Notes under the pieces: generated by a model
Told to the model about the DNA's origin: nothing
What the model saw: only the letters and a program-made list of their open reading frames with translations
Database searches by the model: none
Part shown: positions 1 to 64,000 of the stretch, piece after piece
How the letters are laid out: every line of letters starts with the position of its first letter
How positions within the stretch are numbered: position 1 is the stretch's first letter
Assembly (NCBI GenBank): GCA_020444325.1
Contig: JAHLLD010000001.1
Location: 644,964-708,963 of the forward strand
Direction of reading: 5' to 3'
From: a bacterium
GTDB taxonomy: Bacteria; Bacteroidota; Ignavibacteria; SZUA-365
DNA: 64,000 bases
Program-made: the position numbers and the translations under genes

Positions 1-1
1 G

Positions 2-877
2 CTTTTTCAGCGTACACCCTCTCCCGCAGAAGCTTCCGCCTATGCTGTGCTTCACGACATCAGGCTGCCGCGCGTGCTGCTCGCACTGCTGGTCGGCGGG
101 GGACTCTCGGTTGCCGGCGCCGTCTTCCAGGTGCTTCTGCGCAACGTTCTCGCCGATCCATACATACTCGGAATATCCGGCGGCGCATCCGTCGGTGCGC
201 TCGTGGCCATTGCCACGGGACTCAGTACCGTCGCACTGTTCGTACAGCCCTTGTTCGCTTTTGTCGGCGCCGTCCTTGTCGTACTTATTGTGTATGTCGT
301 CGGAAGCCGCGGACGTGTGCATGACAACACACTTCTGCTCACGGGGGTTATGATAGGCGCATTTCTCTCCGCAATTATTCTCGCGCTCGTATCGACGCTC
401 GATCGTCCCCTGCGCAACGCACTGTTCTGGCTGATAGGTTATCTCGGGAATGCCACCATCGATGAGGTTCTTCTGCTTCTGCCCGTGGTGTTTATTCTCG
501 TCGTCGCGGCAATGTTCCATGCGGGCCGACTCAATGTACTTGCCCTCGGAGCAACAGCCGCTCAGCATCTGGGGATATCCGTGCGGTCCACCACACTGCA
601 GCTCTACATCATCGCCTCGCTGCTGACCGCGGCAGTCGTCAGTTTTTCCGGCGCAATCGGTTTTGTGGGACTCATTATCCCGCACATGTGCCGGCGGCTC
701 TTCGGTCCGGATCACCGGCTGCATATCCCCGCGAGCTTTCTCAGTGGTGCGGTGTTTCTGATAATTTCCGATATTATCGCACGCAGCGTGATTTCTCCCT
801 CAGAACTTCCTGTGGGAGCTGTTACCGCAGCTCTCGGTGCTCCCGTATTCATTTATCTGCTGCGAAGAAAATCCTGA
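2..877 (+). CDS. FecCD/BtuC-family ABC transporter permease (5'-truncated by window edge)
   Basis: Inner-membrane permease of an ABC importer for iron-siderophore, haem or cobalamin. The reading frame is open to the left edge, and family-typical residues (RLPRVLLALLVGG) follow straight after the first in-frame GTG at 47, so the true start lies upstream of the window. The visible part has the FecCD hallmarks: RNVLADPYILGISGGAS early, many hydrophobic helices, and FVGLIIPHMCRRLFGPDHR near the end, the loop that contacts the ATPase. It ends with a short basic tail. Partner ATPase and binding protein are not visible and would be expected outside the window or unlinked. The substrate cannot be decided from the permease alone. 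Finding this gene next to rpmH is unusual, since dnaA commonly occupies that place. Confidence 0.93.
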   Translation, partial: LFQRTPSPAEASAYAVLHDIRLPRVLLALLVGGGLSVAGAVFQVLLRNVLADPYILGISGGASVGALVAIATGLSTVALFVQPLFAFVGAVLVVLIVYVVGSRGRVHDNTLLLTGVMIGAFLSAIILALVSTLDRPLRNALFWLIGYLGNATIDEVLLLLPVVFILVVAAMFHAGRLNVLALGATAAQHLGISVRSTTLQLYIIASLLTAAVVSFSGAIGFVGLIIPHMCRRLFGPDHRLHIPASFLSGAVFLIISDIIARSVISPSELPVGAVTAALGAPVFIYLLRRKS

Positions 878-886
878 CCTTATCCC

Positions 887-918
887 TTGATTTTTAGCAT
901 CAGATATCCATAACTTTG
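887..918 (+). promoter_or_regulatory. Bacteroidetes-type promoter of the rpmH-rnpA-yidD-yidC operon
   Basis: TTG at 887-889, a 21-nt spacer, then TAACTTTG at 911-918. This matches the TTTG-N17-23-TAnnTTTG promoter known from Bacteroidetes. It lies 39 nt before the rpmH ATG in an otherwise gene-free gap. Inferred from sequence only. Confidence 0.55.
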
Positions 919-957
919 TAGTTCTGTAAGGAATATCATCAAAAGACTTGAAGTAAC

Positions 958-1113
958 ATGAAACGTACATTTCAGCCCAGCAACCGCAAAAGAAGGAACA
1001 AACACGGATTCCGGGCCCGCATGGCCACAAAAAACGGCCGCAAGCTGCTTGCGAGAAGGCGTGCGAAAGGTCGCTGGAAACTCACAGTCAGTGACGAACC
1101 GAAGCATCGATAA
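958..1113 (+). CDS. rpmH: 50S ribosomal protein L34
   Basis: 51-residue, very basic protein beginning [20 protein letters not shown] and continuing [19 protein letters not shown], the L34 signature. It binds 23S rRNA in the large ribosomal subunit. Slightly longer than the typical 44-47 residues because of a short extension after the RAKGR block ([12 protein letters not shown]). It is the first gene of the rpmH-rnpA-yidD-yidC cluster, and its 3' end overlaps the probable start of rnpA in another frame. Confidence 0.97.
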
Positions 1114-1507
1114 CTCGTCCCGTAATCGATTTTCAAAATCTGAAATCCTTCGCGGATATCGGGCGTTTGGGCGCGTACTCTCCCGCGGGAGGTTCGTGCA
1201 AAGTGGAAATGTTCGATGTTATTATGATATACAGCGGGAAATCCCACCTTACGGTTGTACGGTGGGATTTGCTGTTAGAAAGGCACGCTCCGCGGTACAG
1301 CGGAACCGTGTCCGGCGGTACCTGAGGGAAAGTTACCGCCAGAGAAAACATGGACTGCTCGCACAGTGTGAGGAGAAGCAGATCGCTCTGCGCTGCGTAT
1401 TTCTCTTCAACAGCCTGGCGCAGCGCGGTCCATTGCAGTTTTCTCAGATCGACCTGGCTATGGAGAATTTACTCATCAGAGTGCAGGATAAACTGCAGGC
1501 CTCATGA
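1091..1507 (+). CDS. rnpA: Ribonuclease P protein component
   Basis: Protein subunit of RNase P, which with the M1 RNA trims the 5' leader of pre-tRNA. The conserved N-terminal block ([19 protein letters not shown]), a central [16 protein letters not shown] strand and the [13 protein letters not shown] helix form the RnpA fold with its basic RNA-binding motif. There is no ATG start. In-frame candidates are TTG 1049, GTG 1061 and GTG 1091, all inside rpmH. GTG 1091 (138 aa) is chosen because it gives a family-like length and has GGAAA 8 nt upstream. Any of these starts overlaps rpmH, by at least 23 nt. The stop codon overlaps the yidD start (ATGA), pointing to translational coupling. Confidence 0.93.
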
Positions 1508-1725
1508 AAAAAGCCGTGACCGCAGTACTGGTGTTTCTGATTCGCGTCTATAAGTTCGCGATCTCACCGCTGTTTCCTCCTTCCTGTCGATTCTATCCTA
1601 CCTGTTCATCCTACACGATGGAAGCCATACAGAAACATGGTCCGGCCAAGGGCAGCTGGCTGGGGGTAAAACGCATTCTTCGCTGCCATCCCTGGAATGA
1701 AGGGGGATATGACCCTGTACCGTAA
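1504..1725 (+). CDS. yidD: Membrane protein insertion efficiency factor YidD
   Basis: 73-aa protein with an amphipathic/hydrophobic N-terminus ([20 protein letters not shown]) and the family core [20 protein letters not shown], then [17 protein letters not shown], which is nearly invariant in YidD. It sits at the inner face of the membrane and assists YidC-dependent insertion. It is coupled to rnpA by an ATGA overlap and precedes yidC by 27 nt, the standard order in many bacteria. Confidence 0.96.
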
Positions 1726-1752
1726 TTCGCACATAAACGAAAAGTTGTAAGC

Positions 1753-3645
1753 ATGGACAGACAAGCGATCATCGGGTTTATCATCATTGCCATTCTATTT
1801 GTGGCATGGATGTTCTACACGGCACCCTCACCGGAGGAAGTCGCGAAACAGCAGGAAATAGCCGAGCAGCAAAAGCAGCAGGAAGAAGCGAGCAAGGCCG
1901 AAGAGGATGCGACAACTTCCGAAGAGAAGACGGAAGATCGTTCGCAACATGGCATGAATATCGACACCACGCAGTCTGCGTCCGATGACATGCGCTACGG
2001 CACCTGGTTCTCGCACCTGGATACGGGATCGAATACCACGTTCAAGATCAAGACCGACAAATTCGTTGTCGAGTTCGCAAGCAAGGGCGGAAGCATCAAA
2101 CGCTGGACGCTGAACAATTTTACCACCTGGCGCGACAATCCCCTGCAGCTCATCGAATGGCAGCGACAGAGCGATTTCGATATCGTATTCGCCAGCTCGG
2201 ATGGCCGGTTTATAAACACTAAGGATCTGTATTTCCGTTTCAGTACTATTCCTAAACAGGGCGAGGTGACGCTCACAGACAGTATGTCGTACACGTTTGA
2301 AGCTATCCTTCCAGTGCGTGACGACAGTATGGCGATCATCAAGCGCTATGTGATCCACAACGGCGGGTACAACGTGGACATGGATATTGAAATGGTAAAC
2401 ATGAGCGCTGTCATTGCGAACTATGAATACCAGGTGATATTCCATACACCGGCATACTCGGAACGAAACAGTGTCGAGGAGGCCAGCTTTTCGGAAGCGA
2501 ACGTGTATGTTGACGGAAATCGGAATTCCTACAATGCAGATGATGCCGAAGAGCGTTTGAAAGAAAATTTACAGGGAGAGACCAAGTGGGCGTCCATTCA
2601 CAATAAGTACTTTCTCGCGGCACTGATTGCACGTGACGGTTTCACGGGAAGCGGTGCATACGTGGAAGGCATTATGAAGCCCCAGCCGAACGAAGGACAT
2701 CGTGAGGAGTACGAAGCTGGCATCAAGGTGAAGTATCGGGGCAATGTGCGTGAAGTATCGAAGTTCACCATATTCATCGGTCCGATGGATTATGAACTTC
2801 TCAAAGCGCAGCATGAAGGACTCGAGCAGGTGCTCAGCCTGGGCTGGGAATTCGTGGTGCGCCCCTTCTCTGAGTATTTTGTCATGCCGCTGTTCAATTT
2901 CCTGCACAGCTTCATACCAAACTACGGCATTGTCATTATCATTTTCTCCATCATCGTAAAACTCCTGCTTTACCCGCTGACGAAGAGCAGCATGCGTTCG
3001 ATGCAGAAAATGCAGAAGCTGCAGCCCATCATCACGGAGATGCGTGAAAAGTATAAGGACGATCAGCAGCGTCAGAACACGGAGATGATGAAACTCTACA
3101 AAGAGTACGGGGTGAATCCGGCAGGCGGCTGCCTGCCTATGGCGCTGCAGATGCCTATTCTGTTTGCGCTGTTCACCATCTTCCGCTCCACGATCGAGCT
3201 GAGGCATCAGCCCTTCATGTTCTGGATCAGCGATCTCTCCGCTCCGGATATTCTCATCGACCTCCCGATGAAAATCCCTGTGCTTGGTATGAGCTTCATC
3301 AGCGGTCTCGCTCTGATGATGGCGGCGACGATGTTTGTCCAGCAGAAAATGTCGGTGAAGGATCCTCGCCAGAAAACCATGGTCTACATCATGCCCGTGA
3401 TGTTCTGGATTCTCTTCAACTCTTTCCCCTCTGGTCTCAACCTCTATTACTTCATGTTCAACATCCTTTCTATCGGCCAGCAGTACCTGATCAACAAGCG
3501 CCATGCTGATGAACCACTGACAAAGGTCACACCGAAGGGTGGAAAGAAAAAGACCAGCTGGACGGAGCGCACCCTGGCTTCCATGCAGGAAAAAGCCAAG
3601 GAACAGGAGAAGGCGCGCAAATCCTCGAAGAAGAAGAAATTCTGA
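1753..3645 (+). CDS. yidC: Membrane protein insertase YidC
   Basis: 630-aa Oxa1/YidC/Alb3 insertase acting with or without SecYEG in the inner membrane. Residues about 5-22 form the N-terminal anchor. An acidic and Gln-rich linker follows (about 30-70), then a large periplasmic beta-domain (about 95-360) as in Gram-negative YidC. The conserved helical core starts near 385 (FSEYFVMPLFNFLH, YGIVIIIFSIIVKLLLYPLT). Its cytoplasmic hairpin carries KMQKLQPIITEMREKYKDD, and NPAGGCLPMALQMPILFALF and FPSGLNLYYFMFNILSI form the later membrane segments. The tail is very basic (KKKKF), suited to ribosome contact. The long periplasmic domain fits Bacteroidota-like YidC. A strong terminator lies directly downstream. 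Confidence 0.97.
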   Translation: MDRQAIIGFIIIAILFVAWMFYTAPSPEEVAKQQEIAEQQKQQEEASKAEEDATTSEEKTEDRSQHGMNIDTTQSASDDMRYGTWFSHLDTGSNTTFKIKTDKFVVEFASKGGSIKRWTLNNFTTWRDNPLQLIEWQRQSDFDIVFASSDGRFINTKDLYFRFSTIPKQGEVTLTDSMSYTFEAILPVRDDSMAIIKRYVIHNGGYNVDMDIEMVNMSAVIANYEYQVIFHTPAYSERNSVEEASFSEANVYVDGNRNSYNADDAEERLKENLQGETKWASIHNKYFLAALIARDGFTGSGAYVEGIMKPQPNEGHREEYEAGIKVKYRGNVREVSKFTIFIGPMDYELLKAQHEGLEQVLSLGWEFVVRPFSEYFVMPLFNFLHSFIPNYGIVIIIFSIIVKLLLYPLTKSSMRSMQKMQKLQPIITEMREKYKDDQQRQNTEMMKLYKEYGVNPAGGCLPMALQMPILFALFTIFRSTIELRHQPFMFWISDLSAPDILIDLPMKIPVLGMSFISGLALMMAATMFVQQKMSVKDPRQKTMVYIMPVMFWILFNSFPSGLNLYYFMFNILSIGQQYLINKRHADEPLTKVTPKGGKKKTSWTERTLASMQEKAKEQEKARKSSKKKKF

Positions 3646-3652
3646 GAAACGC

Positions 3653-3668
3653 TGTTTCACGTGAAACA
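3653..3668. promoter_or_regulatory. parS: parS site 1 (ParB/Spo0J binding)
   Basis: TGTTTCACGTGAAACA, a 16-nt palindrome identical to the consensus chromosomal parS. It lies 8 nt after the yidC stop codon. ParB nucleates here and helps load SMC. The smc gene begins about 3.5 kb further on. Confidence 0.9.
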
Positions 3669-3670
3669 GG

Positions 3671-3698
3671 CCCCCTCCCTCGCGGGAGGGGGTTTTTT
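3671..3698 (+). terminator. Rho-independent terminator of the rpmH-yidC operon
   Basis: Stem CCCCCTCCC / GGGAGGGGG (9 bp) with a TCGC loop, followed by six Ts. It sits exactly between the two parS copies. Confidence 0.9.
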
Positions 3699-3713
3699 GT
3701 TTCACGTGAAACA
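3698..3713. promoter_or_regulatory. parS: parS site 2 (ParB/Spo0J binding)
   Basis: Second perfect copy of TGTTTCACGTGAAACA, 45 bp centre to centre from the first and overlapping the last T of the terminator tract. Confidence 0.9.
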
Positions 3714-3797
3714 GCTGGTGCCGGTCGTTGCTTGTCGGCTCTGGTGACCTGAGGTTTTCCCTGTTTTCCTCTTTTCAGGAGTGGGGTGCAAACGTCT

Positions 3798-3816
3798 TTA
3801 TGCACTTTCTGCATAA
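3798..3816. repeat. Palindrome family, copy 1 (cluster A)
   Basis: TTATGCA-CTTTC-TGCATAA, perfect 7-bp arms around a 5-nt centre. Same family as the copies at 3938, 4115 and 45714-45796. Confidence 0.8.
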
Positions 3817-3937
3817 TGGTAGCGCCAGGGACGTACAAAGACGGCGGGGTCGTATGATGGAAGACGAAGCTGCCCGGGATGCATCCATTCGCCCTCCCGC
3901 GATGAAAGACGTGCAATGGGAACGCACAGACATGAAA

Positions 3938-3960
3938 AAATATGCAGAAACTGCATATTT
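3938..3960. repeat. Palindrome family, copy 2 (cluster A)
   Basis: AAATATGCA-GAAAC-TGCATATTT, perfect 9-bp arms. If the G and C flanking the AAA centre are counted, the arms reach 10 bp. Confidence 0.82.
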
Positions 3961-4114
3961 CATTCATTTCAGGACCGTTCTACCAGCCGCGCACGGCTGT
4001 GAGGACTTCACTACCACCTCCCGGGATCGTTTTCGTACGATCTGCTTCCCGTCTCTGTCTCATGCCCTGCCCCGGCGAAATACCGGAGAGCGTCTCTGCT
4101 GTGTGCCCGCTTCA

Positions 4115-4135
4115 AATATGCACTTTCTGCATATT
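4115..4135. repeat. Palindrome family, copy 3 (cluster A)
   Basis: AATATGCA-CTTTC-TGCATATT, 8-bp arms. All six copies in the window keep CTGCATA on the right side. Confidence 0.8.
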
Positions 4136-4387
4136 CTCAAATTGATGAGAAAATACTCCATTTGAAATTGGATAATGCACCTCCCGGCGGGAAGCAGCAT
4201 GACTCTGCTATCTATATATATGCCGTCTGCATGCGACCATGGAATGTCTGCTGACGGCATCGATCTATACCATACGGCACGACAAATGCGTGTCATAGAA
4301 ACTTCGGCTGAGGCGTGCATTGTATGCTATTGTTTTTTATAGGTTTATTGCGCTGTGTGATGTGGTTGTCACGGCGATGTCCGAGGG

Positions 4388-7168
4388 ATGAGGCATGGCG
4401 CATACAGCCCGGAGCAGTCACGCGTCAGTCACCGGGAACCTGATCTCATGAAGTCTTTCCTCTTTGTTCATTGGCCGTCGTTTCGTACATTTACTCTCTT
4501 GCATCATTATACGGTAGTATCCATGCAGCACAGCGACAAAAGCCTAATGCGAAGCGCACGAATCAGGAGCCTGGGGGTTCTTGTTTTCTCGCTCGTTGTT
4601 TTCTCGAACGTCGTCGCGCAGCCAGCCTTTCTTGAGCAGCGTCGTCCCCTGCCGACGGATTTGAGCATGGGCATTCTCTCCCCCACCGCGTACAGGGATA
4701 TCATCGATCTCAACGGGAAGTGGGAATATCGTATGGATGAGGAACAGCCATGGAAAGCGGTTTCCATTCCGTCCTCGTTCAGTGGTCATTATCAGATCAC
4801 ATTCCGGCGTGATTTTACCGTGCCGAGGGACATGGCGTATTCCTCCGTTTTTCAGCTCGTCGCATTGAGCATTTCGTATTACTGTGAAATAAGTATAAAC
4901 GGTCAGTTTATCGGAAAACATGCCGGACTGACATCGTTTAATTACAAGGTGTCGCCGGGTATCATTCGGGCAGGGAAAAACACCATAGAAATTTCCGTCA
5001 ATAATTTTCTCGATACGCATGAGACGGTGCCGCTGTACGAACAGCTGTGGGACAGACTGAATTACGGCGGCATTGTGCATGACATCGGCATTGTTGCACA
5101 TCGCGGTGTCTGGGTGCAGGAGTCGTATGTCTCGAGCGATGTACGTGGTCCCGGAAGGGCAATCACGCTGCATTACCGCGCCCTGCTGAATTCCGGTGAA
5201 CTTGCCACACTTCCCGGGGATTCCACCGGAAGCGCGGAAGCGTTCGGACGCTCCGCGGTCAATCACATGATTGAGATCCTGGATCCGTTGACCGGTCTCG
5301 TTCTCGCCAGCAGTGAAAGCAAGCGCGTAGAAGTTGAGTCCGATCGCCTGAAATCGGTGGAAATCAGCATGACGCTGTCCGGTCTGCGCCTCTGGTCACC
5401 GGATGCTCCCAACCTTTACGTGTTGCGTCAGCGGACGACTCGCGGTGGTGTGGTGCTCGACGAAAGCATGCAGCATATCGGATTCCGCAGTGTACGCGTG
5501 CGGGATGGCGGACTGCAGGTGAACGGAAACAGCATGTTTCTCAAGGCCATGACGTACATGGAAGATTCACCGCGGCATGGCCGCAGCCTCTCCGTCGATG
5601 AGATGGAACGGGATGTGCTCATGATGAAAAACCTCGGTGTCAATGCGGTGCGTCTTGTCAGTGGTTCGACCCACCCCCTTTTCATGGCACTGTGTGATCG
5701 CTATGGCATTCTCGTCTTCCACGATCTGCCTCTGCGCAAGGTGCCGGATGCGATCTTGAAAAAGGTCGGCATTCATACTTCCGCGAAGAATGTGCTTCGC
5801 GAGACGATAGCCAGGGATTACAATCATCCTTCGCTTGCGGCAGTGGGTTTTGCCCAGGGATTACTCGACGCCTCACCTGAAATGCAGGAGTATCTCGAGG
5901 ACGTCAACAGTGCGGTGCCGCAGACGGAACGTCTGCTTCGCTATCTCTCCTTCGAATCGACTCTGCCGGACAAGCTTCCCGAGCACTGTGACTTTGTCGG
6001 ACTCGATGTCAATCCGCAGTCCACTGCCACGGTTTCAAAATTGCTCGAGGCCCTGGCATCACGGAACAGTGAATATCCGGTTATCGTCAGCTCACTGATG
6101 TACCCGGTGCAGATACGCAATTACAACGGCTACAGTGATCCACGCTCGATTGATGCGCAGGGACAGTTTTTCCTGCAGCTTTACAAGGAAATTCGTGACC
6201 TCGGTTATGCTGGCGTGATTGTGCATTCCTTTGCGGACTGGGCCGTGATGCGTCCCATCATGGCAGTCGACCGCGTGTATCAGTACACGGCTACCACTGG
6301 CGTTGTCGATCGCTTCCGCCAGAAGCGTATCGCATACGATGTGTTAAAGACGAGCTTCAATAATGAAAAACCGCCGGTGCTCGTTACCGGGAATTACGAA
6401 GAACAGCATCCGATGAGTTTTGTCGTGCTCGGCATCCTCATCATTTTCCTCTTTGCCGGGGTATACAATCTCTTTCGCCGCTTCCGGGAAAATGTCGTTC
6501 GCTCCTTCCTTCGCCCCTACAATTTCTACGCGGACGTGAGAGATCAGCGTATGCTCTCGCTGTTCCAGACGTCGATGGTCGGATTGCTCGGCTCCCTGTC
6601 GGCGGGACTCCTTTACGCGAACCTGCTCTACTACTGGCGCATGAATATTCTAGTCGATCGCATGATCGCACAGTTTATTCACAGTACCTGGCTGAAGGAA
6701 TGGGTAAACTATTCGGCCTGGAATCCGCTCGACAATGTGCTGCTGATGACACTGCTCTTTTTCCTGCTGCTCGTCGCATATGCATTGCTGCTGCGTCTGA
6801 TCGCTCTCGTTTCGAGAAAGAAAGTATTCCTCTTTGACGCGTTCAGCGTGAGCATGTGGTCGGTGCTCCCCATGATTATTCTGGCACCTTTCGGGATGGT
6901 GCTCTATCGTGTGCTTGCCCTGCCGGTACTTGAACCCGTGGCCGTCGTCACCTACGTGATCTTCCATGTGTGGATTCTCAGCAGGGTACTGAAAGGCACC
7001 GCGATCGTATTCGACGTGCGTCCCATGTATTTCTACCTGGGTGGCTTTGTGCTGCTTGGTACCGGACTCGCGCTCTGGCTCGTTTCACTCGATGGCGAAT
7101 ACAATGTGTTCGCATATATGAAGTATTACGTGGATCTGTGGTGGAGTATCGCACAGACCGTTTCCTGA
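4388..7168 (+). CDS. Membrane-anchored protein with degenerate glycoside hydrolase family 2 fold
   Basis: Up to 926 aa. The true start is more likely Met46 (4523) or Met54 (4547), because MRSARIRSLGVLVFSLVVFSNVVAQ is a signal peptide. The ectodomain follows GH2 order: a jelly-roll sugar-binding domain (from DLNGKWEYR to about 250), an Ig-like sandwich (to LRLWSPDAPNLYVL, about 350) and a TIM-barrel-like part (QVNGNSMFLKAMTYMEDS, NLGVNAVRL, YNHPSLAAVG). The acid/base Glu normally found in GNE after NHPS (residue 479) is missing: the sequence reads VGFAQGL. The nucleophile Glu also appears absent (YPVIVSSLMYP). From about residue 676 the protein has roughly six membrane helices resembling Yip1-type domains. 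It is therefore probably a carbohydrate-binding or signalling pseudoenzyme, not a hydrolase. It ends 22 nt before smc and may be cotranscribed with it. Confidence 0.75.
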   Translation: MRHGAYSPEQSRVSHREPDLMKSFLFVHWPSFRTFTLLHHYTVVSMQHSDKSLMRSARIRSLGVLVFSLVVFSNVVAQPAFLEQRRPLPTDLSMGILSPTAYRDIIDLNGKWEYRMDEEQPWKAVSIPSSFSGHYQITFRRDFTVPRDMAYSSVFQLVALSISYYCEISINGQFIGKHAGLTSFNYKVSPGIIRAGKNTIEISVNNFLDTHETVPLYEQLWDRLNYGGIVHDIGIVAHRGVWVQESYVSSDVRGPGRAITLHYRALLNSGELATLPGDSTGSAEAFGRSAVNHMIEILDPLTGLVLASSESKRVEVESDRLKSVEISMTLSGLRLWSPDAPNLYVLRQRTTRGGVVLDESMQHIGFRSVRVRDGGLQVNGNSMFLKAMTYMEDSPRHGRSLSVDEMERDVLMMKNLGVNAVRLVSGSTHPLFMALCDRYGILVFHDLPLRKVPDAILKKVGIHTSAKNVLRETIARDYNHPSLAAVGFAQGLLDASPEMQEYLEDVNSAVPQTERLLRYLSFESTLPDKLPEHCDFVGLDVNPQSTATVSKLLEALASRNSEYPVIVSSLMYPVQIRNYNGYSDPRSIDAQGQFFLQLYKEIRDLGYAGVIVHSFADWAVMRPIMAVDRVYQYTATTGVVDRFRQKRIAYDVLKTSFNNEKPPVLVTGNYEEQHPMSFVVLGILIIFLFAGVYNLFRRFRENVVRSFLRPYNFYADVRDQRMLSLFQTSMVGLLGSLSAGLLYANLLYYWRMNILVDRMIAQFIHSTWLKEWVNYSAWNPLDNVLLMTLLFFLLLVAYALLLRLIALVSRKKVFLFDAFSVSMWSVLPMIILAPFGMVLYRVLALPVLEPVAVVTYVIFHVWILSRVLKGTAIVFDVRPMYFYLGGFVLLGTGLALWLVSLDGEYNVFAYMKYYVDLWWSIAQTVS

Positions 7169-7190
7169 TTTCTTCCCTTTGAGATAGAAC

Positions 7191-10100
7191 ATGTATTTAA
7201 GCAAACTCGAAATCCTCGGGTTCAAATCCTTCGCGAATAAAACCAATGTCGTTCTCAACGATGGCATTACCGCCATCGTGGGTCCCAATGGCTGCGGGAA
7301 AACAAATATCGTCGACGCATTGCGCTGGGCGCTGGGTGAACAGCGTTACTCAACGCTGCGCAGCGACAAGATGGAAGATGTCATTTTCAATGGCACCAAG
7401 ATGCGCAAGCCCATCGGACTCGCCGAGGTGTCACTCACCATCGAAAACAACAAGGGCATCCTCCCTCTCGATTACAGTGAAGTCACCGTTACCCGGCGGG
7501 TCTTCCGCTCCGGTGAAAGCGAATACATGATGAACCGGACGATCTGTCGTCTCAAGGACATCACCAACCTGTTCATGGATACGGGGATGGGCGCGAATGC
7601 GTATTCGGTGATCGAGCTGAAAATGGTGGAAACCATTTTGAGCGACAAGGTCGAAGAACGTCGCCGCCTGTTTGAAGAAGCTGCCGGGGTCACGAAATAC
7701 AAGGCGCGGCGCAAGGAAGCACTGCGTAAACTCAGCGATGTCGAAGCAGACCTCCTGCGTGTCGACGATATCATCGCGGAAGTCAGTAAGGCTGTGAACT
7801 CGCTGAACCGCCAGGCGAAAAAAGCGGAACGGTACAATGAGTACATGGAACGCCTTCGCGTTCTCGAAATCGACGTGATGCAGCGGGACTATGACAATCT
7901 TCATCGCCGGCTCGAACCGCTCCAGGAACGGCTGCAGAGCACTATTGTCGAGCGTGACAGTATGGGCCAGCGCATGACAGAAGAGGAGACACTGCTCGAG
8001 GCCTACAGAAACGAAGAAGAAGAAATCGAGCTGCGCCTGCAATCGCATCGAGACGGCTATGACGGGCTCGTCGCGCGCATCAGCGAAGCGCGCCAGCACC
8101 TGCTGGTCAGTGAAGAGCGCGAACGCAGTCTGCATCAGCGGGCAGAACGTCTGCGCCAGGATAAACAGAACTATGAGATCCGTATATCTGAAACAGAGAG
8201 TAAGAAAAAGGAACTCACCTCCACCCTGGAACAGGAAGCGGAAGCACTGAGTGTGCTTGAACGCGGTGGCGAAGAGAAACGCGCGGCGCATCTCGCGATC
8301 GAAGAGCAGGTGTCGGAGAAAAAGCTGCAGACGGAATCCCGTCAGCAGCGGCGTCTGCAGCTGACGCAGCAGATTGCGCATGAGGAAAACGAGACCGAGA
8401 AGCTCGAAGCGCGGAAGGAAACGATCGAGAAGGTACTCGCACGGCTGGACGCGGAAGACCGTGATGCGGAAGAAAACCTCTCCTCGCTCCGTGCACGTAT
8501 GGAGGAACAGAATGCCGGACAGGCGGCGCTCTCTGAAACGGTGCTCGCGGCCGAACGTGAATTCCACGTCATGGATGAGCGCAAACAGGCGCTGCGCGGT
8601 GAGATCGACCAGCTTCAGAATCGGGCATTCGAGATTCAGGGGCTCATCGGTGAGAAAATGACACGCATCGATTTTCTCAACGGACTGGTGGATCGTCTCG
8701 AAGGTTACAATGAGAGTGTTCAGCATCTGCTCCGCAATCGGAGCTGGGCGACGTCCCGCTACGGCACCATCGCCGACGCGATCAACACCCGGGAAGACCT
8801 TCGCGTCGCGGTCGAAGCGGTGCTCGGTGATGCCGCACATTATATCCTGGTCAACGATGTCACGGAAGCCATCAGCGGATTGCAGAATCTCAAGGAGTAC
8901 CGCAAAGGCAAGGCGACGTTCGCAGTCCTTTCGCGCCTCCCATCATCGAGTGCAAGTACATTTCCCATTGCGGGAGATGGAATTCTGGGATGGGCGATCG
9001 AGCTCGTGCGCTATGAGCCCCAGTACAACGATCTCTTCTCGATGCTTTTGCGTCACGTGCTCATCGTGCGTGATGCCGAAGTCGCTAACAGCTGTATACG
9101 TGAATATCCTGATATCCGCTGCGTGACCGTGAGCGGTGACATCTTCGACAGCAACGGGCTCGTTCGCGGCGGCAGCCATGGACAGGAAGAAGGCAGCATG
9201 ATCGGCAAGAAGGATCAGATTGCTGCCCTGACCAAAGAGGTTGAATCTCTCAAGGAGAAGCTGCTCGAGAATCAGTCTGTTCTCGAAGAAAAGAATCTGG
9301 ATTACAGCGGCATCGATTTGAAATCACTTGCTGAAAACATGAAGCAGACGCAGCAGGAGCTTTCCGCATACGAGCGCCAGGTTGCGCAGATGATGTTTGA
9401 AATCGAGAAATTCGAACGCAGCATCGAAAAGAATCGCGAGGAACGCGAACGCCTTCGCGATGAGGGCGAAGAAATCGACAGCCGTGAGCAGGAACTCGAA
9501 CCGCGCATCGCCGAGCTTCGTGCGCAGCAGGATGCCATCGAAGCCGAGGTGCAGCGGGAAGCTGAGGTCCTCAGTGAGCTGGAAAAGGCGTACAACCGGA
9601 GCAACGAAGAAGCGAACAGCGCGAACCTGGCCGTGGTACAGAAGCGTGGCGAGATACAGAATCTGCGCAATGAATTCGAACGGTTGAGCGTCACCCTGCA
9701 GGATACCGAGCATGCGCTCGACAATGCGTCCCGTGAAATCGTGCAGTCCGAAGAAGAAGCTGTGCAGCTCGTGGACGAACTCGCGGAGCTGCGGCGCAAT
9801 CTCGAAGAAATGGAACAGAGCCGGGGCAATTCGAAGGAAACACTGTCGGTCATCGAACAGGAACTCGAAGCAAAACGCGCCGAATCACGCGCCATTGAAA
9901 AAGCGCTGCATGAGGAACGACAGAAACAGAATCAGAATGTCAACCTCGTGCATGAAATCGAGTTGAAGGTCAGTGAAATCAAACAGCGCATCTCCTCCCT
10001 TGCCGAACACGCGCTCGAGGAATTCGAGATGCAGCTCACCCGCGGCACGGCGGAGGATGATGACGTTTTCGATCTCGCACAGGCGAGAGAAGAGATCAAT

Positions 10101-10751
10101 GACCTGCGTCAGAAAATCCGTGCGCTCGGTCCGGTCAATCCCCTCGCCTTCGAGGAATGGAAAGAGGAGAAAGACCGTCTCGATCTGCTGACGACGCAGC
10201 GGGATGATCTGATCCAGTCCGAACATACGCTGAAGGACACCATTCGCGAGATCAATGAAACCGCGAAACAGAAATTCACGGAAACCTTCACCCAGGTCCG
10301 TGAGAATTTTATCAACATCTTCAAATCGCTGTTCGACGAAGGTGACGAGGCGGATCTTATTCTGCAGGAAAACGAGGATCCTCTCGAAGCGAAAATTGAT
10401 ATCGTCGCCAAGCCCCGTGGCAAGCGTCCCCATTCCATCGATATGCTTTCAGGTGGAGAAAAAACGCTCACGGCCATCGCACTGCTCTTCGCTATTTACC
10501 TGGTGAAACCCAGTCCCTTCTGTATTCTCGATGAAGTCGATGCACCGCTGGATGATGCGAACATCGATCGCTATATCAAGATTCTGAAGGAATTCTCCAC
10601 GAACACGCAGTTCATCGTGGTCACGCATAACAAGCGCACCATGGCGGCTGCGGACACACTGTACGGTGTAACCATGGAGGAAGAAGGTGTTTCGAAACTC
10701 GTGGCGGTGAATTTCTCAAAAGAAACGGTCGCGCGTTTCGCGCACAATTGA
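7191..10751 (+). CDS. smc: Chromosome segregation protein SMC
   Basis: 1186-aa SMC ATPase, the core of bacterial condensin, which with ScpA/ScpB extrudes DNA loops and is loaded at ParB-parS. The N-terminal Walker A is GPNGCGKTN (residues 31-39), followed by a long coiled coil. The hinge lies at about 510-670 (DAVNTREDLRVAVEAVLGD-like region, VRGGSHGQEEGSMIGKK at its end), then a second coiled coil. The C-terminal head carries the signature LSGGEKTL (about 1085) and Walker B CILDEVDAPLDDAN (about 1110), with the D-loop included. Full length for the family. ScpA and ScpB are not in the window. Two parS sites lie 3.5 kb upstream. It converges on the next gene with only 7 nt between the stops. 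Confidence 0.97.
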   Translation: MYLSKLEILGFKSFANKTNVVLNDGITAIVGPNGCGKTNIVDALRWALGEQRYSTLRSDKMEDVIFNGTKMRKPIGLAEVSLTIENNKGILPLDYSEVTVTRRVFRSGESEYMMNRTICRLKDITNLFMDTGMGANAYSVIELKMVETILSDKVEERRRLFEEAAGVTKYKARRKEALRKLSDVEADLLRVDDIIAEVSKAVNSLNRQAKKAERYNEYMERLRVLEIDVMQRDYDNLHRRLEPLQERLQSTIVERDSMGQRMTEEETLLEAYRNEEEEIELRLQSHRDGYDGLVARISEARQHLLVSEERERSLHQRAERLRQDKQNYEIRISETESKKKELTSTLEQEAEALSVLERGGEEKRAAHLAIEEQVSEKKLQTESRQQRRLQLTQQIAHEENETEKLEARKETIEKVLARLDAEDRDAEENLSSLRARMEEQNAGQAALSETVLAAEREFHVMDERKQALRGEIDQLQNRAFEIQGLIGEKMTRIDFLNGLVDRLEGYNESVQHLLRNRSWATSRYGTIADAINTREDLRVAVEAVLGDAAHYILVNDVTEAISGLQNLKEYRKGKATFAVLSRLPSSSASTFPIAGDGILGWAIELVRYEPQYNDLFSMLLRHVLIVRDAEVANSCIREYPDIRCVTVSGDIFDSNGLVRGGSHGQEEGSMIGKKDQIAALTKEVESLKEKLLENQSVLEEKNLDYSGIDLKSLAENMKQTQQELSAYERQVAQMMFEIEKFERSIEKNREERERLRDEGEEIDSREQELEPRIAELRAQQDAIEAEVQREAEVLSELEKAYNRSNEEANSANLAVVQKRGEIQNLRNEFERLSVTLQDTEHALDNASREIVQSEEEAVQLVDELAELRRNLEEMEQSRGNSKETLSVIEQELEAKRAESRAIEKALHEERQKQNQNVNLVHEIELKVSEIKQRISSLAEHALEEFEMQLTRGTAEDDDVFDLAQAREEINDLRQKIRALGPVNPLAFEEWKEEKDRLDLLTTQRDDLIQSEHTLKDTIREINETAKQKFTETFTQVRENFINIFKSLFDEGDEADLILQENEDPLEAKIDIVAKPRGKRPHSIDMLSGGEKTLTAIALLFAIYLVKPSPFCILDEVDAPLDDANIDRYIKILKEFSTNTQFIVVTHNKRTMAAADTLYGVTMEEEGVSKLVAVNFSKETVARFAHN

Positions 10752-10762
10752 CCTGAGGTCAA
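10748..10762. other. Short stem-loop shared by two convergent stop codons
   Basis: TTGACC-TGA-GGTCAA is a 6-bp inverted repeat with a 3-nt loop. It contains the TGA of smc and the TGA of the opposite-strand deacetylase gene. There is no T-tract, so it is at most a weak terminator or mRNA end-stabilising element. Confidence 0.45.
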
Positions 10763-11514
10763 TCCCGGTGCAGTCCATGAAAAAGTGATTGTACCGGAGA
10801 GGGGAAGCTTTCGTCAAAGAAGCTGAAATATTCTTCCTCCCAGAGCATCCAGTCATCGAAGTTATTTTCCTCGACGTCGCGTCGCACGGAGTGGTGCGCA
10901 TGCACGGCGGCGTATTCCATAGCATGATATTCCCCGACGGGCACAATCGCATCAATCCGGTTTCGTTCAACACCGAAGACGGCACGTGGCCATGATGCGA
11001 CGCGGTCATGCGGGAGCACCGTGAAGCAGAGGCGCTGCAGGGCCGGAATTTCCTCACGCAGGCTTACGAAAATCCGTTTGACAACATGGTGCATGGTGAT
11101 GTGATCCGGATGTACGGAGCCACCCTGTACATCGAAGGTACAGAGGACGTGCGGACGAATTCTGCGGATTTTATCAGCGATGTCTTCTTCAAGGACGCGA
11201 GGATCGATGTCACGCAATCCCCCGTCCGGATAATCCCCCTGCATATGCGTTCGAATGCCCAGTATTTCGGCGGCTCGCCGAACCTCCTCAATACGAAGAC
11301 CGGCGATTTCTTCCGGACTCATTTTCTGGGCCGCTGCATTGCGGCTGCGTTCGCCTTTCGTCAGTGTATACAGTGTGACGTCGGCGTTATCGCGGTGGAC
11401 GCTCGCGGCGATGCTGCCGCCCATGAGAAAGGATTCGTCGTCGGGATGTGGAAAAATGCAGAACAGGCGAAATGGGGTGTCCGCGGACATACGTGACTCT
11501 GACTGATACGACAT
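10759..11514 (-). CDS. PIG-L/LmbE family zinc-dependent N-acetylglucosamine-type deacetylase
   Basis: 251-aa cytosolic protein of the PIG-L family, which removes acetyl groups from GlcNAc-containing substrates (for example bacillithiol, mycothiol or lipid-linked sugars). The zinc motif HPDDE follows the first strand (FCIFPHPDDESFLMGG), and the second ligand motif HPDH lies at about residue 135 (GSVHPDHITMHHVV). The interval between holds the GERSRN and RIEEVRRAAEILGI blocks seen in BshB-like members. No neighbour points to a bacillithiol pathway, so the substrate is open. It lies downstream of the two large secreted-protein genes on the same strand, separated by 63 nt, and could be the last gene of that transcript. 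Confidence 0.85.
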   Translation of the reverse strand: MSYQSESRMSADTPFRLFCIFPHPDDESFLMGGSIAASVHRDNADVTLYTLTKGERSRNAAAQKMSPEEIAGLRIEEVRRAAEILGIRTHMQGDYPDGGLRDIDPRVLEEDIADKIRRIRPHVLCTFDVQGGSVHPDHITMHHVVKRIFVSLREEIPALQRLCFTVLPHDRVASWPRAVFGVERNRIDAIVPVGEYHAMEYAAVHAHHSVRRDVEENNFDDWMLWEEEYFSFFDESFPSPVQSLFHGLHRD

Positions 11515-11577
11515 GGTCTCCAGAGATTCAACACGGGAGGAAGGAAGAAAGTGCGTTGAAATTGCCGTGGTATGGTA

Positions 11578-14247
11578 TCAGCGAAGAAGCAGAAGCCTGT
11601 GCTGTGTGCGCAGGACAGAGCCGGTACGCAGAATGGCAAGGTAGCTGCCGCTCGGGAGGGCATGTGCGTTGAAACGCATGCGGTGTTCGCCACGGCTGAG
11701 AAATCCTTCGTGCAGTCGCGTCACTTCACGTCCCAGCATGTCATGGATACTGACGACAGCTTCGCAATCCTCAGGCACGCGAACGGTAATCGTGGTTACG
11801 GGATTGAAGGGATTGGGACTGTTGCCGAGAATGTAGCCGTCTCCTGCTTCCAGAGGATACAGGCAATCTCCGCTCACTATTGCCTGTCCGTTGTAATACC
11901 GCGCCAGTACGGTACCGCGATTGACCTGGCTCGACAGGGAATCGAAATCCAGCGGTGAAAGCGCCCAGTTCAGAATATCGTCTCCGAGTCCGAAACGAAC
12001 CCTGAAACGCATGCGGATAAGTTCACCACTTCCGGCAAGCGGTTCCGCGCTGTTGATGGCCCGGAAAGAGATGCGTCCCGCACCTCCGCTGGCGGAGATA
12101 TTCCAGTCATTTTCCAGCAGGGTTTCTTCCCTTTCCCACGCCAGAAATTCGAGCAGCTTTTCGTCATACGTGACGTAAAGCTCGAGTTCGTTGATGTCCT
12201 TGTGCTGCGCCTCGTCAATGAGAATGGGTGCGGTAAATTCGCGTCCATAGCGCTCGACAAAATAACTGGGAATGGTGAACACGGTAACGGGAGGAATGCC
12301 GACAATGAAAATCCAGTCGCCGCATATCGTTCCGTTCTGTCCCGAGCGGAATTCCACACGGATACTGTCGAGGGTTCCTTCGCGCTTCTTTTCGGGAAGC
12401 AATGTCCAGCTGACCGTCCATGTCGAATCCTGCTGAAGCGCAAAGCTGCGCAGCCTGACGGCGGATTCCTGCGGAGGCAGGCTGATATTTGGTGGAAGAA
12501 GGATGGTGGCTTCCACGTTCTGCGCGGCAATGCTTCCTTCGTTGCGTACCGTGGCGGTGAATGTCAGTTCGTCATATTCCAGGGTGGCGATGGCATAGTG
12601 CAGCGTATCTTCAGGATTCGTCAGGGCTTCACAGGTAAGCACAGGACTGCGCGAAGCCTCAATATGTACGCTGCAGAGCGTCGTCACCGTCGGGTAGTTT
12701 TTACAGGAAACACGAATGCGCACCTCGAGATCTCTCGGCTGCTTAACGGGGAGCGGCGCTATCCGCCATTCCAGATTTTCCACGGCGGCGGGAGAAAGTT
12801 CTTCGCTTACAAGGATGCGAGTCGTTGTCGGTGCAACAAATTTTATATCCGGATCGGCAATCAGAATTTCCGCATACACCGAATCGGCCGGATCGCTGCC
12901 CGTGTTCCTGAGGGAAACGTCGACGAGGAATTCGGCAGGCAAATACTGTCCGCTCTCTGTGTCGACACGAATGGTGTCGGGAACGACCAGACAGGACGCG
13001 GACAGTTCGGGTTCACGCACGGCCGGAAGGCTGACGCTGTCGCAGCACTGCGCAATGCGATTAAATGCATCCAGCACCCGCACACAGATTTCACCGTCAT
13101 ACTTCTCGGAGACATTTCGCGCATAGACACGCCACATGACAGCGGTCTGGGAGTGCGCGTCCATATCCCCGATTTCAATTTCCGCATCGTACCCGGGCGC
13201 GAGGTAGAACGGATCCGGGAGCGCGATGGATGCGCGAACATTCTTTGCACGGCTGTCGCCGGTGTTGCGTACCGTGACATTCCATTCAAAGGGATTCGGT
13301 TCGTATGCACCGTCGATGAACTGTATCTCCGGATCGCTGTCGCATTCGAGTTCGAAGAACACTTCGCGAATCGGTGGGATATCCACATTGAAACTGCAGG
13401 TATCCTGCACGATTTTATCACCGAGTCCACCCTTCCCCTGCACGACGAACAGCAGGGTCACGGTGGCGAAATCGTCGCGATCGACGGCTTCGATATAGAA
13501 TACCGTATCGCGACGCGCCCCGGGTTCGAGTGCACCGAAATTCACCACACCGCTTTGATTGTCGGCCAGCGTTACGCCGTCGACCGATGCAAACAGAATA
13601 AGTGTTTCCTTCGATGGAGCATCACCGGAATTGATGATGGTGAGGGGTATCGGGATGGGACTCGGGTCGTAGCTGGCCAGTGTGTCGATATACTGAATGC
13701 TGATATCGCCGGTGGAGGGACACAGCAGGCTGTTCACCGGCTTGTACTCTTTTTCCACCCATATGGGAAGGATGCATGCGGTACGCGCGCCTTCGAGTCC
13801 GGAAGCCGAAACCGTAATGGTGTCGATGCCGCTGACTGCACGGGGATTGACGATAAGGGTAAATGTGGTGTCGGCGGAATCGCCCGGGGCAAAATGGACG
13901 GCAAGCAATGCCGTGGCGTGTGATTTGATCGTGAAGCGTTCGTTGGAACGGGGAAAAACCACGAGACTGTCAATCGTTTCCGTACCCGTATTCACGACGA
14001 GAACGTGAATGGTGAATTCGCCAGGCAGGTAACGGTTGAATTCCTGTTTGTCGAAAAACACGGAATCCGGCCCTGTCACCGAACAGGACATTGCCAGACC
14101 GGAGGTCTGCGCCTGGGCAATGGCCGGGAAGAGAAACGATAGCAGAATGAGCACCGTCGTCAGAACACTGCCATCGCGAGCGAGGTTGCCTGAAACAAGG
14201 GAGCTGCCAGCGCGACGGTGCGACCCGGTTCGTGGACTTTTGATCAT
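11578..14247 (-). CDS. Large secreted protein: five Cys-paired beta repeats, cohesin-like domain, T9SS-type sorting domain
   Basis: 889 aa. Basic N-terminus plus hydrophobic segment (VLTTVLILLSFLFPAIAQAQ) is a signal peptide. Five repeats of about 130 residues follow. Each opens with a Cys then a proline-aspartate or similar element (CSVTGPDSVFFD, CLVVPDTIRVD, CEALTNPEDTL), continues with an N-x-G turn (VVNTG, VRNTG, LRNTG) and closes with a second Cys, consistent with one disulfide per extracellular CARDB-like sandwich. A cohesin-like domain occupies about 660-790 (ELYVTYDEKLLEFL, GELIRMRFRV). The last 80 residues (NSPNPFNPVTTITVRVP, YDMLGREV-type strand, LPSGSYLAILRT) are a type A sorting domain for type IX secretion. 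The start is 4 nt after the stop of its larger paralogue, so they form an operon. Confidence 0.82.
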   Translation of the reverse strand: MIKSPRTGSHRRAGSSLVSGNLARDGSVLTTVLILLSFLFPAIAQAQTSGLAMSCSVTGPDSVFFDKQEFNRYLPGEFTIHVLVVNTGTETIDSLVVFPRSNERFTIKSHATALLAVHFAPGDSADTTFTLIVNPRAVSGIDTITVSASGLEGARTACILPIWVEKEYKPVNSLLCPSTGDISIQYIDTLASYDPSPIPIPLTIINSGDAPSKETLILFASVDGVTLADNQSGVVNFGALEPGARRDTVFYIEAVDRDDFATVTLLFVVQGKGGLGDKIVQDTCSFNVDIPPIREVFFELECDSDPEIQFIDGAYEPNPFEWNVTVRNTGDSRAKNVRASIALPDPFYLAPGYDAEIEIGDMDAHSQTAVMWRVYARNVSEKYDGEICVRVLDAFNRIAQCCDSVSLPAVREPELSASCLVVPDTIRVDTESGQYLPAEFLVDVSLRNTGSDPADSVYAEILIADPDIKFVAPTTTRILVSEELSPAAVENLEWRIAPLPVKQPRDLEVRIRVSCKNYPTVTTLCSVHIEASRSPVLTCEALTNPEDTLHYAIATLEYDELTFTATVRNEGSIAAQNVEATILLPPNISLPPQESAVRLRSFALQQDSTWTVSWTLLPEKKREGTLDSIRVEFRSGQNGTICGDWIFIVGIPPVTVFTIPSYFVERYGREFTAPILIDEAQHKDINELELYVTYDEKLLEFLAWEREETLLENDWNISASGGAGRISFRAINSAEPLAGSGELIRMRFRVRFGLGDDILNWALSPLDFDSLSSQVNRGTVLARYYNGQAIVSGDCLYPLEAGDGYILGNSPNPFNPVTTITVRVPEDCEAVVSIHDMLGREVTRLHEGFLSRGEHRMRFNAHALPSGSYLAILRTGSVLRTQHRLLLLR

Positions 14248-14251
14248 GCGA

Positions 14252-17200
14252 TTAACGTGAAAGGATCATTTTGCGAACGTCAAAACTGCCGCCGTATTCA
14301 AGGCGATAGAAATACACGCCAGAGGGCAGGTTATCGGCCGTGAAGTGAACGCTGTGCCTGCCGGCGGACATGATCCGGTTGCGCAGGACAGTGATTTCCC
14401 TTCCATGCCGGTCAAACACGGCCAGACGCACGTGATCTTCCTTCGGGATGTTGAATGAGATCACCGTTTCGGGATTGAAAGGATTCGGTCTGTTCTGCTC
14501 AAGAACGTAACGCTCTGTGGCGACAAGCGGCTCCAGGCATTCGTTGGTTACGATGACACGTCCATCGACGGTGTGAGGTGTGATGGCTCCGCGGTTGAGC
14601 AGCACGTTTTCTTCATCGAGGTCCAGAACACTTTCACCGAAGGAAGCCAGGTCACGGTGATCGTTGTAGATTCCTTCCACCTTCAGATTGAGAAGCACGC
14701 CTTCGGTCGTCCCGAGTGGAGTACCGGTGGTATAGTCGCTGATTTGTACGTGGCCCTTTTCCACTTCCTGCATGCGGGCACCCACCCAGCCGATGTTCGT
14801 CAGTGTGCCGGCGTTGGACACGCTGAGCAGACTGATCACTGTCGGATCATAGTACAGGTGCAGCACGTACTCGGAGAGATCCTTCCCGATGGTGCTGTCT
14901 ATGCGGATGGGGATATCCCGCTTCTCGCTGTAGCGCAGCAAGGTGTAGGACGGAAGCTGCAGTGTCAGGTGCCGCGGCGAGCCTTGAATGAAGAGGTCGT
15001 CGATGCATTCGGCGTCTTCTGCATTGTCAGCCCGTGCGATGAAACGGAACGAACGCATCATGTCGTCATCGGCACGCTTCGCACTGAAGCGCCAGGTTAC
15101 CGTACCACTCTCACCGGGATGCAACAGCGAGGGAGACAGCGTCTTCTGCGTTTCCTCACCGGCACTGAGAATGACGCCCGAAGGCAGTATCAGCAGGGCG
15201 CGGACATTCTGCGCATCCGCTGCACCGGTGTTTGTGATGGTATAGGTGAGTGTGCATTCGGTGTATTCGAACCTGCCGGTGGACCAGTCGAAGAAAAGGC
15301 TGTCTTCGGGAATCGAACTGCAGACACTTTCGAGTACAGGGGTCTGTGTCGCGGGAATATGCACGACGAGGTTGCACTCCACCGGAGGATGGTTATCGGC
15401 AACGACGGTGAGTACGATGGGAACATCCGCCGGTTCTTCACGCCTGAGCGCTTCGACCTGCCAGTTCACACGTGAACTGAGTTCGTTGGAAATATCACCC
15501 AGGTTCTGTTCCACATCACCGAGGATGCGGATAAAGGAACCGAGCACGGCGATGCTGGCGCGTACGTTCTCCGCGGTTCCAAGGCCGATATTATTGACAT
15601 CAAGCGTGACGTCGAAGGGGTTGCCGAGATACTGTCCGCTCGATGCATCGAGATACAGCGTATCGATGGACCAGCATGTCAGCTTCAGATCAGGATTTTC
15701 CGTACGCGGAATGAAAATGTCCTGGCAGCATTGTGCAGAGATGCCGACGGAGTCGACGACCTGCGCGCAAACCCGGTAAACGCCATCATTGCCGCGAGAT
15801 TCGGGATGGAGGCGCCAGGTGACGATGCGGGATTCATTGGTGGCGAGAGCGGGAACGTACTTCTGTGCATCTTCTCCGGCAGCCAGCGAAACCGATGGCG
15901 GAGGCACGATGGTGGGATGCAGTCCGCGTCCAAGCGCATTCCCCGTGTTCGTGATGCGCAGACTGAACTCAATCGGGTCGGGACTGTACTGATTGTTTTC
16001 ATACACCAGGCTGTCGATAAGCGAACAGCTCATGGTGTATTCCGGCTTGCGAATTGGCGGAACGTAAATGGGAAGCCTGCACTCGGTCAGAACGATGGGT
16101 CTGTCGAGTCCGCCCCGGCCCTGCACCTGGAAGACCAGCGTATCCCAGCCACCGATATTTCTGTCGAGTGCGCGGATCAGCCAGTTTTCTTCATGCCTGT
16201 CGCCGATCTGCATCGTTCCGGCATCGCGGGGATTGCTGCCCGCGACCGGCTCGAAACGAGAAGGACCGACGAATATCAGCTGACAGTCTTCCGCGTAGGT
16301 CTCGCCGATATTTTCGGCAAGGGTGCGGACGACAAAGGGATTCGGTTCGTACTCGTATGTCGCCTCATTGAATTCAAGCGAATCGTCGACGGTGGTGCAC
16401 AGCAGACTGAACTCGGGCATACGCACGCGTTGCACGTAGACGGGCCATTCGCACCATGCGGGATTCGTATCGTCGCCCTGGATGTTGACGCGCAGCGTAT
16501 CGTATCCATCGGTATCACGCGGATGCATCTTTACCCGGAAAGAGTCACTTGCACTTTCCTGGGAAAGGAGTACGTCCGCGAGCTGTTTGCTCGCCGGGGG
16601 TACAATGGTGAAGCGTGTATCCTGCAGCAGCTGCGCCCGAACATCCTTTGTCTGACCGCTGCCGACATTGTGTGCGGTGACATGGACGTCGAATTCTACC
16701 GGTTCGTAATACTGCTCTCGGAAAAACACCGTGTCAACGGATTGAATGTCGCATGCGAGCGCTGATGACAATGCGGGATCGACGACGATGCGCTTCCAGC
16801 AGGCCTGTGTCGGATTATTGTCGGCAGTGATGGAAAAATAAATGGGAATGGAATCCAGGTCTTCTATTTCCTTCACTTGCAATGTCCAGTTCGCGTATCC
16901 CGTCCCGCCCGGATAGATGAGATTCGGGGAGAGATCCTGCACCGGAATCTGCGGGGTGACCAGCGTCACAATTGCGGGGTCGGTCACGAGCGTTGCACGG
17001 ACCCCAAAGGCTTCTTTTGTACCCGTGTTGTTGACGCGCACTTCGACATTGAAGGGATTCGGTTCGTAACGTTTTTCCTGGTCATTCCAGTTCAGAGCAT
17101 CCGGGGCCGTAATCTCGCAGTTGAGTTCGGGTTCGCGCGGACGAATGCGCACGAAGCCGTTGCTCATCTGGGGATTGAGGCAGTAGGCGTCGAAGGTCCA

Positions 17201-18493
17201 GTTGATCATGTACACCGGCGTCGTCGTAGCCCGGGCCACGTCGCCGGCCGTGAAATGCAGGTAGAACAGTACACCGCCCGCGGTATTCATTTCCACATGC
17301 TCTTTGAGGCTGACATTGACGCGTGAACCGGCTTCGTTGGCGATGAGCGCCTTGCCTTCGAGCAACGTCCCTGCTGTTGAAATGCTCCTGAAGTTCAGTA
17401 CGTTGTAATCGTAGCCGATGGCAATACTGGCTTTGCTGAACACCGCGTTCACCGGAGTTTCCAGTGTGACGGGCACTACGACATCTTTTGTTGCGCCGAC
17501 ATCGTCTTCACCAATGTCGATGTGCACATCCTGAAACTGTGAACGGTCGAGCGGCGCCATGTACGTGCGTGTACGCGCAACCGTGCCGCCGCAATAGTTC
17601 TTGAGCACGAGTTCGACGGTACGCTGTGTGCCATCGGGACAACCGGCCTCATAGGTAATGAGACATTCCTGGTAGGCGTCCTTGATGGATTGCTTGATGG
17701 ATGCGTATATCTGCGCGAGGTCGCTGCCGTCGGCAGAGAAATAATACTGTCCCCCTGTTGCGAAGGCGAAGTTTTGAAGATCCTGTGCATGCTCGGCGTT
17801 CTGAATGCCATACCCGATCGTGTAGACCTTCACGTTGTTGAGCAGCGCATGCTGAATGACCTCCTCCACCTTTTTATATATCTGGCTGTTGTTGTCACCG
17901 CCGTCGGAGAGAATGATGACAGCCTTGCAGCGATTCGTGCCGTTGCGCACCAGCTCGTCGATGCCCATGGCCGATGCATCCCAGAGCGCGGTGAGCCCGT
18001 TCGCTTTCATCGAATCGATGGCCCCGAGGAGATCCGGTTTCTTTGTGGTCATGGGGAGATCCAGTACCACATCATCTCCATGGCTGAAACTTACGACCGC
18101 CGCTTCATCGCAGGGGAGTCCGTCGGGATTCATTGAGTTGACGAAGGCTATCCCGCCCTTCTTGACATTTTCGATTTTCTCACCAACCATGCTCCCCGAC
18201 CGGTCGAAGACCAGGGAAACGGAGACACAGCAGTCTACTTCAGGGGGACACCAGATAGTGGCGTCCTTGACCTTGAGGCCGTTTTCGTAGACTTCGAAGT
18301 CCTGTGGTTGAAGATCATTGCGGAAGGCGCCGTCGCAGGTCACCTTGAATGCCAGACGTATCGTAGGATAAGTGACCTCGATCCGCTTGAACAGCAGATT
18401 GGGCTGGGCATTCAGAGGATGAAGCAGCACACAGGCGAGGAGAACAGAAAACAGGTAACGTACCACCATACAGGCCCGTGGATATGGATGCAT
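14252..18493 (-). CDS. Giant secreted protein: von Willebrand A domain, two cohesin-like domains, six Cys-paired repeats, T9SS-type sorting domain
   Basis: 1413 aa with a signal peptide (YLFSVLLACVLLHPLNAQ). An N-terminal beta module (QPQDFEVYENGLKV) precedes a von Willebrand A domain (about 65-265) with an intact MIDAS: DRSGSM, then a Thr in NGLTALWD, then LSDGGDN. A cohesin-like domain spans about 300-440. Six repeats of about 125-130 residues follow, starting CEITAPDALNW, CDIQSVDTVFF, CTTVDDSLEF, CSLIDSLVY, CWSIDTLYL and CSSIPEDSLFF, each with a later partner Cys. A second cohesin-like domain (about 1190-1325) and an NRPNPFNPETVISFNIP sorting domain end the protein. It is probably displayed on the cell surface after type IX-like export and binds ligands through metal-dependent adhesion. 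It is paralogous to the downstream gene and shares the N-terminal plan of the 678-aa protein at 48339-50375. Confidence 0.85.
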   Translation of the reverse strand: MHPYPRACMVVRYLFSVLLACVLLHPLNAQPNLLFKRIEVTYPTIRLAFKVTCDGAFRNDLQPQDFEVYENGLKVKDATIWCPPEVDCCVSVSLVFDRSGSMVGEKIENVKKGGIAFVNSMNPDGLPCDEAAVVSFSHGDDVVLDLPMTTKKPDLLGAIDSMKANGLTALWDASAMGIDELVRNGTNRCKAVIILSDGGDNNSQIYKKVEEVIQHALLNNVKVYTIGYGIQNAEHAQDLQNFAFATGGQYYFSADGSDLAQIYASIKQSIKDAYQECLITYEAGCPDGTQRTVELVLKNYCGGTVARTRTYMAPLDRSQFQDVHIDIGEDDVGATKDVVVPVTLETPVNAVFSKASIAIGYDYNVLNFRSISTAGTLLEGKALIANEAGSRVNVSLKEHVEMNTAGGVLFYLHFTAGDVARATTTPVYMINWTFDAYCLNPQMSNGFVRIRPREPELNCEITAPDALNWNDQEKRYEPNPFNVEVRVNNTGTKEAFGVRATLVTDPAIVTLVTPQIPVQDLSPNLIYPGGTGYANWTLQVKEIEDLDSIPIYFSITADNNPTQACWKRIVVDPALSSALACDIQSVDTVFFREQYYEPVEFDVHVTAHNVGSGQTKDVRAQLLQDTRFTIVPPASKQLADVLLSQESASDSFRVKMHPRDTDGYDTLRVNIQGDDTNPAWCEWPVYVQRVRMPEFSLLCTTVDDSLEFNEATYEYEPNPFVVRTLAENIGETYAEDCQLIFVGPSRFEPVAGSNPRDAGTMQIGDRHEENWLIRALDRNIGGWDTLVFQVQGRGGLDRPIVLTECRLPIYVPPIRKPEYTMSCSLIDSLVYENNQYSPDPIEFSLRITNTGNALGRGLHPTIVPPPSVSLAAGEDAQKYVPALATNESRIVTWRLHPESRGNDGVYRVCAQVVDSVGISAQCCQDIFIPRTENPDLKLTCWSIDTLYLDASSGQYLGNPFDVTLDVNNIGLGTAENVRASIAVLGSFIRILGDVEQNLGDISNELSSRVNWQVEALRREEPADVPIVLTVVADNHPPVECNLVVHIPATQTPVLESVCSSIPEDSLFFDWSTGRFEYTECTLTYTITNTGAADAQNVRALLILPSGVILSAGEETQKTLSPSLLHPGESGTVTWRFSAKRADDDMMRSFRFIARADNAEDAECIDDLFIQGSPRHLTLQLPSYTLLRYSEKRDIPIRIDSTIGKDLSEYVLHLYYDPTVISLLSVSNAGTLTNIGWVGARMQEVEKGHVQISDYTTGTPLGTTEGVLLNLKVEGIYNDHRDLASFGESVLDLDEENVLLNRGAITPHTVDGRVIVTNECLEPLVATERYVLEQNRPNPFNPETVISFNIPKEDHVRLAVFDRHGREITVLRNRIMSAGRHSVHFTADNLPSGVYFYRLEYGGSFDVRKMILSR

Positions 18494-18520
18494 TCAATAT
18501 TTCCGGAGCATGCCACCCGC

Positions 18521-18549
18521 ATAATAGGAATTTTTTCTGACCATGTAAA
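18521..18549 (-). promoter_or_regulatory. Promoter for the giant VWA/cohesin operon
   Basis: On the minus strand, TTTACA, a 17-nt spacer, then TATTAT. The -10 element ends 28 nt before the ATG. A good sigma-70-like match in the only gap upstream of the gene. Confidence 0.5.
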
Positions 18550-18770
18550 CAGGCGGGCCCGGGTTTGCACAACTTTTTGTGTCGAAAAAACTTAACGAAT
18601 GTGCTTCACAAAGCACTTCAAAAGTGCGCATACTATCAAGAGACAATTCAATGCCCTGAATGTTACATAATGGACACGTGAAATTGCGTTTTATTCCCCT
18701 ACGAACAACCCCCTGCTCATCGTGTACATGAACAGGGGGTTGTTTCAATTCAGGGATACCTGGGCGGGTG
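18550..18770. other. Intergenic region with a 12-bp stem-loop
   Basis: No gene seen. An inverted repeat AACAACCCCCTG (18704-18715) / CAGGGGGTTGTT (18733-18744) lies 25 bp beyond the msrB stop and probably ends msrB transcription, although no clear T-tract follows on the minus strand. Confidence 0.5.
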
Positions 18771-19319
18771 TTATTTCTCCGCGGTTTTGTCGCTTTCGAA
18801 GTCCAGCGAGACGGAGTTGATGCAGTAACGCAGTCCTGTAGGTTTCGGACCATCGTTGAAGACGTGTCCGAGATGTCCGCCGCAGGCGGCGCAGAGCACT
18901 TCTTCGCGTACCATGCCGTGACTGCGGTCTTCCCGAATCACAATATTCTTGTTGTCCTTCGGTGCGTAAAACGAAGGCCAGCCGGATCCGGAATGATATT
19001 TCTCCTTGGAGGTGAACAGTACGTTGCCGCAGCCCGCGCAGCGGTACACGCCATCCGCGTCGGTCTTGTAGTATTTCCCGGTGAAGGCGATTTCCGTACC
19101 GCCTTCCCGAAGGACGCGGTATTCCTCCTTGCTCAGTGCCTTTTGCCAGTCAGCGTTGCTTTTCTCTATCGAAAACATGACCTGTTCTCCGTTGTTGTTC
19201 TGCTTCACGGTGCTTGCTTTCCCGTCATGCGCTTTCATCAGGTCGCCTTCTCCACAGCTCTGTGCCAGACAGCTGCTGCCGGCGAACAGGATCAAAGCGA
19301 GAAAGGTGATATATCTCAT
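18771..19319 (-). CDS. msrB: Peptide-methionine (R)-S-oxide reductase MsrB, exported
   Basis: Reduces methionine-R-sulfoxide in oxidised proteins. From the ATG at 19319 the product is 182 aa, with a signal peptide MRYITFLALILFAGSSCLAQ. That start has AAGGA 8 nt upstream and is preferred over the in-frame starts further out. The catalytic domain shows zinc pairs CAGC and CAAC, GSGWPSF, HLGHVFNDGP and the catalytic Cys in RYCINS. A second resolving Cys is not obvious, so recycling may need thioredoxin directly. Export to the periplasm agrees with the envelope-protection genes in this window (TlpA-like thioredoxin at 24072). A possible lipobox (GSSC) exists, but the LAQ cleavage site looks better. 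Divergent from sthA. Confidence 0.94.
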   Translation of the reverse strand: MRYITFLALILFAGSSCLAQSCGEGDLMKAHDGKASTVKQNNNGEQVMFSIEKSNADWQKALSKEEYRVLREGGTEIAFTGKYYKTDADGVYRCAGCGNVLFTSKEKYHSGSGWPSFYAPKDNKNIVIREDRSHGMVREEVLCAACGGHLGHVFNDGPKPTGLRYCINSVSLDFESDKTAEK

Positions 19320-19420
19320 GATTTTCCTTGTTCTGTTCATGGGGACATAGACAATAACAACAAAATCGGGTGGGAAATTCAATGCAAAAAGGACAATCCT
19401 TATATTACGGGAAGTCGACG

Positions 19421-20836
19421 ATGAACCAAGATGGATCTATGGAAAAAATATACGATATCATAGTCATCGGCAGTGGTCCCGGTGGCGAAGGTGCTTCAAT
19501 CAAAGCGGCCAAGGCGGGGAAATCCGTTGCGGTCGTGGAACGGCATTTTGAAGTCGGGGGTGGCTGCACGCACTGGGGCACCATCCCGAGCAAATCCCTT
19601 ATTCACGTTATCCAGCAGTATGCAGAGCTGCGGCAAAGCCGTCTCTTCGACAAGGTGTCGCGCACGCTGAAGCTGACGTATGAAGAACTCATGGAAAGCG
19701 TGGAAAAGGTCGTCGCCCAGCAGGTACGCGACCGCCAGGGCTTCTATGACCGGAACGGCATCGATGTGATCAACGGCGAAGCCAGCTTCGTGGATGCCAA
19801 CAGCATCCAGGTGCGTGAAATAGATGGTGCGCTGCGCACGTTCCGGGCGAAAAATTTCGTGATTGCCACGGGTTCGCACCCGTATCACCCCGACGATGTG
19901 GATTTTGACAACCCGTATGTTGTCGACAGCGACACCATTCTGAAAATCCAGCGGATTCCCGACAGTATCACCATTTATGGTGCCGGCGTTATCGGCAGCG
20001 AGTACGCTTCGGCGTTCCGCGGACTGGATGTGAAGGTGAACCTGGTCAACACGCGCGCGCGCATGCTGGAGTTTCTTGATGATGAGATCAGTGACGCGCT
20101 CAGCTACCATATGCGCGACGAAGAAGGCATTCTCATTCGACAGAATGAAGAATACGACCGCGTCGAGGTGGTTGATGACGGGGTGATTCTGCATCTGAAA
20201 ACCGGGAAGAAAATCAAATCCGACGTCCTGCTCTGGGCAAATGGACGCACAGGAAACTCGGCGAGTCTCGGACTCGAGGCGCTCGGCATCGAAGTCGACC
20301 ACCGCGGCAATATTCGCACCAACGAGCATTATCAAACGGCGGTCGACCATATCTATGCCGTGGGCGATATCGTCGGTTTCCCCTCGCTTTCAAGCGCGGC
20401 CTACGATCAGGGGAGGTATGTTGGAACGCATATTATCGAAGGGAAATGCGATGTCACGCTGGTGCAGGATTTCCCGACAGGGATTTACACTACCCCTGAA
20501 ATTGCAAGCGTGGGTAAAACCGAGCGGGAACTGACCGAGGCCAAGGTGCCGTATGAAGTCGGCCGCTCATTTTTCCGCAATCTTGCACGTGGACAGATTA
20601 CCGGGAAAACCGCGGGCATGTTGAAAATCCTCTTCCACCGGGAAACACTGCAGGTACTGGGAATTCACTGTTTCGGTCAGAACGCTTCCGAAATCGTGCA
20701 TATCGGCCAGGCCATCATGACGCAGCCCGACGAGCACAACAGCATCAAGTATTTTATCAATACGACGTTCAATTATCCCACGATGGCGGAAGCCTATCGC
20801 GTCGCCGCGCTTAACGGCTACAACCGCCTGTTCTGA
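19421..20836 (+). CDS. sthA: Soluble pyridine nucleotide transhydrogenase (SthA-type flavoprotein)
   Basis: Flavoprotein disulfide-reductase superfamily enzyme that moves hydride between NADPH and NAD+. FAD-binding [14 protein letters not shown] lies near the N-terminus. The active-site region reads [15 protein letters not shown]: the second Cys of the usual redox pair is Thr, the hallmark of SthA as opposed to dihydrolipoamide dehydrogenase. NAD(P)-binding [13 protein letters not shown] and the second FAD motif ([16 protein letters not shown]) follow, then the dimerisation domain. ATG 19421 is chosen (GGGAAG upstream). Longer in-frame starts overlap the msrB promoter area. First gene of an apparent operon sthA-meaB-lipoprotein-radA. 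Confidence 0.88.
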
Positions 20837-20854
20837 CATCAGTATCGTGAGGCC

Positions 20855-22000
20855 ATGAATCACGACGACCTCGATCGCGAAGCCCACAGTGGCGCGGAAT
20901 CCGGCGAGGAAGGAACCGCGCGCTCTTCTCAGGGACGCCTGGGTGTGCGTCCCGGTGTACGCTCACCGGGCAGTACCTCCCCCTCCGCTGCGCGTCCCGC
21001 GCGGCGCGAGCTGACTATTGACGAACATGTCCGCGGCATTCTTGACGGAGACCGCGTCGTGCTCGGGAAAACCATTACCCTGATCGAAAGCCTCAAACCC
21101 GAACACAACCGCCGGGCCCTCGAAGTGATGGAGCAGCTGCTGCCGCATACGGGCCGCTCGGTGCGCATCGGGATTACCGGGGTGCCGGGCGTGGGGAAAA
21201 GCACGTTCATTGAAGCGCTCGGTTCCGAACTGACTGAAGAGGGACACAGTATAGCCGTACTTGCCATCGACCCGAGCAGCCGCCTGTCCGGTGGCAGCAT
21301 CATGGGCGATAAGACCCGGATGGAAAAACTGTCCGTGCACCCCAACGCGTTCATCCGTCCCTCTCCTTCCGCTGGATCCCTGGGCGGCGTCGCCCGGAAA
21401 ACCCGTGAAGCCATGCTGCTCTGCGAAGCCGCCGGTTTCGATATCATTGTCGTGGAAACCGTGGGGGTGGGACAATCCGAGACCATGGTGCACTCCATGG
21501 TCGATGTGTTCCTGCTGCTCATGCTCGCCGGTGCGGGTGACAGTCTGCAGGGTATCAAGCGCGGCATCATGGAGCTTGCCGATGCGGTCGTTATCAACAA
21601 GGCAGACGGCGAAAACCTGATGGCCGCAAGGCGCGCGCGCAGCGAATACGAATCGGCGCTGCACCTGATGAAATACCCGGTGCCGGACTGGACTCCCCCC
21701 GTTCTCACCTGTTCGTCCCTCACGCGCGAGGGTGTCTCTGCTGTATGGGAGACATTGCAGCGTTTTCGCACGCGCATGATGGAAAATGGCTATTTCGAAG
21801 AGAAACGCAGCCGTCAGGCGCTCGACTGGATGCAGGAAAGCATCGCCGCATCGCTGCAGGACCGCTTCGAGACGCATCCTTCCGTTGCAGCCATGCTGCC
21901 GGAATTGAAGAAACGCGTCGCCGACGGCACGCTTCCTCCCCTGCTGGCGGCACAACGCCTGCTTGAGATCTTTTTCGATGAAGAAATATCTACGTTGTGA
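20855..22000 (+). CDS. meaB: MeaB/ArgK-type GTPase, methylmalonyl-CoA mutase chaperone
   Basis: 381-aa G3E-family GTPase that protects and reloads B12-dependent methylmalonyl-CoA mutase. The P-loop GVPGVGKST is near residue 110, followed by LAIDPSS, the switch region GDKTRM, VETVGVGQSE, and NKADGEN for guanine specificity. The C-terminal helices for dimerisation are present. About 45 N-terminal residues (Gly/Arg/Ser/Pro-rich) are not conserved in the family, so a later start is possible. The mutase genes are not in this window. 18 nt after sthA, and 26 nt before the lipoprotein gene. Confidence 0.93.
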   Translation: MNHDDLDREAHSGAESGEEGTARSSQGRLGVRPGVRSPGSTSPSAARPARRELTIDEHVRGILDGDRVVLGKTITLIESLKPEHNRRALEVMEQLLPHTGRSVRIGITGVPGVGKSTFIEALGSELTEEGHSIAVLAIDPSSRLSGGSIMGDKTRMEKLSVHPNAFIRPSPSAGSLGGVARKTREAMLLCEAAGFDIIVVETVGVGQSETMVHSMVDVFLLLMLAGAGDSLQGIKRGIMELADAVVINKADGENLMAARRARSEYESALHLMKYPVPDWTPPVLTCSSLTREGVSAVWETLQRFRTRMMENGYFEEKRSRQALDWMQESIAASLQDRFETHPSVAAMLPELKKRVADGTLPPLLAAQRLLEIFFDEEISTL

Positions 22001-22026
22001 TTGTTCATCATATCTGCGAGGGAATT

Positions 22027-22635
22027 ATGAAATACAGCCGACTTTTGCTCATTCCCATCCTTGCGCTCGCCATCGCCTGCAGCAGCGCCAACGAAGAGCT
22101 CAAAACCGAGGCCCCGCCACCCGCAAAGAAAGACACGCTCGCCGTCCCTCCTCCTCCGGCAAAGGTATACACCTTCGACGAACGTTACTTTGTGCCGAAT
22201 GCCTCCATCGATGACGCTACAAACATCAGCGATGCCCTTCAGGCTATCCGCGTCATTCAGCTGAAAGAGGGAAAAAACAGCGTACTGGTGATTTCCAGCT
22301 TCGACAAGCTTGGAGAACAGTCGCTGGAAACCTGGTTTGGTATCGAGCTTCCCAGCTTCGCTCCGGGCACCTATGAGCTGCGCGATGCGAAAAATGCCGC
22401 TTTCTACCGCTTCTACCTGGGTGATGAACGCAAACGCATCGACGGGGAAAGCTATGAAGGCAGCATTACAATTGAGGAGAACAGCGACGGGTATGTCTCG
22501 GGCTACATAGACGCCACCATTAACGGAATCACGAAAAGCTTCGAAGAAGATTCCAAACGAGTGCGCGTGAAGTTCACCGGATCTTTCCGCATCCAGAAGG
22601 TCGATCTCGAAAACACGATGATGAAATCGCGCTGA
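22027..22635 (+). CDS. Predicted lipoprotein of unknown function
   Basis: 202 aa from ATG 22027, which has GAGGG 6 nt upstream. The sequence MKYSRLLLIPILALAIACSS carries a lipobox ending at Cys18. A Pro/Lys-rich linker follows (PPPAKKDTLAVPPPPAK), then a compact mixed domain with FGIELPSFAPGTYELRDAKNAAFYR and a C-terminal beta region (SYEGSITIEENSDGYVSGYIDATING). The latter resembles the way DUF6252-like lipoproteins report a calcium- or ion-dependent beta-sandwich, but I do not recognise a family with certainty. It sits between meaB and radA with a 2-nt gap to radA, so cotranscription is likely; no functional link is obvious. Confidence 0.75.
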   Translation: MKYSRLLLIPILALAIACSSANEELKTEAPPPAKKDTLAVPPPPAKVYTFDERYFVPNASIDDATNISDALQAIRVIQLKEGKNSVLVISSFDKLGEQSLETWFGIELPSFAPGTYELRDAKNAAFYRFYLGDERKRIDGESYEGSITIEENSDGYVSGYIDATINGITKSFEEDSKRVRVKFTGSFRIQKVDLENTMMKSR

Positions 22636-22637
22636 CC

Positions 22638-23987
22638 GTGGCAAAACAGAAAACCCAATACGTCTGTCAATCCTGCGGGGCGAGATCTGCGCGCTGGAGC
22701 GGGAAATGCGACACCTGTGGTGAATGGAATACGCTCACCGAAGAACTGGTGCGCAAGGAAAGCAGTGGACGAGGCGCGCGCGCATCTTCAGGGGACGCGC
22801 GCGTGCATTCAATCACGTCAGTTGACGCGCGCGAAGACACGCGCCTGGGAACAGGACTGCAGGAGCTGGATCGCGTGCTCGGTGGAGGCATCGTACCGGG
22901 ATCGATGATTCTGCTGGGGGGGGATCCCGGCATCGGGAAATCCACGCTCATGATGCAGCTCGGACGCGGCGATGCCCGCATCCTGTATGTGAGCGGAGAG
23001 GAGTCTCTGCGACAGATCAAACTGCGTGCAGAACGCCTGGGGGTGTCTGGCGATGACTTTCTTGTGCTCGCAGAAACCAATCTCGATGCCATTCTGCATG
23101 CAGTGGAGGAAGTCAAACCGGCACTCGTCGTCATCGATTCCATCCAGACCATCTATCGTCCCGAACTTGAAAGTGCGCCTGGGAGCATTTCCCAGGTGCG
23201 TGAAAGTACCGCCGTTCTACTCAGACACGCGAAAAACAGTAATATTCCGATGGTTGTTGTCGGACATGTGACGAAGGATGGTGTGATTGCCGGTCCGCGC
23301 GTCCTGGAACATATGGTCGATACCGTCCTGCAGTTTGAAGGAGATCACCATCACACCTATCGCATCGTGCGGGGATTGAAAAACCGCTTCGGCAGTACGA
23401 ATGAGATCGGGATTTTCGAAATGCGCGAGGAGGGATTGCGGGAAGTCACCAATCCCAGCGAGGTGTTTCTTTCGGAGCGTTCCCGCGGGATATCTGGATC
23501 CTGCGTCACCGCCAGTCTCGAAGGCTCGCGCGCGCTGCTCATCGAAGTGCAGGCGCTCGTGACGCCGAGCAACTACGGAACGCCGCAGCGAACGGTATCA
23601 GGCATTGATGGCAGACGTGTTTCACTTCTGCTCGCCGTGCTCGAAAAGCGCTACGGCATGCTGGTCGGACAGTATGATATTTTCGTGAATATCGCGGGAG
23701 GCGTGCGCATTGATGAACCGGCCGTCGATCTCGCCGTCTGCGCAGCCATTGCTTCTTCCGCCCGCGATACCGCCATTGATCATGGGACGGCGCTGGTCGG
23801 GGAAGTGGGTCTTGGCGGAGAGGTACGGTCGGTGGGACAGGTGGAAAAGCGGGTTAGTGAGGCTGAAAAGCTCGGTTTTCGCAGAATTGTCATTCCGCGT
23901 GGGGGACTGCCGGAGAAGAAGAAACGCAGCATTGAAGTCATCGAAGTCGATCTCCTTGCCGAGGCGATGGAGAAAATCCTGCACTGA
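22638..23987 (+). CDS. radA: DNA repair protein RadA (Sms)
   Basis: 449-aa RecA-like branch-migration helicase used in recombination repair. The N-terminal zinc finger has CQSCG and CDTCG. Walker A GGDPGIGKST is near residue 95, then YVSGEES, Walker B LVVIDSIQT and the RadA-specific KNRFGSTNEIG motif. The C-terminal part is a Lon-protease-like domain (EVGLGGEVRSVGQ, RRIVIPRGG). The start is GTG at 22638, 2 nt after the upstream stop. Last gene of the operon, followed by a strong terminator. Confidence 0.97.
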   Translation: MAKQKTQYVCQSCGARSARWSGKCDTCGEWNTLTEELVRKESSGRGARASSGDARVHSITSVDAREDTRLGTGLQELDRVLGGGIVPGSMILLGGDPGIGKSTLMMQLGRGDARILYVSGEESLRQIKLRAERLGVSGDDFLVLAETNLDAILHAVEEVKPALVVIDSIQTIYRPELESAPGSISQVRESTAVLLRHAKNSNIPMVVVGHVTKDGVIAGPRVLEHMVDTVLQFEGDHHHTYRIVRGLKNRFGSTNEIGIFEMREEGLREVTNPSEVFLSERSRGISGSCVTASLEGSRALLIEVQALVTPSNYGTPQRTVSGIDGRRVSLLLAVLEKRYGMLVGQYDIFVNIAGGVRIDEPAVDLAVCAAIASSARDTAIDHGTALVGEVGLGGEVRSVGQVEKRVSEAEKLGFRRIVIPRGGLPEKKKRSIEVIEVDLLAEAMEKILH

Positions 23988-24011
23988 TTGCCGCACTGCA
24001 TTACGGATATG

Positions 24012-24046
24012 AAAAAACCCTCCCCGTCGCACGGGGAGGGTTTTTT
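24012..24046. terminator. Bidirectional rho-independent terminator
   Basis: AAAAAA-CCCTCCCCGT-CGC-ACGGGGAGGG-TTTTTT: a 10-bp GC-rich stem with A6 and T6 flanks. It serves radA (+) and the converging thioredoxin gene (-). Confidence 0.93.
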
Positions 24047-24071
24047 ACTTCTTTATACTCTCGTGAAATTC

Positions 24072-24545
24072 TCAGAGCAGCTTTTCAAACTTGCTGACGA
24101 GTACATCTTCCTTGATGGATCCGACATGCCTGTCGATGACTTTTCCCTCGCGATTGATGATGAAAGTCGTGGGGATGGAGCGAACGTTGCCATAGTCGCG
24201 CGCAATGTCAATGCCACCGAGAACGATGGGATAGTTGATATCCCATTTCTCTACGAAAGGCTTGAGTACACTCCAGCCCTTGTTATCCAGCGATACGCCG
24301 AGAATTTCTACACCCTTTTCTCCGTACTTGTCATAGACACGCTTGAGATCAGGGATTTCTGCCTTACAGGGGGGACACCAGGTGGCCCAGAAATTCAGTA
24401 CGACCACTTTTCCTTTCAGTGATTCCAGCGAGTAGACCTTACCGTCCTTGTCTTTCAGCGAAAACTCCGGTGCCTGCTTCCCGACCTGTGCGGAAAGCGT
24501 CATGGAGGTAAACAGCAGCGCAAGCGTGAGAATGAATGTTTTCAT
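24072..24545 (-). CDS. Periplasmic TlpA/ResA-like thiol-disulfide oxidoreductase
   Basis: 157 aa. Signal peptide MKTFILTLALLFTSMTLSAQ followed directly by an AhpC/TSA-thioredoxin fold (GKQAPEFSLKDKDGK). The active site is WCPPC in NFWATWCPPCKAE, the CPPC form also seen in ResA/TlpA relatives. The cis-Pro loop is SIPTTFII. It probably reduces or shuffles cysteines in exported proteins; the Cys-paired secreted repeats and exported MsrB here are plausible beneficiaries, but this is inference. Standalone gene converging on radA. Confidence 0.9.
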   Translation of the reverse strand: MKTFILTLALLFTSMTLSAQVGKQAPEFSLKDKDGKVYSLESLKGKVVVLNFWATWCPPCKAEIPDLKRVYDKYGEKGVEILGVSLDNKGWSVLKPFVEKWDINYPIVLGGIDIARDYGNVRSIPTTFIINREGKVIDRHVGSIKEDVLVSKFEKLL

Positions 24546-24785
24546 GGTATTGCGGAGTGTATGAATGTTGATGATTTCAGATATCTAACGGGTATTGAAT
24601 ACGGCCTGTTATCGCCGCTTTTCTGTCATCGAGGACTTTCCTGCGCCTGGATATGTACGTGTGATGTCCGTATCGGCCTGGTGGATTCGAGCGTCGCCGC
24701 TGCTTTGTACGAATGAGAACAGTGAAAAGAGCCCCGAAAGTTCGTTGGGGCAGCAAAAATACCCTTTCGTGCGCGGGCATTCGGG

Positions 24786-26042
24786 TCAGAACGCAGTTTT
24801 TCTCCTGTGATACAGAATAAGTGACCCGAGAAGCAGCGACGACAGTGCCGTCAACGAGCCGCCGATATAATACGGCATGGACGCACCGAGATGATCTGCG
24901 ACCCACCCCATCCAGAGGCTGCCGAGGGGAAAGGCCGATTGAAACGCCATGCTGAGCAGGCTCATGACGCGTCCGCGGTGCTCCTCCTCGAGCTCGGTCT
25001 GCAGTACGATATTGATACCTGCCATCTGCAGCATCATGGCAAAGCCGCAGAAGGGAATGAAAAGCACGGATAGCGTGAACGACTCGAGTAGGCCGAAGAC
25101 GATCAGGCAGAGACCGAAGACCACTGCGCCGATGAAGAGAATACGTGGCATTCCGCGGGTACTTCGCTTCGCAGCGAGCATCAGCGCCCCGGTTGTGGCG
25201 CCCAGTCCTGATGCCGCGACCAGCCATGAGAGTCCCTCGGCTCCCATGGAAAATTTGAGCTCGGATACAACCGGCAGAATCGTGGCATAGGGCATGCCGA
25301 AAAGTGCGAGAAGGAAAAAGAGCAGCAGCCAGTTGCGAATCTGCGGCGTGCGCCAGGAGTAGCGGAGTCCCGCCTTGATATGTGAAAGACGCCGCTGTCC
25401 ATGACGCGATGGAACGTACGCCTCCAGCCGCATCATGCCGAGACTGACCAGCACTGCAATGTAGGTGACCGCATTGAGAAGGAAGGCCTCGCCGATTCCA
25501 AGGGTGACAATGATCACACCTGCAATGGCCGGACCAATCATACGCGTGATGTTTACGCTGGAGGAATTGATGGCGATGCCATTGGGTAAATCCTCTTTTC
25601 CGACGAGTTCGACGACGATGGCCTGACGCACCGGGATGTCGAATGCCGTGATCAGCGCAAGCAGTGTTTCCAGGAAAAGCAGCCATTCTATGGTAATCAG
25701 GCCGGAAATGGTCAGCGCAGCCAGGATTGCCGCCTGCACGAGGAACAGTCGCTGCGTGATTTTCAGCAGGCGAAAGCGATTCATGCTGTCGACCACGGAT
25801 CCGGCCAGGGGACCGATAAGTACGCCGGGAAAGAGTCCGGCGAACGCGGCAGCACCGACCCAGAATCCTGAATGAGTCAATTCCCATGCTAGCCAGCCGA
25901 CCCCAAGCCTCTGCGCCCAGGTTCCTATGAGAGAAATGAGTTGGCCGGTAATGAACAGGCGGAAATTCCGATGCTGCAGCGTGCGGAACATGCTGCGGAA
26001 GCGGCCCCCTCCTTCCTGCCGGGGTGTAATATTGTTACTCAC
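24786..26042 (-). CDS. MFS transporter of the EntS/MFS_3 family
   Basis: 418 aa with 12 predicted membrane helices, typical of drug or siderophore exporters. It opens with HRNFRLFITGQLISLIGTWAQRLGVGWLAWELTHS, a pattern frequent in this family, and has the loop-2/3 motif around GPLAGSVVDSMNRFRLLKI and RQAIVVELVGKEDLPNGIAINS. A short basic C-terminus ends the protein. The substrate is unknown. The 240 bp downstream (24546-24785) hold no gene, only a weak inverted repeat GCCCC/GGGGC near 24731-24751 that may end this transcript. Confidence 0.88.
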   Translation of the reverse strand: MSNNITPRQEGGGRFRSMFRTLQHRNFRLFITGQLISLIGTWAQRLGVGWLAWELTHSGFWVGAAAFAGLFPGVLIGPLAGSVVDSMNRFRLLKITQRLFLVQAAILAALTISGLITIEWLLFLETLLALITAFDIPVRQAIVVELVGKEDLPNGIAINSSSVNITRMIGPAIAGVIIVTLGIGEAFLLNAVTYIAVLVSLGMMRLEAYVPSRHGQRRLSHIKAGLRYSWRTPQIRNWLLLFFLLALFGMPYATILPVVSELKFSMGAEGLSWLVAASGLGATTGALMLAAKRSTRGMPRILFIGAVVFGLCLIVFGLLESFTLSVLFIPFCGFAMMLQMAGINIVLQTELEEEHRGRVMSLLSMAFQSAFPLGSLWMGWVADHLGASMPYYIGGSLTALSSLLLGSLILYHRRKTAF

Positions 26043-26153
26043 GGTATTCTGTTTCTATATCAACTGTACCTCTACTGCAGAGCAGCCTGCAGGTACATCA
26101 ATGACGCTGTGGTGAATCGGTGACGGGTTCCTGAATCGATGACGCCGCCGGGA

Positions 26154-27176
26154 TCAGATTTTGTCCATGCGGGCGGCCAGAAAAAGATCCGCCAGAACGA
26201 ATGCAGTCATAGCTTCCACAACCGGAATAATGCGAGGGAGGATGCATGGGTCGTGCCTTCCCTCGCGCGCAGCGCGTCCGAGAGTGCTCGTGGGTTTGAC
26301 CGCGCAACGCATGATGATGCGCTCGCCGTTGCTGATACCTCCCTGGATACCATAGGATCTTCGGGCCGCACCGGGTGCTGCACCTTCAATCGCTTCATGA
26401 AATGCATGTCCCGGTAACAAGGCTTCGGTAAAGGCATCTCCGAGTCCGACCCCGGTTACCGCACCGATGCTCATGATTGCTGACGCCAGTTCGGACTTGA
26501 GCTTGCGAAACACCGGCTCCCCGAGTCCTGCAGGAACATTGTCAAGCCAAACTTCGACAATGCCTCCAATGCTGTCGCCCTGCTCTTTGAGGCGGAGAAG
26601 CTCCTCCATGATGGCGATATCCGCTTCCGGATCGGGACAGCGGGTGGGAAAGGCATCGACCTGCGCGCGCGTGATGGTGGACGACATGTTGACAGCCGGG
26701 ATATGTCCAATCTGTCGCGCAAACGCGACGATGCGTGTGTTCGCGGGTAGAATCCGCTCCGCGATGGCACCAGCGATAACTCTCGAAATAGTCTCCCTTC
26801 CCGATGAGCGTCCCCCACCCCGGTGATCCCGGTGCCCGTATTTCTGCTCCCACACCTTGTCGGCATGTCCCACACGATACTCGCCCGGCGAATAATCGCC
26901 GCTGCGCGCGTCCTGGTTACGGACCAGCACCGCAATGGGGGTACCGAGTGTTTTTCCATCAAACACGCCACTGAGAAGCTCTGCGCTGTCAGTTTCCGCG
27001 CGCGCGCTTGTTATGGGTGATTGTCCGGGACGTCGCCTGCGAAGTGCAGCGTTGATATGCTCGGCCTCCAGTGCTATGCCAGAAGGACACCCGTCGATGA
27101 CGGCACCGAGTGCGCTGCCGTGGCTCTCGCCAAAACCGGATAAAACAAGCTGATTTCCAAAACTATTACCACGCAT
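26154..27176 (-). CDS. aroC: Chorismate synthase
   Basis: 340-aa FMN-dependent enzyme converting EPSP to chorismate, the last common step of aromatic biosynthesis. Family signatures are present: GESHGSALGAVIDGCPSGI near the N-terminus, RRRPGQSPITSARAETD, the GGGRSSGRETISRV block and KPTSTLG near the C-terminus. The length is standard. It lies 25 nt after the AroK-AroD-AroE fusion on the same strand and probably in the same transcript, giving four shikimate activities from two genes. Confidence 0.97.
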   Translation of the reverse strand: MRGNSFGNQLVLSGFGESHGSALGAVIDGCPSGIALEAEHINAALRRRRPGQSPITSARAETDSAELLSGVFDGKTLGTPIAVLVRNQDARSGDYSPGEYRVGHADKVWEQKYGHRDHRGGGRSSGRETISRVIAGAIAERILPANTRIVAFARQIGHIPAVNMSSTITRAQVDAFPTRCPDPEADIAIMEELLRLKEQGDSIGGIVEVWLDNVPAGLGEPVFRKLKSELASAIMSIGAVTGVGLGDAFTEALLPGHAFHEAIEGAAPGAARRSYGIQGGISNGERIIMRCAVKPTSTLGRAAREGRHDPCILPRIIPVVEAMTAFVLADLFLAARMDKI

Positions 27177-27201
27177 AAGAACTCCTTTCGCGGAAGGACG
27201 C

Positions 27202-29022
27202 TCACAGCAGCGGATGCGATGCGATATCGTTCAACCCCCAGAGTTTCCGCTGCTCAAGTGCCTGTCGCTTGTAAAATGTCATTCCGGAGAAAAGCTGGTC
27301 AGCTGATTCAGGCGCGCGCGCGATGTCGCGGTATCTCAAATCCAGCCACGCGCGTGCGTGCGGAGCAGCTTTCTGCACGGCCTGTCCGCCCGATGCGTCC
27401 ACCACGAGAGTGTATTCTTTCTCCGCGGCGTCTTTCCAGCCATCCCGTGCAGGATAAATGTCCACCTGTGACCACCCACGCGCGCGCAATGCGCGCTGCA
27501 GGGCGGGGACGACGCCACCGCTGCCGAAAATCGCTGTCCTTCCAGGTGCAATGTCGCTATTCTCGATTTCTTTGAGCGCCGCCAGCATCCCCGATTCATC
27601 CGTGTCGAAAAGCAGAAAGCTGCCCTTGATATATGCCAGGGTATTGCCGGCATCGAGATCGGTCTCACAGCCGACGAAATTCGATTCCACGATGGCGCGC
27701 TTGAGCGGGGATGTTACCGACAGTCCCCGGAAGCCGAACTGTGGCAGCAGATGCAGGCAGTTGTCGATTTCCGTCTCGTGGAGGAGGATTTTCAAGTAGG
27801 CTGCTTCTCCTTCATCTGCAGCCAGACTCAGTGCGCGATGGAAGATATCACCGTAGCTGTTCTCCACGGGATCGCCCAGCAGTCCGTAAAACACGCGCGC
27901 GGTGGGCAGCTGCATATGTGGAAGGAAATAGTCGATGCCCGGCGGCAGCTGCGAATACTCTTCGCAGCCCGTGCTGATGTAGTTACTGCGGTTTCCGTTC
28001 ACCAGCCGCATTGCGCGCACCCAGTTCCACTGTTTACCCTGTGGGAGAAAGGTGATGCGCTGCTCTCCTGCCGCTTCGAGCACCTTGTAGAGCTGATAGG
28101 CGTAACGCAGTTCCACCCAGGATTTCACCCGTGGCGCGTATTTCAGGACGATATGCTTTTCCCATTCCGGCCAGCGGCGGGCAATCCACGCCGGCAGAGA
28201 GAGCAGATGGTCGAAATACTCTTTGTACACGTCTGAGGGATGCGTGCTGAGGATCAGGGGACGCGGCTCGAGTCCATCGAGGTCGAGGTATTGCAGAAAT
28301 GCCGTGTCACAGTCAAAGGCTGCCGCATCACGCGCGCGCGCAAAGAACCCTTCCTCCTCCGTACGCAGCGAGGCAAGGTAGGGTACATCGAGACCGGGGA
28401 TGGAGGAAAAGCGATCAGAGCGTATTTCCACACCCGCGAGATCGAAAAGACGGACATCGGCCTTTGCGCGGGAGAGGTCGTCTTCATCGCGAGGGAGTAT
28501 CCAGCTCATGCGGGCGGCGGGGGTCCCTCCAGCATGTTCCAGCCATGAGACGAGAAGCACAAGGCGTTCGGTGGCCTCTTCCTCACTGCAGCCGCGTTCG
28601 AGATGCAGGCGTACGTGGGCGGACCGCCGGTACAGCGGTTCTCGCATCTCACGCATCCATGCGATCTCTTCGTCTGGGGTGAGATCAGGACGCAGTCTGT
28701 CGCGTTCCTGCAATGCGCTCTCATCCCAGCCGTCCCTGGAAACCCAGATCACGTAGACGCCGTCAGGTATCTGCTGCAGTCCACCCCCGGCGGAAATAAT
28801 CAGCGCTTCATCGCCGGCAAGCAGCTCGCTGAGCGTTCGGATTTCCATCTGTCTGAACGCGACCTCATCAGCCGCCACGAGTTCAGCCGCCGTTGCACCT
28901 TCCGTCTCAGCGATAGAGGTGTCGAGGTCGACATGCCGAATGCCGCTCCGTGCAGCCAGTGCGCCGGCGAGAGTACTTTTTCCGGTTGCCCGGTGGCCGA
29001 TAAGCAGAATGGAGTGTTGCAT
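27202..29022 (-). CDS. Three-domain shikimate pathway fusion: shikimate kinase - type I 3-dehydroquinase - shikimate dehydrogenase
   Basis: 606 aa. Domain 1 (about 1-165) is shikimate kinase: Walker A GHRATGKST (9-17), DLD (32-34), FRQME, ISAGGG (76-81) and the lid RLRPDL. Domain 2 (about 185-370) matches type I dehydroquinase: E-x-R-x-D strand (EIRSDRF, 199-205), candidate catalytic His261 in LSTHPSD and candidate Schiff-base Lys294 in VLKYAP, then a GNRSNYIS element like the family's late GS-x-x-T-Y strand. Domain 3 (about 376-606) is shikimate dehydrogenase: FYGLLGDPVENS, catalytic Lys441 in VTSPLK, Asp475 in DTDESG (NTD in most homologues) and nucleotide-binding GSGGVVPAL (500-508). The AroD part is the most divergent, so its activity is less certain. 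AroB, AroA and DAHP synthase are not in the window. Confidence 0.85.
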   Translation of the reverse strand: MQHSILLIGHRATGKSTLAGALAARSGIRHVDLDTSIAETEGATAAELVAADEVAFRQMEIRTLSELLAGDEALIISAGGGLQQIPDGVYVIWVSRDGWDESALQERDRLRPDLTPDEEIAWMREMREPLYRRSAHVRLHLERGCSEEEATERLVLLVSWLEHAGGTPAARMSWILPRDEDDLSRAKADVRLFDLAGVEIRSDRFSSIPGLDVPYLASLRTEEEGFFARARDAAAFDCDTAFLQYLDLDGLEPRPLILSTHPSDVYKEYFDHLLSLPAWIARRWPEWEKHIVLKYAPRVKSWVELRYAYQLYKVLEAAGEQRITFLPQGKQWNWVRAMRLVNGNRSNYISTGCEEYSQLPPGIDYFLPHMQLPTARVFYGLLGDPVENSYGDIFHRALSLAADEGEAAYLKILLHETEIDNCLHLLPQFGFRGLSVTSPLKRAIVESNFVGCETDLDAGNTLAYIKGSFLLFDTDESGMLAALKEIENSDIAPGRTAIFGSGGVVPALQRALRARGWSQVDIYPARDGWKDAAEKEYTLVVDASGGQAVQKAAPHARAWLDLRYRDIARAPESADQLFSGMTFYKRQALEQRKLWGLNDIASHPLL

Positions 29023-29105
29023 AATCCCGTAACCTGTTTACCCAGTGCAGAGTTCAATATACCGCGCGAGCCTCCTTTCCCAAAAAAAAGTTGCTCTGTT
29101 GGAAT

Positions 29106-29134
29106 TTGCCTTTCCTCGTCCTTGTTGCTATAGT
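29106..29134 (+). promoter_or_regulatory. Promoter of the CsbD/ElaB-like gene
   Basis: TTGCCT, 17-nt spacer, TATAGT. The gene start is 63 nt further on and has a very strong ribosome binding site (AAGGAGG, 7 nt before the ATG). Confidence 0.55.
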
Positions 29135-29197
29135 ATGACACGTGTTACCCCGCGACAATTTTGATACGCTACTCATACTAAGTGAAGGAGGTTTACT

Positions 29198-29677
29198 ATG
29201 GCTTTACCACGTTTTGAAAAGGAATGGAATGGATTTCGCGGACACGTCGCAGTGAAATGGGACAAGCTCACCGAAGACGATCTGCTCAAGGTGGAAGGGA
29301 ATTTTGCCGATCTGGTCACACTGATTTCAGGAAGGTACAAAGAGCAGCGAACCGTCGTTGAGGCGAAACTTCATGATCTCTACGCCACCTACCTTGATAC
29401 GAAAGAACGTATCAGCAAGGGTATCGCTGAAGCCCGTGAGGATCTCGGGACCCGAAGCCAGGACCTGGCGGAGAACATCCGGGAGAAGGCGTCGGACTTC
29501 CAGCGCAGTGCGAAAGACCGCCTGCAGCGCATCCGTGAAGACAACATTGATCCCGCTGTGGAGAGATCAGAAGAGTACATCAAGGTGCACCCCTTCTCCG
29601 CGGTCATGGGCGCTTTCGGTGTCGGCATGCTTATCGGAGGAGTGATTGGGCTGCTTTCCTCCCGCGGCAATGACTGA
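29198..29677 (+). CDS. CsbD-like stress protein fused to an ElaB/YqjD-type membrane-anchored helix
   Basis: 159 aa. Residues 8-60 follow the CsbD pattern (WNGFRGHVAVKWDKLTEDDLLKVEGNFADLVTLISGRY), a small stress-induced fold of unknown mechanism. A long charged amphipathic helix follows (about 60-125), and then the C-terminus typical of ElaB/YqjD/DUF883 proteins: EYIKVHPFSAVMGAFGVGMLIGGVIGLLSSR, a glycine-rich tail anchor. In enterobacteria the ElaB/YqjD group binds ribosomes at the inner membrane in stationary phase; a similar role here is inference. It stands alone with its own promoter. Confidence 0.72.
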   Translation: MALPRFEKEWNGFRGHVAVKWDKLTEDDLLKVEGNFADLVTLISGRYKEQRTVVEAKLHDLYATYLDTKERISKGIAEAREDLGTRSQDLAENIREKASDFQRSAKDRLQRIREDNIDPAVERSEEYIKVHPFSAVMGAFGVGMLIGGVIGLLSSRGND

Positions 29678-29739
29678 TACGCATCGTTTTCCGCAACAGG
29701 CAGCATCTGACGAAGAGCAGCTGCCAGTTGCGGAACGTG

Positions 29740-30894
29740 TCAGCACGACTGCAGGCGGCTGATGCCTTCGCGCAGTGTGTGTTCCGTTTTCGCGAAACAG
29801 AGTCGCAGCATGGTTGTCCCTTCCTCGCTGTTCCGGTAGAACACCGAGGGAGGGATGACGGCGACCTGCTTATCCGTCACCAGGCGCGTTGCGCATTCGA
29901 CATCCCCCATCCCTGCATCCTCAGGGAGTGATACCATCATGAAATATGTGCCTTCGGGCGCGTGAACCCGCAGGGAGCTGCCCTCGAGTCCCTCGGCGAG
30001 CATGTCACGCTTACCCGCATACAGTGCGCGGAATTCCGGCAGATACTGTTCAAGCCGCTGCAGTCCCTCTGCCATGGCCAGCTGACCCGGCGTGTTGACC
30101 GCGAAGGTTGTAAACTGATGCACCGTTCGAATCGCCGCTGTCAGTGCTTCTTCCGCGATGGCATATCCAATTTTCCATCCCGTCATACCGAAGGTTTTTC
30201 CTGTCGAGGAAATGGTGACCGTGCGTTCACGCATGCCCGGCAACGTCGCGAAAGGAATGTGCTGGCGTCCGTCGAAGGTGAGAAACTCATAGACCTCGTC
30301 ACTGAGCACGAGCAGATCCCTGTCCCGCGCAATCGCCGCAACGCTCTCGAGTTCATCGCGCGTGAACATGCGTCCCGTGGGATTATGCGGATTATTGACC
30401 ACGATCATGCGGGTGCGATCCGTGATCGCCGATGCAAGTTCATCGGCAGGTATGCGGAAATCGGGCTTATGAAGCGTCACGCAGACCGGTTTCGCCCCGG
30501 CGAGAAGGCAATTCGCATAATAGCTGTCATACCAGGGCTCGAAGAGTATCACCTCGTCTCCCTCCTCGAGTGTCGCGAGCATGGTGGAAAACAGCGCTTC
30601 GGTTGCGCCCGCTGTGACGGTGATATGGCGATCGTCATCCCATCGCAGATCGTAGAAGCGTCGGTGGTAATCAGCGACCGCATTGCGCAGACTCTGCGTG
30701 CCGTGCATGGGCGCGTACTGATTTCGCTCTGCATGCAGGGCGGATGTGAAGGCATCGACGATCCAGGAGGGACCATCGAAATCCGGGAATCCCTGTCCGA
30801 GATTGACAGCCCTGTGCTTGACTGCCAGCGCACTCATGGTGGCAAAAATGGACGGTTCGACGGCGGCGATGCGCCGGGTGGCCGGACTTCTCAT
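29740..30894 (-). CDS. PLP-dependent methionine/aromatic aminotransferase, YbdL-like
   Basis: 384-aa fold-type I class I aminotransferase. The PLP lysine lies in SSTGKTFGMTGWKIGYA. Other landmarks are NLGQGFPDFDGP, NQYAPMHGTQSLRNAV, VTAGATEALFS, VVNNPHNPTGRMF and SDEVYE. The pairing of NQYAPM with VHQFTTFAVNTPGQLAMAE is characteristic of E. coli YbdL, a methionine aminotransferase, and related kynurenine transaminases. It is the last gene of a tight operon: 2 nt after the metS-like gene, which overlaps metP. The transporter partner supports methionine as substrate, feeding salvage through 4-methylthio-2-oxobutyrate (inference). Confidence 0.88.
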   Translation of the reverse strand: MRSPATRRIAAVEPSIFATMSALAVKHRAVNLGQGFPDFDGPSWIVDAFTSALHAERNQYAPMHGTQSLRNAVADYHRRFYDLRWDDDRHITVTAGATEALFSTMLATLEEGDEVILFEPWYDSYYANCLLAGAKPVCVTLHKPDFRIPADELASAITDRTRMIVVNNPHNPTGRMFTRDELESVAAIARDRDLLVLSDEVYEFLTFDGRQHIPFATLPGMRERTVTISSTGKTFGMTGWKIGYAIAEEALTAAIRTVHQFTTFAVNTPGQLAMAEGLQRLEQYLPEFRALYAGKRDMLAEGLEGSSLRVHAPEGTYFMMVSLPEDAGMGDVECATRLVTDKQVAVIPPSVFYRNSEEGTTMLRLCFAKTEHTLREGISRLQSC

Positions 30895-30896
30895 GA

Positions 30897-31022
30897 TCAG
30901 TCTCTTTGCTGTTCGGATTTTTTATGTGCTTCGCGACGGAGGGCGTAGCCGAGGAGGAAGAGAAATCCGCCCCATACCGCGCCGAGTAAAAGGAGCATGG
31001 TGATGGTGGCCTGGTCGGTCAT
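30897..31022 (-). CDS. metS: MetS-like small subunit of an NSS amino-acid transporter
   Basis: 41-aa single-helix membrane peptide: MTDQATITM, a hydrophobic helix (LLLLGAVWGGFLFLLGYAL), then a charged tail (RREAHKKSEQQRD). Size, single membrane span and position match the small subunit MetS that Corynebacterium glutamicum MetP needs for methionine uptake. The ATG overlaps the metP stop by 4 nt (ATGA), a sign of translational coupling, and its stop is 2 nt before the aminotransferase ATG. Confidence 0.82.
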   Translation of the reverse strand: MTDQATITMLLLLGAVWGGFLFLLGYALRREAHKKSEQQRD

Positions 31023-32509
31023 ATGATTTTCCCCCTGTCCGCTCGACGGTTCCACCAGATGAACAGCACGAGCAGCACGCCCCACTGCAGCAGTACCGTG
31101 CCCAGGCTCCATTCGCTAAGTGGGTTGAGCGATTGCATCCAGCCCTCGGAAGACAGTGTCTGACTCAGCCACCAGAGCAGCAGGACAATTGCCTCGAGGA
31201 AGACGAAGCCCACAAGATAACGCCACCAGCGTCCCATGCGCAGATCACTGTCTCCACCGCTCATGAAATCGATACGGAATCTGCGCGCTCCGTATTTCAG
31301 GACGGCGAAAGTGAAGAACAGTCCCGAGAGCAGCAGTCCGATTCCCCACACGGCATCCTGGTTGTTGAAGAATGCCGGACTCAGTGCCGAAGGGAGGCCG
31401 AACAGCATGCCCGCTCCGCCGACGAAGAGCACGGCACGCCGGCGGGGAATGCGGCGGTCGACCAGCACACGCGTTGCCAGCTCTACGAGGGAAACCAGTG
31501 AGGTGAAGGCGGCGAAAAGCAATGCGAGGAAAAACACGGCCATGAAAACGTTGCCGGCCGGAATGTGTGCGAAAAGCTGCGGTACCCAGATGAAGGTGAG
31601 TCCGTTATTGCCCGCGCCGACGATGTCGGTCGCAGCATCCGGCTGTATCGAGAAAATGGTGGTCAGCACGAGTATACCCGCAAGCAGCGAAATGCTGTTG
31701 TTGCCGAAGCCCAGCAATGCGGCATTGAGCGTGGTGTCTTCGCGTGCCCTTGCGTAAATCGCATAGACGAGCACCAGTCCCCACCCCGCCCCGGTATCCC
31801 AGGCATTCTGCGTCAGCGCCTGCAGCCAGAGTTCGGCGTTGGCGAGGTCAGACCAGTTGACGGTGAACAGGAAATTCAGTCCCCTGTGCGCATCGGGCAG
31901 CGTAACCGCGCGAATGACGAGGACGATAAGAAGCACGATCAACGCAGGCAGAAGGATGCGTGCGACACGTTCGATGCCGCGGACCCCGTGATAAACCAGT
32001 GCCACGGCGGCGGCGACCATGATGAGATGCGTGCCGACGGCCTGGCCGCTTCCCTCGAACGCGCCCCAGAACGTACCGGGTACCGCATCCGGGATTTCCC
32101 CCGTCACCGATGCGATAAGAAAGCGGAGGCACCATCCGGTGACCACCGAGTAGTAGAACATGATGGCCGTCGCGGTGAATGCCACCCACAGACCCATCCA
32201 GCGGAAACGGCTGCCGATCAGTTTCCCGAAGGCGTCGATGGGACCCGCACGCATGGATTTCCCGAGGGTGAACTCTATCATCAGGAGAGGGATGGACCAG
32301 AGAAGAAGGAAAATGAACCAGGGAATGAGAAACGTTCCGCCGTCATTGGTCGCGACAATGCGTGGGAAACGCCAGATGTTCCCCGTGCCGACCGCCATAC
32401 TCAGCATGGCGAGCATCATGCCCCAGCGGGAAGAAAATGTTTCGGCCTTGCTCAATGGCACCTGTTCTTCATGATCACTGCAGGGAAAAGTACAGGAAAT
32501 GAATGACAC
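31019..32509 (-). CDS. metP: Sodium:neurotransmitter symporter family (MetP-like) amino-acid transporter
   Basis: 496-aa LeuT-fold sodium symporter with about 12 helices. Family start: FSSRWGMMLAMLSMAVGTGNIWRFPRI, including the unwound GTGNIWRFP of helix 1 that binds substrate and sodium. Later blocks include ATAIMFYYSVVTGW (helix 3), NAWDTGAGWGLVLVYAIYARAREDT (helix 6) and TSLVSLVELATRVLVD. First gene of the metP-metS-aminotransferase operon. The cotranscribed small subunit and YbdL-type enzyme favour methionine, possibly with alanine or other neutral amino acids. Confidence 0.92.
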   Translation of the reverse strand: MSFISCTFPCSDHEEQVPLSKAETFSSRWGMMLAMLSMAVGTGNIWRFPRIVATNDGGTFLIPWFIFLLLWSIPLLMIEFTLGKSMRAGPIDAFGKLIGSRFRWMGLWVAFTATAIMFYYSVVTGWCLRFLIASVTGEIPDAVPGTFWGAFEGSGQAVGTHLIMVAAAVALVYHGVRGIERVARILLPALIVLLIVLVIRAVTLPDAHRGLNFLFTVNWSDLANAELWLQALTQNAWDTGAGWGLVLVYAIYARAREDTTLNAALLGFGNNSISLLAGILVLTTIFSIQPDAATDIVGAGNNGLTFIWVPQLFAHIPAGNVFMAVFFLALLFAAFTSLVSLVELATRVLVDRRIPRRRAVLFVGGAGMLFGLPSALSPAFFNNQDAVWGIGLLLSGLFFTFAVLKYGARRFRIDFMSGGDSDLRMGRWWRYLVGFVFLEAIVLLLWWLSQTLSSEGWMQSLNPLSEWSLGTVLLQWGVLLVLFIWWNRRADRGKII

Positions 32510-32572
32510 ATAGAACCGCGGCGCGTATGGAGTCTGACGCTCCGTGCCGCGTTCCGGTGGATGGATGCACGG

Positions 32573-33124
32573 TTACTCGCATTCGTGGTGAACCCGTTCC
32601 GCCTGCCAGAGATGTCTTCTGGCATGGGCCGCCAGGAACAGCATCCAGTCGTCGGCATACAGCCGAAGCAGCGGCTGGGCGGGAGACTGCACCCGCAGGC
32701 GTGGAACACCGTCATGCGTGAACGCGTCGATCAACGTCAGGAAATCATGCTGCTGTCGCTCGAAGGTGCGCAGGGTCTGTTCGAGTCCGCTACCCTCCTG
32801 CGGCTCGAATTGTGTAAAGGTCTTGACCTTCATCCGGTACGGCGGTTCCAGGCTCCAGATGATGCGACGCACGAAAAACCCGGGATGTTTCGTGGGTTTA
32901 CGCCGGGGCAGATCCTCACGGTTTCCCTGCTCGTGCACATGCGTGAGACGCTCGAGGTAGGGCGCCCCAGTGACATTCAGATGTGCTATGCATTCGGCCA
33001 TGGACCAGCGTCCGGGGACGGGCCGCGTGAAAGCCACTGACTCATCCACTCCATCGAATATTTCGTGCATCCGTGTGATGAGTGCGTGATACTGCTGACG
33101 CAGGTTGTCGTAATCGGCCATCAT
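32573..33124 (-). CDS. DinB family protein
   Basis: 183 aa from the ATG at 33124, which has GGAAGAGAAG just upstream; longer in-frame starts lack a site. DinB proteins are four-helix bundles that bind a metal through three histidines. Candidate ligands are in MAECIAHLNVTG (first His) and the late pair in LAAHARRHLWQ. The middle contains a Pro/Arg-rich insertion. Members include thiol transferases for bacillithiol or mycothiol and DNA-damage-inducible proteins; nothing here fixes the role. The PIG-L deacetylase in the same window could be a thiol-pathway partner, but that is speculation. Confidence 0.83.
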   Translation of the reverse strand: MMADYDNLRQQYHALITRMHEIFDGVDESVAFTRPVPGRWSMAECIAHLNVTGAPYLERLTHVHEQGNREDLPRRKPTKHPGFFVRRIIWSLEPPYRMKVKTFTQFEPQEGSGLEQTLRTFERQQHDFLTLIDAFTHDGVPRLRVQSPAQPLLRLYADDWMLFLAAHARRHLWQAERVHHECE

Positions 33125-33270
33125 TCTTCTCTTCCAGGTGATACGGGCGTTTCGTGATAAAATATATCCGCCATTGCGCATCTTCAGGAACAACGAAAAC
33201 GGGAAAACAGTTGACCACGAGAGAAGTGGCGAATATATTGCCCGGAGTCAATCACCTGAAAGAGGATACC

Positions 33271-33897
33271 ATGCGACGCATACTCACACCGGCTGCTCTG
33301 ATACTGAGCCTGACCTTGCTGACGTCCTGTGCTGTCATCAAGGATATGCAGAAGGCCATGACCAATCTCAGCCGCTGCAAGTTCAAACTCGAATCCGTCA
33401 ATAAATTTCAGCTCATGGGCGTGAGTCTGTCCGACAAGAAAAACATATCAGACTTCAGTTTGACTGACGGTGTAAAGCTCACGCGGGGATTTGCGAGCAA
33501 TGAATTCCCCGCATCCTTCACACTGAACGTCGCCGCCGTCAATCCCAATGACGGAAGCGGCGGGACTCCCCAGGCGGCCGCCACGCTCACCAGTTTCGCA
33601 TGGACGATGATCATTGACAATGAGCTGACCATCAGCGGAGATATCTCCGATCCGATCACCATTCCCGGTACGGGACAGACGGCCATCATTCCGCTGCAGA
33701 TGAATCTGGACCTCGCGAAGTTTTTCAAGGATCGCGGTTATGAAAGTGTCGTGAATCTCGCGATGGCGCTCGGTGGCGTCAACGGTTCTCCCTCGCGCAT
33801 TACGCTGCGTGCGACACCGAGAATTCGCACGTCCTTCGGTGACATCACCTATCCCGGCGCCATCGATATCATCGACAAGGAATTCAGGGCCCAGTAG
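33271..33897 (+). CDS. Lipoprotein with LEA14/WHy-like beta-sandwich
   Basis: 208 aa from ATG 33271 (AAAGAGGA upstream). MRRILTPAALILSLTLLTSCAV has a lipobox with Cys20. The mature part contains LESVNKFQLMGVSLSD, FTLNVAAVNPND and FAWTMIIDNELTISGDI, then ITIPGTGQTAIIPLQMNLDL. The order of a strand with an N-P-N/D turn, a central base strand and a late strand with periodic hydrophobic residues resembles LEA14/WHy lipoproteins, which bind partner proteins under stress. The family call is moderate. It lies divergently to the DinB gene. Confidence 0.7.
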   Translation: MRRILTPAALILSLTLLTSCAVIKDMQKAMTNLSRCKFKLESVNKFQLMGVSLSDKKNISDFSLTDGVKLTRGFASNEFPASFTLNVAAVNPNDGSGGTPQAAATLTSFAWTMIIDNELTISGDISDPITIPGTGQTAIIPLQMNLDLAKFFKDRGYESVVNLAMALGGVNGSPSRITLRATPRIRTSFGDITYPGAIDIIDKEFRAQ

Positions 33898-33931
33898 CAC
33901 TCACCCCATCACCGGCGTTTTCTTAAAACAG

Positions 33932-33960
33932 AAGGGGCGTCCCACGGTGGGACGCCCCTC
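33932..33960. terminator. Terminator between converging lipoprotein genes
   Basis: GGGGCGTCCCA-CGG-TGGGACGCCCC, an 11-bp stem. A TTTT-containing tract follows on the minus strand, so it best serves the NlpC/P60 gene; the plus strand has no T-run. Confidence 0.8.
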
Positions 33961-33985
33961 TGCACATTCTTTATATCGCTTCGTG

Positions 33986-34846
33986 TTATTCGCGGCTGGC
34001 CTGGGCTTCCGGCAGGGGAGTCGAGAGCAGACGGCGGGCGCCGACGAAGGTGCGATGGTAATACGGATGGTCGAGGCTGGAGATGACAACGCCGTGCTTC
34101 GTGCTCGCGTGGGCGAAAAGGTGTTGCCCCACGTAAATCCCTACATGCGAAACGGGGGCGCGGCGGCGGCGCGTCTTGAAAAACACCAGGTCACCGATCT
34201 GCAGTTCTTCACGTTTGATCCGATCGCCTTCACGGAACTGCTGATTCGAGCTGCGCGGCAGACGCACGCCCAGCGCGCGGCTGTAAATCGTGCCGGTGAA
34301 CGCGGAGCAGTCGAGACCGCGTGTTGCATCGGTTCCGCCATAGCGGTAGCGGATGCCGAGCAGGTTGATGATCTCGCGCATGAGTTCGCTGCGATTGACG
34401 GCGGGATTGATTTCGCTGCTTTCTTCCAGTGATGCGTTATAGCTCTGCTCGAGCACTTTCTCGACCGTCGTCTCGAAGACGGGTACGTCATCCGTTTCCA
34501 ATGCATCGCCTTCCGCCAGTTCGTCCTCGATCTCTTCGACATCGAGCCCGACTTTGTCGACATGCATGGCAAGACTGTTGGAACTCTGGTTGATGATCAT
34601 GCGCTTGACCTCGTCAGCATCCCCTGCGATGGAGGAGCGTTCCGAAGCCTGTTCCTTGATGTTGGAATAGTCTGCCACCGTGGCAGGATCCAACAGATCA
34701 CGGCTCGAACGCTCGGCGAGCGGGAGCTGATCAGGGGCGAATGATGTACTGGAGGTGCGGAAGCGCGGCAGGGGTTCGAGGGTGGAACATCCCTGCAGTA
34801 TCAGAATCAGTATGGGAAGCAGTGCGAAGTATCGTAGCATTTTCAC
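33986..34846 (-). CDS. NlpC/P60 family lipoprotein, cell-wall peptidase
   Basis: 286 aa from GTG 34846, which has AAGGAAG about 6 nt upstream; the ATG two codons later is the alternative. Lipobox LILILQGCSTL near the N-terminus anchors it to the outer or inner membrane. A low-complexity acidic middle (residues about 60-165) precedes the NlpC/P60 domain: catalytic Cys in GLDCSAFTG, His in VSHVGIYVGQHLFAHAS and a third polar position in the following strand (TKHGVVISS). These enzymes cut D-glutamyl-diaminopimelate linkages in peptidoglycan peptides, as Spr/MepS does in E. coli. Confidence 0.92.
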   Translation of the reverse strand: MKMLRYFALLPILILILQGCSTLEPLPRFRTSSTSFAPDQLPLAERSSRDLLDPATVADYSNIKEQASERSSIAGDADEVKRMIINQSSNSLAMHVDKVGLDVEEIEDELAEGDALETDDVPVFETTVEKVLEQSYNASLEESSEINPAVNRSELMREIINLLGIRYRYGGTDATRGLDCSAFTGTIYSRALGVRLPRSSNQQFREGDRIKREELQIGDLVFFKTRRRRAPVSHVGIYVGQHLFAHASTKHGVVISSLDHPYYHRTFVGARRLLSTPLPEAQASRE

Positions 34847-35241
34847 AGAGTCTTCCTTGCTGGAGTTGCAAATTCGGACTCTCAGACTGCTGCTTTCCTC
34901 GCCCTGCACGCGGGAAATCTGAAACACACCTTACCAGGCAAGATACCTTTCGGATTCTCGGGAGCAGGATGGCCCTTCGGCCGGATTTTCAAGGAGACAG
35001 GCGCAACAGTTCGGAGGTGTCCGTGTGTATTGAACAGTTACCTGCATCATGGATGCAGATGCTATGAACGAGTTGAAATGTGATATCACACTTCAAGGTT
35101 TTATAATTTACTGAGCCTTCCCTTCACAATGCAAACGGAAAATGAGGGGAGAAGGATAGAGGGAAATACAGTTTTAGCTGATCGATAAATGTACAATCCC
35201 GGCTGCGGGCTGTATTTTCAGGGCTGATGGCGTCAGGGAGG
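34847..35241. other. Intergenic region, no gene seen
   Basis: About 390 bp between the NlpC/P60 gene start and the trxA terminator. Open frames are short and lack family features. AT-rich stretches (35090-35120, 35185-35200) probably hold promoter elements for the NlpC/P60 gene, but I could not choose one. Confidence 0.5.
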
Positions 35242-35281
35242 TGAAAAAGAAACCGCCGCTGCGCGCGGGCACAGCGGCGGT
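35242..35281 (-). terminator. Terminator of the dnaE-trxA operon
   Basis: ACCGCCGCTG / CAGCGGCGGT stem (35252-35261 with 35272-35281). On the minus strand it is followed by TTTCTTTTTC. It lies 40 nt after the trxA stop. Confidence 0.88.
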
Positions 35282-35321
35282 GCAATTTTGCGTACCCGGG
35301 AGACCGGGTATCGGCGTGGCA

Positions 35322-35642
35322 TTACATGAGCGGTTTTACCTTCTCTTCAATTGCCTGCTTGGGCACGGCGCCGACGATGCGATCCACGACTTCGCCGCCC
35401 TTGAACACAAGCAGGGTCGGGATGCTGCGGATTCCGTATTTCATGGCGACGTTGGGATTGTTGTCGACATCGAGTTTGCCGACTTTCAGTTTGCCGTCGT
35501 ATTCGCCAGCCAGTTCTTCGACAACTGGTGCGATGATGCGGCAGGGACCGCACCACACGGCCCAGAAATCAATAAGTACGGGAAGATCGGACTGCTCGAC
35601 TTCCTGGGCGAAGTTCGCGTCGGTGATTTCCATCGGTTTCAT
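35322..35642 (-). CDS. trxA: Thioredoxin
   Basis: 106-aa cytosolic thioredoxin with the classical WCGPC site in FWAVWCGPCRIIAPV, the buried Asp in VLIDFWA, cis-Pro in IRSIPTLLVF and Gly-rich end KQAIEEKVKPLM. General dithiol reductant for ribonucleotide reductase and MsrB-type enzymes. Downstream of dnaE by 27 nt on the same strand, so cotranscription is likely. Confidence 0.96.
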   Translation of the reverse strand: MKPMEITDANFAQEVEQSDLPVLIDFWAVWCGPCRIIAPVVEELAGEYDGKLKVGKLDVDNNPNVAMKYGIRSIPTLLVFKGGEVVDRIVGAVPKQAIEEKVKPLM

Positions 35643-35669
35643 GCGTTCGTCTCTCCTTACAGTTGGAAT

Positions 35670-38600
35670 TCAGGTATCGAGTGAAATTCTGACGTTAGAT
35701 GCACCAAATATGGAACGGAGTTCAAGAAGGAGTTCTCTGGTGACACGGATGCGCAGCGTGCGGCTGACGAGGTTCCAAGTCTGTCCGTTCCCATCGCTAA
35801 CATAAAAAAAGCACGGGGCATTCCCAGAGCCGCGATGCTGCTCGAGAAAGGCGATGCCATCCTGTATCTGCTTTCTCGTGGCCGACACCGTCGAAATGCT
35901 GATGATCAGCGAGCGCGCCAGTTCGGGAAGCGACTGACTGATGCCGGTAATTTCTTCGGCGACGATGCGCAGACTGTCGCCGCTGACCTCGGCTTTGCCG
36001 GTCATGACCACGGGACGATCTTCCACGATATGCGCCACGGAGCGTTCATAGGCGTCGGCGAAGACCAGGCAGTCGGCTTTCCCCGAAAAATCCTCCAGCG
36101 TGACGAATGCCATGGTACGTCCCCGCTTGTCGATCTTTGTTCGCAACGCGGAGATGATGCCGCAGGCGCGCACCATCGTTCCGTCGATCTCCATTGTCAC
36201 AGCCCCCATGTCGACATTGCCGATGGCCTCGACTTCCAGTCTCCAGGGTTCGAGAGGATGTCCGGAGACATAAAAGCCGAGGACGCTCTTTTCCTTCGCC
36301 AGCTTTTCCGCTTCTGTCCAGTCTTCCATCTGATGCAGCGAAGGCTGCGTGGATGCTACTGTCTCACTGTCGACAGCATCGTCGAAGAGGCTCGACTGAC
36401 CGATGGCCATTTCCTGTTGCTTCTGCAGTCCGTGACTGATGGCGCTTTCAATGGTGCTGAACTGTTCGGCGCGGTTTCCGTCGAGCGTATCCATGGCACC
36501 GGCGAGTACGAGGCTTTCCATCGTTTTCTTGTTCACGGCGCGGGTGTTGACACGCTCCGCGAAATCGAAAATGCTCTGGAAATGCCCGTCCTTCTCCCGG
36601 GCCTCGACGATGCTCTCCACCGCCCCGATGCCGACGTTTTTGATGGCGGCGAGACCGAAGCGGATACGGTTTTCATGCACGCTGAAATCCACGAAGCTCT
36701 CGTTGACGTCGGGCGGCAGTACTTCGATACCCAGTTTCCGGCATTCGTCGATCAGCAGCACGACTTTGTCGGTTTTCGCCATTTCCGCCGTCATGAGCGC
36801 GGCCATGAATTCCGGAGTGTGATTGGCTTTCAGCCAGGCGGTCTGATAGGCGAGGATGGAGTAGGCGACGGAATGGGATTTGTTGAAACCGTAGTTGGCG
36901 AACTTGTCGATCATGTCGAAGATTTCTGTCGCCACTTTCTTCGAGATACCCTTTTCGCCGGCGCCGTCGACAAAGGCCACCCGCTGCTGAGCCATGACAT
37001 CCGCTTTCTTTTTTCCCATGGCGCGGCGCATGATGTCGGACTGCGCAAGGGTGAAGCCCGCGATTTCAGAGGCCAGCTGCATCACCTGCTCCTGGAAGAC
37101 GATGATGCCGTAGGTCGATTTCAGAATTGGCTCCATCGAGGGATGGAGGTATTCGATTTTCTGCCGCCCGAATTTCCTGTCGATGAAATCGCCGATGAAC
37201 TCCATGGGACCCGGACGATACAGCGCATTCATCGCCGCAAGGTCGTCGATGGAGCGGGGTTTGAGCTTGGAGAGGTACTCGCGCATGCCCGAGGATTCAA
37301 ACTGGAAGACGCCGACCGTATGGCCTTCCCCGATCATGCTGAAAGTCTTGTCGTCATCGAGCGGAATGGTGTCGATGTCGATGTCGAGTCCGCTGGTCTG
37401 CTTGACGAGACGAAGGGCCCGGTCGATGACGCTGAGCGTGATCAGTCCGAGAAAATCCATTTTCAGCAGTCCCGCATCCTCGAGATCACCCATGTTGAAC
37501 TGCGTCATCAGCTCGGTGTTGGGCGTCTTGTAAAGAGGGACGTAATCACTGGTGTCGCTCGGCGCGATCACCACACCCGCAGCGTGCATGCCCACGTTCC
37601 GGTTCAGTCCCTCGAGAATATTGGAGTATTTCACCAGCTGCTGGATTTTCGGATCGTCGCTTTTGCGCACCCATTCGAGTTCCTTGATGGGCGTCCACTT
37701 CTTCGACTCATCCTTTTCGAGACCGAAGGCGTAGCGCAGGGGTTCGACTTTCCCCATTTTCACCGGGATATGCTTGGTGATCGATTCGACAATGTTCAGG
37801 GGAATGCCGAGCACGCGACCGACATCCTTGATAACCGCACGTGCACTGAGCTTGCCGTACGTCACGATCTGCGACACGGAATCCGTCCCGTATTTCTCAC
37901 GCGTGTAGGAAATGACCTCTTCGCGGCGGTCGTCCTGGAAATCCACGTCGATATCGGGCATGGACACGCGGTCGGGATTGAGAAAGCGCTCGAAGAGCAG
38001 GTCGTAGCGCAGGGGATCCACGTTGGTAATGCCGAGCGAGTACGCAACGAGACTGCCGGCGGCGGATCCGCGTCCGGGACCCACCCGTATCCCGCGCTTT
38101 TTCGCCGCGTTGATGAAATCCTGCGTAATGAGGAAATACCCGGAGTATCCCATGCTGGTGATGACGCCGATTTCGAACTCAAGACGGTCGCGCGCCTCCT
38201 GCGTCAGGGTTTTGTACCGCTGCTCCGCGCCCTTGTAAACGAGTTCCGTCATGTACTGATCGAGCGTTTCGGCGCTGGATTCGGCAGGAATCGGGAATTC
38301 GGGCATGTGCAGGGTCCCGAGTTCGAGGTCGAAGTCGATTTTCTCCATCACCTCGACAGTGGATTCAATTGCCTGCGGGTAATCCTTGAACAGCGCGAGC
38401 ATCTCCTGCTCACTTTTGTAGTAATATTCCGACGTTTCGTAGCGCAGGCGCGTGATATCCTCTGCCTCGCGCACATCCGCTATGTGCAGGTACACGTTGT
38501 GCGCGACGTCATGATCCCGCTGCACGTAGTGGATGTCATTCGTGCAGATGAGCTTCATACCCAGTTCCTGCGACAGCTTCTGCATGCCCTCGCGGATGAT

Positions 38601-39170
38601 GGCTTCGCGTTCAAGACCGTGATTCTGAATCTCGAGGTAGACATCCTCCCCGAACAGCTCGCGTAACTGCAGGGCGACCTCACGGGCGGAGTCATAGTCG
38701 CCCACCGCCAGGTACGTGGAAACCACACCGCCCGCACAGGCGGTCAGCGCAATCAGTCCCTCATGATGCCTGCGCAGCAGCTCCCAGTCGATACGCGGTT
38801 TGTAATAGAATCCCTCGGTATGTCCATACGTCGTGAGCTTGAGCAGGTTGTGATAGCCTACGTCGTTTTTCGCGAGCAGCACGAGGTGGTTGTAGCCGTG
38901 CCGCTTTCCTTCGGGATGGGTTTCGCTGGCGTCGCGGTCGAAGCGCGAACCGCGCGTCACCATGTACATTTCATTCCCGATAATCGGTTTGATGCCCGCC
39001 TTACGCGCCTTTTTGTAGAATTCGACGGCGCCGAACATGACACCGTGATCCGTAAGGGCGAACGCTGGCATGTTCTGTTCCGCGGTAGCCGCGATCAGGC
39101 TGTCGATCGTGCTGGCGGCGTCGAGCAGGGAATAATGTGAATGATTGTGGAGATGTATGAAGTCTGGCAT
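35670..39170 (-). CDS. dnaE: DNA polymerase III alpha subunit
   Basis: 1166-aa replicative polymerase. The N-terminal PHP domain begins FIHLHNHSHYSLLDAAS and keeps several metal-binding His/Asp. The polymerase core has GRGSAAGSLVAY and the catalytic aspartates in PDIDVDFQDDRR (about 400). YRPGPMEFI and a helix-hairpin-helix region (NVGIGAVESI, about 850) follow. The C-terminal part has the YVSGHPLEPW linker and an OB-fold (GIISALRTKIDKRGRTMAFVTLED). Family-standard length for DnaE1. An exceptionally long open frame on the opposite strand is only its shadow. Divergent from the TPR gene. Confidence 0.97.
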   Translation of the reverse strand: MPDFIHLHNHSHYSLLDAASTIDSLIAATAEQNMPAFALTDHGVMFGAVEFYKKARKAGIKPIIGNEMYMVTRGSRFDRDASETHPEGKRHGYNHLVLLAKNDVGYHNLLKLTTYGHTEGFYYKPRIDWELLRRHHEGLIALTACAGGVVSTYLAVGDYDSAREVALQLRELFGEDVYLEIQNHGLEREAIIREGMQKLSQELGMKLICTNDIHYVQRDHDVAHNVYLHIADVREAEDITRLRYETSEYYYKSEQEMLALFKDYPQAIESTVEVMEKIDFDLELGTLHMPEFPIPAESSAETLDQYMTELVYKGAEQRYKTLTQEARDRLEFEIGVITSMGYSGYFLITQDFINAAKKRGIRVGPGRGSAAGSLVAYSLGITNVDPLRYDLLFERFLNPDRVSMPDIDVDFQDDRREEVISYTREKYGTDSVSQIVTYGKLSARAVIKDVGRVLGIPLNIVESITKHIPVKMGKVEPLRYAFGLEKDESKKWTPIKELEWVRKSDDPKIQQLVKYSNILEGLNRNVGMHAAGVVIAPSDTSDYVPLYKTPNTELMTQFNMGDLEDAGLLKMDFLGLITLSVIDRALRLVKQTSGLDIDIDTIPLDDDKTFSMIGEGHTVGVFQFESSGMREYLSKLKPRSIDDLAAMNALYRPGPMEFIGDFIDRKFGRQKIEYLHPSMEPILKSTYGIIVFQEQVMQLASEIAGFTLAQSDIMRRAMGKKKADVMAQQRVAFVDGAGEKGISKKVATEIFDMIDKFANYGFNKSHSVAYSILAYQTAWLKANHTPEFMAALMTAEMAKTDKVVLLIDECRKLGIEVLPPDVNESFVDFSVHENRIRFGLAAIKNVGIGAVESIVEAREKDGHFQSIFDFAERVNTRAVNKKTMESLVLAGAMDTLDGNRAEQFSTIESAISHGLQKQQEMAIGQSSLFDDAVDSETVASTQPSLHQMEDWTEAEKLAKEKSVLGFYVSGHPLEPWRLEVEAIGNVDMGAVTMEIDGTMVRACGIISALRTKIDKRGRTMAFVTLEDFSGKADCLVFADAYERSVAHIVEDRPVVMTGKAEVSGDSLRIVAEEITGISQSLPELARSLIISISTVSATRKQIQDGIAFLEQHRGSGNAPCFFYVSDGNGQTWNLVSRTLRIRVTRELLLELRSIFGASNVRISLDT

Positions 39171-39389
39171 GCGGAAGATCTGTCGTGTCGGACCGTGAAA
39201 CTACAATATATTCGTCGCACGCCGAAAGGCAATCCCGCGTCGCGGCCGATTTCCTGCCCCGGGCGTTTTGGCCTTGTCCCGCCGTCACTTGCGGAGCGCG
39301 GCAGGGACGGATTTTTTCGGGTGCCGCGCATGGATTTCGTATATTTCCCTGCGAACAGGAAGTACAGGAACGACGGAGCACACAACGAC

Positions 39390-40328
39390 ATGCAGGACGC
39401 CAGCAAGGCAGAAGATCACGGCGGAAAAATGGACAATCCTCAGACGCGGGAGGCCCTCAGGGTATATGAAGCGGGGGATTACGAGCGTGCCGCATATCTG
39501 CTCGAGGAAGCGATCCGCGGTAGTGACGATCCCGCGCAGCGGGAACGGCTTCGGCTCAAGCTAGCCTCGGCGCAGGATGAACTGCAGCGCTTCCCACAGG
39601 CCCTCGCGGTGCTGAAGGACATTCTCGAGGAAAATCCCTCCTCAGCCGCTGCGTGGAATAACATCGGGGTGGTCTGCAGGCGCATCGGAAAGCTGGATGA
39701 CGCCCGGAAGGCCTTCGAGCAGGCCTATCGCCTCGATCCGGAGAATGCCGATCACCTCGTGGGACTCGGTGCCATCTGCCTCAGGCTCAGCGATCCGGGG
39801 AATGCGCTCGAATACCTGCAGCTCGCCACCGAACTCATGCCCGGACACCCTGTGGCGCATGCGAACCTGGCACTTACCTACGCTGTTTTCGGCCGCCTCG
39901 AGGAGGCGGAGGAGTCGCTGCGGCTCGCCACGCTCTACGGGTTTGAGGATGCAGAGACCATTCAGCAGAAAATCGATGCGCTCAAGCTTCTGCGCGAAAG
40001 CATGGCGGAAGAAAAAAAGCGGGATCCGGAGGAGCTCGACAACAAGGACGCCGAGGAGACCGGGACAGCGCATGCCGCGGGCGAGGTCGAGCTGCTGCTG
40101 CAGCTCGAAAAGGAAATGTTCGGCCTGGCGGAAAAACGATACGGCGGCGACCTCCCCGACGATGAACGTGCCCGTCTCGATGCCCGGATGCAGGACCTTC
40201 GGAAAAGCATCCGTCTTCTGCGCCGGCGGCTGGGAATGGGCGAAGTTTCCGACAGTGACGTCGTCATGGGCAGAAACTATATGAAAGAGGAGGAAAACGG
40301 AGAGGAATCCGGCGAGAACAGCGCTTGA
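39390..40328 (+). CDS. Tetratricopeptide repeat protein
   Basis: 312 aa from ATG 39390; an upstream continuation of the frame runs back into the dnaE promoter and is low complexity. Three to four TPR units lie at about residues 25-190: ALRVYEAGDYERAAYLLEEAI, PSSAAAWNNIGVVCRRIGKLDDARKAFEQAYRLDP, NADHLVGLGAICLRLSDPGNALEYLQLATELMPG and HPVAHANLALTYAVFGRLEEAEESL. The C-terminal third is a charged, Glu/Lys-rich helical region that ends in an acidic tail. It has no signal peptide, so it is probably a cytosolic scaffold. It lies 94 nt before the GAF protein gene on the same strand. Confidence 0.82.
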   Translation: MQDASKAEDHGGKMDNPQTREALRVYEAGDYERAAYLLEEAIRGSDDPAQRERLRLKLASAQDELQRFPQALAVLKDILEENPSSAAAWNNIGVVCRRIGKLDDARKAFEQAYRLDPENADHLVGLGAICLRLSDPGNALEYLQLATELMPGHPVAHANLALTYAVFGRLEEAEESLRLATLYGFEDAETIQQKIDALKLLRESMAEEKKRDPEELDNKDAEETGTAHAAGEVELLLQLEKEMFGLAEKRYGGDLPDDERARLDARMQDLRKSIRLLRRRLGMGEVSDSDVVMGRNYMKEEENGEESGENSA

Positions 40329-40422
40329 TACGCCCCTGCTTTCCTTGCCTTTCTACAGGCCGCATCGTACTTTTCTGTTTACTTGAGATGCGCCATCAAC
40401 CCTTCACAACATCGACATCGCG

Positions 40423-42228
40423 GTGAATAAAAGCAGTATCGGTATCGGCGCCGTCATGCTCGCAGCAGCGGCGGTTTTCATTTATTTCGACGACCCGGTC
40501 TACATACGCATTATCGCTGCCGTGATCTTTGTGTTTGGCGCAGTGCTGCTGTACCAGACCCTGTCGCAATCACTTGGCGCCGATGAGGCGGAAGAAGAGA
40601 AAGGGGAAGAAGCCGCGCAGGATGGGGCTGCGGAGGATGCCGCTCCGCGTCGCGATGCCGCCGCAGCTTCCGAACAGCGCAGCATGCCGGAAGCCCCGCA
40701 GGTCGACGTGCCGGCCGACATTCCCGCGGAGCTGTACCGCTTCGATACCGAGGCACTTCCGCAGGATGATCCGCGCGCCGAGTTCGATTTCCTGACCAAC
40801 AAGTTGCTGCAGGTGCTCAAAGAGCATGTGCTGGCGCATACCGTGGGACTGTTCTGGATCAACAGCGACCGTGAGCAGATCATCATCGGGGAATTCACCA
40901 CGGACACGGGAAATTTTACGACTGCACGCAGGCTCAACCTGGGCAGCGACCTGATCAGCCGCATCGCCTATGAAGGGAAACCCGAAATTGTCTCCGATAT
41001 CTCCGGCGCAAGCGAAGGCGACCTCGTCGTGTATTACGATGCGGTTGAAGGTATCAAATCGTTCGTCGGCGTTCCCATGTATTTCGGCGGAGACGTCATC
41101 GCCGTGCTCGCCGCCGACAGCAAGGCGCCCGATGCCTTCGGACTCGAAACCGTCGCTTCCATCGGACGCGTCACCTCGCTGATCAACCTCCTCCTTGGCA
41201 GCTACAATCAGAAATTCGATCTCGCCGCCGATGCCCGCATGCTCGGTGTGCTCGATCATCTGCATGAAGGCATCAAGAACAATCTTGACGCCTACGGTAT
41301 TGCAAACGTCGCCGCGAAAGCAGCGAGTGAAATCATGGACTGGGACTATATCGCCGTCGTGCTGCACAGTCCGGAACGGAAATCCTGGGTCGTCGTGAAA
41401 AGTCTCGCCAAGGCAGCCAACCTTCCGTATATCTCCGAAGGAGTGACGGTTGATATGGGCGGGTCCGTCCTCAAATCCGCACTCGACGGTGTTGACGGAC
41501 GCATACTCGATGCTCCGGCACCTCCGGCATACCGTTTTCATGAAAAGGAAGCCATAAATTCCTTCGGTCAGCTGTGCGCCGTCCCCATGGTCACGACGCG
41601 TGCGTATTACGGATTGCTGCTCGTCGAGTATCGGGAAAACCATCAGTATGCCGAGCAGGACCTGGCCATTCTCCGGCGCATTGCAGGCCACGCAGCCAAT
41701 GCCATCGAGAACGCACGGCTTCATGAGTACACCCGCAAACACCTGCTGCTCGATGAGGAAACACAGACCTCCAGTCGATCGCTTCTGCTGCGCCGTCTGA
41801 GTGAGGAACAGGACCGTATCAAAGAACGTGGCGACAGCGCCGTCTTCTTCCTCGTCAAACTCGATGATCCCGAAGAACTGGTGCAGAAGCACGGTCAGAA
41901 CCGCATTGAGGAGCTGCTGTACAATATTGGCGGTACATTGCGCGAACACGTCAGCAGTTATGATGTGGTCGGACGCTTCGACGCCGTGACTTTCGGCGTG
42001 CTGCTCATGCACTCCTCTCCGGAGGATGCCTATCTGCGTGGAGAGAAAATCCGTAAAAACGTTTCCTCCAACGTGGTTTCGCACGGCGGTGGGAATTTCT
42101 CGATATCCATCAGTATCGCGGGCTGTACGCTCAGCCAGTCCTCCGACACCGAACATATTCTGAAACTGGCCCGCCAGGCACTCGACCGCGCTGTGGCCGA
42201 CGGCGGTAATTGCGTCAAAGTCGTGTAG
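40423..42228 (+). CDS. Membrane protein with two GAF domains and a degenerate GGDEF-like domain
   Basis: 601 aa; start GTG 40423. Two membrane helices at the N-terminus (SIGIGAVMLAAAAVFIYF, IRIIAAVIFVFGAVLLYQTL) are followed by an Ala/Glu-rich linker (about 52-95). GAF1 (about 115-260) includes FVGVPMYFGGDVIAVLAADS and GAF2 (about 285-440) includes LCAVPMVTTRAYYGLLLVEY. The C-terminus (about 455-600) has GGDEF topology (ERGDSAVFFLVKLDDPEELVQKHG, then VGRFDAVTFGVLLMHSS, then ISIAGCTL). The GG(D/E)EF active loop is replaced by FDAVTF, so diguanylate cyclase activity is unlikely. It is probably a sensor or effector that binds small ligands. Confidence 0.82.
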   Translation: MNKSSIGIGAVMLAAAAVFIYFDDPVYIRIIAAVIFVFGAVLLYQTLSQSLGADEAEEEKGEEAAQDGAAEDAAPRRDAAAASEQRSMPEAPQVDVPADIPAELYRFDTEALPQDDPRAEFDFLTNKLLQVLKEHVLAHTVGLFWINSDREQIIIGEFTTDTGNFTTARRLNLGSDLISRIAYEGKPEIVSDISGASEGDLVVYYDAVEGIKSFVGVPMYFGGDVIAVLAADSKAPDAFGLETVASIGRVTSLINLLLGSYNQKFDLAADARMLGVLDHLHEGIKNNLDAYGIANVAAKAASEIMDWDYIAVVLHSPERKSWVVVKSLAKAANLPYISEGVTVDMGGSVLKSALDGVDGRILDAPAPPAYRFHEKEAINSFGQLCAVPMVTTRAYYGLLLVEYRENHQYAEQDLAILRRIAGHAANAIENARLHEYTRKHLLLDEETQTSSRSLLLRRLSEEQDRIKERGDSAVFFLVKLDDPEELVQKHGQNRIEELLYNIGGTLREHVSSYDVVGRFDAVTFGVLLMHSSPEDAYLRGEKIRKNVSSNVVSHGGGNFSISISIAGCTLSQSSDTEHILKLARQALDRAVADGGNCVKVV

Positions 42229-42311
42229 TCCGGCTATTTCCCCCGGCACCCTGTCCCCATTTTCCGCTGAAAAGAATCCGCAAAACAGTGCGGAGGGTGC
42301 AGATTCCCGTA

Positions 42312-42340
42312 TTGACACTTTTCCATAATTGTTGCATATT
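42312..42340 (+). promoter_or_regulatory. Promoter ahead of the primary sigma factor gene
   Basis: TTGACA, 17-nt spacer, CATATT. A perfect -35 box; the -10 is preceded by TTG, giving an extended form. Predicted start about 42347, leaving a leader of about 290 nt before the sigma-factor GTG. Confidence 0.55.
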
Positions 42341-42636
42341 CAAGTTTGCCCTTTCCGCCCTGTCGGAAAAGGGCTGTGTCATGTCCACTGCAAGCGTCAT
42401 CTGACGCTGTTTTCAGCAGGGACCGTCCCTCGCGCCTCATGGCAGCGGCAGCCACAGGGCTGATCTCCCCACCCGGGAATTCCACGGACGCAGGGCTTGT
42501 TGAGACAGAGAGGGCACATGTCTCCGCGGAGGCGCGCCTTCGGAACAGGATGCGATGAACCGCCGTATGTATTGGCGGAAGACAGACGAGACAACCACCC
42601 CATGCATGTGTATCTATATCACAGTCAGGTGATTGA
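42341..42636 (+). other. Structured leader of the sigma factor gene, or a separate small RNA
   Basis: The predicted transcript starts with a stem GCCCTTTCCG / CGGAAAAGGGC (42348-42374) and continues with AGCGTC-ATCT-GACGCT (42393-42408). A possible long-range pairing is GCGCCTC (42437-42443) with GAGGCGC (42530-42536). I looked for 6S, SRP, RNase P and tmRNA core sequences and did not see them. The opposite strand carries a Cys-rich open frame, listed separately. Confidence 0.35.
42397..42603 (-). CDS. Candidate small Cys-rich zinc-binding protein
   Basis: 68 codons; an internal ATG at 42519 would give 40. The C-terminal half contains CPLCLNKPC and then GWGDQPCGCRCH: six cysteines and a histidine in a pattern that could chelate zinc. 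I do not recognise a family. Against a gene: no good ribosome binding site for the long start, only GCGGAG very close to the short one, and opposition to a likely leader of the sigma gene. For a gene: clustered metal-ligand residues and native-looking codon use. Confidence 0.35.
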   Translation of the reverse strand: MGWLSRLSSANTYGGSSHPVPKARLRGDMCPLCLNKPCVRGIPGWGDQPCGCRCHEARGTVPAENSVR

Positions 42637-43500
42637 GTGAGAATATCGAAACAGTATACCAACCGGGAAAGTCAATCCCTGGATAAATACCTGCAGGAGA
42701 TCGGCAAGGTCGACCTCCTGACGCCGGATGAAGAAATTGAGCTGGCGAAGAAAATCAAGGCGGGGGGCGGCGGTGCACAGACCGCACTCGAAAAGCTTAC
42801 CAAGGCCAATCTTCGTTTCGTCGTTTCCGTGGCGAAGCAGTATCAGAACCAGGGTCTTTCCCTCGGTGATCTGATCAATGAAGGAAATCTGGGTCTGATC
42901 AAGGCGGCCAAACGCTTTGATGAGACACGCGGCTTCAAGTTTATTTCTTACGCCGTCTGGTGGATCAGACAGTCGATTCTGCAGGCGCTGGCCGAGCAGT
43001 CGCGCATCGTGCGTCTTCCGCTCAACCGCGTAGGCGCACTGAACAAGATCGGCAAGAAGTTCAGCGAGCTCGAGCAGAGTTACGAACGTGAGCCCAGTGC
43101 CAGCGAACTCGCCGAAGAGCTGGACATGACGCTTTTTGAAGTGGCCGACACCCTGAAAATTTCCGGACGCCACATTTCGGTGGACGCGCCTTTTGCGCAG
43201 GGTGAAGACAACAGGCTGCTTGACGTCATCCAGGATGATCGCCAGCCCAATCCGGACAATACGCTGATGACTGAATCGCTGAAGGTTGAGGTGCGTCGTG
43301 CACTGGCCACGCTCAGCGAACGTGAGGCGGAAGTGATTCGCCTGTATTTCGGTCTGGATCGCGAGCATTCGCTGACGCTCGAGGAAATCGGTGAGAAATT
43401 CAATCTCACCCGTGAACGTGTACGGCAGATCAAGGAAAAAGCCATCCGCCGTCTGCGCCATGCCTCACGCAGCAAACAGCTACGTTCCTACCTCGGCTGA
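42637..43500 (+). CDS. rpoD: Primary sigma factor, Bacteroidetes type
   Basis: 287-aa housekeeping sigma-70, the short form typical of Bacteroidota, without the long N-terminal region 1.1. It starts with region 1.2 ([21 protein letters not shown]) and continues with region 2 ([50 protein letters not shown]), region 3 and region 4 ([45 protein letters not shown]). Start GTG 42637. Its type supports the organism assignment. It should recognise TAnnTTTG-like promoters such as the one before rpmH. Confidence 0.95.
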
Positions 43501-43524
43501 TTTTTCCCTGCGAATTTCTGTTTT

Positions 43525-43557
43525 ACGCCCTCTTTTCATCGAGAGGGCGTTTTTTTA
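43525..43557 (+). terminator. Terminator of the sigma factor gene
   Basis: ACGCCCTCT / AGAGGGCGT stem with a TTTCATCG loop and a run of seven Ts, 24 nt after the stop. Confidence 0.93.
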
Positions 43558-43595
43558 TTGTTGGTCAGGAATTATTGCATGCATGGAATTCGGGA

Positions 43596-43624
43596 TTGAG
43601 TCTTTGCCGGAGGTTCTCTATAAT
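43596..43624 (+). promoter_or_regulatory. Promoter of the 63-codon small gene
   Basis: TTGAGT, 17-nt spacer, perfect TATAAT. It lies about 40 nt before the ATG at 43666. Confidence 0.65.
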
Positions 43625-43665
43625 GGGGCACTGTGTGTTGCTGATGTTTCACTCTGGAGACCTCT

Positions 43666-43857
43666 ATGAGGAGAGTTGCGTTACCGTTGTCCGAAAGATT
43701 CACTGTCCACGCCATCGGCCTGCTCAATAAAGTGCACCATTCCCATCTTCCCAAGGGTCGCGATGCACAGATTGACACCATCCGCATGGCCCGACACATG
43801 AATTTTTCCTTCCGGCAAGCCGATGTTAAATCATTGAGCCGGCGTGTCGGACCATAA
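43666..43857 (+). CDS. Small basic protein of unknown function, monocistronic
   Basis: 63 codons, rich in Arg, His and Ser (RVALPLSERFTVHAIG, RMARHMNFSF, SLSRRVGP at the end). No signal peptide, membrane helix or family motif is recognised. Support for a gene is contextual: a consensus promoter at 43596-43624, GGAG 9 nt upstream of the ATG, and a clean terminator 22 nt after the stop. The alternative is a noncoding RNA of about 280 nt from the same promoter to the same terminator. Confidence 0.5.
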   Translation: MRRVALPLSERFTVHAIGLLNKVHHSHLPKGRDAQIDTIRMARHMNFSFRQADVKSLSRRVGP

Positions 43858-43879
43858 AACTCACTTTCTCTGAAGATTT

Positions 43880-43909
43880 CCCGTCTCCCAAGGAGACGGG
43901 ATTTTTTTT
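43880..43909 (+). terminator. Terminator of the small gene
   Basis: CCCGTCTCC-CAA-GGAGACGGG followed by ATTTTTTTT. It excludes the TTG at 43908 as start of the next gene. Confidence 0.92.
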
Positions 43910-43982
43910 GTCCCGCGGGAAGGAACCGGTCCCGCCTGTGCGTCGTAGAAAGCATCTTGTTCCAGGAAACCGGTACGGACTC

Positions 43983-45170
43983 ATGACACAGCTCCTGACT
44001 TTTTTACTCGCGGGGAGTATTCTTGCATGCGTTTCTTTTCCCGGTGACGGTGCATTTTCATTCGTGTCGGCCGAGGAGGGACCCGGTAAGGACGATTCCC
44101 TGCGTATTGCCGAAGATAGTGCAATGATATACCCTCAGCTCCGCGGAAATGCGCTGCATTTCAATAACAGGTTCAGCATGCGCTTTCAGCGCACGCTGCG
44201 CATTCCCGATGATGGGAAGAAATATCCGTTGCCACCCGGACTCGGTGCTTTCCCGCTTTACCGCGTCGAAGATTACACGGATCGCATTCCGGCACACTGG
44301 CAGCGCGAGAACGCCTTTTTCCTGCCCATGTACCGCCGCGAAGCCATGTGGATTGAGTTTGACGCCGCAGCGTGGAAACCAAATGCGGTGCAGGTCGGAC
44401 TCGGACGTATCGATGCGTTGACCGGGAACACCTGGGATCATGGTTTGCAGGATGATCCGCAGAACTACCTCGTCGTTCCGAATCAGCCGTGGCTCGACGG
44501 CATCAAGACCGAGGACGGGGTTATCCGGCAGTTCGTCGCCGTCGCGAAGGGAAGCGGTTACTCGGTGGAAGCGCAGGTGACAGGCGCAGAAAGCGAAGAA
44601 GCGCTGCGAATCGCGGTCTATGAACCGCGTCCGGGACGATTCCCTGAATCAGCGCCTTTCGCGTATGACCGTGGCAGAGTGCAGGAAGTGGACGCCCCGG
44701 CAATGGCAGCTTCAGCACGAGGGGGCGTACGGAAATCGTCCCTGGGCATGGGAGCCGGGGGACGCATGAAGCAGAAAGTGTATCCGGATGCTTACGGATT
44801 ACGGACATGGGAGAAGGAAGCGGCTGTGGAGATTGTACTGTACATCGTCGACAGTGAATACTTCGCCGCCATCACCGGTATGACGCCGCCCTCCACGCCG
44901 ATCGATGCGGAGACCTATACCACATATGGATATCCCTGGTTCGCACTGTACGACGAACGCAAGCCCGATATTCCCGCTGGCGAAACGCTCGGCAATGTCC
45001 GAAGCACCGGCGAACTCGACGAAGAGCGCGGCGGTACCCCCGACAGCAGCCTGCAGATTCCCGACTCCCTCATCATCACGCTGCCCGTGCATCCACCCAA
45101 TCGTCCCGAACCGCAGCCCATCGAGCAGTATCCTCCCAGGAAAATGAAACCGAAGGAGGACCCGCGTTGA
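43983..45170 (+). CDS. Secreted protein of unknown function
   Basis: 395 aa from ATG 43983. The hydrophobic N-terminus (LLTFLLAGSILACVSF) is a signal peptide and may be a weak lipobox. Conserved-looking blocks are LPMYRREAMWIEFDA, PNAVQVGLGRIDALTG, PQNYLVVPNQPWLDGIKTED, IRQFVAVAKGSGYSVEAQVTG and YGYPWFALYDE. These resemble a widespread uncharacterised family, but I cannot name it. A Gly/Met-rich stretch (SLGMGAGGRMKQKVYPD) lies near 275. The end is a Pro-rich tail. A longer frame upstream (from TTG 43908) would overlap the preceding terminator, so it is rejected. Confidence 0.75.
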   Translation: MTQLLTFLLAGSILACVSFPGDGAFSFVSAEEGPGKDDSLRIAEDSAMIYPQLRGNALHFNNRFSMRFQRTLRIPDDGKKYPLPPGLGAFPLYRVEDYTDRIPAHWQRENAFFLPMYRREAMWIEFDAAAWKPNAVQVGLGRIDALTGNTWDHGLQDDPQNYLVVPNQPWLDGIKTEDGVIRQFVAVAKGSGYSVEAQVTGAESEEALRIAVYEPRPGRFPESAPFAYDRGRVQEVDAPAMAASARGGVRKSSLGMGAGGRMKQKVYPDAYGLRTWEKEAAVEIVLYIVDSEYFAAITGMTPPSTPIDAETYTTYGYPWFALYDERKPDIPAGETLGNVRSTGELDEERGGTPDSSLQIPDSLIITLPVHPPNRPEPQPIEQYPPRKMKPKEDPR

Positions 45171-45183
45171 GGGTAAGGCATGC

Positions 45184-45237
45184 GCTGTGGGGCGGACATA
45201 CGCTGCGGGGCGGACATACGTTGCGGGGTGGACATAC
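45184..45237. repeat. Three tandem 18-bp repeats
   Basis: Unit GCTGCGGGGCGGACATAC, three copies with few changes (45184, 45202, 45220), starting 14 nt after the stop of the unknown secreted protein gene. They lie in the gap before the YggX-like gene. No function is evident. Confidence 0.8.
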
Positions 45238-45399
45238 GTTGAGCGAGAAACGCGGGCGAAGGTGAGACCGGCGCCGAGCTGGAATTTGAATGAGGACGTG
45301 TGGGGAATGAGGGTGAAGGGTTTTGCCCATGCCGGGTTTTGGACTCGTGCGGCAGTTGCGTAGTTTTAAGGGACGAACATCAATGAAAGGAGACAACCA

Positions 45400-45678
45400 T
45401 TGTCTGTCATCACATGCTCCCGCTGCAGTCAGGAAAAGGAAGCCGTACAGAAGACGGCCTTTTATAGGGGCGAAGTCCGCGAAAAGTTGCTTGCGAACGC
45501 CTGCCAGGACTGCTGGGACGAGTGGATAAAAATGCAGATCATGCTCATCAACGAGTACCGTCTCAACCTCATGGATCCTGCGACGGATGAGTTTCTCAAC
45601 AAGCAGATTCTCGCATTCTTCAACCTCGACGACGGCGGGGAAGTTGCCGGCGTAGACTACGTTCCACCCGAAAACTGA
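45400..45678 (+). CDS. YggX-like Fe(II)-trafficking/oxidative protection protein with extra Cys pairs
   Basis: 92 aa from TTG 45400, which has AAAGGAG 8 nt upstream. The central block CWDEWIKMQIMLINEYRLNLMDPATDEFLNKQILAFF aligns with the YggX core (W-x-x-W-x-x-x-Q-T-M-L-I-N-E, L-N-M-x). E. coli YggX protects Fe-S enzymes and lowers free iron. Here two CxxC pairs (CSRC at residues 6-9 and CQDC at 35-38) are present, where typical members have a single N-terminal Cys, suggesting a zinc-ribbon or Fe-binding variant. The NifU-like scaffold gene lies nearby (46108). Confidence 0.75.
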   Translation: MSVITCSRCSQEKEAVQKTAFYRGEVREKLLANACQDCWDEWIKMQIMLINEYRLNLMDPATDEFLNKQILAFFNLDDGGEVAGVDYVPPEN

Positions 45679-45713
45679 TTTTCCCCTTTCCCTCCGCCAA
45701 TCCGCGGATGAAT

Positions 45714-45730
45714 TATGCAGAAACTGCATA
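45714..45730. repeat. Palindrome family, copy 4 (cluster B)
   Basis: TATGCAG-AAA-CTGCATA. First of three copies spaced exactly 33 bp apart. Confidence 0.82.
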
Positions 45731-45746
45731 TTTCCGGTGCTGACGA

Positions 45747-45763
45747 TATGCAGTTTCTGCATA
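45747..45763. repeat. Palindrome family, copy 5 (cluster B)
   Basis: TATGCAG-TTT-CTGCATA, 33 bp from copy 4 centre to centre. Confidence 0.82.
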
Positions 45764-45779
45764 ATTCCAGGTCGTTCAT

Positions 45780-45796
45780 TATGCACATTCTGCATA
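45780..45796. repeat. Palindrome family, copy 6 (cluster B)
   Basis: TATGCAC-ATT-CTGCATA, 33 bp from copy 5. It ends 5 nt before the tRNA terminator region. Confidence 0.8.
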
Positions 45797-45800
45797 TTTT

Positions 45801-45838
45801 GAAAAAGAATGGGCCGCTCCGGAAGGAACGGCCCATTC
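45801..45838 (-). terminator. Terminator of the tRNA-Ile gene
   Basis: GAATGGGCCG / CGGCCCATTC stem (45807-45816 with 45829-45838); the minus strand continues with a CTTTTTC tract. Confidence 0.82.
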
Positions 45839-45875
45839 GCGCATTCACTGCTTCCAAGAGCTTGGGAGCAGTAAG

Positions 45876-45949
45876 TGGGCCCTGCAGGACTTGAACCTGC
45901 GACCAATGGATTATGAGTCCACCGCTCTAACCAACTGAGCTAAGGGCCC
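45876..45949 (-). tRNA. tRNA-Ile with CAU anticodon (lysidine type)
   Basis: 74 nt, acceptor stem GGGCCCT / AGGGCCC, discriminator A, D-arm AGCTCAGTTGGTTAGAGC, anticodon loop CTCATAA, T-loop GGTTCAAGTCC. The body matches E. coli ileX-type tRNA (TTAGCTCAG, GACTCATAATC, TTGGTCGC), so the CAU is read as k2CAU for AUA codons after TilS action, not Met. CCA is not encoded. Monocistronic, with its own terminator. Confidence 0.9.
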
Positions 45950-46107
45950 AGAAAGAAAGACAACTTAGCCCCGTGCGCCGGGAAATGCAATACATGACAA
46001 CCTCTCCGGCGGATACAGGATGGGGGCATCCGAAAGCCATTGCTGCAAAAAGACAAATTTTGTACTTTTTGACCCGATGGTATTTACCGTTTTACACCGG
46101 AGCAAGA

Positions 46108-46371
46108 ATGTCAGAACAGGCAACACTCGAAGCACAGATTGAAGAAGTTATCAACGTGCAGATCCGTCCCTACATCGAATCGGACGGTGGACAGATCAAC
46201 TTTGTAGAAATGAAAGACAATGTCGTCTATGTAGAGCTCGCGGGGGCCTGCGGCACCTGTCCCTCAGCGCAGATGACGCTGAAGGGCGGGGTGGAAGCAA
46301 TCCTCCGCCGCCGTTTCCCCGAAATCGTTTCGGTGGAACTCGCCAGTCCCACCCAGGCGCCATACTGCTGA
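46108..46371 (+). CDS. NifU C-terminal-domain Fe-S scaffold protein
   Basis: 87 aa from ATG 46108 (GGAG 7 nt upstream); the frame extends upstream without family similarity. Nfu-type domain: IRPYIESDGGQINFVEM, VYVELAGACGTCPSAQMTLKGGVEAILRRRFPEI. The CxxC in GACGTCPSA binds a 4Fe-4S cluster at a dimer interface and passes it to apo-enzymes. A standalone Nfu domain of typical length. The YggX-like gene is close by, which fits a shared iron/sulfur theme. Confidence 0.92.
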   Translation: MSEQATLEAQIEEVINVQIRPYIESDGGQINFVEMKDNVVYVELAGACGTCPSAQMTLKGGVEAILRRRFPEIVSVELASPTQAPYC

Positions 46372-46385
46372 TAAGCGGAAAGGAT

Positions 46386-47063
46386 ATGCGCATGCGCATC
46401 GATATTTGCCGCCCCTGCGTTTTTCACAGGGGCGTTTTTTTCTCCCTCATTTTCCTCATCGGGATTGCACCTTCAATACTGTCCCAGGTGCAGGAAACCC
46501 TGCCGCAGGAAACCCTGCCGCAGGAAAACCCGTCTCGAAAAGCGCTGCCGACGGAAGCGCAGCGCTTCGGTACGCGTCCAGCGGAATTCGATCAGCCCCA
46601 GGCGCCGACGGAAGAAGCCGTTCGGCTGCTGGAACCGCTGGAGGTTGAATATCCCGATTGGGCGATGCGGCAGCGCATTGAGGGTGTGAGCATCGTTGCA
46701 GTCTGGATTGACGCGAAGGGGGCGCCTGCGTACGGTGAATTGCGAGAAAGTTCAGGCCATGCGGTGCTTGACAGCATCGCGCTGCGCGCGGTACGCCGGG
46801 GGATATACAAGGCGGCGCGCAGAGAGGGTACAAACGTCGCCTCCCGCGTCAGCATTCCGGTGGAGTTTCGTCTGCGCCGCGATGAGGATCACTACGACGC
46901 GACGAAAAGCGGAGAGCAGCTTGAACAGGAGAGCGAAGAGCTGCGCCGCGCCCGCGACATGCTGCATGAAGAACAGCAGCGGCTCGAGGCAGAACGAAAA
47001 TCGCTTGAGGAAGAGCTGAAACGCCTGCGAGCGGAAAAGAAAAAAGCGGAAGAGAACAAGTGA
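46386..47063 (+). CDS. Exported TonB C-terminal-domain protein with a terminal coiled coil
   Basis: 225 aa. An in-frame ATG at 46392 gives two residues fewer and is equally possible. The hydrophobic segment VFFSLIFLIGIAPSILSQ is a signal peptide or anchor. A short repeat (QETLP twice, then QEN) is followed by a TonB-C domain at about 80-160: LEVEYPDWAMRQRIEGVSIVAVWIDAKGAPAYGELRESSGHAVLDSIALRAVRRGIY. The last 60 residues are a heptad-rich charged coiled coil (EQLEQESEELRRARDMLHEEQQRLEAE and on). In normal TonB the C-terminal domain is last, so this is a non-canonical arrangement. Starts 14 nt after the Nfu gene and is probably in the same transcript. Confidence 0.8.
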   Translation: MRMRIDICRPCVFHRGVFFSLIFLIGIAPSILSQVQETLPQETLPQENPSRKALPTEAQRFGTRPAEFDQPQAPTEEAVRLLEPLEVEYPDWAMRQRIEGVSIVAVWIDAKGAPAYGELRESSGHAVLDSIALRAVRRGIYKAARREGTNVASRVSIPVEFRLRRDEDHYDATKSGEQLEQESEELRRARDMLHEEQQRLEAERKSLEEELKRLRAEKKKAEENK

Positions 47064-47118
47064 CGCTCAGACGATGAGCAGACTGCGCGCTTACAATGGC
47101 TGCGCATATGAAACAAGG

Positions 47119-47144
47119 AAGGCGGGATTGCTCCCGCCTTTTTT
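47119..47144 (+). terminator. Terminator after the TonB-domain gene
   Basis: AGGCGGGA-TTGC-TCCCGCCT stem followed by TTTTT. It separates two converging genes. Confidence 0.92.
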
Positions 47145-47165
47145 CTGCCGTCGCTGTGCTTCGAT

Positions 47166-48119
47166 TCAGCGTGTGAGCAGTATGCGCTGCACCACCCGGC
47201 TGTGTGCAGCCATTACATGCATGAAATATATGCCGGGTGGCACATCGCCTATCGCACATTGGATCGTCTGCAGTCCGGCAGCATACCTGCCTGCACTGCG
47301 GGACGCAAGGACTTCGCGTCCCAGAAGATCCGTGAGCTTCCAGTGCACTTCGCTTGCCTTCACGAGGCTGAGGGAAACAGTCAGGGATTGTCCTGCCACA
47401 GCCGGTTCCGGCCAGCTGCCCTGTACGGTCAGGGAAGCGGGATAGCCTGCGGCGTCTTCCACCGCCAGTGGATTGGCACCGAAATATTCAAAGCGTGCCG
47501 GAATATCATCTCCCTCCGCCACCAGACCCTCTCCGTTAGCTGCCTGCAGTCCCGCCATGGGCGTTCCATCAGGAAAGCTGATGCTTTCCGAAGCAATCTC
47601 CTGCCAGGAGTTTCGTTCCGTCGCATAGTATGCGGTGAACACGCCGCGTGTTCGTTCGAGTTTGAGAAACACGGTATCCACGACCACACCGAACACGCTG
47701 TGAAAATGTGTTTCTCCGTCCACTTCCCATTCCAGCCATACCCCGTTCGTGTCGGGTTTGATGCCCCGGGAAACCCGGATGTAATTATCATCGTCGATAT
47801 AGTACAGCAACCCGGCGTTGTGATAGAGGTAATCCGGGGAAAAATAGAGCTGGGTTTCGAGAACGATGTTTCCGGTCGAAGGGACGTCCTGCAGGAACAT
47901 GTTATGTACATTGTTGAACATGGTGCCATTGAGTGCGCCGCGCTGTGTTGTGATTTCCAGCAGGCCCTCCAGAAGCCGCCAGTGGTCCGGGACTTCACGG
48001 AACACCGTCCATTCCTTCTCCAGTGTGGGATTTTCGAAATCATCGTATTGCTGTGCATGAATCGGCAATGCGCTGAGTATCAGCAGTAACAGCATGCCTG
48101 ACAGGTGTCGAATCCTCAT
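47166..48119 (-). CDS. Secreted protein with concanavalin-like sandwich and T9SS-type sorting domain
   Basis: 317 aa from the ATG at 48119, which has AAGGAGGAG 8 nt upstream. Signal peptide HLSGMLLLLILSALPIHAQ. Residues about 25-210 look like a laminin-G/concanavalin-type sandwich as in DUF1349 or beta-xylosidase C-terminal domains (YDDFENPTLEKEWTVF, NAGLLYYIDDDNYIRVSRG, AGLQAANGEG). The C-terminal 85 residues form a sorting-domain sandwich (KLTDLLGREVLASRSAG, VPPGIYFMHVMA, VVQRILLTR) though without the NPF motif. The ligand, if any, is unknown. Converges on the TonB-domain gene. Confidence 0.75.
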   Translation of the reverse strand: MRIRHLSGMLLLLILSALPIHAQQYDDFENPTLEKEWTVFREVPDHWRLLEGLLEITTQRGALNGTMFNNVHNMFLQDVPSTGNIVLETQLYFSPDYLYHNAGLLYYIDDDNYIRVSRGIKPDTNGVWLEWEVDGETHFHSVFGVVVDTVFLKLERTRGVFTAYYATERNSWQEIASESISFPDGTPMAGLQAANGEGLVAEGDDIPARFEYFGANPLAVEDAAGYPASLTVQGSWPEPAVAGQSLTVSLSLVKASEVHWKLTDLLGREVLASRSAGRYAAGLQTIQCAIGDVPPGIYFMHVMAAHSRVVQRILLTR

Positions 48120-48338
48120 GATGGACTCCTCCTTCATTGAATGTAGCTGCACATTCCATGCAACCCCGTGAAAAGGACCCGGCTGCGTCGTATCGTCACC
48201 GGGATATGTATCAGGCCAGCCGCTCTATGGACACGGCAAGAGGGAGAAAATTCCCATCATTTTAGTCTTGCACCACAGGACAGTTTCCACTAGTATGGAT
48301 GAACAGTTCAGGTTCATCCATATACGTTTATATAGCTC
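48120..48338. other. Divergent promoter region, no gene seen
   Basis: Gap between the starts of two secreted-protein genes. AT-rich words are present, but no promoter stands out clearly enough to list. Confidence 0.45.
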
Positions 48339-50375
48339 ATGAAGATGTTGAGAGCGATGTTTCTGAAAGCGGCCCTGCTTTCCGTACTGCTGTTTTCGTT
48401 CTCCGACCCGTCACTTCTCGCACAGCCCCTCGATGTGACCATTAATGAAGTGGATTTCAGCACCCTCCCGCGTGTGACCTTCAAGGCCTGTGTACGCAGG
48501 GATGGCGAAATCGTGAAAGGACTGCTGCCGGAGAACATTTCACTTCTCGAGAACGGTGAGCAGCGCGATCTGATCATCCGCTGCCCCGATCCGGATAAGA
48601 TCAACTCTGTCGTCCTCGTTCTCGACAACAGTGGTTCGATTTTCTCCGCGTTGCCGAAGCTCGTGGAAGCGGCAAAAATTCTTGTCGACAGTCTCGGACC
48701 CAACGATGTAGCAGCGATCGTGACGTTCGGACAAAACATTGTCGTGCAGCAGGGATTCACGACAAACAAGCTTCAGCTCAAGGCGGTGCTCGACAACATG
48801 GTCGCGAGCGGCGGAACGGCCATTTTCAGCGCAACGTACCGTGCCTGTCAATTGCTCGAAAATCAGAACGGAAACAGACATGCCGTGGTGCTGACGGATG
48901 GTGAGGATAATCGCTCTACCCATACGCTGGATGAAACCATCGCGTATGCAAACTCCATCGATGCCACGCTGCATACGGTGGCATTCGCCATTCCGGTAGA
49001 CACGAAGGATGTGGAGGATGTCATGAAACGCATGGCTGTGGAAACCGGCGGCGTGTTCTTCATCGTCGAGCGTCCAAGTGAACTGACGGCGGTCTACAAG
49101 AAAATTGCGGATATCATCACCGAGCCCTGCTGCATCGCGGAGTATGAATCCGCTGACTGCGCCGACACCCTTCGCTCACTGCTGCTTACCGTTTCCGAAG
49201 GCGGTGAAACCGCACAGGATCTCGCCGAGCTGGTCAGTCCCGGACGTGCCCTCGAAACCACGCTTCGTGTCGACGTTCCCGACGAATTGAACCTGACCGC
49301 CACGAGCCGCGGGTATATCGAGATTGCGCCTCCTCCAAATACGGAGCTGTCGCTGACAATGTCTTTCACGCTGCACTACAACCAGGACCTCGTGGAAATT
49401 CCGACCCTGCCGTTCACACTCGGTACCGTGGTGCAGAATCAGCTTGTGCAAATGCAGAAAATCGGCAGGGGACAGATGCGCTTCACGCTGGAGAACATTA
49501 CGCCGCCGTTCACGACAAACAGGCTGGTTGGCTTTTCCATCAAAGCGCTGCTGTCTGACAGCAGTCGCAAGGTGGGACTGTACATCACGGATATCGACCT
49601 CGCCGGATGTCCCACGAACTTCACCACCATACCCGACAGCACGCTTATCTGCCAGTGCTATCAGCCTCTGGCGCTTGCGTTGGACTCCGTGCCCACCCTC
49701 GCAGCCGATCAGCAGGTTATGATACCGATTCGGGTGGCGCATGGACTTGATCTGAACCTGCCACTGACAGCGAACGTTGCCATCAATGTCCCTCCCGGCA
49801 TCGAAAACCTCGACATCCTTCCGGGCAACCTGTTTGCGGAAGACGCAATGGAATGGACCCGGGATGGTGAGTTGATCGAAATGCACATCGTGACACCGGT
49901 ATTTCCCGCGGATACCGGCGGTGTCGTCGCATATCTGCGTATTGGTCCGAATGAAGGGAAGGAAGTACGTTCGATAGGAGTATCGATCGAGTACGGTGAG
50001 CTCTGGCAGCGCTGCTGTCCCGCCGATAGTACTCTGCCTGAAATCCACGTGCTGCAGGACGGCAACTGTGAATTCATCCTGCGCCGTGTCGAACCGCAGG
50101 TCGAAGTCGAGAACGCACCGAATCCCTTCACCACCGACAATGGCTCTGAGACCCATATCGTGTTCCGCATTCCGCGGAAATACGACGGGCGGCAGTTTAC
50201 GCTCGATGTGCTCGACAGCCAGGGCCGGAGAACACAGCGCCTTTATGACGGACAGCTTCCCGAGGGTGAGCACCGGCTCCGCTTCAACGCGGAGCAGCTT
50301 CCCGCCGGCGTGTATCATGCCGTGCTGCGCAGCGGCGACCTGGTGGTTACACGATCCATGCTGTATGTTCGCTGA
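48339..50375 (+). CDS. Secreted von Willebrand A protein with T9SS-type sorting domain
   Basis: 678 aa. Signal peptide FLKAALLSVLLFSFSDPSLLAQ. The N-terminal module (KGLLPENISLLENGEQ) and VWA domain (about 85-265) have the MIDAS elements DNSGSI, Thr in GGTAIFSA and LTDGEDN. A Cys-rich transition (EPCCIAEYESADC) follows. The middle (about 300-590) is a string of beta domains. The C-terminus (APNPFTTDNG, LDVLDSQGRRT, LPAGVYHAVLRSGDL) is a sorting domain. The N-terminal plan is the same as in the 1413-aa protein at 14252-18493, so the two are paralogues, but the Cys-paired repeats and the cohesin domains are not evident here. 39 nt upstream of the ClC gene. Confidence 0.85.
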   Translation: MKMLRAMFLKAALLSVLLFSFSDPSLLAQPLDVTINEVDFSTLPRVTFKACVRRDGEIVKGLLPENISLLENGEQRDLIIRCPDPDKINSVVLVLDNSGSIFSALPKLVEAAKILVDSLGPNDVAAIVTFGQNIVVQQGFTTNKLQLKAVLDNMVASGGTAIFSATYRACQLLENQNGNRHAVVLTDGEDNRSTHTLDETIAYANSIDATLHTVAFAIPVDTKDVEDVMKRMAVETGGVFFIVERPSELTAVYKKIADIITEPCCIAEYESADCADTLRSLLLTVSEGGETAQDLAELVSPGRALETTLRVDVPDELNLTATSRGYIEIAPPPNTELSLTMSFTLHYNQDLVEIPTLPFTLGTVVQNQLVQMQKIGRGQMRFTLENITPPFTTNRLVGFSIKALLSDSSRKVGLYITDIDLAGCPTNFTTIPDSTLICQCYQPLALALDSVPTLAADQQVMIPIRVAHGLDLNLPLTANVAINVPPGIENLDILPGNLFAEDAMEWTRDGELIEMHIVTPVFPADTGGVVAYLRIGPNEGKEVRSIGVSIEYGELWQRCCPADSTLPEIHVLQDGNCEFILRRVEPQVEVENAPNPFTTDNGSETHIVFRIPRKYDGRQFTLDVLDSQGRRTQRLYDGQLPEGEHRLRFNAEQLPAGVYHAVLRSGDLVVTRSMLYVR

Positions 50376-50414
50376 CGGCGTTTTTTGTTCTGACGTCGCT
50401 GCTGCGTAATTTGC

Positions 50415-52217
50415 ATGGCTATGCAGTTTCTTGAGAAACTCATACCCCGCTTACAGGCGCAGTTCCGCCGCCTCTATTTCGCGCAGCCGAAAGAACTGAG
50501 CAAAACACTGATTCGCTTCACACGAAGTGAATCCGTGCTCATTCTTATTGCCGCGGGCATCGGCGTCGCAACCGGTGGCGTCATTCTGCTGTTCAACTGG
50601 ACCGTGGAATTCGCAGGGGAGCATTTCCAGGAGCTGTTCGATCTTTCCCACTCCAATCAATACTGGCAGTATCTGCTGATTCCGCTGATTCCGGCCGCAG
50701 GCGGACTCGGTGTGGGATTGCTGCAAACCTATGTGTTCAAGGCCAAGCCCGGACACGGGGTGCCCGAGGTCATTCTCGCATCGCGTTTCAGTCGTGGACG
50801 TATTCAGCGCCGCGTCATTCTGCAAAAACTGCTCACCGGTGCGCTGTCGATCGGATCGGGCGGCGGTGGCGGACGGGAAGGCCCCATCATCCATGTCGGT
50901 GCGGCGGTTGGTATCAGCATTGCCAACATCTTCCGTCTCACGCGCGACCAGAGCCGCACGCTTATCGCCTGTGGCGCTGCGGCGGGTATCAGCGGGATTT
51001 TCAACGCCCCGATGGGTGGTGTCATGTTCGTCCTCGAAGTCATCCTCGGGGATTTCCGCCTCAAGACATTTACTCCCGTCGTGGTATCCGCGGTGGCCGC
51101 GACAGCGATCACACGCAACGTGTACGGTAGTTTCACTCTCGTCAATGCACCTTCCGGTTTCTCCATCGCACTGCCTGAGTATCTGCTCTTCGCTCTGCTC
51201 GGCGTGATCATGGGACTCATGTCGGCATACTTCACACGCGTCATCATTTTCGTGGAAAAATTCAGTCACGAGAACCTCCGTGTGGCCGAAGTCTTTCGTC
51301 CCGCCGTCGGTGGACTGCTGGCCGGTATCCTCATTCTCTTCCTTCCGTCGATGATGGAGCAGACATACACGCCGGTCAACGAAGCCCTGCATGCGAGCCT
51401 GCCCATCTGGTTGATGCTGGTCGTCGCTTTCCTCAAGCCCTGGCACAACGCTGTCACGACCGGCAGCGGCGGTACCGGCGGCGTGTTCGCCCCGGCTTTG
51501 AAAAGCGGCGCGATGGTCGGCGCGGTGTTCGGCATGCTCATGATGCTGCTCTTCCCCAACCTCGTCCATACACCCACGGCGTATGCGCTGTCGGGCATGG
51601 GCGCCATACTGGCGGGAACAATGCACGCGCCGCTGACGGGCATTCTCATTCTCATCGAGATCTCGAACGACTACTCCATTGTTCTGCCCGCCATGCTTAC
51701 TGCCATCGTGGCAACGGTTATCGCACAGCGTTTTCTGCGCAATTCCATATACTCCTGGTCCATCAGCAAACCCGGCACACATATCGGTTCCTTCGCCTAT
51801 GTACCGCTGCTCAATTCCATTACCATCGACCAGATCGTCGAACGCGGCGTGGCGCATGTGACAACGAGCACCCCGATACGGGATATTCTCGTGATCTTCG
51901 AGCAGACCCGTCACGACGCCGTTCTCGTGCTTGACGCGGATCAGCGGTATCTCGGACTCATAGAATTCGAGGACGTCCGTTCCTTTATCGCCGAGCGCGA
52001 GCTGGTACAGGGACTCGTGGCCGCAGACGTGATGGTGATGTCTATCAAACCCGTGTTCGAACACACCACGCTGGATGTCATTCTGAAACTCTTCGACGAT
52101 TACGGGTGGAGTGTGCTTCCCGTGCTGGATGCCGATGGCAGCAAGCGCGCGGTCGGACTCGTCACCGCTTACGACGCGCAGACCTATTACCGCCGTTCCG
52201 TCACCAGGGAACACTGA
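50415..52217 (+). CDS. ClC-family chloride channel/antiporter with CBS pair
   Basis: 600 aa. Signature blocks for Cl-/H+ ClC proteins: GSGGGGGREGPIIHVGAAVG (helix E/F, with the gating Glu in GREGP), NAPMGGVMFVLEVILGDF, GSGGTGGVFAPALKSGAMVG (helix N) and MGAILAGTMHAPLTGILI. The filter's usual GSGxP Ser position reads as Gly here (GSGGG), a minor departure seen in some bacterial members. The last 160 residues hold two CBS motifs (ITIDQIVERGVAHVTTST; LVAADVMVMSIKPVFEHTTL), which often bind adenine nucleotides. Probably antiporter or fluoride/chloride transport; the selectivity is not determinable. Confidence 0.93.
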   Translation: MAMQFLEKLIPRLQAQFRRLYFAQPKELSKTLIRFTRSESVLILIAAGIGVATGGVILLFNWTVEFAGEHFQELFDLSHSNQYWQYLLIPLIPAAGGLGVGLLQTYVFKAKPGHGVPEVILASRFSRGRIQRRVILQKLLTGALSIGSGGGGGREGPIIHVGAAVGISIANIFRLTRDQSRTLIACGAAAGISGIFNAPMGGVMFVLEVILGDFRLKTFTPVVVSAVAATAITRNVYGSFTLVNAPSGFSIALPEYLLFALLGVIMGLMSAYFTRVIIFVEKFSHENLRVAEVFRPAVGGLLAGILILFLPSMMEQTYTPVNEALHASLPIWLMLVVAFLKPWHNAVTTGSGGTGGVFAPALKSGAMVGAVFGMLMMLLFPNLVHTPTAYALSGMGAILAGTMHAPLTGILILIEISNDYSIVLPAMLTAIVATVIAQRFLRNSIYSWSISKPGTHIGSFAYVPLLNSITIDQIVERGVAHVTTSTPIRDILVIFEQTRHDAVLVLDADQRYLGLIEFEDVRSFIAERELVQGLVAADVMVMSIKPVFEHTTLDVILKLFDDYGWSVLPVLDADGSKRAVGLVTAYDAQTYYRRSVTREH

Positions 52218-52262
52218 TCCTCCCTACGTTTCCCTCTGCGCGTCCCCGGGTCTCCCTCTGCG

Positions 52263-53054
52263 CTACGCCCCTTCCTGTTCGCTTTTCGAATTCTCCCCGT
52301 TGCCGGATTCTTCCTCATCCTTCCCTGCAGCATTCTCACCCTGCAACTCCTCCACATCCCTCAGTTCGAGTTTTCCTGCAAGAATGGATCCGGATATGAT
52401 CAATTTCTCCGTGTGCTGCACTCCGGGTGGATTCCCCAGCACGCGCCTGTCGCGCGCCTCGCCCATGCTGCTGCTCATCTGCAGCGTGACATGCCACGAC
52501 TCGGGAATGAACAGCGTGACCGCGCTGCCGTATATGGCCGCATGAAGTTTCATGGTGACGGGGGACGCATCGCACCGCGTGAGATCACAGTCGAGATGAG
52601 CGAGTACGGCGGTCAGGCGTCCCCCCTCAAAGCTGTCGCTCTCCACCGTGTAATGCGCATCATGAAGGATCTCGCTCACCTGGAGGCGATCATCCGTCCG
52701 TGTTCGTTCGAGCCGCTTCTTCTTGGGCTGGATGAAGATCAGCCAGAGTCCCAGGATGACCATCGCATACGGCCAGTACGACAGGAGATTCCCCGGCAGC
52801 CAGCCGAACACGAGTATCTGAAGGAAGACGCCAACGGCGATCAGCTGCAGTCCCCCGGCAAAATCCTTTGACTTCCCCGAGACAATGCGCGAAACCCCCA
52901 TCGCCACGACAATGAGCGGCCAGAAATTGAGCACCATCTCAAACACCCAGCCGAAACTGAACAGCTGAAGATTCCCGAACAGCAAAATCGCGCCCACTGC
53001 GATCAATATCGCGGGCAGCCAGCTCTGGGAAGAAGATTTCTGTTTTCGGGCCAT
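52263..53054 (-). CDS. LiaI/LiaF-like membrane protein
   Basis: 263 aa. Four N-terminal helices in pairs with GNLQLFSFGW and FWPLIVVAMGVSRI, the DUF5668/LiaI-LiaF transmembrane pattern. A basic linker (IQPKKKRLERTRTDD) precedes a cytosolic-type beta-domain (about 145-235) like the LiaF C-terminal domain (VESDSFEGGRLTAVLAHLDCDLTRCD, IYGSAVTLFIPESWHVTLQMSSSMG). The acidic tail is long and low-complexity. LiaF-type proteins modulate envelope-stress signalling in Firmicutes; here no LiaRS pair is visible. Separated from ClC by 45 nt and converging on it. Confidence 0.8.
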   Translation of the reverse strand: MARKQKSSSQSWLPAILIAVGAILLFGNLQLFSFGWVFEMVLNFWPLIVVAMGVSRIVSGKSKDFAGGLQLIAVGVFLQILVFGWLPGNLLSYWPYAMVILGLWLIFIQPKKKRLERTRTDDRLQVSEILHDAHYTVESDSFEGGRLTAVLAHLDCDLTRCDASPVTMKLHAAIYGSAVTLFIPESWHVTLQMSSSMGEARDRRVLGNPPGVQHTEKLIISGSILAGKLELRDVEELQGENAAGKDEEESGNGENSKSEQEGA

Positions 53055-53135
53055 GGATACGCTATGTGAGAAAGGACTATGGCAATATCCGCAGTGTGAA
53101 GGAATCGCGCAAGAAAAATCTTGTGTTTACAGTAA

Positions 53136-53158
53136 TTTCAGAATTGACTGAAAACAGT
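53136..53158. promoter_or_regulatory. Candidate operator of the GbsR/MarR regulator
   Basis: Two overlapping dyads: TTTCAG-AATTGA-CTGAAA (53136-53153) and ACTG-AAAA-CAGT (53147-53158). They cover the -35 box of the next promoter, as expected for autorepression. Confidence 0.45.
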
Positions 53159-53172
53159 GAAACTTTTATATT
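53144..53172 (+). promoter_or_regulatory. Promoter of the GbsR-Lol-like operon
   Basis: TTGACT, 17-nt spacer, TATATT, 29 nt before the regulator's ATG. It overlaps the dyads listed as a candidate operator. Confidence 0.6.
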
Positions 53173-53201
53173 GACTGCGCGTAGGCATTCGAGGTAAGGA
53201 A

Positions 53202-53672
53202 ATGAGCAAAAACAAAGACGACATAAAACGAGAATTCATTGAGGACATGGCACGCACCTGTGAGCAGACGTTCGGACTGCCGCGGATGGGGGGACGCATC
53301 TGGGGTGTGCTACTCACAACGGAGAAAGAACAGCTCTCGAGCGAAGAACTGATGGAAGAAGTGCATGCGAGCAGGGGCTCGGTCAGCACCATGGTGCGCA
53401 TGCTCGAACGCGTGGGATTCATCAAGCGCGTCACGGTACGGGGCGACCGCCGCCATTTCTACTCCGCGTCAGGAGCGGAATCACTGTTGCACGCCGAGCT
53501 CGCGAGTATCAAGCTGTTCATTCAGCTCATGGAGCGCGGGAAACAAGTAATGAACCCGAAGGATAAAAAGGGAGTTGCGCGACTCGAGGAAATCAGGGCA
53601 CTGATGATGTTCTTCGAGTCCGAATACAAGGGATTGTTGAACAGATGGCATCAAAAGAAGGATAAGAAATGA
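53202..53672 (+). CDS. GbsR/MarR-family transcriptional regulator
   Basis: 156-aa winged-helix repressor. N-terminal EDMARTCEQTFGLPRMGGRIWGVLLTTEKEQLSSEELMEE matches the GbsR group. The recognition helix follows (ASRGSVSTMVRMLERVGFIKRVTVRGDRRHFYSA), with RRH at the wing. The C-terminal half is helical, for dimerisation. The ligand is unknown; Bacillus GbsR senses choline. Its stop overlaps the start of the LolA-like gene (ATGA), so it is part of the transport operon it probably controls. Confidence 0.88.
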   Translation: MSKNKDDIKREFIEDMARTCEQTFGLPRMGGRIWGVLLTTEKEQLSSEELMEEVHASRGSVSTMVRMLERVGFIKRVTVRGDRRHFYSASGAESLLHAELASIKLFIQLMERGKQVMNPKDKKGVARLEEIRALMMFFESEYKGLLNRWHQKKDKK

Positions 53673-54415
53673 AGCATGTAATGATCCTCATCCTTGTGCT
53701 TGTCGCAAGCCAGGTGCTTCAGGCACAGACGGCGGACGAAATCATCGACAAGGCCGAAAACCTGCTGCAGGGAAAGACCAGCCGCGGGACATACGAAATG
53801 AACGTCGTCACCCCGGAATACGAGCGCAGCATGAAAATGGAGTACTGGTGGGATGGCGAGAATGACAAAGCACTTATCAAGACCATTGCGCCGGTGAAGG
53901 AAGCGGGAAACAAATGGCTGAAAATCGGCAATGAAATGTGGAATTATCTGCGGACGACGGAAACCACGATTAAAATTCCTCCGTCGATGATGCTGCAGTC
54001 CTGGAACGGTTCGGATTTCACCAACGACGATCTCGCCCGCGAATCCGACGTCAGTGATGACTACACGCACAAACTCCTGCAGGAGGAGAAAATTCATGGG
54101 GAGGATTGCTGGAAAATTGCATCCACACCGAAACCGGACGCCCCCGTTGTCTGGGGAAAGCTGTATACCTGGGTCCGAAAGGCAGATTATCTTCCCGCCA
54201 TCGTCCAGTACTACGATGAAAAGGGAACCCTGGTGCGCTACATGGTTTACTCCGATTACAAAACCATGGATGATCGGAAAATCCCTGCGAAGTGGACCAT
54301 GTACAACAAGGTGAAAGAGGGGCACAAGACGGAATTCATCATCGATAAAGTCGATTTCAACGCCGACATCCCTGACCGCATATTCTCTTTCCGTGAACTG
54401 GAACGGGGGAACTGA
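53669..54415 (+). CDS. LolA-like outer-membrane lipoprotein-sorting protein
   Basis: 248 aa. Signal peptide ILILVLVASQVLQAQ, then a half-barrel like LolA/COG2834: DEIIDKAENLLQGKTSRGTYEMNVVTPEYERSMKMEYWWDGENDKALIKTIAPVKEAGNKWLKIGNEMWNYL. It then runs KIPPSMMLQSWNGSDFTNDDLARESDVSDDY, GEDCWKIASTPKP and LPAIVQYYDEKGTLVRYMVYSDY. The mature domain would carry lipidic cargo in the periplasm. This variant (DUF4292/outer-membrane lipoprotein-sorting type) often sits with ABC or RND exporters. Overlaps the regulator gene by 4 nt and is followed 2 nt later by the first permease. Confidence 0.87.
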   Translation: MKHVMILILVLVASQVLQAQTADEIIDKAENLLQGKTSRGTYEMNVVTPEYERSMKMEYWWDGENDKALIKTIAPVKEAGNKWLKIGNEMWNYLRTTETTIKIPPSMMLQSWNGSDFTNDDLARESDVSDDYTHKLLQEEKIHGEDCWKIASTPKPDAPVVWGKLYTWVRKADYLPAIVQYYDEKGTLVRYMVYSDYKTMDDRKIPAKWTMYNKVKEGHKTEFIIDKVDFNADIPDRIFSFRELERGN

Positions 54416-54417
54416 GC

Positions 54418-55647
54418 GTGAGACTCCTCACAAAGCTTGCCTGGCGCAACCTCTGGCGCAATCGTCGAAGAACGCTGATCACGATTTCCGCCATCGTCTT
54501 CGCCACCCTGCTGTCGCTTGTCATGCGCGGCATACAGCTTGGGACATACGATCAGAATATCAGCTGGGCGCTGAACCTCTTTTCCGGCTACATTCAGCTG
54601 CAGAATCCGGAATTCAAAGATAACCCGTCCCTCCACCGCAGCTTCTTCTTCACGAAGGAGATGCGTCAGGAGCTGGAAAATGACGATCGGGTTCGCGGCT
54701 TTGCGCCGCGGGTGTATGGCGATGGACTGATCAGCTTCAAACAGAATTCGCTCGGCGCCGCACTTTTCGGGATTGATCCGGCAGTGGAGCGCAACGTGAC
54801 GCGCATGGCGGATAAGATCAATGCAGGACGCATGATCGCCTCCGCGAAGGCGTATGAAATTGTGCTCGGACGAACACTGCTGAAAAATCTCAATGCGGAT
54901 GTCGGCGATACTGTCGTCATCCTTTCGCAGGGATATGACGGGGCGCTGGGAAATATGAAATACCGCATCGTGGGCAGTGTGCGCACGGGCATGCAGGATT
55001 TTGACCGCGCAGCCGTGTTTATGGGGATAGACAATCTGCAGCAGCTGGTCACCATGCACGGCCGCGTGTCAGTGGTCGCCATTGCCCTGCATGACCTTCA
55101 CGACATCGACGATGTCTCCGAGGATTTGAATGCACGCCTGGATACGAGCAAGGTGAGCGTGCTCCCGTGGGAAGAGGTGATGCCCGACATGAAACAGGGG
55201 ATAGAACTCGATAACTACAGTGGCATGCTCATGCTTGCCATCCTGATCGTTATCGTTGCCTTCGGCATACTGAATACAGTGCTTATGTCTGTCACCGAGC
55301 GCTTCAGGGAATTCGGCATCCTGCTCTCCATCGGTATGCCACAACGGCAGCTGGTGACGCTCGTTCTGATCGAAACGGTATACATGCTGCTGATAGGTAT
55401 CATTATCGGCAACATTCTGGCGCTGGGGATAAACATGTACCTCGAGGCCAATCCGATCACCCTGACCGGCGATTACGCCGCGATGACGGAAGAATACGGA
55501 TGGCTGCCGGTCATGCCGAGCATTGTCCTGCCATCGAGCATGTTCAATACCTCGATCGCCATTCTTTCCATATCCCTGCTTGCCGCACTGTATCCACTCT
55601 ATCGTGTCTTCACGCTCGAACCACTTAAAGGAATAAGGTACACCTGA
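54418..55647 (+). CDS. FtsX/LolE-type ABC transporter permease 1
   Basis: 409 aa, start GTG 54418. Typical type VII ABC permease: N-terminal helix after the basic KLAWRNLWRNRRRTLI motif, a large periplasmic MacB/LolE-like domain (about 45-265), then three helices (MLAILIVIVAFGILNTVLMSVTERFREFGILLSIG, LVLIETVYMLLIGIIIGNILAL, and the last near 385-400 ending RVFTLEPLKGIRYT). It forms a heterodimer with the following permease, probably with LolD-like ATPase. 2 nt after the LolA-like gene. Confidence 0.88.
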   Translation: MRLLTKLAWRNLWRNRRRTLITISAIVFATLLSLVMRGIQLGTYDQNISWALNLFSGYIQLQNPEFKDNPSLHRSFFFTKEMRQELENDDRVRGFAPRVYGDGLISFKQNSLGAALFGIDPAVERNVTRMADKINAGRMIASAKAYEIVLGRTLLKNLNADVGDTVVILSQGYDGALGNMKYRIVGSVRTGMQDFDRAAVFMGIDNLQQLVTMHGRVSVVAIALHDLHDIDDVSEDLNARLDTSKVSVLPWEEVMPDMKQGIELDNYSGMLMLAILIVIVAFGILNTVLMSVTERFREFGILLSIGMPQRQLVTLVLIETVYMLLIGIIIGNILALGINMYLEANPITLTGDYAAMTEEYGWLPVMPSIVLPSSMFNTSIAILSISLLAALYPLYRVFTLEPLKGIRYT

Positions 55648-55648
55648 G

Positions 55649-56863
55649 ATGCTGCTCACCATTGCCTGGAGAAATCTCTGGCGGAACAAGCGCCGCTCCG
55701 TGATCGTGCTGACTTCCATCATCGTTGGCATCACTGCCGTGATGTTCAATGATGGACTCTCAATCGGCATGATCCGGCAGATGCTTGAAAACTCCATCGG
55801 ATCCCACGTCTCCCATATACAGATTCATTCAAAGGGATTCAACGACAACCGTGTCATTCAAAACGCGATTCCAAGTAATTCAAAAGTTGAAAATGTGCTT
55901 GCATCCACGCAAGGGATAAAGCACTGGAGTCCGCGCGTGCTCAGCTTTGGTCTTCTGAGCAGCGCATTGAACTCCTCGGGCGGCATCATCGTCGGAGTGA
56001 ATCCGCAACAGGAAAAGGATGTCACCACAATCAAGCGATCCATCATCGAGGGTACGTATCTCACCGGTGCAGCGCATGAAGTGGTGATTGGACGCAGACT
56101 GGCGGACAAACTCAAGGTCGGACTCGGAGACAAGGTCGTGGGTATGGCTTCCGCGCTGAGCGGTGATGTTGGTTCCGAGCTGTATCGTGTCACCGGGATT
56201 TTTGAAACCGTGAGCTCGGAGTTCGACAAGTCGTACATGTTCACCTCCATCTCGGATGCGCGCAATATGCTGGAGCTGGGAGACCGGACGCTCGAATATG
56301 CGGTCATCGTCAGCGACATCAACAAGGTGGAAGATGTCGCCGCGGAGCTGCGACACAAACTCGGGGACAAGTATGAAGTTCTCACCTATATCGATCTGCT
56401 GCCGATTCTTGTTTCCCAGGTCGACATGTACAAAACCATGATGTACGTCGTCTACCTGATCATTGCGCTCGCCATGATCTTCGGCATCGTGAACACCATG
56501 TTGATGTCCGTCTTTGAACGCATCAATGAATTCGGCGTGCTCATGGCCATCGGCATGCGAGTCAGCCGCATCTTCTACATGGTGCTTATCGAGGCGGGCA
56601 CGCTCGGCGTGATAGGCACGGGAGCGGGACTGCTGCTCGGGACGGGCCTGCTGCTGATCTTCTCGAGCGTGGGAATCGATTTCAGTGTGTTCTCGGAGGG
56701 ACTCACATCCTTCGGCGTCGGTGCCGTGATTTATCCGCGCCTGACGATCGATACGATTCTCAACGTCATCGTAATCATTCCACTCACGACGGTGCTCGGC
56801 GCCGTATACCCGGCCTGGCGCGCGATGCGTCTGCAGCCGGTCACCGCAATCCGATACGTCTAA
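55649..56863 (+). CDS. FtsX/LolE-type ABC transporter permease 2
   Basis: 404 aa, paralogous to the preceding gene: LLTIAWRNLWRNKRRSVIVLTSIIVG, a periplasmic domain, then MYVVYLIIALAMIFGIVNTMLMSVFERINEFGVLMAIG and the closing RAMRLQPVTAIRYV. The two products are clearly homologous, and the shared WRNLWRNxRR motif suggests duplication. One-nucleotide gap to gene 1. Confidence 0.88.
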   Translation: MLLTIAWRNLWRNKRRSVIVLTSIIVGITAVMFNDGLSIGMIRQMLENSIGSHVSHIQIHSKGFNDNRVIQNAIPSNSKVENVLASTQGIKHWSPRVLSFGLLSSALNSSGGIIVGVNPQQEKDVTTIKRSIIEGTYLTGAAHEVVIGRRLADKLKVGLGDKVVGMASALSGDVGSELYRVTGIFETVSSEFDKSYMFTSISDARNMLELGDRTLEYAVIVSDINKVEDVAAELRHKLGDKYEVLTYIDLLPILVSQVDMYKTMMYVVYLIIALAMIFGIVNTMLMSVFERINEFGVLMAIGMRVSRIFYMVLIEAGTLGVIGTGAGLLLGTGLLLIFSSVGIDFSVFSEGLTSFGVGAVIYPRLTIDTILNVIVIIPLTTVLGAVYPAWRAMRLQPVTAIRYV

Positions 56864-56899
56864 CACTGATTTTACGCAACGCAATATCTGGACCATATC

Positions 56900-57595
56900 A
56901 TGGAAGTCATTCGACTCGAGAAGGTAGAAAAAACATATTCTGATAACGGCGTGCCCGTGCACGCCCTGCGCGGCATCGATCTCAGTATCTCGCAGGGGGA
57001 ATTTACCGTGATAGCGGGTCCCTCAGGCTCCGGGAAAACCACGTTGCTCAATATCATGGGCGCGCTCGATCAGGCCACAAAAGGGAAGGTCTTCCTGGAG
57101 AAGGAGAACGTCGGTGACAAGGCGCGTGATGAAATATCCGCGTTTCGTCTCGAAAAACTGGGCTTCGTATTCCAGGCGTATAATCTCATTCCGGTGCTGA
57201 CCGCGATGGAGAATATCGAGTTCACCATGATGCTGCTCGGCATCGAGCAGGAGCAGCGCCGCGAACGGGCACGCGAGGTCATGCGGGAATTGAGTATTGA
57301 AGAGCTGGCGGACAAGCGTCCCAACGAGATGAGCGGCGGACAACAGCAGCGTGTTGCTGTCGCACGGGCCATCGTCAACAATCCTTCCATCATCCTGGCG
57401 GACGAACCGACGGCCAACCTGGACTCCGAGACCGGAGCCAACCTGCTCGACCTTATGGAGCGCATGAACCGCGAGCACAACCTCACGTTCATTTTTTCCT
57501 CACACGATCAGCAGGTCATCGACCGGGCCCGCAGGCTTATCATCTTGACGGATGGTATGATCGAGCGGGATGAGATTGTGAAATCGGACGACTGA
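56900..57595 (+). CDS. LolD/MacB-type ABC transporter ATP-binding protein
   Basis: 231 aa. Walker A GPSGSGKTT, Q-loop FVFQAYNLIPVLTAMEN, signature MSGGQQQRVAVARAI, Walker B ILADEPTANLDSETG and H-loop FSSHDQQV. This is the usual MacB/LolD subfamily size and sequence (EKTYSDNGVPVHALRGIDLSISQGEFTVIAGPSG). It powers the two permeases. The stop overlaps the start of the outer-membrane protein gene by 1 nt (TGATG). Confidence 0.95.
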   Translation: MEVIRLEKVEKTYSDNGVPVHALRGIDLSISQGEFTVIAGPSGSGKTTLLNIMGALDQATKGKVFLEKENVGDKARDEISAFRLEKLGFVFQAYNLIPVLTAMENIEFTMMLLGIEQEQRRERAREVMRELSIEELADKRPNEMSGGQQQRVAVARAIVNNPSIILADEPTANLDSETGANLLDLMERMNREHNLTFIFSSHDQQVIDRARRLIILTDGMIERDEIVKSDD

Positions 57596-58791
57596 TGGAG
57601 AAGGGAATGCTGTTTCGAACAGGCATGAAGATGCTCGCCGTATGCTGTGGTGCCCTGATCTTCCTGCTTCCGGGGGCACTCGTCGCACAGCCGGAGCTGG
57701 AGTTTTCCGGGTACGTGGTGGACCTGCCCATGTATCAGCGTCTGCCGGATTATTCGGAAGTATTCGGCGTCGTGCCCGCTGCATTTCCTGCCGACAGAAA
57801 CATGAGCCTCAATCTCACGCGGCTCCGCCTGCGTCCCATCCTTCGCATGTGGGAAGGCGCCAGTCTTTCCCTCGAACATGAAATGACACTGGCCGTCAGC
57901 TCACAGAATCTCCTGTTCGAAGAGGGAGCGGACATGGCCGGCAGACAGGTGGTTGACCTGCGATGGCGTCCCGTAGACAAGGAACATGTGCAGCTACAGC
58001 ATTTTGTCGACCGGCTGTACTTCCGGCAGAATTTCGTTTGGGGCAGCATCATTGCCGGACGGCAGCGCATCTCCTGGGGCACGGGACGCATCTGGAATCC
58101 GACCGACCTGTTCAATCCCATCAACCCTCTCAGTTTCGATAAAATAGAGAAGGACGGCGCGGATGCGTTGTCGTTCAAATACTATATCGGCAATTTCACG
58201 GACCTGCAGTTCGTCGTCAATCCGAAGAAGCACAAGGCGGGAAATTACGCCATGCGTTTCCGCTCGAATGTCGACGAGTTCGACCTGTCCGCCATGGGTG
58301 GCTGGTTCGATGATCGTCCCGTATTCGGTGGTGATTTTGCCGGAAACCTCTTCGATGCCGGTGTGCGCGGCGAGTTCATATACTCCGGCGTGCAGGATGA
58401 AACCGATGCCTACGTGCGTTTCATTCTCGGTGCGGACTATCAGCTCACCTCGAAGCTCTATCTCGTCACCGAGTACCTGCACAATGGCGAAGGTGCCGCC
58501 TCGCCGGGCAAGTACGATGTTCTGCGACTCTTTCGCGGTGAGATTCTCAACCTCGGACGCGATTACATGTATCTCGGGGGTACCTACAAGCTGCATCCGC
58601 TCGTGGTCGCCAGTTTTGGAGGAAGTACCGGACTCGGAGACGGCAGCGGTTACATCAGCCTGAACGCTACCTGGTCGACTTCAGATAATTCTTCGCTGAC
58701 AGCAGGGATGCTCCTGCCATGGGGTGAAGCGCTCGATGAGTACTGGTACTACCCCTCGTCACTGTATCTGCAGGGAGATTTTTACTTTTAG
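57595..58791 (+). CDS. Outer-membrane beta-barrel protein of the Lol-like operon
   Basis: 398 aa. Signal peptide MKMLAVCCGALIFLLPGALVAQ, then alternating strands rich in aromatic and Gly residues ending in YLQGDFYF (terminal Phe), as in OMPs. Blocks such as IAGRQRISWGTGRIWNPTDLFNPINPLSFD recall alginate-export/DUF1302-like porins, where a strand carries a G-R-x-x-x-x-W-G pattern. The final strand FYF fits Bam recognition. It starts inside the ATPase stop codon. A LolA-like carrier, permease pair, ATPase and barrel in one operon suggest an envelope-spanning lipid or lipoprotein export route. Confidence 0.78.
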   Translation: MEKGMLFRTGMKMLAVCCGALIFLLPGALVAQPELEFSGYVVDLPMYQRLPDYSEVFGVVPAAFPADRNMSLNLTRLRLRPILRMWEGASLSLEHEMTLAVSSQNLLFEEGADMAGRQVVDLRWRPVDKEHVQLQHFVDRLYFRQNFVWGSIIAGRQRISWGTGRIWNPTDLFNPINPLSFDKIEKDGADALSFKYYIGNFTDLQFVVNPKKHKAGNYAMRFRSNVDEFDLSAMGGWFDDRPVFGGDFAGNLFDAGVRGEFIYSGVQDETDAYVRFILGADYQLTSKLYLVTEYLHNGEGAASPGKYDVLRLFRGEILNLGRDYMYLGGTYKLHPLVVASFGGSTGLGDGSGYISLNATWSTSDNSSLTAGMLLPWGEALDEYWYYPSSLYLQGDFYF

Positions 58792-58948
58792 TCCTGAAAA
58801 ATCATAAACTTGCACTCAGTTCACGACAAAAATTCTCTGTAATGGAGATATTCTGGTGCATTGCTTCTCAATATCTTCCTCTCTATTTTTGAAGAAGCAC
58901 GATGTGCACCGTGCATTTATCGTTTCATCTTACAGAAAGGTACCTGAA

Positions 58949-59179
58949 ATGATCGTAATCACTGATGATTGCATCAACTGCGCAGCATGCATTGACGAAT
59001 GTCCCAGCAATGCTATTTTCGATGCCGGCGAATCCTACGAAGTGAACGGTGAAACTCGTCCGCCGATGAGCGAAGAGTACACCTTCAGCGTTCCCGAACT
59101 CTGCACCATGTGCGAAGGATTCTCCGATACCCCGACCTGCATCGACGTGTGCCCGTCGGATGCAATCATTGACGAATAG
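58949..59179 (+). CDS. Ferredoxin with two 4Fe-4S clusters
   Basis: 76 aa from ATG 58949 (AAAGG upstream). Two cysteine sets: CINCAACIDECPSNAI and CTMCEGFSDTPTCIDVCPSDAI, the second with a short insert between the second and third Cys. This is the YfhL/bacterial 2[4Fe-4S] pattern (CxxCxxCxxxCP, then CxxC-x8-CxxxCP). A general low-potential electron carrier. Monocistronic with a terminator; the carotenoid operon begins 187 nt later, and a link to it is speculative. Confidence 0.92.
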   Translation: MIVITDDCINCAACIDECPSNAIFDAGESYEVNGETRPPMSEEYTFSVPELCTMCEGFSDTPTCIDVCPSDAIIDE

Positions 59180-59212
59180 TCGCACTTCAGACGCATCTGT
59201 ATGAAGCGTCGC

Positions 59213-59247
59213 GCCGGAGAGTCACTGGACTCTCCGGCTTTTTTTTT
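59213..59247 (+). terminator. Terminator of the ferredoxin gene
   Basis: GCCGGAGAGTC-ACTG-GACTCTCCGGC stem followed by nine Ts. Confidence 0.95.
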
Positions 59248-59366
59248 GGTGGCGGGGGAGAGCATCGTGGAATTTTTCGTCCATGTCGTGGGTTATGTCT
59301 GTGTCGGATTGTTGCTTCTAAAATTACGTACCCTGTCATTCCCGGTATGCAAACACCGGGTATCAC

Positions 59367-59681
59367 ATGCTAGCACCGTACACGTACGCACTGCTGATGT
59401 TCCTGACGCTGCTTCCGGTTGTGCTGAAAGCGCGGGACGTCAATCTCCCCCTTGCGAAACACAGGGGGTCAGCACTGGCTGCGACTCTGATTGTCGCCGT
59501 GCCTTTCGTCGTGTGGGATGTCTTTGCGACAGCGGCGGGACACTGGAGTTTCTCTTCCCGGTTCACGACGGGACTTACGCTCGTGAACTTGCCCATTGAG
59601 GAAGTCCTTTTCTTCATCGTCGTTCCGTTGGCTTCGATACTGGTATGGGATACCGTAGGTTATCTGATAAAACGCCGATGA
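59367..59681 (+). CDS. crtYc: Lycopene cyclase domain protein, CrtYc-type subunit
   Basis: 104 aa, three helices. The conserved P-x-E-(E/D) motif is present as NLPIEEVLFFIVVPL. Such subunits pair with a CrtYd partner and cyclise lycopene ends; related fused CrtYcd and lycopene elongase families exist in actinobacteria and archaea. First gene of a carotenoid operon; its stop overlaps the ATG of the next gene (ATGA). Confidence 0.88.
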   Translation: MLAPYTYALLMFLTLLPVVLKARDVNLPLAKHRGSALAATLIVAVPFVVWDVFATAAGHWSFSSRFTTGLTLVNLPIEEVLFFIVVPLASILVWDTVGYLIKRR

Positions 59682-59983
59682 CGTACACGACCATGGCGAT
59701 AGCGGCAGCAGTGCTTGCGACACTGCTGGATTTGATCATCCTCAAGACGCGGCTTTTACTGACGCGGAGATTCTGGATGTTCTTCCTTGTCATGCTGCCA
59801 CTGTTTTTCGTCGTGAATGGTGTGCTGACTTCCCTGCCCGTGGTGCGCTATGCACCGGAAGCCATCATCGGTGTTCGACTCTGGACCATTCCTATCGAGG
59901 ATATTGCATACATGTTTTCACTGCTGACTCCCACCATCGCACTTTACGAGTGGCTTCAGCGCCGCCGAAAAACGGCCGTGTGA
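59678..59983 (+). CDS. crtYd: Lycopene cyclase domain protein, CrtYd-type subunit
   Basis: 101 aa from ATG 59678, with three helices and the matching motif WTIPIEDIAYMFSLL. The small size and operon position next to CrtYc indicate a heterodimeric cyclase. In-frame codons further upstream overlap CrtYc and are not needed. Confidence 0.87.
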   Translation: MTYTTMAIAAAVLATLLDLIILKTRLLLTRRFWMFFLVMLPLFFVVNGVLTSLPVVRYAPEAIIGVRLWTIPIEDIAYMFSLLTPTIALYEWLQRRRKTAV

Positions 59984-60022
59984 AAATGACAGGATACAGA
60001 CAGACTGAGACGGAGAACAGCC

Positions 60023-61009
60023 ATGAAGCAACAGGTGACATCACCCAATGCCGACGCTGAACTGAGCCGGGGTCCCGCGCTGGCATATGCACGCCTTCTG
60101 ACCCGCACGTATTCCAAGAGTTTTTTCCTCGCCACGCAATTCATGTCGCCTTCACGAAGGAGCGATGTGTACGCCGTGTACGCCTTCTGCCGGCATACGG
60201 ACAACATCGTCGATGCACCCCGGGAGCGAGATGCGAAGCGTATACAGCGTGAGCTCGATCACTGGCGTGACGAGCTGATCACAGCCTGGAAGACGGGGGA
60301 ATCGCAGCACCCCGTACTCGGTCTCTTCGTTGAAGTGCTGCATCGCTACGACATTCCCCTGCAGCTTCCGCTCGAACTGATTGACGGGGTGGAAATGGAT
60401 CTCACCTATGATCGTTACGAGCGCTTTCCGCAGCTGCGGCAGTTCTGCTATCATGTCGCATCCGTTGTGGGACTGATGATGACCTATGTGTTCGGCTACC
60501 GCGACAGCAGTGCCTTCCCTTATGCCGAGGCACTCGGTATCGCCATGCAGCTGACGAACATATTGCGTGATGTGGATGAGGACTGGACGATGCGCCGCAA
60601 GATCTACCTGCCGCTCGACGAATTGCGGGAATACGGTTTGGGCGAAGAAGATATTGCCGAACGCAGGAACAGCGAGAAAATGCGCCGTTTCATACAGGCG
60701 CAGGTTGAACGCGCGCACTCGTATTTCGAGTACGCGGAACAGGGCATTCCCCTGCTTGACAGGCAGGGACGCGCGGCGGTGCGCGCCGCTGCGACACTGT
60801 ACAGGGAAATTCTCGGTGAGATCGAGCGTGCGGAGTATGACGTGTTTGCGCAGCGTCCCGTCGTTTCCACCCGGCGCAAACTCGCCGTCCTTCTGCGCAT
60901 GTCGCTCACCGCACGTTTCGGACGCGCCGCGAAAGCAGGGGCTGAACGAAAGCCCGATGAGGATACGCTTACCGGTTCTTCACATCCACCAGTCAGTACG
61001 CTGGACTGA
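60023..61009 (+). CDS. crtB: Phytoene synthase
   Basis: 328 aa trans-isoprenyl diphosphate synthase condensing two GGPP to phytoene. First aspartate-rich motif FCRHTDNIVDAPRERD and second NILRDVDEDWTMRRKIYLPLDEL. Also VEMDLTYDRYERFPQLRQFCYHVASVVGLM and the C-terminal helices. About 30 residues longer than average at the C-terminus. 39 nt after crtYd. Confidence 0.95.
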   Translation: MKQQVTSPNADAELSRGPALAYARLLTRTYSKSFFLATQFMSPSRRSDVYAVYAFCRHTDNIVDAPRERDAKRIQRELDHWRDELITAWKTGESQHPVLGLFVEVLHRYDIPLQLPLELIDGVEMDLTYDRYERFPQLRQFCYHVASVVGLMMTYVFGYRDSSAFPYAEALGIAMQLTNILRDVDEDWTMRRKIYLPLDELREYGLGEEDIAERRNSEKMRRFIQAQVERAHSYFEYAEQGIPLLDRQGRAAVRAAATLYREILGEIERAEYDVFAQRPVVSTRRKLAVLLRMSLTARFGRAAKAGAERKPDEDTLTGSSHPPVSTLD

Positions 61010-61014
61010 AACGC

Positions 61015-62175
61015 ATGGAATTCCTTCTCTTCGGCATCAGTCTGTTGCTGCTCCTCCCTGCGGGCATCGTGCTCGTGAACATGCTGGCGGGACCATTTCT
61101 CCGCGTCCGGTGGTTGCGCGCATCAGCTGGTTCGGACATGGAGGATGTTTCCATGAATAAGGAGGATGCTGCGCCGGAGATTGCGGTGCTTGTGCCTGCA
61201 CGCAATGAGGAAGCGAATATCGGACATCTGCTCTCGGCGCTTTCACGACAGAATTACCCGTGTTTCAGTGTCACCGTGCTGGATGATCAATCCACCGATG
61301 GCACGGCGGACATCGTTCGCCGGCATGCGGAGGTCGACCCGCGCATCCGTCTGCTGCAGGGCGCTGCATTGCCTGATGGATGGACCGGAAAGAACTGGGC
61401 CTGCCATCAGCTCGCCAGGCAAAGCGAAGCCGAATGTATGCTTTTCGTGGATGCTGATGTGCTGCCCGAGGCAACGGCGATCAGCGACACGGTCTCTCGA
61501 ATGCAGCAATATCATGCCGATGCGCTGTCGGCGTTTCCTCGGCAGAAGCTCAGCGGTGCAGCCGCGACGATTATCGTACCGATTATGGATTTGCTGCTGT
61601 ATGCTTTTCTCCCCCTGCAGCTCGTCTGGCGAAGCAGCAAAACCTCGCTTGCGGCCGCCAATGGACAGTGGTTCGCTTTCCGTCGATCAGCCTATCGACG
61701 TGTGGGGGGACATGAGTCCGTGCGAACCGACATCGTCGAAGATATCGCCCTCGCACGTCGCGTGAAATCCGCCGGCTTGCGCATGCTGCTTACGGCAGGA
61801 AATGGGAGCGTCTCCTGCCGCATGTATGATGGCTGGCCTGCGGTTCGTGAAGGCTTCGCCAAGAATTTCTTCGCCGCGTTTCAATTCCGTTTTACCGTTT
61901 TTCCTTTTGTCCTTCTCCTTCTCCTCCTCCTGTTTGTAATTCCTTATGTCATGCTTCTGACACCGCTGCGCGATGCCGCGCTCCCTGCAGTACTGCTGAA
62001 TTTGATCATTCGCATTCCGCTGGTGTTCGGTGCCGGGCACCGCTGGCTGTCCGCCCTGCTGCATCCGCTCGGCATTCTGCTGGCGGTGGGGATCGGTATT
62101 GATGCCATGCAACGCTATCTCCGCGGCGCAGTGCGGTGGAAGGACAGGGATATTCCGGTCGGTGCCGGGACATGA
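61015..62175 (+). CDS. Family 2 glycosyltransferase of the carotenoid cluster
   Basis: 386 aa. An N-terminal helix (FLLFGISLLLLLPAGIVLVNML) leads into a GT-A fold: LVPARNEEANIGHLLSAL, VLDDQSTDGTADIV, FVDADVLPEATAI and late acceptor-site residues, then four C-terminal helices. In this context it is probably a carotenoid glycosyltransferase (CruC/CrtQ-like), placing a sugar on a hydroxylated end group; the sugar and site are unknown. 5 nt after crtB, and its stop overlaps the next ATG. Confidence 0.83.
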   Translation: MEFLLFGISLLLLLPAGIVLVNMLAGPFLRVRWLRASAGSDMEDVSMNKEDAAPEIAVLVPARNEEANIGHLLSALSRQNYPCFSVTVLDDQSTDGTADIVRRHAEVDPRIRLLQGAALPDGWTGKNWACHQLARQSEAECMLFVDADVLPEATAISDTVSRMQQYHADALSAFPRQKLSGAAATIIVPIMDLLLYAFLPLQLVWRSSKTSLAAANGQWFAFRRSAYRRVGGHESVRTDIVEDIALARRVKSAGLRMLLTAGNGSVSCRMYDGWPAVREGFAKNFFAAFQFRFTVFPFVLLLLLLLFVIPYVMLLTPLRDAALPAVLLNLIIRIPLVFGAGHRWLSALLHPLGILLAVGIGIDAMQRYLRGAVRWKDRDIPVGAGT

Positions 62176-63695
62176 CGTCAGCCCGTTCATACGGGGGTGA
62201 CGCGCTTCCGGAGGAAAGGCAGGATGTCATCGTGATTGGTGCTGGGGTGGCAGGGCTATCCGCGGCTGCATTGCTGGCACGGGAGGGACTGCAGGTCACC
62301 CTGCTTGAAGCAATACACTACCCCGGGGGCTGTGCTTCCTCCTACGTGACACAGGGCGCGGTATTCGACGTCGGCGCCACGACATTCAGCGGAACCGCCG
62401 ACTCTCAGCCCCTGGCCACGTTCTTCGATCGCATAGGCAGCTTCGATGCGCTGCTCCCTGCATCACCGCCGATGGGAATCATCATGGATGGTGACATGCT
62501 TCTGCGACATGGTGACCGGCACATGTGGGTGGAAGAAGCAGAACGTTTCTTCCGGCTGTCGCTCCGCGGATTCTGGGACAGCGTTTCGTCCTGGAGCGAC
62601 ACATCCTATCGTATGCTGCGGGATCTTGAATATCTGCCCCCGCGCTCGCCGCGTGAGTTTCTGCGAGATCTGCGGGCACTGAACTCAGATGTGCTGCGTG
62701 CGGCCCCGGGATTGCTGCGCACGGTCGCGACGCATATGCGTGCACACGGCATCACCGACCGGCGCTTCAGGCGATTCGTCGACGCCCAACTTCTGATCAC
62801 CAGCCAGGGCAGCGCAGATGAGATTCCCTTTCTTGCAGGAGCGCTTGGACTCGCATATCCCGACTATCCGGTATATTCGGTCCGCGGCGGTATGCTGCAG
62901 TATGCCCGTTTTCTCGAGCGTCGAACACGGGAGTTCGGGGGGCGCGTATGTTATCGGCAGCCAGTCACTGCGATCAGGCAGCACGGAGATGGCTGGGAAG
63001 TGGAGACACGGCGTGGTCATCGCGTGCATGCCAGGCAGGTGGTGACAAATCTTCCGCTTTTCAATCTCCCGTCCATCACCGAAGGTGCGCCGCGCAATCA
63101 TTTTACGCGCAGTGTTGCTCGCCTGCGCAGAAAGCGGATTCCGCTCTGGGGTGCGTTGACCATGTACGTACTCGTGGAAGACAGCCTTCCCTCCGGTTTG
63201 CCAATCAACCTCCAGGTGCTGCTCGACCGGCCTTTGCACAGTTCCGGCAGCGATACCTTGTTCCTTTCCTTTTCCCATCCTGATGATCATCAGCGCGCTC
63301 CATCCGGAACGCGCACGCTCACCATCAGTACGCACATTCCGCTGCACCGATTTCCACCGAGGAAGGATCGCGAGAGGTATCTGCGATGGAAACGGGAGGC
63401 GGAAGCGGAAATGCGACTTGCACTCGGACGCGCGCTTCCTGATCTTGCGGCGTTGCGCGTCCTGTACCAGCGCAGCGGTACGCCGGCGACCTTCCTGCGT
63501 TATACGGGAAGGATGGATGGCAACGTGGGCGGCATTCCCCTGCATCGGCGCGTGTTTCCCTTTTCCTATCCGCGCTCCACGACGCCGTTTGACGGACTGC
63601 ATTGCATTGGCGACACCTTTTTCCCGGGACAGGGAATTCCGGGTGTCACGCTTGGGGCGCTGTCAGTGAGTAAACGAATTCTCGAGAATGCATGA
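62172..63695 (+). CDS. CrtI/CrtO-type FAD-dependent carotenoid oxidoreductase
   Basis: 507 aa from ATG 62172 (ATGA overlap). Dinucleotide-binding GAGVAGLSAAALLAREG and YPGGCASSYVTQGAVFDVGAT at the N-terminus. The C-terminal FAD motif contains GLHCIGDTFFPGQGIPGVTLGALSVSKRI. This is the phytoene desaturase/carotene isomerase/retinol saturase superfamily. The cluster has only this one member in the window, so it could be the desaturase or a CrtO-like ketolase or isomerase. Confidence 0.85.
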   Translation: MTSARSYGGDALPEERQDVIVIGAGVAGLSAAALLAREGLQVTLLEAIHYPGGCASSYVTQGAVFDVGATTFSGTADSQPLATFFDRIGSFDALLPASPPMGIIMDGDMLLRHGDRHMWVEEAERFFRLSLRGFWDSVSSWSDTSYRMLRDLEYLPPRSPREFLRDLRALNSDVLRAAPGLLRTVATHMRAHGITDRRFRRFVDAQLLITSQGSADEIPFLAGALGLAYPDYPVYSVRGGMLQYARFLERRTREFGGRVCYRQPVTAIRQHGDGWEVETRRGHRVHARQVVTNLPLFNLPSITEGAPRNHFTRSVARLRRKRIPLWGALTMYVLVEDSLPSGLPINLQVLLDRPLHSSGSDTLFLSFSHPDDHQRAPSGTRTLTISTHIPLHRFPPRKDRERYLRWKREAEAEMRLALGRALPDLAALRVLYQRSGTPATFLRYTGRMDGNVGGIPLHRRVFPFSYPRSTTPFDGLHCIGDTFFPGQGIPGVTLGALSVSKRILENA

Positions 63696-64000
63696 ACAAT
63701 CCTCTATCTGAAAAGCAGACGATCATTCTTGTCTACGTGTTCTTCGTCGCGGGAGCGGTGTGGAATTCGCTCGGTGTGCTGCAGGATTTCATGCGTGTGA
63801 CGACACCGCTGGTGCTCGTCATCTCCGCCGCCGTGCTGCTCTGGCTGACCTATGAATGGACGATGCGCACCGCTCTCGTCTTCGGCGGGATATTCGTTGT
63901 GACCTGGGGGATCGAGGCGATCGGGGTAGCGTCCGGATTTCCATTCGGGACCTATGAGTACACCGATACCCTGGGACTGAAAGTTCTCGGTGTCTCGCTT
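63692..64000 (+). CDS. CruF-like carotenoid hydratase family protein (3'-truncated by window edge)
   Basis: The visible 103 codons begin at ATG 63692 (ATGA overlap with the previous gene) and have helices (IILVYVFFVAGAVWNSLGVL, LVLVISAAVLLWLTYEW, ALVFGGIFVVTWGIEAIGV) ending in FPFGTYEYTDTLGLKVLG. The F-P-x-G-x-Y-x-Y-T-D-x-L-G motif is typical of the CruF/carotenoid 1',2'-hydratase and bisanhydrobacterioruberin hydratase group. It adds water to the terminal double bond of carotenoid end groups, supplying the hydroxyl used by the glycosyltransferase. The end is outside the window. Confidence 0.83.
   Translation, partial: MNNPLSEKQTIILVYVFFVAGAVWNSLGVLQDFMRVTTPLVLVISAAVLLWLTYEWTMRTALVFGGIFVVTWGIEAIGVASGFPFGTYEYTDTLGLKVLGVSL

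Follow-up and report, generated by a model that had tools for sequence, protein, structure and literature searches.

A putative bacterial 'split AROM': two fused shikimate-pathway genes carry the five AROM domain families in an uncultured order of Bacteroidota

The AROM protein joins five shikimate-pathway domains in the order DHQS-EPSPS-SK-DHQD-SD (PMC6851490) and has been described from fungi and protists, the corresponding bacterial steps being attributed to individual enzymes (PMC6851490, PMC9074039). Multi-domain EPSPS proteins are rare in bacteria and have mostly two domains (PMC6851490, PMC9074039, PMC9394408). In the openly accessible literature searched, we found no report of a bacterial fusion of shikimate kinase (SK), type I dehydroquinase (DHQD) and shikimate dehydrogenase (SDH), nor of a split AROM. 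The domains all belong to known families, and fusions of shikimate enzymes are already known as a kind.

The window analyzed here is a stretch of 64,000 nucleotides from a bacterium of an uncultured order of Bacteroidota. A preliminary description had claimed that SK, type I DHQD and SDH are joined in one 606-aa chain and succeed one another as they do in the C-terminal half of AROM, with aroC as the next gene, but had named no strand. An intact open reading frame of this composition was indeed found on the minus strand, starting with ATG and free of internal stops, and the co-directional gene that follows downstream after a spacer of 25 bp was confirmed as aroC by its Pfam match. The features are as follows (here and below, G, L and f numbers are our handles for genomes, loci and families).

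27202..29022, minus strand: SK-DHQD-SDH fusion gene, 606 aa plus stop, with the type I DHQD in the middle
28525..29022, minus strand: shikimate kinase domain, residues ~1-166, matching Pfam SKI (PF01202); motifs are Walker A GHRATGKST, Asp32/Asp34, GGG at 79-81 and lid Arg111
27898..28524, minus strand: type I dehydroquinase domain, residues ~167-375 (209 residues), with His261 and Schiff-base Lys294; assigned by profile alignment, hhalign, structure and 8 of 8 listed catalytic or core residues
27205..27897, minus strand: shikimate dehydrogenase domain, residues ~376-606, nucleotide-binding half shortened; residues are Lys441, Asn460, Asp475, GSGG at 500-503 and Gln587
26154..27176, minus strand: aroC, chorismate synthase, Pfam PF01264 (Chorismate_synt), E=1.1e-106

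The outer domains were recognized directly from the 606-aa protein, where Pfam SKI scored 54.4 bits (cut-off 22.1) and Shikimate_dh_N 22.8 bits, slightly below its cut-off of 27; NCBIfam models for SK and SDH also matched, all far under their equivalog cut-offs. DHquinase_I (PF01487) gave no match at E<=1 on the 606-aa protein or at E<=10 in its own genome, and we considered whether the middle domain might not be a dehydroquinase at all. This idea was overturned by the active-site residues treated below and by profile alignment, hhalign and fold. Ordinary DHQD-SDH proteins can be aligned with the profile of the fusion family without interruption through both of their domains, and the middle domain alone aligns with canonical type I dehydroquinases with a probability of 93% and E=2.6e-7 in an hhalign profile-profile comparison. 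The AlphaFold2 model of the 606-aa protein (pLDDT 89.7, pTM 0.90) finds its best Foldseek matches in AROM of Candida and Chaetomium, in each case the SK-DHQD-SDH portion, and after these in the Arabidopsis DHQD-SDH protein. Although Pfam is silent, the middle segment is thus a type I dehydroquinase homologue, as first proposed, and is predicted from sequence and model to be catalytic.

The likeness to AROM stood for the C-terminal half of that protein, but the preliminary description was incomplete, since the genome (G000; 4.65 Mb, 25 contigs, 100% complete) has the N-terminal half as a fusion too, on a contig other than that of SK-DHQD-SDH.

G000 contig 7, 48861-51122 (L109:2847-5150), minus strand: DHQS-EPSPS fusion gene, 768 aa, single open frame

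The chain of 768 aa comprises DHQ_synthase, DHQS_C and EPSP_synthase domains, and its AlphaFold2 model (pLDDT 88.3, pTM 0.88) has AROM as its best Foldseek matches. With both fusions in one genome, all five AROM domains are present in AROM order with one cut. The EPSPS residues Lys22, Arg27, Arg124, Asp313, Glu341, Arg344, His385, Arg386 and Lys411 do not vary among the 14 fusions compared, and the same holds for the DHQS motifs that were checked. A stronger separate match to PF00275 lies on contig 3 of the same genome and is presumably MurA, a cell-wall enzyme in the EPSPS family. The gene after DHQS-EPSPS, with an overlap of 4 bp, codes for a family 2 glycosyltransferase. A wide occurrence of DHQS-EPSPS in Bacteroidota was also considered and rejected, as the candidates in G399, G448, G620 and G507 turned out to be adjacent genes with stops between them. 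In the rest of the phylum aroB and aroA can adjoin in one frame and yet be separate genes, an arrangement that is a plausible starting point for the fusion.

The survey for the fusion in other genomes, suggested in the preliminary description, located SK-DHQD-SDH in two classes. In the class of the window it occurs in 13 of 391 genomes sampled (the window's own and 12 others), all belonging to one uncultured order; the frame is open in all 12 further genomes and of full length in 11 of them. The carriers fall into family f1 (12 genomes) and family f2 (one genome, where the kinase part is cut by a contig end), and family f3 of the order showed no SK-DHQD-SDH fusion in this 391-genome sample. 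A second class (that of G392), which we reached through MAGs deposited as Myxococcales and which is very probably Bradymonadia (Myxococcota), a class with cultured members, carries the fusion in 20 of 57 genomes; outside this class no SK-DHQD-SDH fusion was found in a 379-genome sample of the second phylum. DHQS-EPSPS, whole or cut by a contig end, is present in 18 of the 20 second-class genomes with the C-terminal fusion and in 0 of the 37 others.

At most loci in both phyla aroC directly follows SK-DHQD-SDH. The order SK-DHQD-SDH, aroC, DHQS-EPSPS is seen in G005, G007 and G012, and the tandem order of AROM itself, DHQS-EPSPS, SK-DHQD-SDH, aroC, in G703, G699, G694 and G706. In G694 (L189:4445-8673) and G699 (L188:4205-8298) the DHQS-EPSPS stop codon overlaps the SK-DHQD-SDH start codon as ATGA, which is usually taken to mean translational coupling, and the gene pair is a single stop codon away from a pentafunctional gene. 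Five domains in one polypeptide were encountered nowhere, the two halves being separate ORFs in all genomes examined. A 943-aa open frame in G695 was inspected as a possible five-domain bacterial AROM and rejected, because upstream of it only unrelated genes are annotated and no EPSPS or DHQS was found; likewise a match in Clostridia (L061) proved to be an ordinary stand-alone shikimate kinase.

Some neighbouring or related arrangements deserve mention in their own right. Bradymonadia-like genomes have a second, divergent DHQS-family gene beside the fusion (e.g. G692:C1:4576176-4577081), which may be a sugar-phosphate cyclase with a different function. Near the shikimate genes of G005 there is an 897-aa ORF (L076:9606-12299) combining a TPP-enzyme (MenD-like) with an alpha/beta hydrolase (MenH-like). 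Genome G012 (L057) was deposited as Ectothiorhodospiraceae (NAT122) and its kinship is with the order of the window, so that the name of the record looks wrong. Family f13 of the same class has a compact operon (L071-L074) of DAHP synthase, aroB, DHQD-SDH, aroA and aroK, in which the SK is an ordinary single-domain enzyme and the DHQD-SDH fusion is canonical. Finally, SK-DHQS (aroK-aroB) fusions were seen at L202:4237-5931, L203:2901-4754 and L079:3726-5333, in genomes without the split AROM.

Maximum-likelihood trees were made for each domain with few references from outside Bacteroidota and Myxococcota. It is clear that the bacterial fusions form one clade for every domain (DHQS 100/100, EPSPS 100/100, SK 98/100, DHQD 100/100 and SDH 100/99). 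In the concatenated tree the clades of the Bacteroidota order and of the Bradymonadia-like genomes are reciprocal (85/87 and 98/95), and in the DHQS tree alone the Bradymonadia-like fusions are nested inside those of the Bacteroidota order with moderate support. The simplest reading of these trees would be a single origin of the fusion pair and one old transfer between the phyla, in one direction or the other. Bradymonabacteria prey on Bacteroidetes (PMC7460792), and such predation offers a route for a transfer, though it is not evidence of one.

The trees also bear on whether the bacterial pair and eukaryotic AROM go back to a common ancestor, either because a bacterium with tandem genes gave rise to AROM or because AROM passed to bacteria and was split. 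We consider such a shared descent unlikely. It would account for the identical domain order in both halves and for the tandem, overlapping genes of G694 and G699, and it agrees with the SK, DHQD and SDH trees, in which AROM is the weakly supported neighbour of the fusion branch (61/64, 52/47 and 40/36). When AROM was held with the fusions in AU tests, the grouping was not rejected for all five domains together (p=0.34) or for DHQS alone (p=0.22). The EPSPS data, however, reject it (p=0.018), as do those for DHQS+EPSPS (p=0.037), and the EPSPS of AROM clusters with that of E. coli (99/97) and its DHQS with ordinary bacterial genes (97/88). Against common ancestry is also the fit of AROM EPSPS to the fusion profile, which at 137.7 bits is worse than that of the Vibrio and E. 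coli enzymes (~190-196 bits). A more specific proposal starts from DHQS-EPSPS and SK-DHQD-SDH genes in tandem, as in Bradymonadia-like genomes, which would have become AROM once the single stop that separates them was lost; this appears doubtful to us. The split AROM is thus probably convergent with eukaryotic AROM as far as these trees can tell, a conclusion that we grade as likely and no higher because the reference sequences are few. The preliminary description had left the choice between AROM origins and convergence open, and it is the EPSPS and DHQS+EPSPS tests that favour convergence; the C-terminal domains settle neither.

Concerning function, we find it very likely that the enzyme for steps 3-5 and DHQS-EPSPS together make up a working bacterial split AROM, followed in the pathway by the aroC product, the activities being those predicted from the domains and their residues. 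In the DHQD domain the Schiff-base, acid/base and substrate residues Lys294, His261, Glu199, Arg201, Arg220 and Arg336 are kept in 22 of 22 fusions, and the equivalents of E. coli AroD Glu46, Arg48, Asp50, Arg82, Asp114, His143, Lys170 and Arg213 are identical in the same 22 proteins; His261 and Lys294, singled out as key residues from the start, correspond to AroD His143 and Lys170. In the SK domain Lys15 (in the Walker A motif, also recognized early), Asp32, Asp34 and Gly79 are identical in 21/21 fusions, and the lid Arg111 is kept in 17/21. In the SDH domain Lys441, Asn460, Asp475, Gln587, G500 and G502 are present in 22/22 fusions and G503 in 21/22, which in AroE numbering are Lys65, Asn86, Asp102, Gln244, Gly126, Gly128 and (21/22) Gly129, and the two residues named in the preliminary description, Lys441 and Asp475, are thereby AroE Lys65 and Asp102. 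The SDH domain has no NRT/NRS motif for NADP specificity and shows x-A/G-R instead, with Arg526 invariant in the 22 fusions; in the window (27205-27897) the cofactor preference may differ with this replacement.

A second possibility is that SK and SDH work and that the middle domain is a relic without dehydroquinase activity, step 3 being left to another enzyme. The missing Pfam match fits such a loss, as does the absence of equivalents of the AroD lid-loop residues Ser232 and Gln236 (the Glu86 equivalent is also missing in most fusion proteins), and a comparable loss of dehydroquinase activity is documented in C. albicans Aro1 (PMC9074039). At the columns of His143, Lys170 and Arg213, C. albicans AROM has His->Gln, Lys->Arg and Arg->Gln, and these substitutions at a known-dead domain serve as a useful check on our residue alignment. 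The fusions, unlike C. albicans at these three positions, have identical equivalents of His143, Lys170, Arg213, Glu46, Arg48 and Arg82 in every protein. Furthermore, profile searches of the complete genome of the window found no other type I or type II dehydroquinase (DHquinase_I, DHquinase_II), so that a middle domain without activity is very improbable. Besides the fusion, they gave no Shikimate_dh_N match and no other significant SKI match. With SK, DHQD and SDH found only in the fusion, we also rejected the notion of a decayed copy beside working genes; the genome has no separate aroK, aroD or aroE, which the preliminary description had named as a point to be checked. An artefact of assembly or gene calling, or the mistaking of a normal operon for a fused gene, is practically inconceivable, for although the in-frame but stop-separated aroB/aroA genes of other Bacteroidota can mimic a fusion in a search table, the frames are continuous without stops in more than 30 independent genomes, among them the single-contig G008, G691, G692 and G703.

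In the functional split AROM that we favour, DHQS-EPSPS would carry out step 2, which yields dehydroquinate. The DHQD domain would convert 3-dehydroquinate to 3-dehydroshikimate (step 3), the SDH domain would reduce the latter to shikimate (step 4), and the SK domain would form shikimate-3-phosphate (step 5). DHQS-EPSPS would then consume shikimate-3-phosphate in step 6, and the product would pass to chorismate synthase (step 7), encoded beside the trifunctional gene. A plausible benefit of the fusion would be a fixed one-to-one dosage of the enzymes. The preliminary description had suggested channelling of the intermediates, which nothing in our data supports. For C. thermophilum AROM a throughput not above that of the isolated domains was found (Veraszto 2020, as reported in PMC9074039), and on the strength of that second-hand account channelling should not be assumed here.

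An AROM-like system of two genes, sometimes one stop apart, makes the selective reasons for AROM and the path to it testable, and since the split AROM very probably occurs in some predatory bacteria that are in culture as well, the rise of multi-enzyme chains is open to study in bacteria. If the arrangement is convergent, the recurrence of one order suggests that there are real limits on which enzymes function as neighbours; if it is homologous, the split AROM bears on the origin of AROM. There is also an annotation gap: since Pfam misses the DHQD and the SDH is a borderline match, a pathway reconstruction would judge the route to be interrupted. According to one paper, Bradymonabacteria are without complete tryptophan, tyrosine and phenylalanine pathways (PMC7460792), and this published gap may partly reflect divergent, fused shikimate enzymes that were missed. 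The chorismate part of the claim needs re-examination, given a Bradymonadia-like genome with both fusions and relatives with aroC beside the fusion.

Compared with AROM/Aro1 of fungi and protists (PDB 6hqv, 7u5s, 7tbv), which is the top Foldseek match for both bacterial chains, the split AROM agrees with it in the five domain families and in their order. It differs in being two chains, in its shortened SDH with an altered NADP motif, and in the placement of its EPSPS and DHQS apart from those of AROM in the domain trees; in overall domain packing, the models likewise fail to superpose on AROM (TM ~0.24-0.46). The DHQD-SDH enzymes (plants, 2gpt/6bmb; NF006802; L071-L074) have a type I DHQD followed by SDH, as here, and the Arabidopsis protein superposes on the 606-aa model with a TM-score of 0.68, but the fusion has an extra N-terminal SK and scores only 54 bits against NF006802, where the cut-off is 598 bits. 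The SK-DHQS (aroK-aroB) fusions, such as those of L079 and L202, are likewise bacterial and begin with the kinase, but join it to a different partner, DHQS.
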